A stretch of 64,000 nucleotides of DNA from Theristus sp. LFF4_11 (Eukaryota; Nematoda; Chromadorea; Monhysterida; Xyalidae): positions 1-64,000 of the forward strand of contig JASANC010001704.1 of assembly GCA_030248135.1 (NCBI GenBank), given 5' to 3'. This document shows, piece by piece, positions 1 through 64,000 of the stretch; positions within the stretch are counted from its first letter, which is position 1, and each line of letters begins with the position of its first letter. The translations under genes and the position numbers were made by a program. Below the pieces are notes generated by a model. The model saw only the letters and a list, made by a program, of their open reading frames with translations. It was not told the DNA's origin and searched no databases.

Positions 1-91
1 CTCAATCGTTTGCACGAAAGGCGTTTTTTGGAGAAGAAGAAACATTTTCATGTTCCAGTGTTAGATGCCGCAGCGATATGAATGGTATCAG

Positions 92-215
92 TTTCACACA
101 AAAATTAGAGGCGCTGAATATCTTTCACACAAAAATTAGAGGCGCTGAATATCTTTCACACAAAAATTAGAGGCGCTCAATATCTTTCACACAAAAATTA
201 GAGGCGCTGAATATC
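92..215. repeat. 31-bp tandem repeat, four copies
   Basis: Four head-to-tail copies of a 31-bp unit starting TTTCACACAAAAATTAGAGG, almost identical (one G/C change in the third copy). It lies in the intron upstream of the first visible ABC-transporter exon. The rest of 1-431 holds no exon that I can support. Confidence 0.9.
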
Positions 216-431
216 CCAGCGACTTCAGTGAGTGTTTCACCGTCGGCTGTCCTTCGATTCGTTCACGTTTCACCAACTGCACTGAGAGTTTTGGGGTTAG
301 GCTTAGGGTTAGGAACGTGAAAGCTTATTGGCAGCCGATTCGTTTATTGATCTGTAAACGTGCGGAATAAAACAGAACAGAACGGATTGCGTTCATCTCT
401 GCAACCTTCCACCGACGGTTCTTCTGTTCAG

Positions 432-1711
432 GCGGTCAAAAGCAACGGATCGCTATCGCACGCGCCTTGATCAGGCGACCCGTGATTCTGCTACTGGACG
501 AAGCCACTAGTGCACTCGATTCAGAGTCCGAACATTTGGTTAGTGTAGTGTTTGTATCGTGCTCTTCTGAAAGAGTGTGCACTTCATTGATGAGCACAGT
601 CACGTACGAACACACAGTTGTATCCACATGTGATATTACAGCAGCGCACGTGTTCATATGCGTGCCAGTGCGACAAAGTGCACCGTCTTCACAACTGGAC
701 TTTAAAATTTTTGTGGTAATTTTTTTTGCTCGGCTTGCAGTCAAATACTGGACATCGTGGAATGTTCTGGCCGTCATTTCTCTTTCGAATAATTTTTTGA
801 TCATTTTACAGGTTGAACTATTCAAGATCGCGTCAAGACCGAATGCAGTAAATACCGTACTCTGTGGAATGAAGTCACTGTTCATACAGGAAACGCCCTG
901 TGTTTTCAGGTGCAGGAAGCGATTTACGGCAACTTGTCCGGTCATACGGTGCTGCTGATTGCGCATCGTCTGTCAACCGTCGAGCGAGCGGACCGAATCG
1001 TGGTGATCGACAAAGGAAAAGTGGTGCAACAGGGTGCACATCGAGAGTTGCTGAAGCAGGATGGACTGTATAAACAGCTGGTGCATCGGCAGTTGCTTGG
1101 TGAGTGGGCGGTTGGGTTGAGGGGAGGCGAAGATCAGTTGTTTCACGAAATGTAGAGATTCGGTGGCCCACAAATGTTTTATGTTTGTTTTATATTCATG
1201 TTTTATGGACCCACAAGTGCAATTATGAAGGATGACCTTGGTTCCATAAAGAGCTGATTGATTTCGCTATTATGGTGAATGAAACACGTTGGTATCTTTT
1301 CTTTCTGTGATTCGTCCAGTCAACTATGTTCTCTCAATACGTCCTCAAATTAGCATCAGCGCCCCGGAAAAGCAGTTGCCATTTTGCTGGCAACAGAATC
1401 GTTTATTGTGGTTTCCCTCTTCTTGAATTCTTGCATTAAACATTGCAGAGAACAACAATAATATTAAGAGAATAACATAGATGTGAATTAAACAATTCTG
1501 CTCAGGTGGCGCCCTCATGGCCGGCGATGCAGTCGACAGTGCAAGTGGACCGTCAAGCCGTGCGAGTGTTTTGGATGACGAAATGCAGATGCAGTCGTGC
1601 AACAGCAGCAGCGACAGTTGCTCGCCCAATAGGCGTCTCGTCACGGAAAGTATACCGACCAATCAGCGCGCCTCTCGCATTACTCGGTCGTCGTTGTCGA
1701 GTACTCCGTAG
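432..1711 (+). CDS. ABCB9/TAPL-like ABC half transporter, C-terminal part (5' partial)
   Basis: This is the 3' end of an ABC transporter gene whose upstream exons lie outside the window. Exons are 432-538, 910-1099 and 1506-1711 (TAG stop). Phases 1, 0 and 1 join cleanly and give 166 residues after the split first codon. Exon 432-538 carries the end of the signature motif ([13 protein letters not shown]), Walker B ([13 protein letters not shown]) and the D-loop. Exon 910-1099 carries the H-loop ([14 protein letters not shown]) and the end of the nucleotide-binding domain. The stretch [20 protein letters not shown], followed by [10 protein letters not shown] and [10 protein letters not shown], is closest to my memory of ABCB9/TAPL, a lysosomal peptide transporter whose nematode relatives are the HAF proteins. 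ABCB8 and ABCB10 fit less well. The last 68 residues are a Ser-rich, non-domain tail. ABC ATPase is secure; the subfamily is likely but not proven. Confidence 0.85.
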
Positions 1712-3237
1712 AATGATTGATTCTTCCGAATCTGAAATTTGATAGAAGCTTTCTTTGTTTTTCTTGTTTTTTCGCTGCCAGATTCAGTCGAATGTCGAAA
1801 CGTTTGGTTGGCTATTGTGGAATTAGTTATAGTCTCGACACGATATCACTGCTAATTTTCGTCAAGGCAGATTATCCGAAACGCAACGCACTGTACCGAC
1901 CTACACTGTGCCTTGACGTTCAGGCACGTGGACTGCAGGATCGTTTCGAGACCGAAGCTGGTCGATATCGTACTCCATGTGGATGTCTTCTTGAATGTTG
2001 ACATTCTGACTGACTGGGATTTAGTGAAAGCTTTATCTACAAAATGGCTCTTTTTTTCTTTTTTTTCAAAACCGTGTGAAACCAAATTCTGTGTTAACCT
2101 GTTATCCCAATCAGAAAAATACTGTGTTAATTAATTTCTTCAGGTTTCTTTCTTTTGCTGTTGCTTTAGTCGGATCGTTCGAAACAAAAGCAATACTTAT
2201 GTTTCAATGCTTCTTGATCTCAATTGGCACAAATGCAAAATCAAACGCAGATTATGGCTTCAATGCGTGACCATTGCAGTTATAATTTTTTTCACTGTGT
2301 GTTTCATTCGTTTTAGGCTTTCTTTCCAATCTAATTTATGTTTGGTCCGTTATTCGTTCATTATCATGATATTATAAAGGGGTGAAACCCTTTTAGTAAT
2401 GACGTTTTCTCTTATCCTTCTTTGTGGTTCTCTGCAACAACACGGGCTTGCGTGCTAGTGAGACCTGAACAGGTCTGCCTGTTAATGTAAGTGCCATGTA
2501 AGCAGAACTGTTTTTTGGATTGAATTGTTTTCTATTTTCTGACTCTGTATTCTCTTTGTTCGCGTTGTTATAATGTTGGATTAGAATTTGAGTTTTTTTT
2601 CAGATTCAATCTGTTTGCTGTTACCTTTTTTTTCTCCAGTCCCAGTGCCGTGTGTCTTCAAAGTGTGTTTGTTTCTGCGCTGTGAATTGTTGTCCTCTTT
2701 GTTTCTCATCGTATTTATTGAAAAGATTTTGAATAAATTATTTTTTGGAAGTGATAGGTATTGTATTTATGGGATCCGCTGGAGTGACCTCATTGGACGG
2801 TTTTTTATAACCCAGAATCACAAATGTTGATTGATTCTTATCTGAAGATTCTTTCCTGTGTCATTTTGCGTGTTTTTTTTAGTTTTGGCGACTGTTTGAA
2901 CCATGCTGCTGCTGTTATTGCGACCAATTTGCTTATTATGTTCATCTAAATGTTCTTTTCTGAAGAGCGGAATTGTCACGTCAAAACTTTCTCGTTCTTC
3001 GATGTTATGTCGCGTTAAAACTTCCCCGTAGCCATCATAACCTTCCCGTCGAGTTGAAAAGGCAATTGTGGCCAAATGATTAGTGGTCGTTAACTGTTGG
3101 TTTGAAACGGGAGTTTTAAACTTGCGACGCAGGATTTTTTTCAAAAGCGTTTGTGTGGAAAGAGTTTCAGTTTCAGTTTTTTTTGCAACTTGATTTTTTC
3201 TTTATGATTTCTGTGGCCAGTTTTATAAAACTGAGTA

Positions 3238-3690
3238 CCGTATTACCTCTATTAAACCCCCCCAAAAATTAACCCCCCCCAAAAAAATAAACCCCCACGC
3301 CCCACCCCCTCGACAAGTTTCCAAATAATCCCCCCCAAAAAATAATCCCCCATGGGGGATTATTGGAAACATGTTTGAAACACACCCAGCGAATTCAGTG
3401 GCTGGTTGCAGTGAAAATGATGAAATTGTGCTACCAAAGGCCCCAAATGGATGAGTTAATGGTAATTTCATTACAAAAGGCTGTTGTAAAAAAAAATTTC
3501 TATGTAGAGTAAAAGTTTCTGCGACTTCCTTCCTGCCATGGAAGGTATTTTTGCCATTTTTCGCACCCCTAAAAATGGTTTCCAAATAAACCCCCCCCCC
3601 AAAAATAAACCCCCCCCCAAAAATAAACACCCACCCCCAGAAGTCGCTGAAGAAATAAACCCCCATGGGGGTTTATTAGAGGTAATACGG
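3238..3690. mobile_element. C-rich MITE with TA target duplication, long copy
   Basis: Terminal inverted repeats read CCGTATTACCTCTATTAAAC at the left and its near-exact complement at the right (GGTAATACGG end). They are flanked by TA on both sides (3236-3237 and 3691-3692). The interior holds runs of C separated by AAAAATAAA. TA duplication and terminal inverted repeats suggest a non-autonomous Tc1/mariner-type element. A short relative with the same ends lies at 11343-11432. No transposase is present. Confidence 0.8.
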
Positions 3691-3698
3691 TAGTGAGT

Positions 3699-3919
3699 AA
3701 AAAGTGAGTTTTACTCAAGGGTGTTCCAAAAGTTAGACCATGACAACGCCCAATTGAATGATTGCACCCAAAGTTCTTTTTTGATTCACATTGGATTGCT
3801 ATTTCTGTAAAATTCAGTCATTCAATTGACACTGCCGCTTCACCACTCCATTAGCTTATCCAGAATTTGTCTCACGGTCTGACTTTTGCAACACCCTGGA
3901 GTAAAACTCCTCACTTTTC
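3699..3919. mobile_element. Short inverted-repeat element (MITE)
   Basis: The left arm (about 3699-3737, containing AGGGTGTTCCAAAAGTTAGA) pairs imperfectly with the right arm (about 3874-3919, containing GACTTTTGCAACACCCT). The outer arms also pair (AAGTGAG...TTTTACTC against GAGTAAAACTCCTCACTTTT). It starts within 10 bases of the neighbouring C-rich MITE. The superfamily is unknown, and I could not define a target duplication. Confidence 0.65.
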
Positions 3920-4597
3920 AGACACTCCTCACTTTTACAAAACTGACCCTGGGGTAATTTTGTATGGGTGCCCGTGCCACGTGGTGTGTGTCATACAGTT
4001 TCATCGGAGTTTTCTGCTTTTTGCGAAGAAAATGGGTGGATGGTTCTGGATTACCTGCGAAGCCACACCTGCGGTACTTTTTTCTGCCCGTACTTACTGT
4101 TGTGTGATGTGCTGCACGTGTACTGGCAACTTTTTGAGATGCCTTGGCTTCGAAAGCCGTTAGTGAAGAAAGTGTCGTGTCGAGACTTGAAGTCGAGAAC
4201 ACTTGATTTCTTTTGTACATGCAGTTTGTAAGCCGGAAGTTATGACGACATTCGGGGGGCGTTATGGGCTACGGGGAAGTTGTTGACGCAAACCTTTGCA
4301 CTTTTTTTCTGTTTCTTTTTCGACACCCGTGTTTTATCGAATTTGTACAGTCACAAGCACACAAGCACTCACTCGCTGCCGCACACATATTGCGATACAC
4401 GCTCATGTCTGCCAGTGTGTTTGTTTGTGCCTGTACGACATTACAGATTGTTGTCACGTATGAAACGGGGCGGAGCGTTCGTTCGGTATTGGTGTTTGGT
4501 GTGAAACTCCCCCAAGAAAATCCAAAGTTTTTTAACTGAAATATTTTAAAAATTTCAGACCTCCATTTTTGAAAACTCGTATTGATGCTAAAAAAAC

Positions 4598-7147
4598 ATG
4601 ACCTGCCACGTGTGTTCGCTTCCGCCGCAACTGCTGCTGCACATCTTCAAGTATCTCGACTATCGATCGCTGGTACGCTGCCAGTGTGTTTGTCGGCTGT
4701 GGAATGAGGTGATCGTGATTTGTAATGGTCGCCTCAATAAACTGCAATGCTATCGATTGATTATTGGTGAGGAGCAAGGGAGGCTGTTTTTTGGCTATTC
4801 AAGCGAATGTGAAAACTGCTTTCATCCTCGCGGTTTTTTTGTGGCTTAAAAAAGCACAGCAATTGATTGATGAATTCAATAACAAAAATGCATTTGCAGT
4901 TCTGCTAATGCGAAGAGTGATAAAACCAAAATAAGTTCGCCTGTAAAAAAACGATTTAGTCGAGTCAAATTTTTTTTCAAAACAATGTCGAACAGTGTCA
5001 CAGATGTCAAACGCATTGATTGGTAATAGTAGTCGTCAAGACGAGCGTAATTGTGTTGTGGTTGTTCTGGAGAATTTCACAAAAAACAGAAACCTGAACC
5101 AAAGCAAAACCATTCCGAAAAAAACGCGCGGCAGGCGAGAACAAGTGCTCCTACCAGTCGTTCCCGCTGTCGCTCGGCATGCACAACGTCAACAGCCACA
5201 CCAATCACTACCCGCCGCTGCCGCACGAGCACACGCGCACGACAGCCATGCGACTCCGCGAGCTGCTGTTTCGCTGGCGCTCCAAGCTGTTCCGCTTGCA
5301 GCAGCCGAATCCGCGCGAGAAGGTGCGAAATCGAGTTTTTTTTTTGATTGTGAAATCTGGGTGCAAGTGGGGTGTTGGTTGTTTTGCGACTGGTGATTGC
5401 GACTTCTGCGATTGATAAAAAGCTCAAAGGTGGTTGGTGAACACACGGTGGCTGTCTGGTTTTCGCGTCGTTGAGATTGGATAGCCTTCCAGTGGTTCCA
5501 TCGCTGATAGCTGTGGTTTCAGTGGTTTTTTCTGTGTTTTCAAGACGTTTGAACTACGCCTGTTTGGGTGTGTTGAACAGTTGGCCGTCTGCCGAGCCGA
5601 GGCCGAAGGATATTGTTTCGAGAAACGTCGCCGGGACCGGACACTAAAAATTGCAAGGAATACATTTTTTGAAGAAAACTGTGAACTCACAAGTGATGTG
5701 TTATGCTGAAACGAGTGAAGCAGAAACAAAATCTCAAGGAAATTTTTAGCAAAAGAATCCAAATGTCAATAAGACGCATTCTCCCTTCCAAACCTGGTCA
5801 TCAATAGTGTCTTTCTCTCAAACAATAGTCACACGGAAAAAGTAACCTTTTCCAAAAAATAGTCTGTCAGAATTGCCCGTTTCCACGGAGTTTGGCACCG
5901 TTATGGCTTCCGGAACTGGTGCGCGAATAATTAACAGAAAAAAACATCGCAGGTGCGCGTGCAACGTGCGCGCGACGATCGCATCGTCGAGGACCAGTTC
6001 TACGGCACCGATCTTGTCCTGAAACTGCGTCACTTCCGCACGCACAATCTGTTGATCGAGTCGGAGTGGGCGAGTGGTGCCGTCGATCTGATCGACCAAC
6101 TGCGTCTGCTACAGTTGCGTCCCGTCGGCATCGGATTTCGACTGTCGAACTTGAGCGCTGTCACTGAACGCCACATGGAGCAGCTGTTCGCTGCGTATGC
6201 GGCCACCCTGGAGAACGTGAAGATCTGGGGCGTCAACGGTGGTCCGTTCGCCGACGTGATCACCGATCGATCGTTGATGGCAGCCGGAGCGCTGCGAAAG
6301 TTGACCATTGCGGTCACTGACCCGCCGGCCGGGCAGACGCTGCCGCCGGGTGCGGTCATCTTTCGGAAAGTTAGCTGACTGTTTAGTGGGTTACCGTTGA
6401 GCCATTTCGTTCCCTGGCAGGTGTGGTGGTGTGTGTGGGATTGATTTGCGTGTGTGACCATTGATTGATTTATTGCTGTGCCGCTGCAAAAAAGTCACTA
6501 ATGCGGTCCTTGACCAGTCGCGCGGGTAAACCTGGCATTAGACCCGTCGCTGCAAGGAACCGTGGCACACTTTGCGCTATGCGGTGCGCCGTGCGCACGC
6601 CAAGTGCATAGTCAACAAGTTCCCAACACCACAGCCAATAAATCCACCAAACTGTAGGATGGTTCTCTGCATTTCGGCCTTGGCAACATCATGGGGTGGC
6701 CTCATCAGTGATGTGAACCACCTCAAAAACCAACGGGAAGACGAGACACTAATTGTCAAATCAAGTCGAATTCAAAGACATCAAAAATCAATCTGAAATC
6801 AGGTCACCGACGAGCTGCTGTTCAGCATCGCCAAGCAACACTCGCTCCCATTCGAACTGGTCACCCTGTTCTCGTGCAACGTCTCCAACGTCGGCGCCGT
6901 CGCGCTGATCGAGTCGTGGGCGATCTCTGCTCGCAACGCGCCACGTCGCGCCGCTTCGGTCGTCTTCATCGACTGCCCGGTCGACAAGGACTCGATCGTG
7001 CAACGGTGCGCCGACCGTGGCATTCGCGAGCTGTCCGTGCAGCCGCCGAACGGAACGCTGGTATTGGACGTGCGGACGCAGAAGCGCAATCGAATGCTAC
7101 GAGTGCACTTCATGAATCGTACGACGCATGCGGTGCCGCCCGAATGA
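4598..7147 (+). CDS. F-box domain protein
   Basis: Predicted exons are 4598-4766, 5135-5322, 5953-6369 and 6803-7147 (TGA), giving 372 residues. All junctions are in phase with GTGAGG, GTGCGA and GTTAGC donors and CAG acceptors. Residues about 7-45 are a clear F-box: LPPQLLLHIFKYLDYRSLVR followed by CQCVCRLWNEV. F-box proteins bind Skp1 and present substrates to a Cullin-1 ubiquitin ligase. The rest (about residues 120-370) alternates hydrophobic and charged segments and contains LRxLTIAV- and LVTLFSCNVS-like stretches that could be degenerate leucine-rich repeats, as in the nematode F-box family. No substrate-binding domain is certain. The ATG at 4598 was chosen because the F-box follows within six residues and no better upstream start is in frame. 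Confidence 0.8.
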
Positions 7148-8265
7148 TAATCATGGTAATGATGATAATAACAACCACCAATGACGAAGTGTACATGTGG
7201 CGCGGATTGCGGTGGTGAACGAGGCGCAACAGTGTAACATCATGTACGGTGGTCGTAAATCGTCAGAACTTTGTTGTTCAGCAGCGACTTGGAACTGGTG
7301 ATTGTTGCGCAGCATGCGATTTTTATTGTTGTTGGAATTTGACGGGATTTTTGTGGTTCGTTAAGAAACTAGTCATCTGAGCCGTGGTTGGTTCCCATCG
7401 GCTACTCGATATGTCCACTAAGTACTGATACATGCCTTCCTTTTTATTGGAGCTTGTGCATGTTCAACTGTGAATTTTTAATCATCGATTCATTCATTTA
7501 ATTTGGTATTTTAGATTTGGGAAACCGTGTTAGGCTTGGCTTAAAAATGGGTTTATTATTTAGAAAAAACGACTGAGCTTTCAAAGACTACTTTAAAATT
7601 TAAAAAAAAGTATTGCGGATTTTTTTGCATTCCAACACGTTTGTTTTGCGAAAATTGCTTTCATCACGTCAAAGTCACATATTGCAGCAATGTTTCTTTT
7701 TTATTGATTTTCACTTTTTCTTGATTGGTTTTCATAGTTTCAGTTTCTGTGATAACATCAGCTGTCGTGTCAGTCAATATTTTGTTTGATAATTGAACAA
7801 TTTACCAATGCTGGGTGGTTTGTTTACAAATCGGATTTTCGTGGTATAAATTGTTTCATCTATTGTGTCCGTTTTTTGCAGAATTGCTTTCTTATCACGA
7901 ATAAAAACTTGTTACTTCTGCGATGACTGGACGTTCTTGTCTTGAAAGATAGCTGGTTTCAAAGCTTGCGAATGCTACTTCAAATTTCGCAATAATTTAT
8001 GAGTCAGTCGAAGCAGACTGATGGAATGTATGGGCGGTTTTTTATAAGTTATTCTTGTGATTAAAAGACCCCCTGTACTGTATTGAAAGGGAACGCATGC
8101 AACTGTTCTGCATTCCAAAAACTCTCAATCTGGCATGCTGGCTGCATCGGAGCTGCTTGGACCAATCAATGGACCGAAAACAAAAAACAGCGAGTTTGCG
8201 CATGATTTTGAGATAATGGTTTAACTACAAAAATCAGGATAAAAATCAGACGAGAAATTAAAAAA
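7148..8265. other. Intergenic spacer
   Basis: AT-rich sequence between the F-box gene stop and the aldo-keto reductase start. No exon or repeat family member was recognised. An AATAAA motif near 7900 could be a polyadenylation signal for the F-box gene, but this is only a motif match. Confidence 0.5.
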
Positions 8266-11250
8266 ATGGACAAAGTGGCCGGCGGAGCGGTGCGTCTGTG
8301 CAACGGCGTTTTTATGCCGATGATCGGTTACGGCTCGTTCCGGTGTTCGGGCAAGGAGACGATCGAACGGGCGATCGATGCTGCACTCGGCGCCGGATAC
8401 CGGCTGATTGACACGGCGCACTTGTATCAGAACGAGACTGAGATTGGAGAGGCGTTGCAGGTTCGGTTGGTTTTTTTGGGGGGGTGCGAGTGTGACGCTC
8501 GTGGCCTGGGTGGTAGAGCGTTGGACTCTTGTCTGTGCGTTCGGGGGATCGAGCCCCGCCGAGGGACGTACTGGCACTTAATGCCGATGGGCGTCCTATT
8601 TGACGGAATTCTCCATACGCTTTTCTAGAGGTTAGCTTTGGCTAAAAACATCGCCTGAATTGTTGTCCGTTCGTTCGGTGGATTGGTGACATTCTCCGGG
8701 TCACATTTCTGTGAGCCTCGTTTCTCCGCCACCGGTTAGCCTGAATTTCACATTTATGATTGGCTGATTCTGATTGACCATCAGCTTTAGCATCCGAAGG
8801 TATGGTGCCAACTGCCAAACTTCGACAGCTGATTGGGGGTAGAGATGTGACGGCTGGGCATCTCGCTATTGCCACAGAAGAGGGTAATCGTCTCCGAATT
8901 TCATGCTGTTCATACAGTTTTATCGGAGTTTCCTGCTTTTTTCGCAAAATAAAATGGATGTGCGAACAGTCTATTTCTGTATCATGCGCAGTTAGCTGAT
9001 TGGTGCGATCACCAGTGCACAAAATTGTCGTTCGTGTGCTTCTGATTTGTTTTGAATCAAAAAAAATCATTTTTTTACCATCCAGTCACCCATGCATCAG
9101 GATCAGACGACCGCCGCAATTTTGCTTCTGGGTCGGCTGAAAAACGACGAATTTTAGAGTTAAAAAATGGCATGTTCTTATTTTTTTCAGCGTCTGCTCC
9201 CGAAGCACCAGCTTAGCCGCGCTCAAATCTTCATCACCACGAAACTATTGCCAATGGAGAATCGCGATGACACAATAAACGGCGTCAAGGGCTCTCTTGA
9301 ACGTCTTCAAACCGATTACCTCGATTTGGTCTTGATACACTTTCCGAAACCGTTCGGCGCTGGCGGCTATGATGATCCGAAGAATCCGGAACACCGAAAA
9401 ACCACCTGGCTCGCATTGGAGGAGTTACAGAGTGCGTTTGTTTTGTTTTGTTTTTTCTTGTGGATTTTTTTTGGCGAGAAAGATGATAATAGAAAATCAC
9501 GCGTTGTTTTGGAATTTGTAATCGAATGTCAAATAAATGGAATACGGTTTCTACGGCATGACTTTCCACCGCTCTGGATCACAACAGGATCTTATTACAG
9601 ACCGTCCCTGATTGTCAAGAACGATGCTCACAGCAAAAGACCAAACTTTTTACTCATGTCTTTACTTTTGACGATGAAGACTTTTGATGTACAATCGTGT
9701 CGAGACTGTAAGATACTGATAGACGGAATACATGCAGATACCGTACACCATTTTCTCTAAAGTTCAGCCTTTGTCATCCGGTCTTTGTAGTAGTATTTGT
9801 CAGAATCTTGTCAGCAGTCGCTTTAAGGCCCATTCATGCACGCGTGCGCTGAAGCTGCGCTGCTTTTTTGCTTCATGCGTAGCGAAGTTGTTGTTGTTGT
9901 TGTTGTTGTTGGGATTTTTAGGCGATGTTTTTAGCCAGGGCTAACCCAGAGAAGCGTACAGAACGCCATTGAGTAGGGCGCCCATCGAGTTTGTCTCTGT
10001 CATTAAGTGCCTATACACCCCGTCGGCGGGGCTCGATCCCCCGAGCGCACAGACTGTAGAAGTGACGTGTCGCGCGCTGACGCGCTTCAACCGCCATGAA
10101 TGGCGCTTTAGATTCGTTTCATTCTTCAGAATCCGGCGCCATCCGCTCGATCGGTGTGTCGAATTACGAAATCCGACATCTCGACGAATTGTACACGTAC
10201 GCGACAGTACAGCCAGCCGTCAACCAGTGCGAGTGCCACCCACATATGACGCGCGATGCGCTGCGAACATACTGCGCCGAGAAGAACATGCACTTCCAGG
10301 TGACACAGTCCCGGTCTGAAGGCGCTGGTGCAGTGTACTGTTGGTAATACAGTGATGCACACGTCAACAGAGACAAACACACTGGCACGCGACGCACACA
10401 GCGATACAGTGTGATCTGTGTGTTTGTGTGTGTGTTTGTGACGGTGCAACGCGTTGTTGTGTGCAGACGGTTTAATGTTCTGCGCGGTTCTAAAGAAACT
10501 ACTAAAGACTGGTTTATGAATTCGAATTGGTCATTCAGAATTGAATATGATTGCGATAATTGGCCAGTTCTTATCATATTTCTTTTTCTTTCGATTTTGA
10601 CCGAAAAACCCAAAAAACTTTCAGGCGTTTTCCTCCCTGGCTCGCTGTCACACTGACCTCTTGACCGAGCCGCTGCTCGAAAAAATCGCCGCCAAACACT
10701 CCACAACCGTGCATCAGGTTGGAGAGAGAAAAATGAAAAAAAGTTTATCAGCGGGTTGTCCGGAATCGATTGCTCATAAACAGCTTGCATCCCGTCGCAA
10801 CCAATGAACGGCGATTAGGACTTTTGAGTTTTTCCTCTCGTTTTAAGGTCAGCAGTCACGCCTCGTCACGGGACGTTCAACAGTCCACATTCAACAACCA
10901 CCCACCAGCGAGTATGGCAATTTCACAGTTCCGAAATTGCTGTCGGAAGCTATGATTGAAAAACAACAGAAAAACCACAATTATCACAATACACAATTTG
11001 GTTGCGGTAGAACACTGAAGAGAATGGACGTTGTTGAGTGTTGGTTGTATGATTGTCTCAATGGCAGGTACTACTTGCCTGGGCACTGGCGCAGCACATC
11101 AGCGTGCTACCGAAGTCGGAAAAGCCCCAACGAATCGTCGACAACTTCCAAGCGATCAACGTGCATCTAAGCAACGACGAAGTGGCAGAGTTGAGTAAAC
11201 TGAACAGGGACAAGGCGTACACAAAGTGCGACGGCTGGAATGTGCTTTGA
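8266..11250 (+). CDS. Aldo-keto reductase (AKR superfamily)
   Basis: Exons are 8266-8460, 9191-9431, 10130-10299, 10625-10717 and 11068-11250 (TGA), giving 293 residues, the usual AKR barrel length. The catalytic tetrad is visible: Asp49 and Tyr54 in IDTAHLYQNE, Lys83 in IFITTKLLP and His115 in LDLVLIHFP. The IRSIGVSNYEIRHLDEL segment and the NQCECHP segment match the family's barrel strands. The C-terminal SVLPKSEKPQRIVDNFQ is the usual NADP(H)-binding region. The enzyme would reduce aldehydes or ketones with NADPH in the cytosol; the substrate cannot be told. Introns 1 and 2 carry inverted copies of a tRNA-derived SINE. The region around residues 200-235 (exon 4) is shorter than in mammalian AKR1 enzymes, where a variable loop sits. 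Confidence 0.92.
8495..8656 (+). mobile_element. tRNA-derived SINE, copy 1
   Basis: It lies in intron 1 of the aldo-keto reductase gene. It begins with a tRNA-like head: an A-box-like TGGCCTGGGTGGTAGAGCG at about 8502 and a B-box-like GGGATCGAGCCCC at about 8546. A unique body follows (GGCACTTAATG, GATGGGCGTCC) and a tail ending GGCTAAAAACATCG. Copies at 9921-10098 (reverse) and 56968-57128 share head, body and tail, so this is a SINE family and not a tRNA gene. Confidence 0.8.
9921..10098 (-). mobile_element. tRNA-derived SINE, copy 2
   Basis: Reverse-oriented copy in intron 2 of the aldo-keto reductase gene. The complement shows the B-box (GGGGGATCGAGCCCCGCCG), the GGCACTTAATGACAG body, GATGGGCGCCCTAC and a tail ending TAGCCCTGGCTAAAAACATC. 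The A-box end is degraded. It faces copy 1 across exon 2. Confidence 0.8.
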
Positions 11251-12571
11251 ATGGACGTTGGGAAAACACGCGATTTTTTTCGAGGGGGTGGGGAATTTTT
11301 GTTTTTTTTGAGATCTCAAATCTTGTGGCTTGGAAAAAACTACCGTATTTATTTTAAACTTGTCGAGGGGGTGGGGGTTTATTTTTGGGGGGGGGTTTAA
11401 TTTTGGGGGGGGGTTTAATAGAGGTAATACGGTAGTTTTAGTAAACGCAACGCCGCTTTGACCAATCTTACTATTGAATAGAAATGCTGTGATGCACGAA
11501 AACTGCCACTTTCGGTGTGTAAGCACGTTCTGATTGGCTGGTTTCAAATTTGGCGCATTGATTAATGACAGTAGTCTATCAGCGCACGGCAGATAGTCGA
11601 TACCTGTGGTTGATTTTAGCTTATTTTGCTCATGAGAAGCTGTTGTTTCTGTTGTCAGAAACTTTTTTGTTTTTCAATCTTATCTGGTTTTACTAGCCGA
11701 AGGGTAAAGACGAAACACGTAATTTTGGTCACAGTTAAAAATCTTCAACAAAAATCATGGCACGAGAAATTGTTTGATCAAAAGAAATTAACAAAATACC
11801 AGTGTCAGAAGTGATTGTTTCAGATTTTTTTTCAAAACACATCCAGAGACTTGTAGTACGGTTGGGGGTAATGACATATGAAAACAGAATAATGAACAAA
11901 ATAGAAATTTTCAAATAATTATGGCGGCGGCAAATTTGCAAAAAAATCAATGACAAGGTACGGCCGGTTGAAGGTTCGGAATGAATTATGCATACGGGAT
12001 TTTTTCGGGATGATCTTAATCAAGCAGAATTTTCAATTGCATACACGGAAGAAACCTTTAAAGAACGACTAACTGTCAAAATAACAATACAATAAAGAAT
12101 GACCAGCGCAAAGGAAACTCCTAAACTTTTTAAAACCAAGACCACCGAAACAAACAAGACAAGGGTGACTAGAAAGCAATTCATGATAAGAGTATTTGAT
12201 TTCGCGACTAAACAACTACAGGTAGCTTATTGCCAAAAAACAATTACACAAAGCCAAAAAAGCAGACCAATTCAAAACAATCCAGCCTCGGTAACCAAAT
12301 TAACAATCACGGTCCGTGCGACGGCGTGGCTGTCTAAGAGCGTTTTCATTGTTGTGCCATTTTGCTGCACCATTCAAATGTAACGTGCAACAAAGTTCTC
12401 AAGAACAACAACGGTCCCAAGAAGTGCTTTCGCAAGACTTCATTGATTGGAGAAAACTCGTCAGCTGATGTGGTGACATATGGTGTATACTCGCAGCACC
12501 GTCGCACGGCGTTGAGTGGATCCAAAAAAACCCTACCAACCAATCAGCGCACTCCATAAAAAACAGTGCCT
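11251..12571. other. Intergenic spacer between convergent genes
   Basis: The aldo-keto reductase (+) and paraoxonase-like (-) genes converge here, so both 3' UTRs should lie inside. Apart from the short TA-MITE copy at 11343-11432 and a CCAATCAGCGCACTCC motif near 12540 that recurs through the window, nothing was recognised. Confidence 0.5.
11343..11432. mobile_element. C-rich TA-MITE, short internally deleted copy
   Basis: It has the same terminal CCGTATT...AATACGG ends as the element at 3238-3690, in inverted orientation, flanked by TA (11341-11342 and 11433-11434). The interior retains only two G-run/TTTAAT units. Two copies with the same ends but different interiors fit a MITE family. 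Confidence 0.75.
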
Positions 12572-15500
12572 CTAAGTGAGCTCCTCATTGAGCACATCGC
12601 AGTGCATCAGCTTGTCGTGAACGGTGCCAATCAGCAGCTGGTGATTACGGTACACGGCGACCGTGGCGGCCGACAATTTCAGACCGTCGTCCGCATACGG
12701 CTCCGTGATCACCCAGCTGTTGTGGCCGTCTTGGATGCGAATTCGTAGCACCTGTAAATGCGATTCAAGTTTCAATAACAACAAAAAATTAACATATAAA
12801 TTGTTCTGCTCCGTTCGACCGTCCGTTTTCATCCGTACCTGACTGGGCGCGGTGCGTTCCTTCGGTGCGTACAGGTATTTGAACGTCTGGTGGACTACAG
12901 GGTGTGCGCCGAGCCAGATATGACCGGTGTTCGGATCGACGAACATATTGTCAACCGAGGTCATCGTGGAAATCTCCTGAAACTCTTTTTTGTTAAAATT
13001 TTAATTTTTTAATGAGTTTTACATGACATGTTGTTGTTCATTGCCGATGTCATGTGTCGGCACAGATACTCGGTTCTTTGCCCGTTTTACCGGTGGTGTT
13101 TTACCTACCGTTAGGCAATGTTGTTTATCGCCACGGAAAAACTGTTGCACTGATTTTGGAGTTAGACAGACAGACAAGACTGCCACGTCCATATTTCTGG
13201 CCAGCTTCAAAACGCGACAGCTCATTTCGGACATTGGTGCACTGGCAGCAGTGTTTTAGAATGGACTGGATAGGAATGGGAAACTGAACGAAATCTGTCA
13301 CGATGACCACACCAACCGAATGCTTTTCGATCGATAGATCACGTGACAATTTGTAGATGCGAATCATCTCCGTGCCAGCCAGCGACAGATACAAATGTCT
13401 GAACAAAAGTGCAAATGAAGGTTCTTTCTGATCAAATGACGAAATGTGGAGGAACATTAATGCGCATAAGTGCCTGATCGTCAGGGTCAAAAAGACAGCT
13501 CGGTTATGGATCTGCAAAAGCGAAAACTGCCATCCATGCTGCATTCTGTTCATGCGTTCTTCCATTTTTCTCACTCAACCGAGTTCGTACTTTCGTTGCG
13601 AAGTCGCTCCAGAAAACAGCGAAGCGTCACAGATCAATTGTTGACAAACAAGCAAACTAGCTGCTGTTGTCGATCACTCATATTCTGCAGTGCTGTCACT
13701 CAGGTCGGAACCGATCAGAATCAGACACGCTGACTGGCTGGCAGGCCGAACTCAACGACAGCCAATCAGCGAGCTGCACATAATTTCACCTCATTTCAAA
13801 ACAACAAAACGCACTCGTGTTTCGGGTCCACCGCCAGTCCATTCGGCTGATTCAGCCACGAGTCCACGACGGTGCCCTTGTGACCGTCATAAAGTACCAA
13901 GTTGCCGAGTTGCATCTGAAAGACGCCCTCGATCAAGAGGCGCAGATTTTTGTTCTCGAAAAATCGATCGTTCGTCACGAAGAACTTGTCCGCTCCGACC
14001 ACGACCAGATCGTTCGCTCTGCAAGTTTTTTTCGTTTTTTTTAAATTTTAAAGTTTGTCGCTCCCCATGCCACCCCACTCTCCGATGATTTGGTGTGCGG
14101 GGTGAATGGACGCTGAGCGTTTTGCTTGTAAAAAACTGTCAACGTCGAATTGTGGACGCTACAGTGGCCCAGGTCCTAGTCTGAAGAGCCCGTCCGTGAC
14201 AGTGAGGCTACTGCACACACGTGCTTCTTTGACTAACTGTGGCACACAGTCCACTGATAGACAAACACACCAGCAACACACACACACATGCGGTATTATG
14301 CGCGCGCGCTGTAATACCGCATGGAATGCCTGTGTGCTGGTTTGTGCTGCGTGTGCAGCATTACATTACACTGTAAATAAAAGTGCAAACTTGAAAAGAA
14401 AACGAACGCATAAATCAACGGATCACGAATGGTCTTCACGTGCGTGACGGAATGTTTCTCTTTGTTGAACACGAAACTCTCGACCGAGTCACCAGACGGG
14501 CCATGATTGACGACGTATAACAATGTTCGGCCTGAAAAAAAACGGTTTCTTTGTCATGGTGTTACTTTGAGATTACTGTGAGTCACACAATTTCGCGTCA
14601 AGACGACTCACATATAACTTTATTTTACTGTATCCATCGTAACCACGCACTTTTGATTGCATAACTGGTGATTACATACGGCACAAACGGTGAGTCACAC
14701 AATTTCGCGTCAAGACCACCCGCATCTACCTTTATCTTACTGTACCCACCGTAACCGCGCACCTTTGCTCGTCTAACTGGCGATTCCATACGGCACAACT
14801 GGTGAACAACCTGACAACTTCGCGTCAAGACCACCCGCATCTTACTGTACCCACCGTAACCGCGCACCTTTGCTCGTATAACTGGCGATTCCGTGCGGCA
14901 CGAACGTTCGCACATCGAACGTCGTCGTCGTCGCGCCCTGTCCACTTTCGATCCGTAGCTCCGTCGCCGTCTGCTCCTGTCGGTCGCCCGGCTCTCCGAA
15001 TTCGTACATAAACAAACGACCTTTCGTGGTGGCACGATCCTGGTCGTTCACGTAGATGAGACCCTGCGATGAGGATGAAAGTGCGAAGACTAATGGTTCA
15101 TGGGGTTCGTATAAATGATGTTCATCGTGTTGATCGTGTGGTGAATGCGTGATATTGTTGATTGTTTTATTGTACTAACGGGTATTACCAATTTCGATGT
15201 TTCGGCATCGTATCACTACGTTTCTGTACGATAAACGTTGAAAGTTGGATTTCGCAGTTTTAACAAACAAGCGATTTAGAACGAATTTCGCGGTAGAACC
15301 GCAAAAGAACCAACGAACCGACGTTATTATCGCTGTTCCGTCCTCCAATAGCTCAATGTCCTCGGAGCCATTGTCTGAGAAATTGAAATTTAGAAAATAA
15401 AAGTTTTGAATGCCTTGTAGTTTTAAATTAACCGAACGAATAAACGCTATCGATTTATAGTGCTCAACCTGGGAAAAACGGTCTGATAAGAATTATTCAG

Positions 15501-15999
15501 TTCAGTTTAGCATTCACATTCAGTTTCTTATTCAGACTCTGCACTAACGGGACGAGAAATTTAGAAATTATAGGTAACCGAACTTTCAGACATTGGTTGA
15601 ACTTACCGATTCCCGTGACTTCACGGCACGGACCGGGCGCATGATTGTAGACGGATTTGTTTAGGTCCAAGATTAGTCTGAAAAAAAAATATGTGACTAT
15701 ATCTTTTCTGATTCTGCAAATCAATACGCTTGCAGGCATAAAAAGAAAACTTGTGTCATTCTTGAAGCGGCATTTAAGTCTCCTAAATGTCGTATCTCTA
15801 AGTCTCGTCAAGCATAAAACCAACACGCAGAACTAGAAAATAAATGACATATTAGCTGAGCATCTTCAGTTTTCTTAATGATGAAACCAATTTCAAAGTG
15901 AACCACAGAGAAAATAAAAAAAACGAAAACTCACAGTAATTTTATGATCACGCTGCACAATACTGCAAGCACCAACCAAGTCAACAGTTTTCCGAACAT
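12572..15999 (-). CDS. Paraoxonase/arylesterase family protein, MEC-6-like, membrane-anchored
   Basis: Nine exons, in transcript order: 15935-15999, 15607-15677, 15319-15374, 14868-15063, 14420-14531, 13815-14018, 13317-13398, 12839-12976 and 12572-12751 (TAG), giving 367 residues against about 355 for vertebrate PON. An N-terminal hydrophobic segment (LLTWLVLAVLCSVIIKLL, residues 5-22) is an uncleaved signal anchor, as in PON and nematode MEC-6. The six-blade propeller motifs are present: GSEDIELL, VPHGIA, LLYVVNHG, ANDLVVVG, LNQPNGLAVDP and VDNMFVDPNTGHIWLG. They include the known calcium-ligand Glu/Asn/Asp positions and both active-site His positions. The family includes lactonases/esterases and, in nematodes, ER chaperones for channel assembly. 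I cannot tell which role applies. The donors of exons 5 and 7 are weak (GTTGAT, GTTGGT) and were chosen by alignment. Intron 4 carries a tandem copy of the exon 4 end. Confidence 0.9.
14577..14908 (-). repeat. Tandem repeat copying an exon end and its splice donor
   Basis: Three units of about 105-113 bp (about 14577-14689, 14690-14801 and 14802-14908). Each contains TTCGCGTCAAGAC, an ACTGTA(C/T)CCA(C/T)CGTAACC core and a GGCGATTCC-like end. The third unit overlaps the 3' end of exon 4 of the paraoxonase-like gene, including its donor at 14867/14868. Units 1 and 2 are copies of that exon end inside intron 4. Unit 2 keeps an intact copy of the donor (coding strand AAAG|GTGCGC). Confidence 0.85.
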
Positions 16000-16437
16000 G
16001 GTTTTTTATTTCTTTGGCTTTTTCGACCCTGTCTCGATCCCCTGAAACCCGTTGTTTTAACAGTTGATAAATGCAAGACCCCTCTTCTATTGATTTGGAT
16101 AATCAACAAATGCATCAACTAGACAGCTACACAGATAGCTTGGCTAACGTGTAGCTTGGTGTGGAGACCACATTACAAAAAAATGAGCTAAAAACTACAT
16201 CACTTATTGAATGTCCTCATTATTGCATGTTATCATATTATAACATCATATGTATAGTATCATATCATTAATCTGATGCAGTAACAAAGCAAGCAACACA
16301 AGTGAAATAAATATTATTAAATTTCATGTGAAGGAAAAACAACAAGAAGGATAGGTATTTCGAGTAAATGAATAAATCACAAGTTCATCACAAGTATGGA
16401 ATACAAATGAAGCACGAAAAGACAATATCATACAAAA
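16000..16437. other. Short intergenic spacer
   Basis: AT-rich sequence between the start of the paraoxonase-like gene and the stop of the Exo70 gene, both on the minus strand. It should hold the paraoxonase promoter and the Exo70 3' UTR. No repeat or clear promoter element was recognised. Confidence 0.5.
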
Positions 16438-19400
16438 TTATGCGGCAACATCAAACAGTTGGTCAATGATGTTTGTCACATCCTCGGGCGTGTATTTCAC
16501 ATATTTCTCTCGATTCTTCGTAAATTGGCCGTGTTGAAACCTGTAAAGTCTACAACAGTTAACATTACAATTTTTTTAAATTACAACTTTAGCAATTTCA
16601 GTTCAACCAATCAGCGCACTCAATTCAAACGCAGACCGGCGAACCAAAACTGTGCAAAACAAAAGCCACGAACAAACCGGCTTTAAAAACCAATCGAGAA
16701 TTTCTGTTATCACAGAACTTGCCTGCCAGTAATGGACCGAACCGAAGCAAATCAAGATTTTTTCACATGAACAAACAGCTAATTGGCTGCATTTGAACGG
16801 GGCACGCTCATTAAACTCGTCTCACTATCCAACCAACCAGCGTGCTGGAGATCAAATTTTTCAAGAAACAAAACTTCAAACTTCTCACTGTTGATAAAAC
16901 TGCCTGTACGACGGCAGCACGAGGTCGCGGATGCTGCGCTTGATCTGCGTGGCGAGCTCGACATCGGGAATGCTGTACTCGTGTTGCGTCTGCGCGAGCA
17001 GTTCCAGTTCTCGGTTGAAGTTCTGTCAAAAAAAGTATTTTTTAGTTATTTGTTTCGAAAAAATCAAAAGCTCAGCGTTTTAGCTGAATTGTTTAGCGTT
17101 TGAGACAATTTCCTCATCAATTTGGTGTCATTCTTCTACTGAACGGCGACCCTTTGAACAATACAGCTACAACTTTGAAGCGCCGCAGCTCGTCAATAAT
17201 TCAGGCTTTTGTGATTCTGGAAGTACTTTTTTTGTGATTTGTTTGAATCATCGTTCAAGCTAAACCAAAGGCGAACTAACCGCAAATGCTGTTTTAATGG
17301 CATCTTTGTTGTCAGCGGCGACGTTCACGTCAATTGTCGCGATTGTGCGCTGCCAGCTGTTTTGAAGTTGTCATTTCCGGTTAAATTTCGAACCAAATTT
17401 CTGTTATAGTTTCATGGGACACGAGCAACTCAAAGTCGTGTACGTGCGCTAAAATTGTGTGCGCTGATTGGCGAAACGATAACCTAGCCAATCAGCGAGC
17501 CAGAACAATTGACCAATCACAGCAGCAGAAGCTCTGTATTTCAGATGGTCGAGAATGGGAGACAGTATCAGACAGACGAATACAAAAAAGTGACAAACTT
17601 GGCGACAAAGATCTTCTTATGCGCTGTAATTTGATCGGAGTAATACGTTTGCACCTCGTGGTTATCCTGACAGACCAGCTGCATGACGCCGCAACTGAAA
17701 AGTTGGGCAAACGAAATTTATTCAAATTTATGAACTGACCACTTTGTCCATGCAGTTCAGTGCTAAATAAAACTGAACTGAACTGAACCAAAAACGTAGG
17801 CTAGTGGGAGTTCCCAGCACAAAAAGCAACGCTGCCCGAAGTGTTACGCGAATTGATTGACAGAGTTGCCGAAAGGACCAAAATATTGATTTTTGTTTAT
17901 TACTGATAAAAAACATCCGCCAAAACTGATTTGTCAGCGGTTTCATCGCTAACTATCACCCATAAATTGATGCAAAACTGATCATATAGAAAAAATCCCC
18001 TCACGCAGTCAACGACTTCAGCATGTAATTATAGTTGTTCAAAAGGAACAACACTTTCAAGGCACCGTCTGTGTAGAGCTCAGCGTGGTTGCGTAGGTTG
18101 AGACCAAGCGCAGAGAGGATTCGGGCTGAAAATCACAAAAAAAGTGATTTAGGTGATTAGTTTTTTGGAAAAAAGGTGCAGGCATCATCGGAAAACGTTT
18201 TGGAATCTTGGATGCGATTCGAACACACGTCCCTGGTTACAGGATTTTGGTGATATGGCTGATCGAGTGGTTTTAAAAGTGACAGCATTGATTCACGGAC
18301 TGGTTCCATGTCGATTCCAAATACAGTTGAACCGAATCATGGACAATCATAAATCTGGTTGGATGATTTTTTTTAAATTTAGCTTTCTGATTGGCCGATG
18401 GTGACATCACCATGTAAAAAGTATCTAGCACTCATTCTCCAAATCTAACCAAATAAAAAAACCAACAAACAAGCGGCGTTTCGACCAAAGCACAAGACGC
18501 CGAGCAATGGTGGTCTCTTCAGAAAACAGAAAAAAACCGCGAAAAAAACCACACGCAACCAACCGAACAGCCGCGCAACGGCGGTCTCGTCTTTCGGTTG
18601 TCTGCCATCCGACAGGATCATGGCCACTGCCTCGGAGTTGCTCGTCAGATTCTTCATGATTGTCACCGTCTAAACGAGAAAAAAACGGTGTGGTCTATTT
18701 TTTCCGGTGGTCTGTGGATTTTTAAAAGTACCGTCTAGTCTCATCCACAGGCTGAATGAATGGACAAATAAAACTTCGTACATATGTTTTGGTGGTTTTC
18801 GTGGAAAAAACTGCGAGACACAAAATCCGCCGGAGTACGGTACCTTATGGTTTCCGGAACCGGCGCGCGACCAAATAAAAAAAATAACAAAAATAAAAAA
18901 ATAGACGGCAGTCGCATTGCAAACTCACATTCGACGTCACCTGATGCACGGTGCCGTCGCGAGGAATGAACTTGTCCTGGTCGTTCTTGACCACCTCAAT
19001 GAACTCCTCTAGGACACGGACGCACTGCAGATGAGAAACAAAAAAAGGAAAGGAATAAAAAACCGTCGTGTTCATGGTTTCAATGGTTCATGCATGGAAA
19101 ACCAACAACACCACTTTATCTAGATATTTTCAACACCGAAAACAAAGCCCATTCATTTCGTTTTGCTTTCATTTACAATGCGTTTGTTTAAATCTGCCAC
19201 TTTGGTTTGAACTCAACCAAACCCGATACATTCGCACATTCTTACTATCACTCAAAGTTTCGTATGGCCCTGTATTCGGCGCAACAAAAGTGACAGGTTG
19301 CAACAAATCTGCGCTACCTACCAGTGCGTCCGCTTTCGCCCAGAGCGTCTGCATGCTGCTGTGCACCTCTGCGCCAGCGACCTGTTTGTTAAAGACAGAC

Positions 19401-22400
19401 ATCTCAGACATGTTGACTTTCTTAGTTGTCTCAAGTGGATTTCAGCTGTGAACTTGTGAGCAGGTTGGTAATGGCCTGGTAATGAATGAGACAAACCGAG
19501 ACAATCAGCCGATTCCAACGAGCCGCAGAACCTAAATCTCGCTAAGTTTGTATCCCTTGAAAGTTCTGTGAACGAATCCAATCAATGGGAAATAAAACCG
19601 GTTTTTTTTCACCAACGCCAACCCAGCCATACCATGGCCATGTTCGACAGCAGCACCGAGTGCATACGGTAGTGTTTGGCCACTGGCAACAGGAATACGA
19701 TAGCACCGTACTGCTGGCGAGACACAGCGGCGTTGATCGCTTCAACGGTCGCCTGAAGTTGACGAGAAAAAAACGCAGATTTCAATTTCGAAAACAGATT
19801 TTTGCCGTCATTCTGTTGCATTTTTTCAGTTGAAACAGCGAACTGGCTATTTCAATTTGTGGATCCCTCTGGATTATTGGATTATTACAGACTGGTTAAT
19901 TCTGCAAAAAACACGAGTCCAACAACAATGAAAAACATTTTTGAACTTTAAAAAGTAATTATGCTGCGTTTCAGAGCTGCGCCGCAGCCTTTCCGACGAC
20001 GCGAAATTCAAATGTCTGCGACATTGTTGTACTGAAAATCAACCACCTCACCACACCAGCGCTAGGGCACGCAAGAAACGTCGTTGCTTACTCCAAAAAA
20101 AAACAAACACTGCAAACCGAGCACGCACACATCCGCGCGTCTCCAGGTGCAGCAGCGCCTGGCGGGCGAGGTCTCGCTTTGCAGTGGCCGGCTCGTGCGA
20201 CAGTTTGCCGAACACGCGCATCATCAACTCGGTCTCATACTGGAATCGATCGGCGAATTTCGCAATTGCAACGACTAGTATTGCGTGAGTCGTTCGAAAT
20301 TTCGCCGTCGGTATAAAGTTTTGAGGAACTGTTTTTTTTGGGGGGAAAACCAACAGAATTGAATGAACGGCTAGCACGCATAATCAACCGAGTAGATCTG
20401 AATCGAAACAAGCCTGGAATTTTCGCGACAACACGGAAAATGAACGGAGAATTTGGAAAGGCAAGTTCTCACAGAGCAAGATACTCATTCCATGGCAGAT
20501 GCCGGCGCTTATTACAAAGTACAAATTGACAAAATTAGAAATTTCACGGTGCTTGAAGCGCGGGCGCGTCACTTCGCCACACATTCATGAAGCAGAAACA
20601 GCACAGCTTCACATACTTTGCTGACGCTTCTAACGCCTGTGCTTCAGCGCGTACGGGAGTCATGAATGGGCCTTTACGAGAGAAACGCTGACTTAAAATC
20701 CTCCCCTGTCGTCAGCACTGGTCCGTGAAACGCGCTGCATTCATTCACGTCTAGCACCAAAACCACCGACGTTTGGGATATTCCACAAATAAAAATTTCA
20801 ACAAAAAAACGTTCATCTCACGTCAAAGGTCAACAGCACTGCGCTCAGCAACGTCGAGAACACGTCTGCTTCCACAGCAGCACTCTGATCCACCTTACTT
20901 TCACCGGCCATCGATTTTTTCGCGCCGCCTAAACAAGAACAAGAAACAGATTGGCTGATTTTGAACGGATTGGTCAACCGACATCAGCTCGACGCAGCCA
21001 TTCGAGGTGTATCGTTTATTCGTTTTTTTTTATTTGTGCAATAAACAAGCACAACACGCAAAGAGCACAATACTGCAAAACTGAAAACGAAAGCCAAATA
21101 ATAATGACACCAACCAAGAGTGGACGTATCAAAAGGCGTCGTGGTCGTGACTGCCTTTGAAGCTTTGCGAATAACACTGGAAAGGAAAAAAAGTCAAAAT
21201 GCGAACAAAACAAAAACGGTGATGTGCTACGGTCAAAAATTCTGGCAAAAAAAGTTTCGAAACTTTTGAAACTAAAGAAATGTTGATGTAAAAAATAGTT
21301 TTTGTGGTGTAGAAAGGTGAACAGTAAACATGTGTCTGTTGTATCATACAGTAAAACTGTTCAGTGTAGCATTTTTTAGAAGCCGTTGCAACACGTTTCA
21401 CCATCAAGTAAGCTCGATTAAGGAATAGCTCACCGACTTGGATCGACAATCCCGTGAGACTGCTCATGGCTACTGAACCGTTTTACAACGTACGAGAACA
21501 CAACACTGGCTTGTGCGACACCACAACGTCAATCACCAGTAAAGGACGTTTCCAAATCCGTTGCGTAAAACGAAAACGCAACTGGAAACCGCCCCGGCGG
21601 GGTGTGGTGTACCACGATCTAGGTATTTTGGCAATCAAATGGCTGCAATAATTTGCATCGAGTTTTTCCAATATGCATCCTTTTTTTGGCTGACGGAAGC
21701 AAGTTCATTCCTGTTTTTTTGAAAAGAAAACAAAACCCGCAAGCGATCCCCGCAAGCCAGCGAGCCTTCGCGTTCGAAAGCTGCTCTTAAACTGTGGCGC
21801 ACGTGCAGTCTGGGTTGCGAGAGTTGCGGGTTACCGCAATCAACAGCAACAGCGTCCTCGCAAACCAGGTACCACGCACCAAGTTCCCAGCAAAGTGGAT
21901 TACGGGAATGCCTTGACACCGAACCGGGGTTTGCGGGAAGCCCTCCGTGGTACACCACACCGGGTCGCACGACACTTAAGTCGGTGTACTGACCTCCACC
22001 TGTGGCTGCCCACATTACATTAGCAGTGGTGCTAATGGTCACATTTCTGGTCGCATTGCGCTTGCAACAGCACTTTTGCTTGCGCCTATCATTCAGAACT
22101 TTTGTAAAGTTTTCGATTTCAAAAAATTTAGATTAAAGATCAAAAAATTAAAATTTAGAATTAAAGAATTTAAACAAGAATGACCAACGTACTCTCGCAT
22201 TAGACCGGAGCGCTGTTTGTCGAGCTGAAGAAAAAAAAACCTTCCCAGAAACTTTTATTTCAAAATGTGATTTGCTGATTCATTTGCTCAATTTATCGGA
22301 TTCAATTTCGCGAATTTCAGAAATTTTGGAATTGAATTTAAACGTTTACCTTTGGAGATGCAGCAAGCGACTCCTTCGGTGCCACCGAAGACACGCCGGA

Positions 22401-25199
22401 CACCGACCGCCGTTGTTCCTCGACTCTAAATTGAAAAAAACAAAAATGCTTTCACGAAAAATCGGAATTCGTGAACCATAGGTAAGAATCTTTCAAAAAA
22501 ATGACTACTTGTCGTCAGTAAAATTGTCAAAATTGTAGAAAGTGTATATTGGTTTTATACGGTTGTTTGTGATATGAATGCGCCTATTTGATGGTCAAGG
22601 CAGTTCTTGAAGTCAAAAGTAAGGTAAGTAAATTCCGTAAGTCGTCTCGAATTTTTCGTTTATATGCATCACGTGCACTGAACACAAAAAAAAACTTGAA
22701 TCTGGCAAACACTGTCAACTCAGTGCATCGCGTTTGTGGGGCCAATCAGTGAGCCGCAGCACTCAAGAGAAGAGCAACCAATAAACATGTTGTACAAAAC
22801 CCGTAATTTCACTGCACGTTAGAAAAAAAATCTTTTTTTTTTAATATTTGAAGCATTTGAATATTTTTAATATTCAAAAAAAACAAAAAAACGAACCGAT
22901 TCAAAACGGTCAACAGCAGTTTCGTCCGCGTCTGTACATACGCTTTCACCAATTTTTCCGTTTCAGCGTTAGCCGCCATCCATTCGGCGATCGTTCGCAA
23001 ACTGTCCACCGCTTCGGCGGGCATCAGTTGAATGCGAGGCGTCGCCGGGGAGGCCGCGTCGGAGGGATCGGATTCTGAAAAATGGGGAATGATGAATTAC
23101 ATGGGGGGACATTGGCGGAAGTTGTTATTGATTGCGCTTGCCCCCACTGCGGACAGCAGGTGCATTAAATTTACAAACTGTGAACAAAATGCAAATTTGG
23201 CAATTTATGAATGTGGCATGCGCATGCTGATGATGGTACGTGTGTCCTGCTGATGCACTACAGTCGAACTCTGAATCTGAATCTAAACTCCAAAGGCAAC
23301 CAGGTAAAGTTTGGTCGGGTGATTACGTGATGCATGCATTCTGTGCAGGCTGCGCCTCCACAGCAAAGCCTGCACAAAATGCACACGTCACGTGATCACC
23401 AACCAATCAGCTTTTTTCACATTATATAGAAAAGGCTGCAGTAAAATGCCAGAAACAATGACAAAAAAAATGCACAGCTTCCAAGGCATACCAGCACGCC
23501 TGATCAAGGCCAACAACGATTTCACGTCGAGCATTTTCGCGTTTCGATCCAAGATCGTCTTGAACTCGCGCTCCAACGCGGCACAGCCGAACTCGTAGCT
23601 GGCAGCCTGAAGCGGCATTCATGAAGCAGTATTTGGAGACGCGTAACTGTGTTAAAACATACAGTGGCTACGCGGCCACTAAATACTGCTTCATGAATGC
23701 TCCTTTCGGAAATCAAATAATCAAAACAAAAATCAAGTTTCAAAAAATCACACATTTTCCAGAAAAACCGCCAAATATTGTTGTTGTTGTCCAATTTAAC
23801 AAAAACCTCCATCTATTATTCACCGTGTTTTCCAACTGGTGCTTATGTGCCGACTTTTCTTTGGTTTCTTTCGTGAAGAAGTCGCGCGCGCCCTTCAGTT
23901 TGTCCATCTGTTTCAGGTATTTGTCGAGATTCTCGGATGGTCTGCACAAAATATTGTCAAAGTACTTTCAAGAAGTCACCAAATAATTTTACTTTTGAAC
24001 TGAAGTAGCTGTTGCTTCCGGCATTTTCAGCGCCGTTGAGACTTTCACAACTTTTTCTTTCTTTTTTTATGTTCTCGATGCGTGAAACGCCTAAAAACCT
24101 GTGATTCCCTGTTAAGAAAGACGGTTTCAAAGACAAAAAACCACCAAAAAACCACACAGCAGACTGACTCGATGTCTTTCAACACCACGTCGACGTCGTT
24201 TGCGGCCGCATAATAGCCGAGTGTGCAGTCAATATTCGTTTGGAGATTTTTGATATCTGCAATTCGGTTTTGCATTGCAATACATGAAGTTCGCTGTTTG
24301 CGGATCCGCCAGGTAGACGCATAGAACCTTGACACCAGGCAGAACTGCAGAAGTTGTCAAAACTATGCAGCTTGTGGCTTGTGCACTCAAAACAGTTCGA
24401 TCTGACATGCTGATTGGCCACATCGAGCTGAACAGATAACGTCAATCTGTGGCGCAATTCGAAAACAGCCAATCACACCGGCCCAGTTGCACATAATTTT
24501 GATTTTCATTACACAAACTGAAACAGCAAAACTGTTTTTATGAGAGAAAGAAGTATATCAAAAATACCAAAATGACCTTCATCAAACAATATAAGTTCAC
24601 AAAAAAAAACACGCCAACTTTTCTGCCGCTGCTGCAGCTTGTACGTCTGCTCATACAGCGGCAACACTTTCGTCTCCAAGCCTTGCAGTCGCTCCTCGAA
24701 CGACTCAAGCGTATTGAGCATGCTCTCTTTCAACTGGCGATTCCGTTTCACGCTCTCACGGAGTGTGTTTAGGCGGTCCTCGTCCTGAGTTTTCATTTTT
24801 TTGGTTTGACCTGCGTACTGACGCTGCGAGTTCCGGAGGACGTAAGATTGCGAAAATCTTTAAATCGAAAACAATTCCTATGCAAATTTCAACCAGCTGA
24901 ATGAAGCTGATTGGTTTGTGACAATTTTCGGTTGGTATTGGTCTGAACACAAAACAGTGGAACTTCACCAAGTTTGTCTGCGAACGTGCAGACGCAGAAG
25001 AACCAAACCCATAGCTCGCTGTTTTAGATGCTCTTCTCCCAATGTCAAAAAGCAGCAACTTCCAAAGAGTATTTTTCTGATAGCAGCTAAGCAGGTGTTC
25101 CAAATTTTCTGTAAAACTTTCTTCCCAGACCTGACATACCTGACGGACTTTTTCCGCCAACTCGGCCGTACTGAACTGGCGGGGCGTTTCGTATTGCAT
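16438..25199 (-). CDS. exoc-7: Exocyst complex component Exo70 (EXOC7)
   Basis: Nineteen exons, in transcript order: 25140-25199, 24619-24784, 24169-24256, 23824-23941, 23492-23606, 22897-23074, 22350-22425, 22185-22224, 20822-20928, 20129-20239, 19633-19752, 19322-19381, 18929-19024, 18564-18669, 18005-18125, 17599-17694, 17281-17356, 16889-17022 and 16438-16540 (TAA). They give 656 residues in consistent phase, the normal Exo70 length. Family landmarks appear in order: an N-terminal coiled coil (LESFEERLQGLETKVLPLYE), FIPRDGTVHQVTSN, FLLNNYNYMLKSL, and the C-terminal FTKNREKYVKYTPEDV then IIDQLFD, matching the conserved FTKNPEKYIKY...MIDRLFD end that binds PI(4,5)P2. Exo70 tethers secretory vesicles to the plasma membrane. 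Exon 2 could also begin upstream at an ATG at 24796, but the 24784 acceptor aligns better with the human N-terminus. The start at 25199 directly follows a CAG acceptor, so an upstream untranslated exon or trans-splicing is likely. Confidence 0.93.
21600..21960. repeat. Inverted-repeat element in Exo70 intron 8
   Basis: The arms GGTGTGGTGTACCACG (about 21600) and CGTGGTACACCACACC (about 21946) are perfect complements about 345 bp apart, inside the 1.26-kb intron between Exo70 exons 8 and 9. It is likely a MITE, but no target duplication was defined. Confidence 0.6.
23261..23420. mobile_element. 160-170-bp MITE family (AGTCGAACTCT ends), copy 1
   Basis: It begins with CAGTCGAACTCTGAATCTGA and ends in CACGTGATCACCAACCAATC followed by an AGC. 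The middle contains GATGCATGCATTCTGTGCA and its partial complement. Four further copies lie at 46394-46562, 52610-52776, 55420-55586 and 57532-57703. This copy sits in intron 5 of the Exo70 gene. Confidence 0.75.
23616..23699. repeat. 84-bp perfect hairpin in an Exo70 intron
   Basis: Two perfectly complementary 19-bp arms (CATTCATGAAGCAGTATTT at 23616 and its complement ending at 23699) surround a 46-bp loop. It fills more than a third of the 217-bp intron 4 of Exo70 and lies seven bases from the AG acceptor. It is probably a minimal MITE. Related GAAGCAG/CATTCATG fragments occur near 9825 and 20585-20670. Confidence 0.7.
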
Positions 25200-26484
25200 C
25201 TGAGTTGTTTTTTATTCATTTATATTTCCGATTTATATTTTTGTATTTCCAATGGTGACAAACAAGAAAAAAACAAATGAAGCAGTAAAATTAGCTGCGG
25301 GTTGAGGCCCAAATAATCAGTTTCAGTAAAACGCACCCGACCACAGTGTGAAATACTGCAATTTATACACGACGAGATTTTTGTTTCAAACAGTTTAAAG
25401 GAGCACTCGATGTCATTGAAACAACTCTTTGTTATAGATCTGGAATAATAATTTTAAAAGAATAAATAAAATCTCACACACACACTGATAAACAGAGCAA
25501 CACAATCATGAAACGCAATCAAAAAAACAGTTCATGATTTCTCCCAATAAAAAAAGCACGCATGCAAACAACAAGCCAGCAGACAGAAAAAAAACAGGGA
25601 AACAGTTTCAAATTCATTTCATGTAAAAAGTGTTGAAGTTCGGGTTTCTCAAGAAAGAGAAGTGAGAGAGCCACGTGTATACAAAACCAAACAGTGAAGA
25701 ATAGAAAAAACAACAACCGGTATTTGACACTCTTGAAATCAAAACAAAACACCGCAACCTCATAAACAGAACATTTGAAACAATGTACCGGTATGTTTGT
25801 ACTAAAATAACACACGAAAACTTGGAGAAACAAAAATAAATACGCTGAAATGAATTCAAACTTAACAATAAAAAACGAGAACTGCACATCCATCACATCT
25901 CATTAATCAACAGTACTGATTGGCCAAATAATTTTTATGCAGTCAATCAGACGTTTTTGCGTTGATTTTGTTCAGTCAATGCATCATCTCATTTTACAGG
26001 AATGATGACTCTTGGTACAAATCAACTGATCAGAAATCAAAACCTACTTCGACAGCTTGTACAAATGAAAATCCGCACCAACTAAAGCTGTGCCCATTTA
26101 AGCGATCACAGGCTCTGTACCAAATACGTTCAGTTCAGCTTAATTTAAGTGCAGTTTAATACCAAATAAGCTTTTCAGTAATGTAGAGTCCTTATCTAAT
26201 GACTATGCTCGTGCATGTTCTTTCTTATACAGGTCGTGTCTTTGCTGCACCGACAATAAGAAAATTCGCACAAAACGCACCATTCACTGGCAATGGCAAC
26301 ATTTCAAGTATAACCGCCACACCCTGCTTGGGTCGTACTGTCAAACAGTGCAATCAACCCGGTGAATACAACAACTGGTCGCACGCTGATTGGCTGCCGA
26401 TTTGAACACAAAGCAAGCTGATTGGCTACCAACCAGCTCGATACAGCCAATCAGCGTTGTTCCTCGAGTGAGCCCAGCAAATCA
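25200..26484. other. Intergenic spacer
   Basis: This AT-rich stretch separates the Exo70 start from the stop of the cysteine-protease-like gene, which is upstream on the same strand. It should contain the Exo70 promoter and the 3' UTR of its neighbour. CCAATCAGC motifs near 26395-26455 resemble MITE ends. No exon is supported. Confidence 0.5.
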
Positions 26485-29400
26485 TCACAGACTGAGCGAC
26501 AGCGACTCCAGTTCAGTTCGGTAGGGACTCTCGGCGTAGTAGAACATGGTGACGCCCGGGGTGTAGGCGGCCGGAATGACGATGTGACTGAAGGACAGCT
26601 CACTGGAGGACGTCTGGTTGTCAGTGGCGCATTGTTGCTGCTGCTGCCAGACACGCACGACGTTCAGAATCTGAAATCGCATACCCGTGCGACCGTGTGG
26701 GGTACCGTGTGCAGCTCGCAAACCGCTGTGCAGCCCGCAAATAATTTCGACACAAATGACACCAGTTTGAGGGCTGCGCACATTGGCACCCCACACCGAC
26801 ACCGGTATTCGAATTTAGCCACTCAGCTGCGATGAGAACAGGAGAATAGCAGCGCACAAATCTAATTCTAAACGCCAGTGAAAATGAACACTGGCGATTC
26901 GAAACGAGCTGATCTACAAGCCCGAAGATAAATCAGAACGAGACATCAGAAACAAGGAAACCCGCAATCGTTCTCCACCCTTTGAATCCTAAAAAAGCGG
27001 CCACATGACCAACCTGCCCAACGACATTCAACTGCGTCCACCGCGTGTCGCTCAGCGCCCGTCTGACGATCGGCCGCAGATCTGGGGCGCGCCTCCAGGC
27101 ACCGATGACGTCACTCGCTCTGATCAACAACTCCGACGCGCACGTCAGCAGCGGGCGTAACTCGTCGGCGGCGCGTTTCTCAGCGGGATTCAACAGCGAG
27201 ACGCGGTCGCATTCGTCGACGGCGTAGCACACCTGGTGGTGCCAGGCATCCGCGACGAACAGCCCGCTGCTGGTGCTGCTGCCACTGCGGCGCCATTCCG
27301 TGCGCACTGCGTGGGTGGTGGACAGCAGGTTTGTTGAAAACTGTCATTTCGGTCTGGCATGTGCATAACTCACATTCGAAGCCAAGCAATCCATTTTGTT
27401 CAGTACGTTTGTTGAAAGCTGTCATTCTGGTCTGGCATGAGCACTCACATTCGAAGCCACGCAATCCATTTTGTACTCACCATCGCGCTGCAGGTTCAAC
27501 GTCAGCACCGGCACCGCACTACGACTGATGATGCGTCGCAACAACTGCGCGACGTCCCAGCGACTCGGTGCGTCGGCCGTTGCAAGGAACCGTCCCCTTA
27601 CGACGCCGTTCGTAAACGAACCGACTGCGTCGATCAGCTGCGTGTGCGTGCTGCCGGCGACACTGCGCGAGACGAGGTACGTGCCGACGCCTGCGTCGTG
27701 GGCGCTGAGCAGAAAAAAACTGTTTTTTTGTTTGTTTGTTTGACGTTTTTGGGGCAATGCACCGAACTGTGCCTGGACTTTGAAATAAATCATGTTGGTG
27801 TATACTTTTATTGTGGTCAAGCAGGCACACCACTGGATTATTCTGCTTGCCCTTGATTTCTTCCACACATGCGTTGTTTCATGAATTGTAAAAAACATGG
27901 TCTATCCTTCAGGACATGTCACTCAGTTGGGGAAACTTCATGTACCGAGAGAGTAGCGATTTAGTGGACTAGAGAACAACCGAGATTACAGAGAAAAGAT
28001 CACATTATGTAGCAGAATCACACAGTAAAACCCCAAAAAAACGCACACAAAGTGCTCTATTGAGTTGCAATTGTTGTGTTTTTATGGACATAACACACGA
28101 CAGAGAGTAGCGATTTAGTGGACTGGAGAACAGCCGAGATTACAGAGAAAAGATCACATTATGTAGCAGAATCACACAGTAAAAACCCCAAAAAAACGCA
28201 CACAAAGCGCTGTATTGAGTAGCGATTGTTCTGTGTTTTTATGGACATAACACACGACAACACGCTGTATATCTACGCGGGAACTTTGAATATAATCCAG
28301 TCAAAAACTAGATGAAGTGAAATAGTGCCAGTTGAAAACATACCAGTTTCAATTGCAAACTTGCAACACCACCAAAACCAAACCAAATATTCCAAAGAAC
28401 CGCCTCACCGCAAATTCACGGTCAACGGAATCTGCTCCAGCGTTTTCCATCTGAGCACCTTCAGAGCGTGGTACACCGCAACATAGCCGCACGATGACGG
28501 CCCGACGCCGAGGGGCACCTCAGAGAACTCGACGCGCTGCGCGTGACTCAACAGCGTCACCATTGGACGCACATTCTGGTGGGCGAACATCGATTCGGAA
28601 TGGGATTCTGTTGCTGCACTGGTGCTCGGCTCTGGCGTGGAAATGAAAAATAAGAGTATGGGGCGAGCTTGCTCTAACATGTGTTCCAACAGAATTTTTG
28701 ATTTGAATTTTTTGGTATAAGTCACCATTCCTTGATACATTACGATTGGTTCTATAAAATCCAGAGGGGCGTTGTACTTGTAACAAGACAATTCATTTGT
28801 GTTAACGTATGTTGACGTACAGACAGCAGAGGCAGTCACGTGAACGTGAACGGTGGTTTCACCGCTTTTACGAAACATTTCACCAGCATTTCGTCACGAC
28901 AAGAACGTCGCGCCTAACATCACCATTTACGTCGACACGTCAACACGAACGTCCAACCAAACGCACTCACCACAATCGTGATCATCCTGGCTCGCACTAC
29001 TATTGGCAGTGTTGCCCGCACTGCGACCGTGTATCTCGCCATCCCACCACAGCTGCACGTCGCTGAACGGGCCACGTCGCCGCGCCAAATTCAGCAACTG
29101 AAACGTGATCGCTTGACCGCGTGGTCCGGCGACAAACAGACGCCGCGTGTATTCGAGGCCGGAGCTGGACGGCAACGACGGCGAGTCGGGCAACTCGAAC
29201 GAGTCAATCATGTCGCCGATGTTCGACTGGTCGCCGGCGGCCTAGAAACTTGATTCTTTTGGAAACTGAAAAAATTTCTTCTTACAGATGATGTGATCTC
29301 ATTATGCCTATTTGTCATTAGTAATTTGGTAATTTAGCCACTAATTATGGAGGAATGGAATTATGGAAGTTCTCGCCTATATAACTGTGACGTTTTTTGC

Positions 29401-32146
29401 ATACTGGTATTCTGAAATCGACATCAAAGTTATCTCTCAACATCGGCTCATCGTTTGTGGTGAGCCCGACGTGACTCGAGCACGCAACCTTCTGATTATC
29501 AATTTTTTTAGATTGCACTTTCAGTCACTTCGCCTGCACGCAGCAGAGAAACGCGGTTTCCTGAAACAACGAACCAGCTGGCGAGGCAGTGGCGAAGTGG
29601 TCGAGACATCCGGAACAACCGGCGACCACGTCCGCCCGTCCACGACGTCGCCATTCGACGAACGTCGTCGTCGATGACATGCCACGCAATCGTGCAGACA
29701 ACGACGCACACTGCTGCCGCTGCGGACGCCACGTGGCGCCACGTTTTGACAACTGACATCAGAGTCGATGTTACTGGCGTCCAGTTGGCGTGCTCCCGAC
29801 CGGGATTGCTCCGAAAACGGTGAACGCTGTTCGCTCGACAGCAACTCAACGTTTCTCGTGTCGTCTGGCGCCGTTTTGGAAGACGACGTCGGCTTGTTGT
29901 CCGATGCGTCGATCGAGTGATTGATGTCCGCGATTGACGGTTGAGCTGAATGGGAACAAGTTTTTTTCTATTTTGTCTGAGGTAATTTGAAATCTTTACG
30001 TTTCGGGAACGGCTGAATCTGATTTTTTGAAGTCTCAGGTTACGGACATCTGAGGTTTTTGAGACGATGACCGTTTATGCACGACCTAAGCACGATTACG
30101 TCTATTTTGAGACAACCCCCTCCCTCTGAGTCTGACCGGGTCACTTATTGACTGAATTGACTGTTTACAAAAAGGCGCACACCGAAGAACGGTACACCAT
30201 CATCCTTCACACCAGAACTTCTGAACTCGTTTTTCACAATAATGCCACAACAGCTGTATCTTGCAGAACCAACACAAAAAACAACAAACCCAAAATAGGC
30301 GCACCGCAAGCCAGCTCATTGGCATTGGACGCAAGCTGAGCAGTCGCCGCGGACGACGACACGAGCGCCCCATGCGAGCAGTGCGTCGTCGTTTGCGGGT
30401 TCTTCGGCGTCGTCAACGTTCCGCCGTCGCCGCCGACGTTCACCGGCGACGACGCGCGACTCTCGTCTTTCGGATCCATGTCCATGTCGAGAAAATCGAA
30501 CTGTGCAGGATCGTGCTGCATTGGTTGATGATTGCAGATTGGCGGTTGTATCTGTTGTTGTTGGTGTTGTGCTGCCGACGAGGACGGATGCTGTGCGATG
30601 CTGTCTAGTGCGCCTAAGGATACAAATGTGGCAAAAAAATGTTCCATAACAAGAAGGCAACGTTTCATTCAGTAGTGGTTGAATTCGGTTTTGAATGAAT
30701 TGAAGCGAGGTGATTTTAGAGTTCAAAGAATTCAACGAATTCAGGCTGTTTTTGGGAAACTGACGGCTACTTGGTTGAGATTCTGCTGCTTACATCAGCT
30801 GGAATCCGCCGGTTGCACAAAGGTTCTGTGCAAATCAACAATCGAACACGAACAATCTCAACCATCAATGTATCATTGATCTACTCACAATCTTCAGACT
30901 GCAGCGGCTTTTCTAGCTGGGGCAAACTAAACACCAAAAAAAGAAAAACTCACCGGCCGACGGCGTCAACGAAGACAACGAGCTCGCCGGTGAACTGCGC
31001 CCACTGGATCGCGAATCGTGCTCATCGCTTTCTTCCTCTTTCGCCTCTTCCTCCTCCTGCGCCGCTGACACGGCGTACATTTCATCGAGCGCACATTGAT
31101 TGTCGTCTCGATTTGACCGATCATCATCATTCTGATTTGAAGTCGGTCGATTTTCATCCGCGTCAAGCAGAACGACTGTTGACTGTTCATCAACGTCAAC
31201 GTCTTTTTCACTGTTTTCAGTATTTTCTGTCATTTCGTTCGCCACTTCAACAATTGTTCTGTCGACGAATTCACCATTGTTGTCGCTCGTTTCTGTCGTA
31301 CCTAGGGTTGTTAAAAAAAACAAAAATCGTCATTTTTGTTTTTTTTTTAAATTTAAAAAAAAAAATTTCAAAAATCAAAGTTGTGTTAAATCAATCAGGG
31401 AGTCCGAAGAACCACATATGATATGCAAGCGCCTCCCGAATGACTCCCGTATGGCGGAACTTTGCAGATTTTGTTTTGGTGACCTCAATTACCCCTTTTC
31501 CAAACCATCACCATGCCTCTTCTTGTGTTTTGACCTTTAAAACGTCACTAATTGTCCCCAGCTAAGCTAATGCTAAAGTGAAGACAAACATACCGCCTTG
31601 AAATTCGATCAATTCTTCTGATGGTGTCGCGACGACACGACACGAAGCAGCAACCAGACAACGTAGCGCTTGCAAACGGAGCAGCGAGCACAATCGGACG
31701 CTCTGCGAGGCGAATCGTCACCTTATCTGCATCGGAAATGGTAGGCTAAGCTTTGGGACGCTCAAAAACTTCATCGCAGATGTTGTCGAAGCCTAAAATC
31801 AGTCGGTAAAACGGCCCAAAATCGACTGCTAAAGGTTTTACGAGGTATAATCAAAGAAAATTTTTGTTGAACTTTCGAAAAATTGTGCCAAAATTGAGGT
31901 TTTCAGAGCATATTAGAGAAAAATTTTTCGAATTTAAAAAAAAAAATCGGCATTTTTGTTTTTTTTAATCACTTTTTTTTAAAATTTTCATTTTTGTTTA
32001 ACAACCCCAGTCGTACCATCGTTTTTCATGGTCGTCGTCGTATTTTGATTATTTCTCGAGTCTCCGTTGACTTGTCTCTCATTCTCATTCTCATTTGAAT
32101 TTTTCTGCAAAAGTGCATTTTTATCTTGAAAAGCTTTTTTTGACAT
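26485..32146 (-). CDS. Protein with C39/papain-like cysteine protease signature and acidic disordered N-terminus
   Basis: Nine coding exons, in transcript order: 32017-32146, 30954-31301, 30305-30613, 29758-29945, 28971-29241, 28409-28631, 27481-27704, 27014-27306 and 26485-26670 (TGA), giving 723 residues in frame. Residues 1 to about 325 are low-complexity Ser/Asn/Asp/Glu/Gln-rich with an EEEEAKEEESDEHD stretch. The C-terminal half has GVGPSSCGYVAVYHALKVL, a Gly-x-Ser-Cys-Gly nucleophile motif at a helix start. About 140 residues later comes HHQVCYAVD, then VSLLNP, giving the Cys-His-Asn order of C39-like and other papain-fold enzymes. A preceding ITFQLLNLARRRGPFSDVQL then WWDG segment looks like a beta-rich domain I do not recognise. 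Substrate and name are unknown; the protease call is inference. Intron 1 is a complete hAT-like element. The end of exon 4 (29758) is uncertain, because an open frame continues to about 29530. Confidence 0.7.
27949..28258. repeat. Direct tandem duplication, period 154 bp
   Basis: Two adjacent copies, starting at 27949 and 28103, each run from GAGAGTAGCGATTTAGTGGA to GGACATAACACACGACA and differ by only a few bases. It lies in the 704-bp intron between exons 6 and 7 of the cysteine-protease-like gene. It is a recent local duplication and not a known mobile element. Confidence 0.85.
31303..32009. mobile_element. Non-autonomous hAT-like element acting as an intron (family A, copy 1)
   Basis: 707 bp with terminal inverted repeats TAGGGTTGTTAAA and, complemented from the right end, TGGGGTTGTTAAA. 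It is flanked by a perfect 8-bp duplication GTCGTACC (31295-31302 and 32010-32017). An 8-bp duplication and TAGGG-type ends fit the hAT superfamily. There is no transposase. It interrupts codon 44 of the cysteine-protease-like gene; unspliced, the frame meets TGA within ten codons. Copies 2 (32377-34217) and 3 (36005-36717) share its interior. Confidence 0.88.
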
Positions 32147-32376
32147 CGTCCGTCTCTTCGTTTATTGATTGATGGGTTAACGTCGACGGGATGTTGACTG
32201 CGTTTTTCGTTGTTTTTGCTGTCGCCGTTCGTTCTGCGTTGTTTCAGCCGCATGAGCATTGAGCATCCGCATTATCGGGGTTGGAATCATTTTTTTCACG
32301 TTTAATGGGTGCGACGACGCTGCTGCCTAATATAATATATCCTGTGTAAATACAATTTTTTTGTATGTAACATTAG

Positions 32377-34217
32377 TAGGTTTGTAAAAACAAAAATCGA
32401 ACTTTAAAAAAAAGTGATCAAAAAAAACAAAAATGCCGATTTTTTTTAATTCGAAAAATGTTCCTTTACTATGCTCTGAAAACCTCAAATTTGGCAAAAT
32501 TTTTCGAAAGTTCAACAAAAATTTTCTTTGATATTACCTCGTAAAACCGTCAGCAGTCGATTTTGGACCGTTTTACCGACTGATTTTAGGCTTCGACAAC
32601 ATCTGCGATGAAGTTTTTGAGCGTCCCAAAGCTTGGCCTACCATTTCCGATGCAGATAAGGTGACGATTCGCCTCGCAGAGCGTCCGATTGTGCTCGCTG
32701 CTCCGTTTGCAAGCGCTACGTTGTCTGGTTGCTGCTTCGTGTCGTGTCGTCGCGACACCATCAGAAGAATTGATCGAATTTCAAGGCGGTATGTTTGTCT
32801 TCACTTCAGCATTAGTTTAGCTGGGGACAATTAGTGACGTTTTGGAGATCAAAACACAAGAAGAGGCATGGTGACGGTTTGGAAAAGAGGTAATTGAGAC
32901 GTCACCAAAACAAAATCTGCTAAGTTCCGCCATACGGGAGTAGGGGTGGTAAAAAACGGTTTTTTTCAAATCCATGTATATAAAACGGTTTTTTATACCG
33001 CGTCCGGTTCTTTATACCCGGTTTTTTTACCGACCCAGTATTTGAAGAAACCTGTGATTGCGACAATTTCTGGTGCTCTGATTTTACGCAAACCGCTGAA
33101 TAATGAGTATAAGACCACAATTCTAGCCAGAAACTGTATGTGTTTCAATGGAAACGTATTCCAATTTTGATTTTATTTGAATCGGTGGCGCTTAGAGAGA
33201 ATGCAGCATCAGAAAAATTATCAGATGCGAGTTTAAAACAAAAAAGCTAACGCAAGACAGGTTGACATGTGCAACAGCAAGGAATGTGATACATGCAAAT
33301 CAATTGAACTGACACGATCGAGAGATATGTAACTGCACAACAATTTCACCGCATTTCTAAACACAAAAGATCACCGAAAGACAAAAAGAATCACGAACCC
33401 GCACAGACGAAAGAAGTGAACCAAGAACAAAATTGAAACAGCAAAAAAAATCAGATGGAGATTCGGGTCACTATCACCAGTACAACAGCACGACGACTTC
33501 ACCAACAAAACTTTGAGCAATTTCCGAGTTCAAAGAAACAAAATTTCAAGAAATTTGACTGAATAAATATTGCGGCATTTCTCGTTTATTGTTGAAAATT
33601 TAACCGAATTCTGAAAAATAACCAAATCTTTGCTGTATTAGTTTCTTAACTTTGTCAACAAAAGAACGAGCATAAAAAGCGCAAGCGGCAGATTTAAAGC
33701 GGAAAAAGCGTGAAGCTGTTAAACTACGAAACACAACTTTGCCATGTAGACCAAACTTGAACAGATAAACAAAGAACAAAGCTGGAAAATAAAGCGAACG
33801 CCGACCAGAGCCAGCCCATTGGCGGTCGACCGAGATGGGACATGGAAGGAGAGGCACGGGTCTCAGGGTGCTTTATTTATACCAAGAGCGTGAATTGTGT
33901 TCTCCAGAACATCAAGTTATGAAGTGGCGAAAGTGAAAAATTGAAATGGATGTGCGGAAAACAGTGCATTTTGAGTGATTTCAAAAAGTGAAATTTGGGT
34001 CCTTCGGCGGTATAAAAAACCGGAAAAAAACCAAAATTTACGCGGTAAAATATCGGTAAAATATTTTGGCTCTTTTTTGGCGCTGGTTAAAAAACCGTTT
34101 TTTATACCGTTTTTTATACCGAAAAAAAACGTTTTTTATACCGACCCACCCCTATACGGGAGTCATTCGGGAGGCGCTTGCATATCATATGTGGTTCTTC
34201 GGACTCCCTGATTGATT
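32377..34217. mobile_element. Family A element, copy 2, inverted, truncated and split by another element
   Basis: It is the reverse complement of the 31303-32009 element, starting TAGGTTTGTAAAAAC and running to GGACTCCCTGATTGATT, where similarity stops about 90 bp short of the expected terminus. A 1,214-bp hAT-like element (32941-34154) interrupts it. With copy 1 it forms a large inverted repeat around the 5' end of the cysteine-protease-like gene. Confidence 0.85.
32941..34154. mobile_element. Non-autonomous hAT-like element nested in family A copy 2
   Basis: 1,214 bp with ends TAGGGGTGG and CCACCCCTA, flanked by a perfect 8-bp duplication TACGGGAG (32933-32940 and 34155-34162). Copies 1 and 3 of family A preserve the corresponding unoccupied site, with the TACGGGAG/TACGGGTG target present once. 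Subterminal repeats of ACGGTTTTTTATACCG type fill both ends. The interior has no transposase frame. Confidence 0.92.
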
Positions 34218-34379
34218 CATCGTTGTATTGTGTGCATGGAACTATTGTGTGTGATGATACACACACACCTACTGGCTGAATAATTTTATGCTGCGATGCA
34301 ATTTTTAACACTTTTTGCAAGCGCATGGTTTTATCATTTTCATCTTCTTTTTATGTACTGCTTGCAGTGTCGATCTCTC

Positions 34380-35042
34380 ATGTCTGAATTAAATTCAGCG
34401 TTTTTTCTGACAATCATCATGTTTACGGCGGAAGCTTTCAGTCAGAAAACGGGCACGAAGACAATTGCGCTGTTAGCTTCAACTCCCACCATATCTCCAG
34501 AAACGTTTGATAATCAAACAGCTGAAAAAAATTTGACATCAACTGCTGATCCTGATTCGGTTCTGCAACAAAAACGAAAGGCATCGATCATAATTCTCGT
34601 TGTCGGGGCGAGCGTTATTACGTTGATTCTGTTGATTTGCGCAATTGTCATCTACGTTTGGCATCGAAAAAAGACTAAAAAGGTGTTGTGAAGACCGTGC
34701 CACTAACACGTTGTTTCCAGCAGCAGCGTTTAGTTCATTAATTGAACTTGATTTAGTTCTTTAGTCTCACTGTATTTTCCTTTGTTTATTCAATATGTCG
34801 CTTGCGGCTTGCCCAAACATTTTTGCAAAAAGTCCTCACTTCAGGACGACGTTGCGAAGTCCGAAACGCTCCCACCAACAGACGATAGCCACAACGAATC
34901 CAATTCTCCAAAACAGGAACTCGAGAAAACCGAGGAAACAAATAATTCTAAACGTGTGTCCACCACCAGTTTCTCGACAACATCAACAACATCAGCTTTA
35001 ACATCGAGTGCTGATCGAAGTGCACGTGAAACTACTAGTTGA
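34380..35042 (+). CDS. Small single-pass membrane protein with Ser/Thr-rich tail
   Basis: Two exons, 34380-34682 and 34845-35042 (TGA), give 166 residues in phase 0. Residues 1 to about 22 (LNSAFFLTIIMFTAEAFS region) look like a signal peptide. A short Thr/Ser-rich ectodomain with NQT and NLT glycosylation sequons follows. A transmembrane helix comes next at about residues 75-95 (IIILVVGASVITLILLICAI), then a basic HRKKTKK stop-transfer. The cytoplasmic tail is Asp/Glu/Ser/Thr-rich. No family is recognised. An acceptor-like CTTGCAG 12 bases before the ATG suggests a 5' untranslated exon or trans-splicing. The gene sits just after the truncated family A element. It is a real-looking but unnamed type I membrane protein. 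Confidence 0.6.
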
Positions 35043-35446
35043 AATAATGAAACAACTTCACCTGGGAACATAGCAAATAATTGATTTCTTGATATGTACA
35101 ATTGAGAACGGTTTATTCTATCATGTTAATATTAATCAATCAATCAATCAATCATTCCATCATGTTAATATTTAGTTTGAGTTTGTTTTGTTTGTTTGTT
35201 GCTTTATTGTTTTTTTTTGCCCGACATATATAGATAGTTGGCATGTACGCCATGACCGCATGTTGGTTGCACAGAATTTTCTGAAAATAATTTCACAAAA
35301 AAATCTTCAAACAACCGTAAGCGCAGTGGTCTTTTAATTCATATTTATGCTCTGCCATTCCCATATTCCCCAGCAGCGAAAGTGCGGGGGGGGGGTGGGG
35401 GGGTCCACACCCCCCCTCAGCCGAAAATCCTGCCCGTGCACGGGCA

Positions 35447-35931
35447 CATAGTTGTTCTAGGGGGGGGGGGCCTGGGGGGGCCCCGCCCCCCCCCCAAAAA
35501 ATTTTCGAATCTATCTCTATCAGACAGGTTTTTTCGGCTCAGCTATTATCTATCTAAAAAAAATTTTCAGCCAGCTCTCTATCTTTAAATCTTGTCTTCG
35601 AAGACATAAAATGAGTCAATTTTTGACCAAAATTGACCATTTTTGCTCGTAATTCTTGAAAATTTCGCTAATTTTAGGTAAAATACGCGTTTATACTTGA
35701 ATTTTAGTGTATTTTTAGCATTATTTTGCTGTTTTTATAGCTTTTTAGCGTTTTAGCTATCTATCTATCAAATTTCAAAATTTTGAACGGCCCCCCCCCC
35801 AAAGTCACATGGCCCCCCCGCGCCCCCCCCCCCCCCAAAATTTTCCAGCTATCTATCTATCTAGAAAATTTGCTCCAGCTATCTATATCGGCCCCCCCCC
35901 AACCCCTCGGCTCTGGATTGGAACAACTATG
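35447..35931 (+). mobile_element. hAT-like MITE family D with G/C runs, copy 1
   Basis: 485 bp with perfect 11-bp terminal inverted repeats CATAGTTGTTC/GAACAACTATG, flanked by a perfect 8-bp duplication CACGGGCA (35439-35446 and 35932-35939). The interior alternates long G or C runs with CTATCTATCT tracts. The 8-bp duplication places it with the hAT-type families; it has no coding capacity. Confidence 0.92.
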
Positions 35932-36004
35932 CACGGGCAGATACCCGTGTACCCCCCTCCCCCCCCCTTTACCTCGACACGGGTACTAGACTAGACTCCC
36001 CCCC

Positions 36005-36717
36005 ATGTTTGTCTTCACTTTAGCATTAGCTTAGCTGGGGACAATTAGTGACGTTTTGGAGGTCAAAACACAAGAAGAGGCATGGTGACGGTTTGGAAAA
36101 GGGGTAATTGAGGTCACCAAAACAAAATCTGCAAAGTTCCGCCATACGGGTGTCATTCGGGAGGCGCTTGCATATCATATGTGGTTCTTCGGACTCCCTG
36201 ATTGATTTGGCACAACTTTGATTTTTGAAATTTTTTTTTTAATTTTTTTTTTAAAAACAAAAATGACGATTTTTGTTTTTTTTTAACAACCCTAAACATA
36301 CCGCCTTGAAATTCGATCAATTCTTCTGATGGTGTCGCGACGACACGACACGAAGCAGCAACCAGACAACGTAGCGCTTGCAAACGGTGCAGCGAGCACA
36401 ATCGGACGCTCTGCGAGGCTAATCGTCACCTTATCTGCATCGGAAATGGTAGGCTAAGCTTTGGGACGCTCAAAAACTTCATCGCAGATGTTGTCGAAGC
36501 CCAAAATCAGTCGGTAAAACGGCCCAAAATCGACTGCTAAAGGTTTTACGAGGTATAATCAAAGAAAATTTTTGTTGAACTTTCGAAAAATTGTGCCAAA
36601 ATTGAGGTTTTCAGAGCATATTAGAGGAAAATTTTTTGAATTTTTTTTTTTTTAATCGGCATTTTTGTTTTTTTTAATCACTTTTAAAAAAAAAATTATT
36701 TTTGTTCAACAACCCTA
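36005..36717. mobile_element. Family A element, copy 3, internally rearranged
   Basis: The segment 36005-36294 is the left half of the family A element in inverted orientation, ending with its terminus AACAACCCTA now internal. It is followed by the right half in normal orientation from about 36295 to the other terminus AACAACCCTA at 36717. Both termini therefore point the same way. An internal inversion or an aberrant transposition explains this arrangement. Confidence 0.8.
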
Positions 36718-36852
36718 CACCTGAGTGACCTGACCCCCCCCCTCTAAAATTTGGCAAACACCCCCCCCCCCTCACCCAAGGTCCCGCCCGCTTTCGCTAC
36801 TGAATTCCCAATGTTCCGAGTTGCCATCCGGTATCATTATTAGGATTCCTAC

Positions 36853-37316
36853 CATAGTTGTTCCAGAGCCGAGGGGTTGGGGGGGGCCGATATAGATAGC
36901 TGGAGCAAATTTTCTAGATAGATAGATAGCTGGAAAATTTTGGGGGGGGCCGCCCGCGGGGGGGCCATGTGACTTTGGGGGGGGCCGGTCAAAATTTTGA
37001 AATTTGATAGATAGATAGCTAAAACGCTAAAAAGCTATAAAAGCAGCAAAATAATGCTAAAAATACACTAAAAATCAAGTATAAACGCGTATTTTACCTA
37101 AATTTAGCAAAATTTTCAAGAATTACGAGCAAAAATGGTCAATTTTGGTCAAAAATTGACTCATTTTATGTCTTCGAAGACAAAAATTTTCAGATAGATA
37201 GCTGGCTGAGAATTTTTTTTAGATAGATAATAGCTGAGCCGAAAAAACCTGTTTGATAGAGATAGATTCGAAATTTTTTTGGGGGGGGGCCGGCCCCCCC
37301 CCCTAGAACAACTATG
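36853..37316 (-). mobile_element. hAT-like MITE family D, copy 2
   Basis: 464 bp, inverted relative to the copy at 35447, with the same CATAGTTGTTC/GAACAACTATG ends and its own perfect 8-bp duplication ATTCCTAC (36845-36852 and 37317-37324). Interiors are very similar apart from G/C-run length. Two copies with different target duplications show independent insertions. Confidence 0.92.
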
Positions 37317-37627
37317 ATTCCTACCCTAATCCACTCCACTCCACAGGAAAAAAAAGTTGGCAGATGTCATGTGAAAATTGCTTGCGGTTGCGGTTTCTTC
37401 ATTCGAACATCGAACTTTTTGTTTGGATTGATTACTTAAATGCTGCGAACACTAAGAGGAAAGAAAGTGTGAAAAAGAAAAGAATTGACAAAAAATAAGC
37501 GTTCACTCACGCGGCGGCGGCGAGGCGACTGCGTGGTGATCGGATTTGTGGGCCGAATACCGATCGCGTATGCGTGATCTCGGATCAGGCAAAATTCAGT
37601 GTTTTTACAAACCAAAATAGGCATCAA

Positions 37628-38459
37628 ATGGCAACAGAAGAAGTAAATCAAGCGGGACCTTCGAAAGACGACGAAGAAAAGGCTCCGGGCCCGTTTGGCA
37701 GTTGGTTTTTTTCATATTTTGTGTGTGTGTTTGTGCCAGTTTTGCGGCACATGAGCAAGCACCGCATTCACAACAATTGACTTGTTTTTTACCTTCCTTC
37801 AGTAACGATCAACGACAAGGAAGACTGCGTTGAAGTGATCGTCGTTATCCGCGGCGTCAAGAAACCGTGCTTAGGCATTTTCAACAAAAACACAACAGTG
37901 AAACCGGATATTTTCAAAGAGCGGTCTGTGGTTTTATATAATGCGTGGCAATAACTTTCGTTTTTCTTCTTTTCACAAACCTTTTTGCCTGGTCTGGTCA
38001 AACTGCAATTGTTGTCTCGTCGTCGTATCCATTAGCTACTGTCCCGGAAAATTTGCTCCAGGCTCCGCTCAAGCTATTTTTATTTATTTTATTTTACTTA
38101 TCGCACCTCCCCCCCCCCCCAACCCCTTAAAACAACTAGGATTCCGTTGCACTCGAAAGTCAAAAAAGAAACACCGGTTTTTTTTCAGCTCGCTCCGCCT
38201 GTACGTCGAGGTCGAGAAACGCGGCAAGGACGAACCGGATCGATGTTTTTACGCCGTCCAACGTCTCCCTGACGCCATCGTGCCGTCCGAATGCGGCTAC
38301 AGACTCGAGAAGAACAAAGTGATCCTGCATCTCGCGAAGGCGACACCGTGCAGCTGGCAAACGACGTTGGACACGCACGGACTCGACATTGGCGAACTGG
38401 ACGAGAAACCCACCGCTGCCATCACTGCGCCCACGACGACGTCCTCTGCTGGCACTTGA
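37628..38459 (+). CDS. CS (p23-like) domain protein
   Basis: Exons 37628-37700, 37803-37923 and 38189-38459 (TGA) give 154 residues in consistent phase. After a short acidic N-terminus (residues 1-25), residues about 26-125 form a CS/p23-like fold. They alternate beta-strand segments VEVIVVIRGV, LRLYVEVEKRG, CFYAVQRLPDAIVP, YRLEKNKVILHLAKA and a terminal SW. This is the layout of CS domains in p23, CHORD proteins, melusin and CACYBP, which bind Hsp90 or ubiquitin-ligase partners. The final 25 residues are Thr/Pro-rich. The exact subfamily is not clear; a co-chaperone role is an inference. The stop lies only 171 bp before the next gene on the same strand. Confidence 0.7.
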
Positions 38460-38630
38460 ATGCACTTTGAAACGACGATATTGCACGATAATAATAATAA
38501 TCATCACTAAATATTCTGCTGGTATTCTTCTGCTTGCGGTGTTTTCGTTCCCTTCTTCTTGGTCGAGCTGCTTCCAGTTTCTTTTTTCGCGGAAATCCAA
38601 CTCACTGAACCGATCAAAAACAAAATTCGA

Positions 38631-41600
38631 ATGGCCAACAAGTCGGCGGTCTCAAAAGCACTGATCGACTACGCGACAAGTCGTGGCTATCAGCGTGTTT
38701 CCGATTCTGAAACGTCCGGTTCGCCGATAATAATGAAACAAACTGAAAATTTGAAAGCCACCACCGACTGGAACTTGACCCAACGTCGGCCAACAACTGC
38801 TGAACGCACGATCCAGATTTCGATGTCGAATGAAAAGTTGGCGTCGACGAGAGAGCCGTTCGAGAATTTCGAGACGTGCCGGAGCGCGTGTCGACTTTTA
38901 TTCGATTTCGCCGTCGTCCAAACTCAGAAATGCGACACCGACATCGCCGATATCCACCGGTATCTGCTGCCGTATTATGCCGGTCTGTATCGAGTGTCGA
39001 CCGACGTTTGGCCGGAGCTGCGTTCGGAGTGGGTCGCGAATTTCAGCGCGAATTTTCCCGCCGACGTTTTTGAGCGGTTCTGCGAGTACATCGGCCAGGA
39101 ATCTAACGAAACACCGGATGTCGCCAGTATTCCGGAGTCGGTGTTGCTCGATCTGAGTCAACTGGCGAACGCGATGCACAATGACGTTTTGAGGGTGGTG
39201 GTTGGCGCTGCACAGCGAGTGGACACGGACGAGTGGAAAAATGTGAAAGTCGAACCGATCGAAGTGGACGTAAAGGTGCATGACATGACAATATGACATT
39301 CTTTTCTTTCAGTGCTTCAGACGGGATTAGAGAGAGAGGATTAGAGATATGAGAATACCTGCACGTTGAGTGTCTGCACCTAATTTCGAAACACTCATGA
39401 TTCACTATTGTTCTATTTTGGTTATATTACCAAGCATGAACACATTGTGTACGTGGCGTATCGGTGTATATTTGCTGGTGTGTGTGTGTGTGTTTGAAAA
39501 ACGGTGCACGTGCAACTGGGCCACGCGAAATGTGATCAAAGATTTTTCAAAAGCCGAAAACGCTAAGTAGCTACGTCTTTCTCTCCTTTACTTGTATGAT
39601 CAATGCACCGTGTCCAAGCAGCGCCCTCCTCCATTCAAATCCAGCCAATACCGACAATCATCGTAAAACTCTCCAGCAACAGACAGTCGGAGTCCGATTC
39701 ATATGCTTCTTTAATTGCAGACTGAGCCACCGTTGAGTGATGCGGAAACCGAGACTGACCAACTCACTAAACTACCAACGGCCATCACAAAATCGTCGGC
39801 CAAAACCGAATCAACCGCAACGACACCGCCAAGCCTGCCACTAATTCGATCCTACGCCGTTCCATGGCCGAATCGTGCGTGTCCCCCGTTGAATGGTTGT
39901 ATCGCCATGGGCGGCGCTTACTGCGCGGCGGCCTACGAAGACTCGTCCGTGCATGTGTGGCGAATTGATGAACAGGCGCCAAAGCTGAAAATAGATTCGA
40001 GCTCTCGTGAAGAAGAGGTTGTTGAGGGGACCGTCGTGGTGGCATTTCATGGTCGTTTTTTGTGGTTTCACTGGGATAATTTCGTTTCACGTCAGTGATG
40101 TTGGTTTTCATTGCGTGTTGGTTCCATATCAGGACGAGAAAGATGATAAAAAAGTCAGCCGAAACTAAAACAAGACGGTGCATTCTACACCTGTAGACCG
40201 GGCTTTAGTTTGTCGGTGTGATCGTGTATGTGTCATGCGTGTGGAACTACACGCAATGTGGCAGAAACAAGGATAATAAACTGGCGAACTAGTATCATGA
40301 AAGTTGGTTATAAAGTCATACAATTGACCTCAGCTTCCACAAAATGCATTCCATGTTTCAAAAACCCCAAATCACAGTCGGCCAACGTTCAGCCTGCGCA
40401 CACGATCGGCGGTCACCTCGCCCTGCACGTGCACTCAGCCACGGTCACCTCGCTGCAGTTCCTCCATGCCGATTCGACGATCGATCCAGAGCGTTTTCTC
40501 TTGACCGCCGCCGTCGACGGACGAATCGCAGTGAGCGATCTGCAGTCGAATGCGACGCCAGTCCACTATTGGCCGGAGTCGTCCATCATTTGGGCGGCGC
40601 ACGCACAGGCGCAAAGGTGAATGAAGATCACGGTGATTTCTTGTGACTCAACGCTTTCTTATTCGATGTATTCGATCAATACTAAACACCTGAGTTGATT
40701 GACAGTTGTGCACGTGCGTTCACGCGTGGCTCGTGGTTTTTGCAGTTTCCGTTCGACACAATCGCACTGGCACACATGCGATATTACAACACAGTCAAGC
40801 AGCGTACCGTTTGCCAGTGTGTTTGTGTCTGTGTGTGCGTGCACAACATCCTGAGTGAAAAGAGAACAGATCTATTTCAAGACGAACGGCCTCAAGCAAG
40901 AAGGAAATCAACGTGACCTCAAAATGTATCATTAGACCCAGGTCACCGTTGTAATGTAATTCTTTTTTACCGCGTTAAGGCACAAACACCATTTAGTTTT
41001 TTGGTCCGCACGCATAGATGTCGTTCTAAATTCCATGCGCAAACTAATTGTGTTCGTAATGCATTAAGATAGCACACACGGCACGATTTCTGAATCGCGT
41101 GGCCATTGTTTTCAGTGTCGTGTCCGTGCGTACGCACAAAAAAAAACTAATTGCTAAATCCCCCTCAACATAACATTTTTTCACATTCTGCACAGACGGC
41201 AGTACTTCGCAACGGCCAGCCACGATCAGTGCGTCCGACTGTACGCGATCGATCGACGGTCGCCGTTGCGCGTGTTCGTCGCGCACACCGCAGCGGTGTT
41301 GGCCGTTCACGTGGCGGACGCAACGAATGGCGCGTTTGAGGGGGCGGTCGTGTCGGGCGGCGCCGACGGCTGTGTGCGCGTGTTCGATAGCAGGCACGGC
41401 GGGCAGGTTGGCGGAATTTGGGTTTTTCTCGATGTTCTGTTTTGATGACAGTCGGAACGTCAGGCACATGGACAAGGAAACAGATGTTCCAAACTGGTAC
41501 GCCCCCGCACACGGCCAGAATTCAGTTAAGTTGCGGTTTTTGGTTGATTAGTCGCCACAGCAATTGTTGCGGCGATGGTGTGGTGGCATGCGGTGCTTCT

Positions 41601-42461
41601 GCTGATATAGGTGCTGAAAATGAAATTGCGGTTTGCGCATCCAGCACCGAATGACCGCATCTGCACCGCATAGCGGCAAACACACCACGCCCCCCCCCCC
41701 ATTTTGCCGTCGCACGGGTATGGTGTGCAGGAAAGAGAGGTGGAGTCTATTGCCCATGCCCATTGTCCTTGTTCTTCTGGTTTTTTATCCACGTTTTGAG
41801 TTTCATCACGTTCAATCGAAATCGTGAGTTAGCGAGTCAAACCGACAAGATAACTCGTTAAACAGAACTGGTCTTTGCCCCCTCCTAGCGCCTCCGTCAA
41901 TCATTCGATTCGAACAACAAAAACTGGGAGAAAATCACTTGTGGTGTTAAACAATCCGTGAGCTGCACCGTTTCGAGCAAAATCAACTAACTGAATGAAT
42001 GAATGAATGCATCTCAAACGATGATATTAACCAATTGAAACTAAAAAAACCAACTGATTGAGGTTGCATTGGTGAAATCGACGGGCGATATCGAGCACGT
42101 CCTACTAAACGACCATCAAGTGTACTGCGCGACCGATTCGGGCGCCGTTCGCCGTTGGGACCTGCGACAGCCGTCTGCAACGTTGCTCGACGTCGCGAAC
42201 GTGCACGAGCACAATCGAGTGCTGTGCCTGAGTGTGGCCGAGTGTGCCGCGCGAAGGTGCACGGCGCTTGTGTCGTCCGATGACACCGGTTTGATCGGGT
42301 GGCTGCCTTTGAGTGCGGACGTTGCCGGTGCACCAGGGAAGATTAGCGTCTGTCATACGTGGACGCCGTCGAGTTCGAATACGGATACGGAAAATCGATC
42401 CATTGGAGTGGTTGCGGCGCGCTATATTCCAGCGACAAACTGCGTTCTGGCGGTGATGTGA
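38631..42461 (+). CDS. TAF5/TAF5L-like WD40 transcription factor subunit
   Basis: Exons 38631-39269, 39721-40017, 40378-40616, 41196-41406 and 42063-42461 (TGA) give 594 residues, against about 589 for human TAF5L. Residues about 5-22 (AVSKALIDYATSRGYQRVS) resemble a LisH helix. Residues about 80-200 are helical like the TAF5 NTD2 domain. WD40 repeats follow: AAAYEDSSVHVWRID, FLLTAAVDGRIAVSDL, YFATASHDQCVRLYAIDRRS with PLRVFVAHTAAV, VVSGGADGCVRVFDSR and YCATDSGAVRRWDLR. The phrase FATASHDQCVRLY...PLRVFVAH closely tracks TAF5/TAF5L FASGSHDRTARLW...PLRIYAGH. TAF5 scaffolds TFIID and TAF5L the SAGA complex. The last blades are degenerate. TAF5L is favoured by length, but paralogue choice is uncertain. 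The exon 5 acceptor (ATTGAG) is weak. Confidence 0.75.
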
Positions 42462-45149
42462 AAGTGGTTTGGTGATTTTGTTGCGGATTGTTGTTCAACC
42501 CAGTGTTGCTGTTGTTGTTTGAGTGCCGTTATTTTTTGCGGTTTTTATAGATAAGTGTGTTGTATGTAGGTAGGAAAAATCGGATGATTTATGCATTTGC
42601 TTAGAATGTATAACGAACCATGTCACGACATTATTTTGGTCTTTAGTTTTGCGATACTTATTCAATGCTAGCGTCAGAAAGGACAAATTATCAAGCGATT
42701 CTCGTGTGTTAGCTTTTGTCATGTTGCGTATTTTTAGTGGTTTCGCATTTATGCAACATTGGATTCGTTTTACCCACAACTATTGAGCTTCTTTGTCGAT
42801 CGACTGATTCAATAGCTGTAACTGTTCCCTGAAAGTGAATGACACACCCCTGCATACCTTCCCTATTCGTCATTCTAACCAGCTTGTTTGTTTTGATGAA
42901 GTTCTGAATCGCGCAATCTAAAACGTGTTTATTGATTGTGACTGGACGTATTTACAGGTATGATAATGCTTTATCAAACTGATGTCTTCTTTAACTTTTC
43001 ATTTCCATGATCGTCAACTTTTGATCAAGCAAACAGTAATACGCTCGCTTGTATCAGATAATGGTTGTGCTTTTGTAGTTATTGACGTGTCGTCTTCGTG
43101 TGTGACATTTTTGATTTGTTTTTTTTGCATGAGAACTTTTTCTTCAATGTAAACGATCAGCTCGGTAAATTTATTGCAGCGAAACAAGAAAAAAGAAAGT
43201 GGTCGGTGACTTGGTGATCAAAAACCTGAATGCAAAACCTTAGCTCTCGAATCTTTTGGTCCCATGTCGTTCCTTGGTCCCATGATTGGAATTTGGTCAT
43301 TTATTTACACACTTGATGAAATGTGTCGTTCAAAAAAATGTCATTTCCATTTCACCGATTGACGAACGTAAATATTGCAACAACATCACATATTGTCACA
43401 TATTCCTTCGGATGTTGCATGCAACAACACCGCTTTAATCTAATGAATCTGCATTCCAATTCGATCTATTGCGAATCACAAAAAAAGAGACATAAAACGT
43501 TTACCCGCTCTGCTCGGACACACGGTGGTGTCATCTGTAAAACCATAAAAATGTGACATTACGAAAAACGCACGTTTTCATGCACCGAGCGAGGTAAAAA
43601 AATTATCTTGGTTTGCCGCCCGGAGACTATAGTTGGAATGGAACATATATTTCGTCCACTAAAGCAAATACTAGCAGCAAAATGGACAGATTCCGCGTTT
43701 TTTTATGTGTGACAATGACAAGCCGAAACCGCACAATCCCGCATGTGCAAATATTTTTTCCTGCTGCCTGCAATACCTGTTTTCCGAGCGCTGAAGCGTC
43801 AATGTCAGCGAAATATATTGTTATCACAATCAAGCATAACATGTGTGGAAAAAGTGGTCATCACACAGAGAAATCCGGTAATTTTCCCGTGAATCGCGCT
43901 ATGTTTATTGTTGTTGATCGTGTTGAAGCACATCGCTATATGTGCGCCAACGTATGTGCGCATGTTGCACTATGAAGTTGAGTGTAAAAACGCATGAGTT
44001 GCATATAATCAGAACGAAAAACAAGTCTTACGTTTACATCGCATATGGTTACGGTTTTTTCTGTTGAATCGGTGTGTTGTCAGAACGTGACTATTTTTAA
44101 CGGTCCACTCGTGTTGTATTGTGGGTGGCAAAACCCTGAAAACTGTTTGTTCATCGATTTAATCGATTGCTATTTTTGCAATTTTATATCGTTTAAAAGT
44201 ATAAACAAGCAACTGCTTCGATTGCGGTTGGTGGTACTGGTCTAATTATCTACACCTTTAGGGTTAAAAGTTCACCTCCTACGTCATTTTGTCACATGAA
44301 AACGAAACAACCAACATTCTCCCAAGGTGTTTATTGCAGTGAAGCGCGGCAATCATTGAGACGTGGGCTGCAAATATTATTTACTGTATGATATAACCAG
44401 AAGAAAACAGCCCTCCTATCCGACGCCTCCAAGACACAACAAAACACGCGTATTTACGGCGCGATGAAAATTATTTCCGCAACAACCACGCAAAAAACTT
44501 GAAAAATCACTGTCAGAGAAGAAAAAATCAAGTCAACCGGCCGATAATGTCGTGAGTGTTTGACAGTGCGCATGTTCGTCAGCAGCAAAAAAAACTTTCG
44601 TTGCTTCTTCTGTCGTACTGCCGTTTGCGGAATAATATCAAATTTGCATGCAGCACCAACAACAAACAGCATAAACATCAACATCAAGATGGCAACCGAT
44701 CATCAATAAACGCCCACTCAACGTCAATAAGTTTCTTGCCCATCAAGAAAGGAAGACACTGCACTGTGTACGGTGGTTTTGTTGTTTTGGCCGAAAAAGT
44801 TCTTTTGCGGACGAGTTTCAAAATCTGAAAGCAGTCGTCAGTTCGTTGTTATTTCAGGCGAAATCAAAATCATTTTCCGTTTCGAGGCTTTCAGTTTGTG
44901 AAATATGAAAAGTAGAACCACAGCGTTTCGTTATCGTTAGCACTGTTTATCGTTTTTTTTAAACTTGTATATCTAAAATCTCAGAGACCGTGTGTCATAC
45001 AAATACAAACGCAACGCTTCTAAATTATTCCAGCGACCGAATTGGATTACAAAACACTGTAAAATATTTGACTTTTCCTCAAACATACCCTGCGAACGAA
45101 CTTTTCATTCGAACGATTTTTTTGGACTTCTTTTTCTCCTTCCGAAACA
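42462..45149. other. Intergenic spacer upstream of the Kunitz gene
   Basis: No exon, known repeat or RNA gene was recognised across 2.7 kb; the open frames are short and lack domains. The right part should contain the promoter and any 5' untranslated exon of the Kunitz/WAP gene. Confidence 0.5.
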
Positions 45150-48100
45150 ATGATCCTCCGGATATCTTTATGGGTATGTTCAGTTTCGTTTCTTTTGAAT
45201 CTTGTGATTATGGTCACGGTAAAAAAATTTGCTCTTTCACAGGTTTATCAACGCCAGCTGGTGTTTTCAATTAAAAAAATGTTCAACCAGATAAAACGCC
45301 AGGTTCTCTTAAATTCGCGCGGTTTGTCACTGAGAAAAAAAACCAATCCACCATGGTGGAACTCTTGAAAAACGCATTTAGAAAATCTCCCGTTGTTCGT
45401 AGACCATAGCTGGCGCATGCGAATGCCCATGATAAGGCCGAAACTTTTCTGCGTGCAGCAAGCGAGCAAAAACAAAACTGCAGGTAACCTTTTCATCCAG
45501 GGATCGCCGAAGAATCGCAACAACGCCGTCAAAACAAAACAAAACTGTAGCCCAAAAAAATCCCACCAGCAACACCATTCACCATTTGTTACAGATTGCC
45601 ATTCTCCATTTCTGCCGACTGGCGAACGGCGCCGACATGATCTGCGCCCCGCTGATGCCCGAGGGCACCCTCGGTGCGTTACCGGACGGCTGTCGATGGT
45701 TGACGGTGACGGATGCGGACGACGGATGTGCGTACTACGACCTGGAGTGCTCCGATCCGGGTTCGTAGAGATTTTTGTTTGAAAATGATCGAATTTGTGG
45801 CCTTTTAAGCCAGATCTTATTTTGGAAATGTGTTCAGCAACACTGTTTTATAGTGCGACACTTTGTAGTATCACTTATGTACGGAATGGCCGATTAATAA
45901 ACATATGGCAGCTTTTTCAAGGTGCAAGGAGACCGAAAAAATTGAGCAGAAGAAAAAGGCATTGTGTGTGTGTGTCAAATTTAACTAAGATTCTCAGTTC
46001 TTTTATGTTTATTCTTTGTTCAATTTTTCTCCCCTTTGCACACACGGACACGATCTTGGCATTCTTGAAAAAACAACAACTCCTTGTCTGCGACTGATCT
46101 CGCCGTAATGGAGAAAAATACAAAAACTGCCTGATTTATTCGGCCATACTGTACACTCGACATCAGTCTCGCGCGTTTCTGCTTCAGAATTCGACAAAAC
46201 CTGTTTCCTGCCTGAGAAACGCGGCCCCGGCAAACAGATGATCATTCGCTATCATTACGACACCCGCTACGGTCGGTGTCTTCCGTTCATGTACAGCGGC
46301 GAGAAGGCGAACGCGAACAATTTCGCCTCGATGGGCGACTGCCAGCGGCGCTGCGGCGGCGTGGTCGCACTCGCGAACATGGCGCGCATTGGTACAGTCG
46401 AACTCTATAACATAATCCAACTAGCCGATTGGTCGATACATGTATGTATTGTACAGATATTCTGAGCGTGACTTGCTGTGAAGGCGGAGTTTTTCGTTTG
46501 CATAGAATCTGTTCATCACGTGACCACCAACCAATCAGCTAGTTGGATATGTTATTGAGTTATTGAGACCGAATGTGTTAGATACCGTATATTCCATGGG
46601 CCTGTAAGCTTGTCATTGCACTGTAACTGCAATTATTTAGCGTCTTTGTTTTTCATTCCCTCTTTGTTCACGTTTTCCAGCTTGTCCTCTCCGCCCGCTT
46701 CCTGCTCCACCAGAGGGCTGCAACTACGAAACGGTCAACGGTCCTGACGGATGCCCGGATTACAAACTCAAATGTACTGGTTAGTGCCGATCAAAGTTCA
46801 TTAATAGTGACCGGCATGTTCAATGGAATGCATAATTCTATTTTGAAGATATTTTAACGAGTTTACTGTTCCAAATCTGTTTTTTGTTTGTTTTGTTGGA
46901 GTTTGAAACGTAGCCGTGCAGTGTGTGTGTCAACGAAAACAAGGCACTTACTCTTTGTTGTCCCGTCAAAATCCAGCTGTCTTCTGTTACGCTTCATGTC
47001 CGTTGTCTGCCAGAACAAAAACCGCATATTCTTTTCAAATTCCGTTTGCAGTTCCGCCGCCGTTTCGTTCCTGCGCTTTCCATTGCAGATCCATGCGCCA
47101 CCATTCAGTGTCCCCCATGTAATCTCTGTATCAACGGCACCTGTGTGCTGGCGCCCGTCGCGACCGGCTGTCATTTAGCCGTCTGCCAGGACGTTTACTG
47201 CCCAACCGACCGCGCGTGTCGATCTACAGACAACGGTCGCGAGCCGGTGTGCGCGTTCATTTACGTCGCCGACGACTGTCTGCCGCGGGAGGACGTCGGC
47301 CGATGCGACGGTCGCCAGACGGCGTGGTACTACGATTTGGACACGACGAAATGCGAACGATTCACGTACAGCGGCTGCGGCGGCAACAGCAACCGCTTCA
47401 ACAGTGTCGCCGTCTGCGAGGACCGTTGCATGGGCGTGTCGGTGTCGTCGAACGTCGACGCGGTCGAAGGCAGCTGCGCCACGATCCTCTGTCACCCGCC
47501 GTTGGTGTGCAAAATCGCGAACGGTCGAGCGCAGTGCGTGTTCTCGGAGAGTTTTCTGAACTTTGGCATTGTGGCCGCACCGTTCATTCAGCCGCGGTCA
47601 GCGACCGCCAGTAGTACGGTCCCGCCCGAGTGTCGTCTGCCGCCGAACGGCGGTCACTGCACCGGCAACGCGGTCGCCTGGTACTTCGACGTCGGCCTTC
47701 GGATTTGTCTGCAGTTCCGCTACAGCGGCTGCGACGGCAACGCGAACCGCTTCGAGTCGGAGGCGCTCTGCAGGCAGCGGTGTCGTGCGCACGGCGGTCT
47801 CGCGGGCGCATTGGCGCCGGGCTGCGAGCATATCCGTTGTTGGCCGGGCAGTCGTTGCGTGCTGATTGGTCGACAGGCGACCTGTATCGGCACGCCGGCG
47901 GAAGATTTCGGAGCGTTCACGCCGCTAACCAGACAGCCAACGCTGGATGTTATTACTGGCACGCAGCGGCGAACGACGCAGACACTTCAGGAGACAACGA
48001 CGCCCGCGCGAGACTCTTCCGAAGAGGGTACCCAAGCTACAACCGCGCCTCCTGAACGACCGGACGAAGAGACGATCTGTGCGGATGTGTTCTGCCCGAC

Positions 48101-51100
48101 TGCGAAAATCTGTCGAGCCGTTTTTCTCGAACCGGTCTGCGCATTCGCCGAATCACCGGCGGAATGTCTGTTTCTTCCCGATCGTGGAAACTGCGCCGAC
48201 AGTCTGATTCAATGGTACTACGATTTAGACCGCAGTGTATGTCGACCATTCAACTACAGTGGATGCGGGGGAAATGGCAATCGATTTGGCACACCGGAAG
48301 AATGCGCAAGTCAGTGCCCATTGCGGAGCAACAAATCGTCGTTAAACACTCCATTGTCAATAACCGTCACTTTGCCAGGCCAGTTACTCTCAACAACTAC
48401 TGTTGGCGATTTTGAAGAGGAAGAGATTATCGAACAAGTAGCCGTGAAACCTGATTTGTCAAGCAGACAAGAAGCGGTTTGTGAGGCTGTGTTTTGTCCG
48501 AGCGGTAAAATTTGCCGAGCAGTGTTCCGCGAACCGGTTTGTGCCTTGGCCGAATCACCAGAAAAATGCTTGTACCTTTTCAATCGTGGAGATTGCTCTG
48601 AAAATCTGGTGCAGTGGCACTACGATTTAGACCGGAGTTCGTGTCAGCCGTTTAACTATACCGGGTGTGGCGGTAACACTAACCGGTTTCGGACGCTACA
48701 AGAATGCAGAAACCAATGCCCGTTGCCAAGTAGCGAACAGCCTTCAGCAAACATCGGTTCTTCAACCACGGATGGCTCGTTTCCAGACGCCTCTACAGCG
48801 GCCGAATCCATTCCTGACTACGTTATTGACAAAGTCACGGTGCAACCGGAATTGGCGGACCGACACAGCGCCGTATGTCGAGGCGTGTTCTGTCCGGTTG
48901 GCAAAGTCTGTCGCGCTGTCTTCCGCGAGCCAGTCTGTGCGTTGGCTGAAAGTCCGGAGGATTGTATGTTTCTCCCTGACGGTGGCAACTGCGATGACCA
49001 CGTCGTTCGGTGGTACTATGACTTGGATGACGGCTCATGCCTGCCGTTCAACTACAGTGGATGCGATGGCAATGGTAATCGATTTGGCACGCCAGACGAA
49101 TGCAGCAGTCAATGTCCATTACCAATTAACAAGCCAGTTGTAACAGATGGTGCGATTGGAACTGCGGAAAACTCGACGGAAGATTTGATGACCAAGGACG
49201 AAAACATTTTGGACTATGTTATACAGCGAGTCACAGTGCAATCAGAAGCAGCCAACCGAGCAAACGCCGTCTGCAAAAACGTGTTCTGTCCCAGTGAAAA
49301 AATCTGCCGAGCAGTGTTCCGGGAGCCGGTTTGTGCTCTGTCCGACAGCCCGCAGAAATGCCTTTTTCTTCCGGACAGTGGGAATTGCACTGACAATCGC
49401 ATTCAATGGTATTTTGATTTGGACCAACATTCATGTGTTCCATTCAACTACAGCGGCTGCGACGGAAATAAGAACCGCTTCAATTCGAAGACCGAATGCA
49501 ACAGTGAATGTCCACTTCCAAAATCAGACGAAACTATTGTTGACCGCAGCGGTGTCGCCACAATCACGGGACCAGAAAGTCAGCCGTTTTTAAGAGCCAC
49601 TGATAGTGGGCCCGAGTCCGAAAGTCCGATTAAACTAGCTACGGTCGCTCCGATGATCACTGCTCGACAGAAAGCCGTTTGTAAAAATGTTTTCTGTCCA
49701 GATGGCAAAGTATGTCGAGCTGTGTTTCGTGAACCGGTCTGTGCGTATGCAGACTCGCCAGAAGAATGTCTGTTCCTTCCTCGCTTTGGAAATTGTGACG
49801 AGAATGCTCTGCATTGGTATTATGACTTGGACGAGATTCTTTGTCTTCCGTTTAATTACAGCGGTTGCGGCGGTAATGACAACAATTTCAAATCGGATGC
49901 TGAATGCGACCGTAATTGTCCGTTGAAAACACTTCTTGAAGAAGAAGAGACGACAGGAGGGAGTGCCAATTCAGAGCGAGAAAATGTCGACAAAGTTGTT
50001 GTATTGCCTGATTCTACTGATCGTCAACAATCAATTTGCAGCAACGTCGTTTGCCCAACCGACAAGATCTGTCGCGCCGTCTTCCGGGAGCCCGTTTGTG
50101 CATTGGCGTTATCACCAATCGACTGTTTGTTTCTTCCCGACTACGGAGACTGCGATGACAGTTACGTTCAATGGTATTACGATTTGGACGAAACCCAGTG
50201 TGTTACCTTCAATTACAGTGGCTGCAATGGTAACAATAATCGGTTCGGTTCGGAACTGGAGTGCAGTTTGCAATGTCCATTGAATACATCAGCAGAAATT
50301 CTCTCAACTGTTGCTGAACTACCTGGCACTACCCAAAGTGACTCGTTTACCGTCGCCAGTACCCCAGCATCAAATACCCCGGAGGAATTTTTTGAGCAAG
50401 TGATCGTGCTGAATCCGTCCGCTAGCCGGCTAGAAACGATTTGCAAAAATGTTTTCTGTCCACCCGAAAAAGTCTGTCGCGACGTGTTTCGCGAGCCGGT
50501 TTGTGCGCTCGCTGGCTCTCCACAGAAATGTCTGTTCCTTCCAGATCGTGGAAAGTGTGAAGAGAACTATATCCAATGGTACTATGATCTAGACGCGAAT
50601 GCGTGCAGAGAATTCAATTACACTGGATGCGACGGCAATGACAACCGGTTCGAAACGGAAAACGAATGCAGTACACAGTGTCCGTTATCCAAATCGAGCA
50701 CAGAAACAGTATCGGAAATTGGTTTGCCGCTTGAAAACATTCCGGTTTGCGGCGCCGTGGTTTGTCCACAAGACAATATTTGCCGCGATATCCTGGGCGA
50801 ACCGGTGTGTGCTCCGCCGTCACTACCGGAGCAGTGCTTGTTTCTGCCGTCGCGCGGAACCTGCACGGGCAACTATATGCAGTGGTACTTTGATCGCGAC
50901 CGAAACGCTTGCTTGCAGTTCACGTACAGTGGCTGCGGTGGTAACGTGAATCGGTACAGTAGCTTCAATATCTGCGCACGTCAGTGTGACATGCCGACAG
51001 CCGAACTCGACTCGGGCGTTTTGAGCCAGCCGTCAATTCCGGTCGTCCTGTCAACAGTGCCACACAATAATGCACGCAACCTCACGTGCTGTGGGCTGCC

Positions 51101-54100
51101 GAAGGATCCGGGGCCATGTCGCGCGCGAATACCAAGGTATTACTACGATACAGGATCAGACACGTGCGCGCCGTTCGATTACGGCGGCTGCGGTGGAAAC
51201 GAGAACAACTTTGAACGACTTCAAGATTGTGTTGATCTGTGCGTTGTCTCGACTAAATCAAATGGCCACACAACGACAATACCGTCTGGCGATTGTTTCC
51301 TTCCGAGAGATCCGGGCACGTGCGATGGAAACGAGCCGCACTGGTATTACAACGCCGAAATCCGCGTATGCATGCCGTTCACCTACACCGGCTGCGAGGG
51401 CAATGCGAACCGGTTCCATACACTTGATGACTGTACTGAAAAATGTTCTGCGTTCGATTCTGCAGATTCATGTGCAAATGTTCTATGCCCTGATGATACT
51501 GTCTGCCATTCACTGAGTACTGGTGAGCCAGTTTGTGCGCCATCAAAAGTGCCGGATCGCTGTCTCGAAATACCTGACGCAGTTTTGTGCTTTGATGTTA
51601 ACTTCCAACAGTGGTACTATGATGTTGACAGCCGAACCTGTAAGCAACACGCTGGTAATCGTTGCAGTGCTGGCGTGAATGGGTTCGGCAGCTTCGACGA
51701 TTGCCACTCAACTTGTTCCGTTGGGCCTGTTAACTCATGCTCTGACGTTGTTTGTCCCGCTAATAGACTGTGTCGATTGGTCAACAATGAAGCGCCAGTG
51801 TGTGCGTTCAACGATCAACCCCCAGAATGCTTGTTTGCGGCGGTGTCAACATCCTGCGAAACTGATGATGAATTTCGTTGGTTCTACAATCTCGAGACAA
51901 ATCAGTGCCATTTGTTCGATAGGTCGGCTTGTGGAACAGGCTCAAATAAGTTTAACAGCGCAGCGTCATGCGTCCGTAACTGTGTCTCAAACGCCTCTGA
52001 TGCAATTGACTTGAAGTTATCGTTTGGCCGAAACAACCTGGCAATTCGAGCTAGCGACCTGCCAATTTCCGACAGCGAAAATTCGGCGCAACTAGAGAAA
52101 CAAACAGAAATCGCGGTTGAAACTGCAGCACAGATTGTTTCTGCACCTATTACCAATAAGGTGCCGACTGCATGTACGCTTCCGAGGGAGCGGGGTCCAT
52201 GTAGAAATTTCAGCATTCGGTACCATTACAAAAACTCCGCCAATCGATGCGAACCATTCGTGTATGGCGGGTGCAACGGAAATGCAAATAATTTCCAATC
52301 GATGTCGAAATGTCAAGGTGTCTGTATTGAGGCTGGTCAGTAATGATGCTATTTTATTCAGTTGCTTATATTTATGTTTGCTTTAAATGTCCAGTTGAAC
52401 ACGCACTAAAAGTCTACTTGTATAAGGCAAACTTGAATTAATCATGAAACAAACACAGGGAGGTTCTACAAAGCTACCGAATATCAGCTACGTCAGAAAC
52501 ATTTCAAGTTTGAACTGGAATTTGCTTTGATGACAATGCAGATGTTTTAATTGTAGTTGTTACTCGGTAGCATCGGTTTGATTTCACCCTGCTTAACGTT
52601 GACGGTATACAGTCGAACTCTAAATGATAGGGAATCAGCTGATTAGTTGGCGATTACGGCATGCATGATTTCTGTGCAAACCAAACTCCGCCCCCACAGC
52701 AATGCCTGCACAAAAAGCATGCATACCGTAATCACCAACCAATCAGCTGATTTCCCATGATTTAGAACTTGACTCTAGAATTAACCCTGTCTTGCAGATG
52801 CATGCGCCACCATGCTGTGCCCGCCGTGTAATCGCTGCGCGAATGGCAGCTGTGTCATGGACACAATGTCCACTGGTTGTCATTTGGCTGTTTGTAACGG
52901 CGTGCAATGTCCCAGCGATCGCATATGCCGGTCGCCAGATCGCGGGCAAACCGCCGTTTGCGCGTTTCTGCACGTTCCGGATCAGTGTTTACTTCGGGCG
53001 GACCCGGGCCCATGCAAAGCGATCAAGCCGATGTGGTTCTACGATCCGTCGAACGATGCTTGCGAGCAGTTCTCATACGGCGGATGTCGCGGAAACGAGA
53101 ATCGTTTTGCGACGAAATCTGACTGCGAACACCGATGTACGGGCAAGAAGAGGCCGGATGCTAGCGGACGGCCGCCAACCGCCGATGACGAACAACCGAG
53201 AGAGTCGTGCGACTCCGTTCAGTGTTCACCACCGCTCGTCTGCCGGATCGTCAACAATCGTCCGCGATGCGATTTCGTTTCCGACGACAACCGCAGCAGC
53301 AGCAACACAGAACAACCGGGTGAACCGCCTGCAGTGAGTCCGGACGATTCGCCTGCATCAACGACCGCTTGTCATCATCCGCCCGAGACCGGTCGTTGTC
53401 GTGCGGCCTTCAAGATGTGGTACTATGACGCGGCGCTACAGTTGTGTCTGCAGTTCACGTATGGCGGATGCGGCGGAAATGAGAACCGGTTCTCGAGTAG
53501 GGAGCAGTGCGAGAGGCGCTGTCGACCGGAGCAGTCGAGCAGTCTGGACACCAGCGTCAGCAGTGTGTCCGATTGCGCCACGGTCAACTGCGGCCGAGAC
53601 AGCGAGTGCCTGATCATTAACGACCGACCGACGTGCATTCGATCGATTGCGCCAGTGTCTCCGTTGACAGCGTCCGTCTTCGTCGGTCAGCCAGTGCAAA
53701 GTCCGATCTGTCGTCTATCTCGTGACTCCGGTTCGTGTCTCGCCTTCTTCCCTCGGTTCTATTACAACCACGAGCGTCAACAATGCGAGCAGTTCGTCTA
53801 CGGCGGCTGTGGTGGCAACGAGAATCGCTTCGAGACGCGCGAGGCGTGCGAGCGGAGGTGCGCGACGAACGACTCGAATTCTGGTAATTTCAAACGAACG
53901 CTATTACAATAAAAACACCGAAATGTTCAATGTCACAACTGAATGTCCAATGAATGTTACTGTCCTGTTTCAAGCGTCTTGTCCTGTGCCCGATTCTGCT
54001 CGTACGGGTTGTCGGTGGCAGACGTATGGTATTCAGTCGAATGGCTGTCCACTGTACCGTCTCGACTGCACAGCTGCAGGTTGTGGCTGTGTTTCTAACA

Positions 54101-57100
54101 TCAGTGAAGCACTCATCAAGCGCTTCTTGTTTCTTATTTGTGTGTCCATGTGCTCAGGTACCGGACCAGGTGCAGGTGCTGGCTCGACCTGTGCCGCTCG
54201 CCTCTGCCCGGAATGTCATGAATGTCGCGAAGCCCAGCAACCCAACGGCCGTGTTGAAGCGCAATGCGTCGTCGCACCGAACTGCTGTCCACGTTAGTGA
54301 ACGCAGCTCTTTTGTTTTTTTGCAGATATTTTGTTTTTAAGTCGCAGCTACTGCTGAAAACGCAAAAATGCGATCCTATGTGTTTATAGTAGTAAGTCGC
54401 AGCTCTACTGTTGCAAATGAAAAAACGCGATCCTATGTGTAATCAATTGTAAGTTTTTTTATGTTTTTTACCAATTTTTTCAGGAAACCAACGTCAAGTG
54501 GAATGCATTTCCGATCCGTGCCGTTTGCCTGCGCCATGTCCGAGTGCAGTCCACTGCATACCAATCGCTTGTGACCAGTGCAGAGCGCGTTTCTACGACG
54601 CTCACTGGAACGAAGTGCAATGCACGCCCGCTGCGTCGCCCGCCCCACCACCATTGACGGACGTGTGCGCCCGAGTGCGTTGCGGCCAGTGTGAACAGTG
54701 TAAAGCGGTGCGCACAGCAGATGGAGCAACAAGCGCACGCTGTGTCGTGCGGCCTGGCTGTTGTCCGGGTGTGCCAATTGTTTTTTTTTGTTTTCAGTTT
54801 TGTTTATCACAGGAAAAACAGAAAGTGAAACGTCTGGAAACGAGAGTTAACCATTGAGTAACGTTGGCGAACATCATGCATGTTCTCTGGGACGTTACTC
54901 AAGGGGGACGTTTAGCAACGTTACTCCAAAGGTTAGCGACACGGAAAACGTTGCCTGCGCGTCTCAAAATGCACAGCACGGTGGAAACTTGAACGTTTTA
55001 ATCTGGGTTTACTTTTTGGCTCTTTATTGTCAGTTTTTTCAGATGGTTTACTGAAACCTTTGTTACAGCCGGCGTGCCAACAGCAAACTGTTTCGCCGAT
55101 CCGTGCCAGGTGACGGCACGCTGTGACGGCGTTGCGCACTGCGTGTCACAGTACTGCGACGGCTGCACGGCAGTTTTCTACGACCTGGAATGGAATCGAG
55201 TGACGTGTCCGCCGCCAACGCCATCTCCGACCACGGTGGCGCCACCTGACGTGCAAGACCCGTGCGCGCGCGTGCGCTGCCGGGAGTGCCACGAGTGTCG
55301 TTCTTCTGACGGCAATGATGGCCGCAGAGTGGCGAACTGCGTTCGACGCCCATACTGCTGCCCACGTACGTGTGATACCGTCGAAGATACATTTCGCTTG
55401 TTATAGGGCACGAACACACGTCGAACTCTGAATTATAGGGAATCAGCGTCGTCGTTGGTGATCACGTGATGCATGCTTTCTGTGCAGAAATTGCTGTGCG
55501 AGGCTTAGTTTGGTTTGCGCAGAATGTGTGCTTCACGTGTGATCGATCACCAACCAATCAGCTGATTCCCTATAATTTAGAGTTCGTCTGTCTGTTTGAA
55601 CTTTTACAACCTGCTGGCATCCGCAAGTTTTTCATGCGTCCACTTTCAATCCATTTCAGGCGGAACACAGAAAACAGTCTGCAAAGCCAACCCCTGTCAA
55701 ACGGCAACACGTTGCGACAGCGTCGTTCACTGTGTCCCGGACGACTGCGACGGTTGCAATGCGAACTTTTACGACGCACAATGGAACGGTGTCCTCTGTC
55801 CGCAAACGAAGCCGAAGCCGGCGAAGCCAGTGTCTGTGAATGCGTGTTCGCGGATGCGTTGTCGTGCCGGCTACAAGTGTATCGCCATTCGCAAGCGTGC
55901 TTACTGTGTTCGGCCGGAATTTAGCAATGCTGTTGCAGTCAGCGTTACACACTCAACAGGTGTTCATTCATTTGTTTCTTTTTCGTTTTATGGAACTAAC
56001 GAAACGTTTCGTTCGTGAGTGTTTGTGCATTTAATATTTCGGTTAGTTTTTTTGTAAACCCCCTTTTTAGAGTGTCCACTGGTGAAACGACCCGCACCGC
56101 CAGCTGGCTGTGTGTACCGATATCCGAAACCAACAGTCGACGTGCCGTGTCCAGAGCCGCAGGTCGGGTGCTCTCCGTCCAACAGAAGCCACAGTCGACA
56201 AAAACGAGAAGCAGATGTACGTTGAGTGTTAGCTGAAGATAAGCTCACGTCATTGGCAAACAAATCTACACAAACGTTTTTTTAGGATAACCCGTGCGTC
56301 TACATCACGTGTCCTCCGGAGCATCCAATCTGCAGACCGATCCGCAAGCAAGCAATCTGCATCGCTGACACTGGATTGAGCGATTCGTCCGATGATAGCC
56401 TAGCTGTTAGTGAACGCCTTTCTAATCCAGATGTTTGAGTCTATTTTCACATGAACCGCACATCAAAACTGGAGTCGTGTTACTGCTGTATGACCTATTT
56501 TTTCAAACGTGTCTTACTGAAATAACGTCATGTGCCGCAAAACATGCGCTTGCCGTTCACAGCAAACCAGACTTCCCGTTTAGCCGATTTCTGCCCGTAA
56601 ACAAATGGTGAATGTCGAATCAGTCACACCAAACTAAAATTTTAGTGCCTGTACTTTGACAAACGGGCGTTTTTAAAGCAGATGACGTCATTTTAGTACG
56701 GACACATTTGAATAAATCCACAATACATTCTAGGACGCGTGTCTGCTACCAGAAGACCCGGGAACGTGCAGCGGCTCTCAAACGCGCTACGCGTACGATC
56801 GATACACACGGCGCTGCAATGCCTTCCAGTACAGCGGTTGTGGCGGTAACGCCAATCGGTTTTTCAGCGCTCAGGAGTGCGAGCGAAAATGCAGCAGCTT
56901 TGGTGGTATGTTAGAAAGTTTTCTGATGAGTGAGTATCTGCAGCTGTTTGGCACTTATGTTACACCCCCGTGGCCTGATGGTAGCGCGTTAGACTCGTTG
57001 GGGGATCGAGCCGCGTCGAGGGGTGTGTATAGGCATTTAATGACAGTAGAAAACTCGATGGGCATCCTACCCGCCGACATTCCGTATGCGTTTCTAGGCT

Positions 57101-60100
57101 AGCCCTCGCTAAAAAAACATCGTCTAAACTCTCCTACAACAACAACCGCGTCACATTTCAGGCGCCGTCGGCTCGAAGCCCGGCCAATGTCCGGCGCGAA
57201 CGCGCGTCAACGACCACGCGTCCCAATGCGTCAGCGAGTGTCGCTACGACAGCGAGTGCTTCAGCAATCGGAAATGCTGCGAGAGTGAATGCGGCGCGCG
57301 CGTCTGTGTGGCGCCGGACGACACGACGAGCGGCGGGCCCATTTCGGCGGAGCGCATCTGTCGGCAACCGATGCAGCCGGGCAGCTGCGGTGGCCGACTG
57401 ACGCGATGGGCGTACGACGTTCGTACGACGGCGTGCCAGCGGTTCACGTACGGAGGCTGCGGCGGCAACAGTAACAACTTTGTGGACGAACGCACCTGCA
57501 TGGACACTTGCCGATGGATCACTGGTGCGTGCAGTCTAGCTCAATAACATGTGCAACTAGCTGATTGGTCGGTGATCCCGTGATGCATGCATTCTGTGCG
57601 TGAATTGGCTGCGCGCGACGCGGAGTTTGGTTTGCACAGAATATGCATGCATCACGATCACCAACCAGTCAGCTAGTTGGATATGTTATTGAGTTTAAGA
57701 CTGTATTCGTTGTTGACGTAAACTGCACTGAACACATATCACCATGGTCGACGTTTTCAGTGGCACTGAGTCAGAAGTTTTAAATTCAAATAATTTTACA
57801 GACCGTCAAGACAAAATCGGCACCTGCCCATCGCCAACGTTGTTGGGTCGTCCGTTCGGCGGCTGCTCGAATCGTATCGGCCGCTCCAGCGGTTGTCAGT
57901 CGGACAGCGACTGTTTCGGCACGCAGAAATGCTGCGAGAACCGTTGCGGCGCTGGCTACGCGAACGGACGCCAGTGTGCGACGCCAACAGTGGATCCGTA
58001 CGATGGCGACAAGGAATTCTGCTTCCGCCCGCCCGAGCGTGGACCGTGCGAGGGCTCCGAACGACGGTATTTCTACAACGCGAACAGAAAGCGCTGCGAG
58101 ATGTTCACCTACGGCGGGTGTCAGTCAAACGGCAACAACTTTCGAACGATGCGCGAGTGTCGACAGCATTGCGCCGGAGCGGAATGTTTGCTCAACCTTT
58201 ATTGTTGTTGCTGTTTCGGAAAGATTGTGGAACAATGTCAATATCAAGTTTATTTGTAAGCTTCACGGCCAGTTCACATCGAACCATAATGCAGACAAAC
58301 AACAGAACACGTACGAGAAGTCATCAAACAGGTCGGGATGTTTTTTTCGATTTTCAGCCTCCGTGCCGGAGATCTGCGAGCACGAGCCGGAGCGTGGGCC
58401 GTGCTTCGCGAACACGAATCGCTGGTATTACAACCGTCGCACCGGACAGTGTCAGACGTTCGTCTACGGCGGCTGTCTCGGCAACGAGAACAACTTCCAC
58501 ACTGAACAGCAGTGCCGCGCGTCTTGCCAATCCGAGACTATTGGTATTTTTTTAATATCTTTTAGTTTGGTCCCGCATAGACCGGTAAATATAGTTTCAT
58601 GGATGACGCGGGAATTCAAAATTGGTAAAGTGATCTGACTCCCCTACATAGGGCCCCGGCCGAGTCACTTAGGCGACTTTGAATTGCCCCATACAGATTG
58701 AAACTAGTTTTCGTTCCACGTCTGCACGCACACGCAGTCGCAGAACTACTCAAAACATTGACATTAATAATATATTGGAATATTCTTGTTCATTCGATTG
58801 ATTTGATTTGATGCGATTTGATTCTTGTTCACATCGTTGTTGTTGTTGTTGCTTTTCCAGATACACAAGTGGCGGAGTTCTGCCGCCAGCCGATGGATGC
58901 CGGACCGTGTTCGGCCAGGCACGATCGGTGGTACTACAGTGAGCAAACGCGCAGCTGTCAGCCGTTCAAATTCGGCGGCTGCGGCGGCAACGGCAACAAC
59001 TTCTACTCGTCCCATGAATGCTACCGACAGTGTCAAATTGACGGCACTGGGGGCACTGGAGGGGGAGGTAATTCCTGTTGCTAAGAAGTGAAAAAAACCG
59101 TGAAGTTTCGTTCCATTTCACGCGGTTTCATTCTAATATTGCACGTTCACACCACAAATACACCGGCATGAAGTAGTTCGGTGTATTTCGCAATTTGCTT
59201 GCTCATGCTTGTCTCATGAACAGAAGCTGATGCTTTATGCCACATAAATATGCCCTCATTCACCCCGCGCAATCGCTTTGTTTACAGCTGCGTAATTGGT
59301 GACAAAACTTTATGTCAAATAGTATTTTTTGCAGACTGCGATCACGACGGAGAAGAAGAAGAGTACGAAGAGGACGAGGATACACCAGCGGGCTGCCGCC
59401 GGGAGCTCGAGTACTGGCCGGGCGAGCGCTGTCCGCGACGTGTCCTGAACTGCACGTCCGGAGTCTGCGTGTTCCGGCGGTGTCGTCCGTGTCAGCGGTG
59501 TGTCGTCGAGAGCGGACGACTACGGGCGCTCTGTGAAGGTCGGTTTTGGTTGTTGAACGCTGTGGGACCTTTTGTGGTACGGTATATGTCTTACTGTATA
59601 TGCCTGTTCGGTCTCGGCACGATCTCCCACTGCAAACAACCCTCTGGTGGTCCGAGAAAGTTGGTGCCGCAATTTTTTGGCACGATTCTTGCTTTTTTTC
59701 TAACACACTTCCCATCGGCGATATGCGTGATGACGATCACAGCGGTGTCGAGACCGAATGCGCTTCCATACCATTCTTCGAGGCCCAATATTTGGGAGTT
59801 TGGCGTTTTTACTGATGATTTCGTGATGACTGAATTATCTATTCATATCGTTTAGAAAAGTTTTGCGTTGATCCAAGAGTAGGTATTTTCGAAAGTTCAA
59901 ATAAAATGTGGTTGCAGACACACCCAGCTGCCACGGCGGCGGCGGCGGCGGCGGCGGTTCGACGGGCGGCAGCGGTGGTGGCAACACTGGCGGTGGCCAG
60001 CATCACCTGTGCCGCTTCCATAACTGTCGCTTTCCGGGTACCACGTGCCGTGTGATCGGTGGACGCGCTCGTTGCATCCCCGGAGGCACGGGCACTGGCA

Positions 60101-61373
60101 CGGGAACCGGAACCGGCACGGGAACGGGAACCGGCGGCAACGTGAAGCCGGGCACCTGCCCGCGAGCGGGCGCTTTCGGCACTTGCGTGCAACTGTGCAA
60201 CAACGACCTCGACTGTTGGGGATCGAAGAAGTGCTGCTCGAACGGATGCGGTCGGACGTGCGTTGGTAAGCGAGCGTTTTTTTGATGAATTCGACAGCAC
60301 ATGGACCCGTGCCTACGGGCCGGAATCATTGTGACAGACAAACAGACACATGCTGTTGAATTGATTTGCTGTTTTGTTTGAACTACACAGACAGATGCGT
60401 TTGGTTGTCTGTTTCAGCAGTAACTAAGCTATTCATCATCACACATTTCAACAGATCCCGAACGCACTGGCGGCGGTGGTGGTGGTGGTCCCCAACCGTC
60501 CCATTGTCCGCGTCAAAAGCCGCTGACTGCTCCGCTCGGCTGTTTCATTGACACCGAACGCACGACCGACGGTTGCGCCCTGCAGATTATCCGTTGCCAT
60601 AATGACACTGGTATGTATGAGCGTTTGATGGCGATTTTTGGTAATTTTTTGTCAAATTTTCAGTTTTTCTCAAAACTTTTTTGTTTTTTTTTAGATCCAT
60701 GCGCGGCTGGCCGACACGACTGCAAGCCGACGTGCGAGACGTGCGTGGTCGATCGCAAATCGTGCATCACATCACCGTGCCCGCAGTACAAATGCAGATC
60801 ATGTTGGTGTTTGAAGTCACTTTGTGTGGTCGTTTCTTTTACATTTGAGTTTTGGATTTATTTTTATGCAATAACGAGTCTCGCTTATAAGGTTCCTCCC
60901 ACTTAAAGACCCCCATCCAAAAAATGTCACACGGCGTGAAACCAAAAAAAAATCAAAAACTTTGACTTGTTCAAAATTCTACCCCGTTGATAAGGCTCGG
61001 ACTTTGTAATCTTCGCCTTATAAGACCTCTTCCCACTTATAAGCTTGTCACGCAAAACTCCACTTTTTTTTAGAAATTTTCAATTTTCAAATTTTTATAA
61101 GGAGACCTTATATACAAGACTTTCCGGTAATCACTGGATGAAAATTAAAAAAAACACGTCGCAGCTTGCGGCGCGTGCTGGGAGTGCAGCCGCGGAGGCA
61201 CTTGCGTGTACACGTTTGTTGGCTGTTCAGCGACCGTGAAAAACCCGTGCCTCACGCAACGGGAATGCCCGCGGTACCCGGGCGCCACCTGTCGTCGTGA
61301 CCCGTGCAAATGTCACGTCGCGAAGTACCACTGGAAGAAGCACGAGCTCGACTGGCAAGACTGTCAAGAATAG
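45150..61373 (+). CDS. Giant secreted Kunitz/WAP multidomain protein
   Basis: Twenty-three exons: 45150-45173, 45595-45760, 46188-46391, 46681-46779, 47089-52335, 52798-53883, 53975-54079, 54158-54292, 54484-54768, 55069-55365, 55660-55959, 56071-56216, 56286-56405, 56734-56902, 57162-57524, 57802-58185, 58358-58543, 58861-59067, 59335-59538, 59918-60265, 60455-60610, 60695-60802 and 61165-61373 (TAG). They give 3,515 residues. Almost every junction is phase 1, so modules shuffle freely. Exons 1-2 join into a signal peptide (MILRISLW + IAILHFCRLANG). I count 24 Kunitz domains: one in exon 3, fifteen in exon 5, three in exon 6 and one each in exons 14-18. Three WAP domains lie in exons 15, 16 and 20. 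Short Cys-rich modules fill the rest, with Gly and Gly-Thr linkers in exons 20-21. There is no transmembrane segment, so it should be secreted into matrix, cuticle or body fluid, partly as a protease inhibitor. Nematode Kunitz/WAP cuticle proteins and papilin are loose analogues; orthology is unproven. Confidence 0.88.
46394..46562. mobile_element. 160-170-bp MITE (AGTCGAACTCT family), copy 2
   Basis: It starts ACAGTCGAACTCTATAACAT immediately after the GT donor of Kunitz-gene exon 3 and ends ATATGTTATTGAG. The interior CACGTGACCACCAACCAATC is shared with the other copies. Confidence 0.75.
48077..50996 (+). repeat. Coding tandem array: eight units of mini-module plus Kunitz domain
   Basis: Inside the 5,247-bp exon, units start at about 48077, 48480, 48876, 49272, 49680, 50037, 50441 and 50747 (spacing 306-408 bp). 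Each codes for a four-Cys mini-module of the form C-x3-FCP-x4-(I/V)CR-x8-PVCA, then a Kunitz domain with a W(Y/F/H)(Y/F)D(L/R)D core and F(N/T)Y(S/T)GC. A variable Ser/Thr-rich linker follows. High nucleotide similarity between units points to amplification by unequal exchange. Confidence 0.9.
52610..52776. mobile_element. 160-170-bp MITE (AGTCGAACTCT family), copy 3
   Basis: Starts CAGTCGAACTCTAAATGATA, ends CATGATTTAGAACTTGACT. It lies wholly in Kunitz-gene intron 5, ending about 20 bases before the acceptor of exon 6. The long arms GGGAATCAGCTGATT and AATCAGCTGATTTCCC pair. Confidence 0.8.
55420..55586. mobile_element. 160-170-bp MITE (AGTCGAACTCT family), copy 4
   Basis: Starts GTCGAACTCTGAATTATAGG and ends CCTATAATTTAGAGTTCG, giving near-perfect terminal complementarity. 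It lies in Kunitz-gene intron 10. Confidence 0.85.
56968..57128 (+). mobile_element. tRNA-derived SINE, copy 3
   Basis: It lies in Kunitz-gene intron 14. The A-box-like CGTGGCCTGATGGTAGCGCG and B-box-like GGGATCGAGCCGCG are followed by the body GGCATTTAATGACAG, GATGGGCATCC and the tail GGCTAGCCCTCGCTAAAAAA. Head, body and tail are colinear with the two copies in the aldo-keto reductase gene. Confidence 0.8.
57532..57703. mobile_element. 160-170-bp MITE (AGTCGAACTCT family), copy 5
   Basis: It begins CAGTCTAGCTCAATAACATG just downstream of the donor of exon 15 and ends CATATGTTATTGAG-type sequence then TTTAAGACTG. The interior shares GATGCATGCATTCTGTGC with the other copies. Confidence 0.75.
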
Positions 61374-64000
61374 AAGAATCGAAGATCAGTCCCCCCCCCA
61401 AAATGGGTGGGTCGAGTCTAAATACTCAACTATTGAATGAAATAACCTCTATTCATTCGTGATGTCACTTCAGTTGGTGTATACCAGCGATGTTTGTTAC
61501 AAGATATTATATTTTGCATCTGTGTCTGTACTCTTCAATGGCAACTCCATATTGATATTGCTATTCACTGCTGCTACCGGTGTTCCGTGAGTCATTGGCA
61601 ATTACTGTAAAATATGAAATGAACGTGTATTAAATAAATAATCGATTTATGACCACTTTAATTGTAGTTTTTAGACTTTTAAAATCATGACTTCCAACAT
61701 GCATAGTACGCACGCTGAGGCATTGGCTAAGAATGCTACTATCTATGCTTCATGGTTGCTTGAACACTACCACTTCCAGAAGCAGCGTTTTTTTAATCAA
61801 ATTACATACAAATTCATTCATATGTTTTACCGCACATTTAGCCGTTTTTTCATAAACATTATTTGAGAGAGCACACAGTTCTTCGTGGTTTGTTGGATAA
61901 AAAAAGCATTTTGTGCAATGAAAAAAACAGAAAAACAGAATCAAAAAAAAAACAAGCAGCCACCAACCGTCACATGATTGTGAAAATCATGTTGCATGTA
62001 AAAAAATTAAACTGTAAAGTTTTTAAAGAAGTTGAATCAAAGAAATTGAACTATAAAGTGTCTTTTTCATCGAAAAATTTGGGAGCGCAATAATAGTCTT
62101 GCAGGTAAGGGCATCTTTATGAGATGTTGGGCAGCTGCACACCTTGGAAGAAATGTTGCTCTGGCTTACAAACACATGCATTGCATAAATTTAATTATTC
62201 GCTGCAATGATTTCGGTATTTGTTTGAAAGTTTCTTATTGTCCCGTTTTGTTGAATTTGTGCAATTTGCTGAAAGACTCATACTTTTTAGCACTTATAGT
62301 TTGAAAACTAAAAACTACCAGTTCAATCTATCCTGTATCAAAGATGTTTTCCAATGATGTTGTGCCTGTCGTCGCAACACCAATGCGCGCTTTATTGCTT
62401 TGATGATTTATGATATACAGCGCTGTATTTAATGTTCGACAATTTTTTTCATTTTCAAAAACACGATGGTATCAAAAGCGCATTGCGCTTCGCGCTATAT
62501 GTTTGTACGGTGAAAATGTGCGTCTGTTTCTTGACTGGAACTTTGCACAAAACCGATGATGCAAGTGTCACGGTCGCCGGAAAAAATAATAATAAGTTGC
62601 TTGTTAGAATAAACATCGCATGTCGTTCAAACGTGAAAATGAATCTCAAAAGCGTCTTCTTCTCACCAAAATCAGCCCTGCTTGAATTATTATTTGTCTC
62701 AGTTTCAGGCATTATTCATTATTCATGTACAAATGCCCCATGCAACTGTCGCATTTATATCATTTGCCGCATTTTTTTCAATTTTTTCTGTTTCTCGAAC
62801 TTTGTCACTGCCGTTTGTCACAGCAGGTATCCGTGAAGAGCAGCAGCGGTTTCCGCAACATGACAAAAAAACAGAAGATGAATTGAATTATTTCTGTCGA
62901 AAACGGAGGCTGAACGAAAAAAAAATTTGATGCAAAATTTTCGTCGACTGAATATATGCAGGAGGCTGGATTGAGCAAAAACTGTATTTGCTGGCCAATT
63001 ATGGCTCCATATCAATATACCACTCCAGTGTAGCTCCTTTCTTTCTCAAAAATTCTAATTGTCAATAGCATATCAAGTTGCATATTTCTCACGAATGCGA
63101 ATTCATATACAATGTAGTGCGCTCGTTTTAGCCGCGCCCGAAGTGTCCAGCGATTCGCTCCAATATTCAGCTGATAACAGCACAGTTCGTTGTCGGTTGG
63201 TTTTTCGTGCCTCTGTGAGTTCCAGTCGTGTTCTTTGAGGACGAAAAATTTCGCAGAGTTTCCGTTCGTTAGCAAAATTTATCTTATTTTGTTTGTTTGC
63301 TTCTTATCATTCTTTGGAAACCACGGGACAATTGTCATGCAGAAACACGAAGTTTCACACGCCCACACCTTCCGTGTTCGTTGTTCTGAGCTTCAGAACA
63401 AAAATTCTTATTGTTCGTAAAAAATCGCAAAAGAACGGAACATTTTATTTTGAGTGATCGTTTCGAAACGGAAAAAAACACGCGGTTCGATTCAACGATC
63501 TCACGCCAGTGCTTCTGTCCGTTTTGCTGTCACACCGACGAGAGAAAAAATAATAATAAAAACTCATTATTACCGTATACCAGGTGCTGCGCATCGCGCA
63601 TCATGCTGCGTTTGGGAAAAGCGCTTTTTAAATTGAAACTATCATCTCAGTTTGATTCGAATTAACGGACTGACTGTGCCAGCGGTAGCAGTATGAAAAC
63701 TATATACAAAAACCTGTTTTTTCGACGTTTGTTTTTGCGTTTTTCTGGTGGAATTGTTGTTATTATCAGTTGAAATGCGATTATATACATACATCTGACA
63801 AAAAAATAAATTTATCGTGTATAGATATAGCAGCAAAGGCGAGCGTCTATGAGTGATCGGTTTCATTCGTATCTACCGTCACTCTGAAGAATATATCAAT
63901 GAATCACACTGACTATAACACCAATACAGGATCATGCGATTTTGACGGAGTTTTTCTGCAGTAATCATGGAAAACCTCACATCCGTAACTACGATGGAAG
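61374..64000. other. 3' flank of the Kunitz gene, no further gene seen
   Basis: An AATAAATAAT run at about 61633, 260 bases after the stop, is a plausible polyadenylation signal. The remaining 2.4 kb is AT-rich with short open frames only. No exon with family resemblance, tRNA-like fold or recognised repeat was found. Confidence 0.5.

Follow-up and report, generated by a model that had tools for sequence, protein, structure and literature searches.

An apparently young Ac-like hAT insertion with the geometry of an exact intron in a predicted nematode gene

The origin of new introns in animals is an open question, for which a young, intact insertion whose target duplication makes both splice sites would provide a clean test case. 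The 64,000-nucleotide stretch of Theristus sp. DNA analysed here (the window) holds a candidate of this kind, and the question raised by the locus is whether a transposon lying in a predicted exon could leave the transcript without altering the message. If the element is spliced, a target-site reading that is common for a high-copy hAT family suffices to make an exact intron; if it is not, geometry alone is insufficient. The best reading of the locus, although one that we hold at even strength with its denial, is that an ordinary non-autonomous Ac-like hAT element landed at a chance target site that may allow its removal as an intron.

Geometry of the insertion and the predicted host gene

The element is 707 bp long (31303..32009), is described here on the minus strand, the coding strand of the predicted host gene, and has hAT-like, Ac-type ends; it is a non-autonomous copy flanked by a perfect 8-bp duplication, GTCGTACC, at 31295-31302 and 32010-32017, as an earlier note on this DNA had described. 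Read along the coding strand, the arrangement is GGTACGAC, TGGGGTTGTT...AACAACCCTA, GGTACGAC, with the upstream copy of the duplication at 32010..32017 and the downstream copy at 31295..31302. The ends of the element mismatch at one base, with TAGGGTTGTT at the 31303 end and AACAACCCCA at the opposite end, so that one end carries CCCCA; 28 of the 30 loci from a similarity search, a non-random sample of the closest copies (40 of 2,013 candidates scored), have AACAACCCTA on the side of AACAACCCCA. Best local matches to all 29 of the other loci (L002-L030) give identities of 95.1-98.0%, with a median of 96.9%. The perfect duplications together with this identity make the insertion look young, and to judge from its sequence it is a real, young hAT insertion with exact-intron geometry.

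That geometry defines a putative 715-nt, phase-1 GT-AG intron (31302..32016, minus strand), proposed from the layout of the sites, their ranks and the phase. Joining G|GTACGAC to CCCTAG|GTACGAC on the coding strand removes 715 nt and restores the pre-insertion sequence; the donor GT would be drawn from the upstream duplication (32016-32015), while 31302, the first coding-strand base of the downstream duplication, would complete a TAG as the last intron base. The earlier note had placed the junction between 32017 and 31301, which is correct, and had claimed that the frame is restored by taking out the element and one duplication. The sequence is indeed open once this is done, and it runs in phase with two further predicted GT-AG introns. 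Left in place, the element brings a stop directly after GVVKQK, its first six encoded codons, in agreement with the early stop foreseen for an unspliced message.

The host gene is predicted on the minus strand as a split first exon, comprising exon 1a from an ATG at 32146 (32017..32146) and exon 1b (30954..31301, then a donor GTGAGT at 30953), followed by exon 2 (30305..30613), in phase with exon 1, and exon 3 (29521..29945), in phase with exon 2 and ending in a TGA at 29523-29521. The exon lengths sum to a protein of 403 amino acids, and all junctions, including that across the element, are in phase. Synonymous codon choice was scored against 2,092 codons from two Kunitz reading frames in the window, a blunt tool that at another locus, described below, rated a wrong frame above the one with VPS33A homology. 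By this score exon 1b (taken over 30961-31302; z 4.85, reached by 0 of 500 shuffles), exon 2 (z 2.3, 4 of 500) and exon 3 (z 3.4, 0 of 500, the scored stretch including three codons beyond the stop) are coding-like, with weaker coding support for exon 1a (z 1.5, 27 of 500). With exons 1-2 as query, no homologue was found at E <= 0.001 among 1,762 candidates. Ten minus-strand frames, exon 3 included, gave no Pfam match over the cut-off and two of them gave sub-threshold matches. When exon 1b was used at the DNA level to look for a paralogue or an empty allele, the locus itself alone was returned. Elsewhere in the window lie a long papilin-like Kunitz domain array (46923-59855), which includes a 1806-aa open frame and whose protein matches (among 120 listed of 905) show 25-36% identity across many animal phyla, an indication of animal DNA, and a 31-bp tandem repeat, TTTCACACAAAAATTAGAGGCGCTGAATATC, in about four copies at 92-215. 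The exact C. elegans SL1 leader sequence gave 0 matches.

The exon reading of the locus presumes that the 43 codons preceding the element are coding, for which the support is weak. When the upstream 150 nt were shuffled by dinucleotides, 97 of 5,000 shuffles had that frame open from an ATG for 40 codons or more; in a second set of 5,000, for which an ATG was not required, 403 were open for 43 codons or more. These counts, along with the shortness of the piece, its codon score and the fact that the exon 1b frame stays open into the element without it, suit an alternative in which the upstream stretch is open by chance and is 5′ untranslated or upstream sequence. The protein would then start lower, for example at a Met near 31233, and the element, lying in a leader or promoter, would form no coding intron. 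An in-frame ATG does exist, however, and the Asn/Glu/Thr-rich composition carries on over the junction by eye; we consider a non-coding upstream stretch unlikely, though it deserves serious weight.

Splice sites were scored with approximate metazoan matrices, and the ranks given here are to be read at that resolution. The acceptor at 31302 (TTTTTTTTAACAACCCTAG|GTA) ranks second of the 87 AG sites in 30700-32200 and is preceded by 129 nt free of AG, while the donor at 32016 (ATG|GTACGAC) is of moderate strength and ranks eighth of the 82 GT sites in the same interval. Two donors within the element, at 31593 and 31721, outrank it on the same matrices, and acceptors at 31573 and 31727, also internal, score slightly under the terminal one. 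The proposed pair would thus be usable in principle, with neither site uniquely strong. It is also conceivable, if rather improbable, that the insertion is disruptive to the gene, with the element retained or cryptically spliced and the allele null or weak and perhaps unfixed in the population. The internal donors and acceptors would permit such an outcome and the young look of the insertion would suit it, but the frame is recovered with the exact site pair, and the internal acceptors score below the terminal one. Returning to exact removal, its possibility for the window copy is supported by the geometry, the in-phase gene model and the site ranks taken together; that this copy is actually spliced as proposed, a step that we infer, has in our judgement an even chance.

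We tentatively propose the following course of events. A non-autonomous Ac-like hAT element, from a family of thousands, would recently have inserted into coding exon 1 of a minus-strand gene predicted to have three exons. Since the 8-bp target starts with GGT on the coding strand, its duplication would provide the GT donor; the final TA of the element, completed by the opening base of the second duplication, would make TAG; and the terminal T-run with the AG-free tail would form a natural acceptor at the element edge. TAGGG-type hAT ends appear as CCCTA at the opposite end, and in either orientation a duplication that starts with G should therefore complete a TAG at the element edge; GT at duplication positions 2-3 should then allow exact removal. 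The model presumes that the spliceosome uses both sites, that the host gene is expressed and that the upstream piece is coding. In this proposal the splice-ready geometry would be a by-product of target choice and hAT end sequence, for which the family would not be tuned.

The element family in the assembly

A search of the assembly (159 Mb, 3,744 contigs) returned 5,006 exact family ends, TTNTTTAACAACCCTA, against 2 for the reversed control, which corresponds to about 2,500 copies on the assumption of two ends each. Perfect 8-bp duplications, the length characteristic of the hAT superfamily, flank 52 distinct copies among 93 loci examined; some of the examined copies, for example those with truncated ends, have no 8-bp duplication. 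The short inverted ends are of the Ac type (Y-A-G-G-G), reading TAGGGTTGTT ... AACAACCCTA in other copies. Over 24 distinct perfect-duplication copies, chosen by similarity, the column consensus of the duplications is GTCCGGAC, with T at position 2 and A at position 7 the commonest bases there, each in 22 of 48 oriented duplications; these two columns are mirror images, both orientations having been counted. hAT elements prefer nTnnnnAn as target, with which GTCCGGAC is compatible. The consensus is a palindrome, again with both orientations counted, and it also resembles the P-element target. Furthermore, at least 150 matches to the hAT dimerisation domain (PF05699), from the 150 of 416 candidates that were scored, indicate that hAT transposases are present in the same assembly.

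Two further family members lie near the insertion on the plus strand of the window. The second copy (32377..34217) is broken and interrupted by other sequence, with family matches at 32388-32941 and 34154-34217; it starts TAGGTTTGTAAAAAC and its left end is degenerate (TAGGTTTGT). The third copy (36005..36717) is internally inverted, 36005-36294 being reversed relative to 36294-36715, and has AACAACCCTA at 36285 and 36708. The T-rich end that the earlier note ascribed to both neighbours is therefore present in the copy at 36005 and absent from the copy at 32377, which is without AACAACCCTA. The rearranged copy lies within a larger, partly C-rich inverted repeat (35474-37302), and C-rich sequence also borders many other family copies.

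The family as a possible source of introns

A hAT introner in an animal, if true, would be a high-copy transposon family feeding introns to genes and seen with its duplications intact. Splice sites contained in the element and its duplication, with exact removal, characterise the window copy and apply across the family only where the duplication starts with GGT. This trinucleotide follows 368 of the 5,006 exact family ends (7.4%), a frequency that makes the exact-splice geometry a modest coincidence and not a rare one. From the duplication columns 5.4% would be expected, so the observed value lies near what target preference alone would give; in the 24 similarity-chosen copies, 4 of 48 orientations start with GGT. 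The commonest column reading, GTC..., has its GT at positions 1-2 and not 2-3, and pairing that GT with the same TAG would lose one base and so put the message out of frame. The preferred target would hence not favour exact introns, and by this reasoning the window target site is a lucky minority case for the family.

The thousands of copies, and the 368 ends followed by GGT, are what might be expected of a genome-wide introner seeding many coding introns, but the surroundings of the copies speak against it. Among 100 listed of the 123 matches to a GGT search, 82 run by eye into five or more C, a count to be read with the fact that the search required a non-G at every third place, which favours C-rich flanks. 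The 52 perfect-duplication copies, a non-random and GGT-enriched sample of the roughly 2,500 (33 of 104 orientations start with GGT, and 62 of the 93 loci were chosen for it), give 67 strand-frames in which each flank stays open for 25 codons. Just two loci reach codon scores of about z 1.5 or higher in both flanks, the window copy (1.5 and 4.5) and L034, so that coding-like sequence borders the element on either side in 2 of the 52 copies. Both of these have GGT on the coding strand, a point in favour of an introner; the next-best locus, L008 (z 2.0 and 0.8), is not of the GGT type.

L034 itself proves ambiguous as a second exon insertion and was set aside. It is a 1192-bp family member with a perfect duplication, GGTTGGTG, whose edge near 22284 of C40 adjoins a VPS33A-like exon (match to PDB 4bx9 at E 5e-12; Pfam Sec1, 33.8 bits). 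Of the 105 complete codons leading up to the duplication, the alignment to 4bx9 reaches as far as residue 104. A local tblastn search with a VPS33A query, spanning roughly three quarters of the protein from its start, gave no convincing further exon within the next 1.5 kb downstream, and a padded protein search for relatives of the locus found none. The homology frame scores 1.6 and 1.6 and a wrong frame 3.3 and 2.7, which makes the codon score a weak guide to frame. Since the duplication marks the end of the homology and no convincing further exon was found within 1.5 kb, the element probably inserted at an existing exon edge or natural donor. Two other loci were likewise rejected: the flanks of L092 (C3015) are not convincingly coding, nor are those of L037 (C51), where only one element end is present.

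The coding flanks of the 52 perfect-duplication copies show no excess, and the introner mechanism that the earlier note had put forward finds no support as a family property, given a consensus without GT at positions 2-3, the C-tracts and the scarcity of coding-like flanks. On this non-random sample we set aside the reading of this family as a genome-wide introner seeding many coding introns, which we regard as very improbable; a genome-wide role finds little support. The broader notion, of an animal genome in which exon insertions of an Ac-like hAT introner with GGT duplications are spliced exactly, escape selection and so feed in new introns, fares hardly better and is in our view most unlikely to apply.

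Comparison with known systems

Perhaps the closest parallel to the window copy is found in maize, where Ds and Ds1, members of the Ac family of hAT elements, reportedly act as introns (Dennis 1988, for Adh1-Fm335; Wessler 1991; Giroux 1994). The Ac-type ends, the 8-bp duplication and removal from the transcript as an intron would be shared, the last being proposed for the window copy and, according to the titles of those papers, reported for maize; the host kingdom and the internal sequence differ. In animals, Tc1 is said to be spliced from C. elegans mutant pre-mRNAs (Rushforth and Anderson 1996), and both cases concern a DNA transposon in an animal gene, although removal by splicing is on record for Tc1 and is proposed here. 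Tc1 is a Tc1/mariner element with a TA duplication, whereas the window copy is a hAT element.

Passages of PMC3260210 on Ac/Ds give terminal inverted repeats C/TAGGGATGAAA ... TTTCATCCCTA and an 8-bp duplication, so that in these respects the window family is alike in its TAGGG...CCCTA ends and its 8-bp duplications. For introners, passages of Gozashti 2022 (PMC9860276) describe splice sites drawn wholly or partly from the duplication, an unchanged message length in most families, and occurrence in 175 of 3,325 genomes, with two groups only among animals and land plants, both of them animals. The terms 'nematod' and 'hAT' are absent from the main text of that paper, and open-licence literature on introners with hAT or nematodes yielded, as judged from titles and the start of abstracts, no animal hAT introner. 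As introners are described in those passages (PMC9860276), the window copy has in common with them a non-autonomous DNA element, inverted ends, duplications and, prospectively, duplication-derived splice sites, but introner families supply many introns and the window family offers one candidate. The window copy is a candidate new case of the behaviour on record for maize Ds, and not evidence for an introner family.
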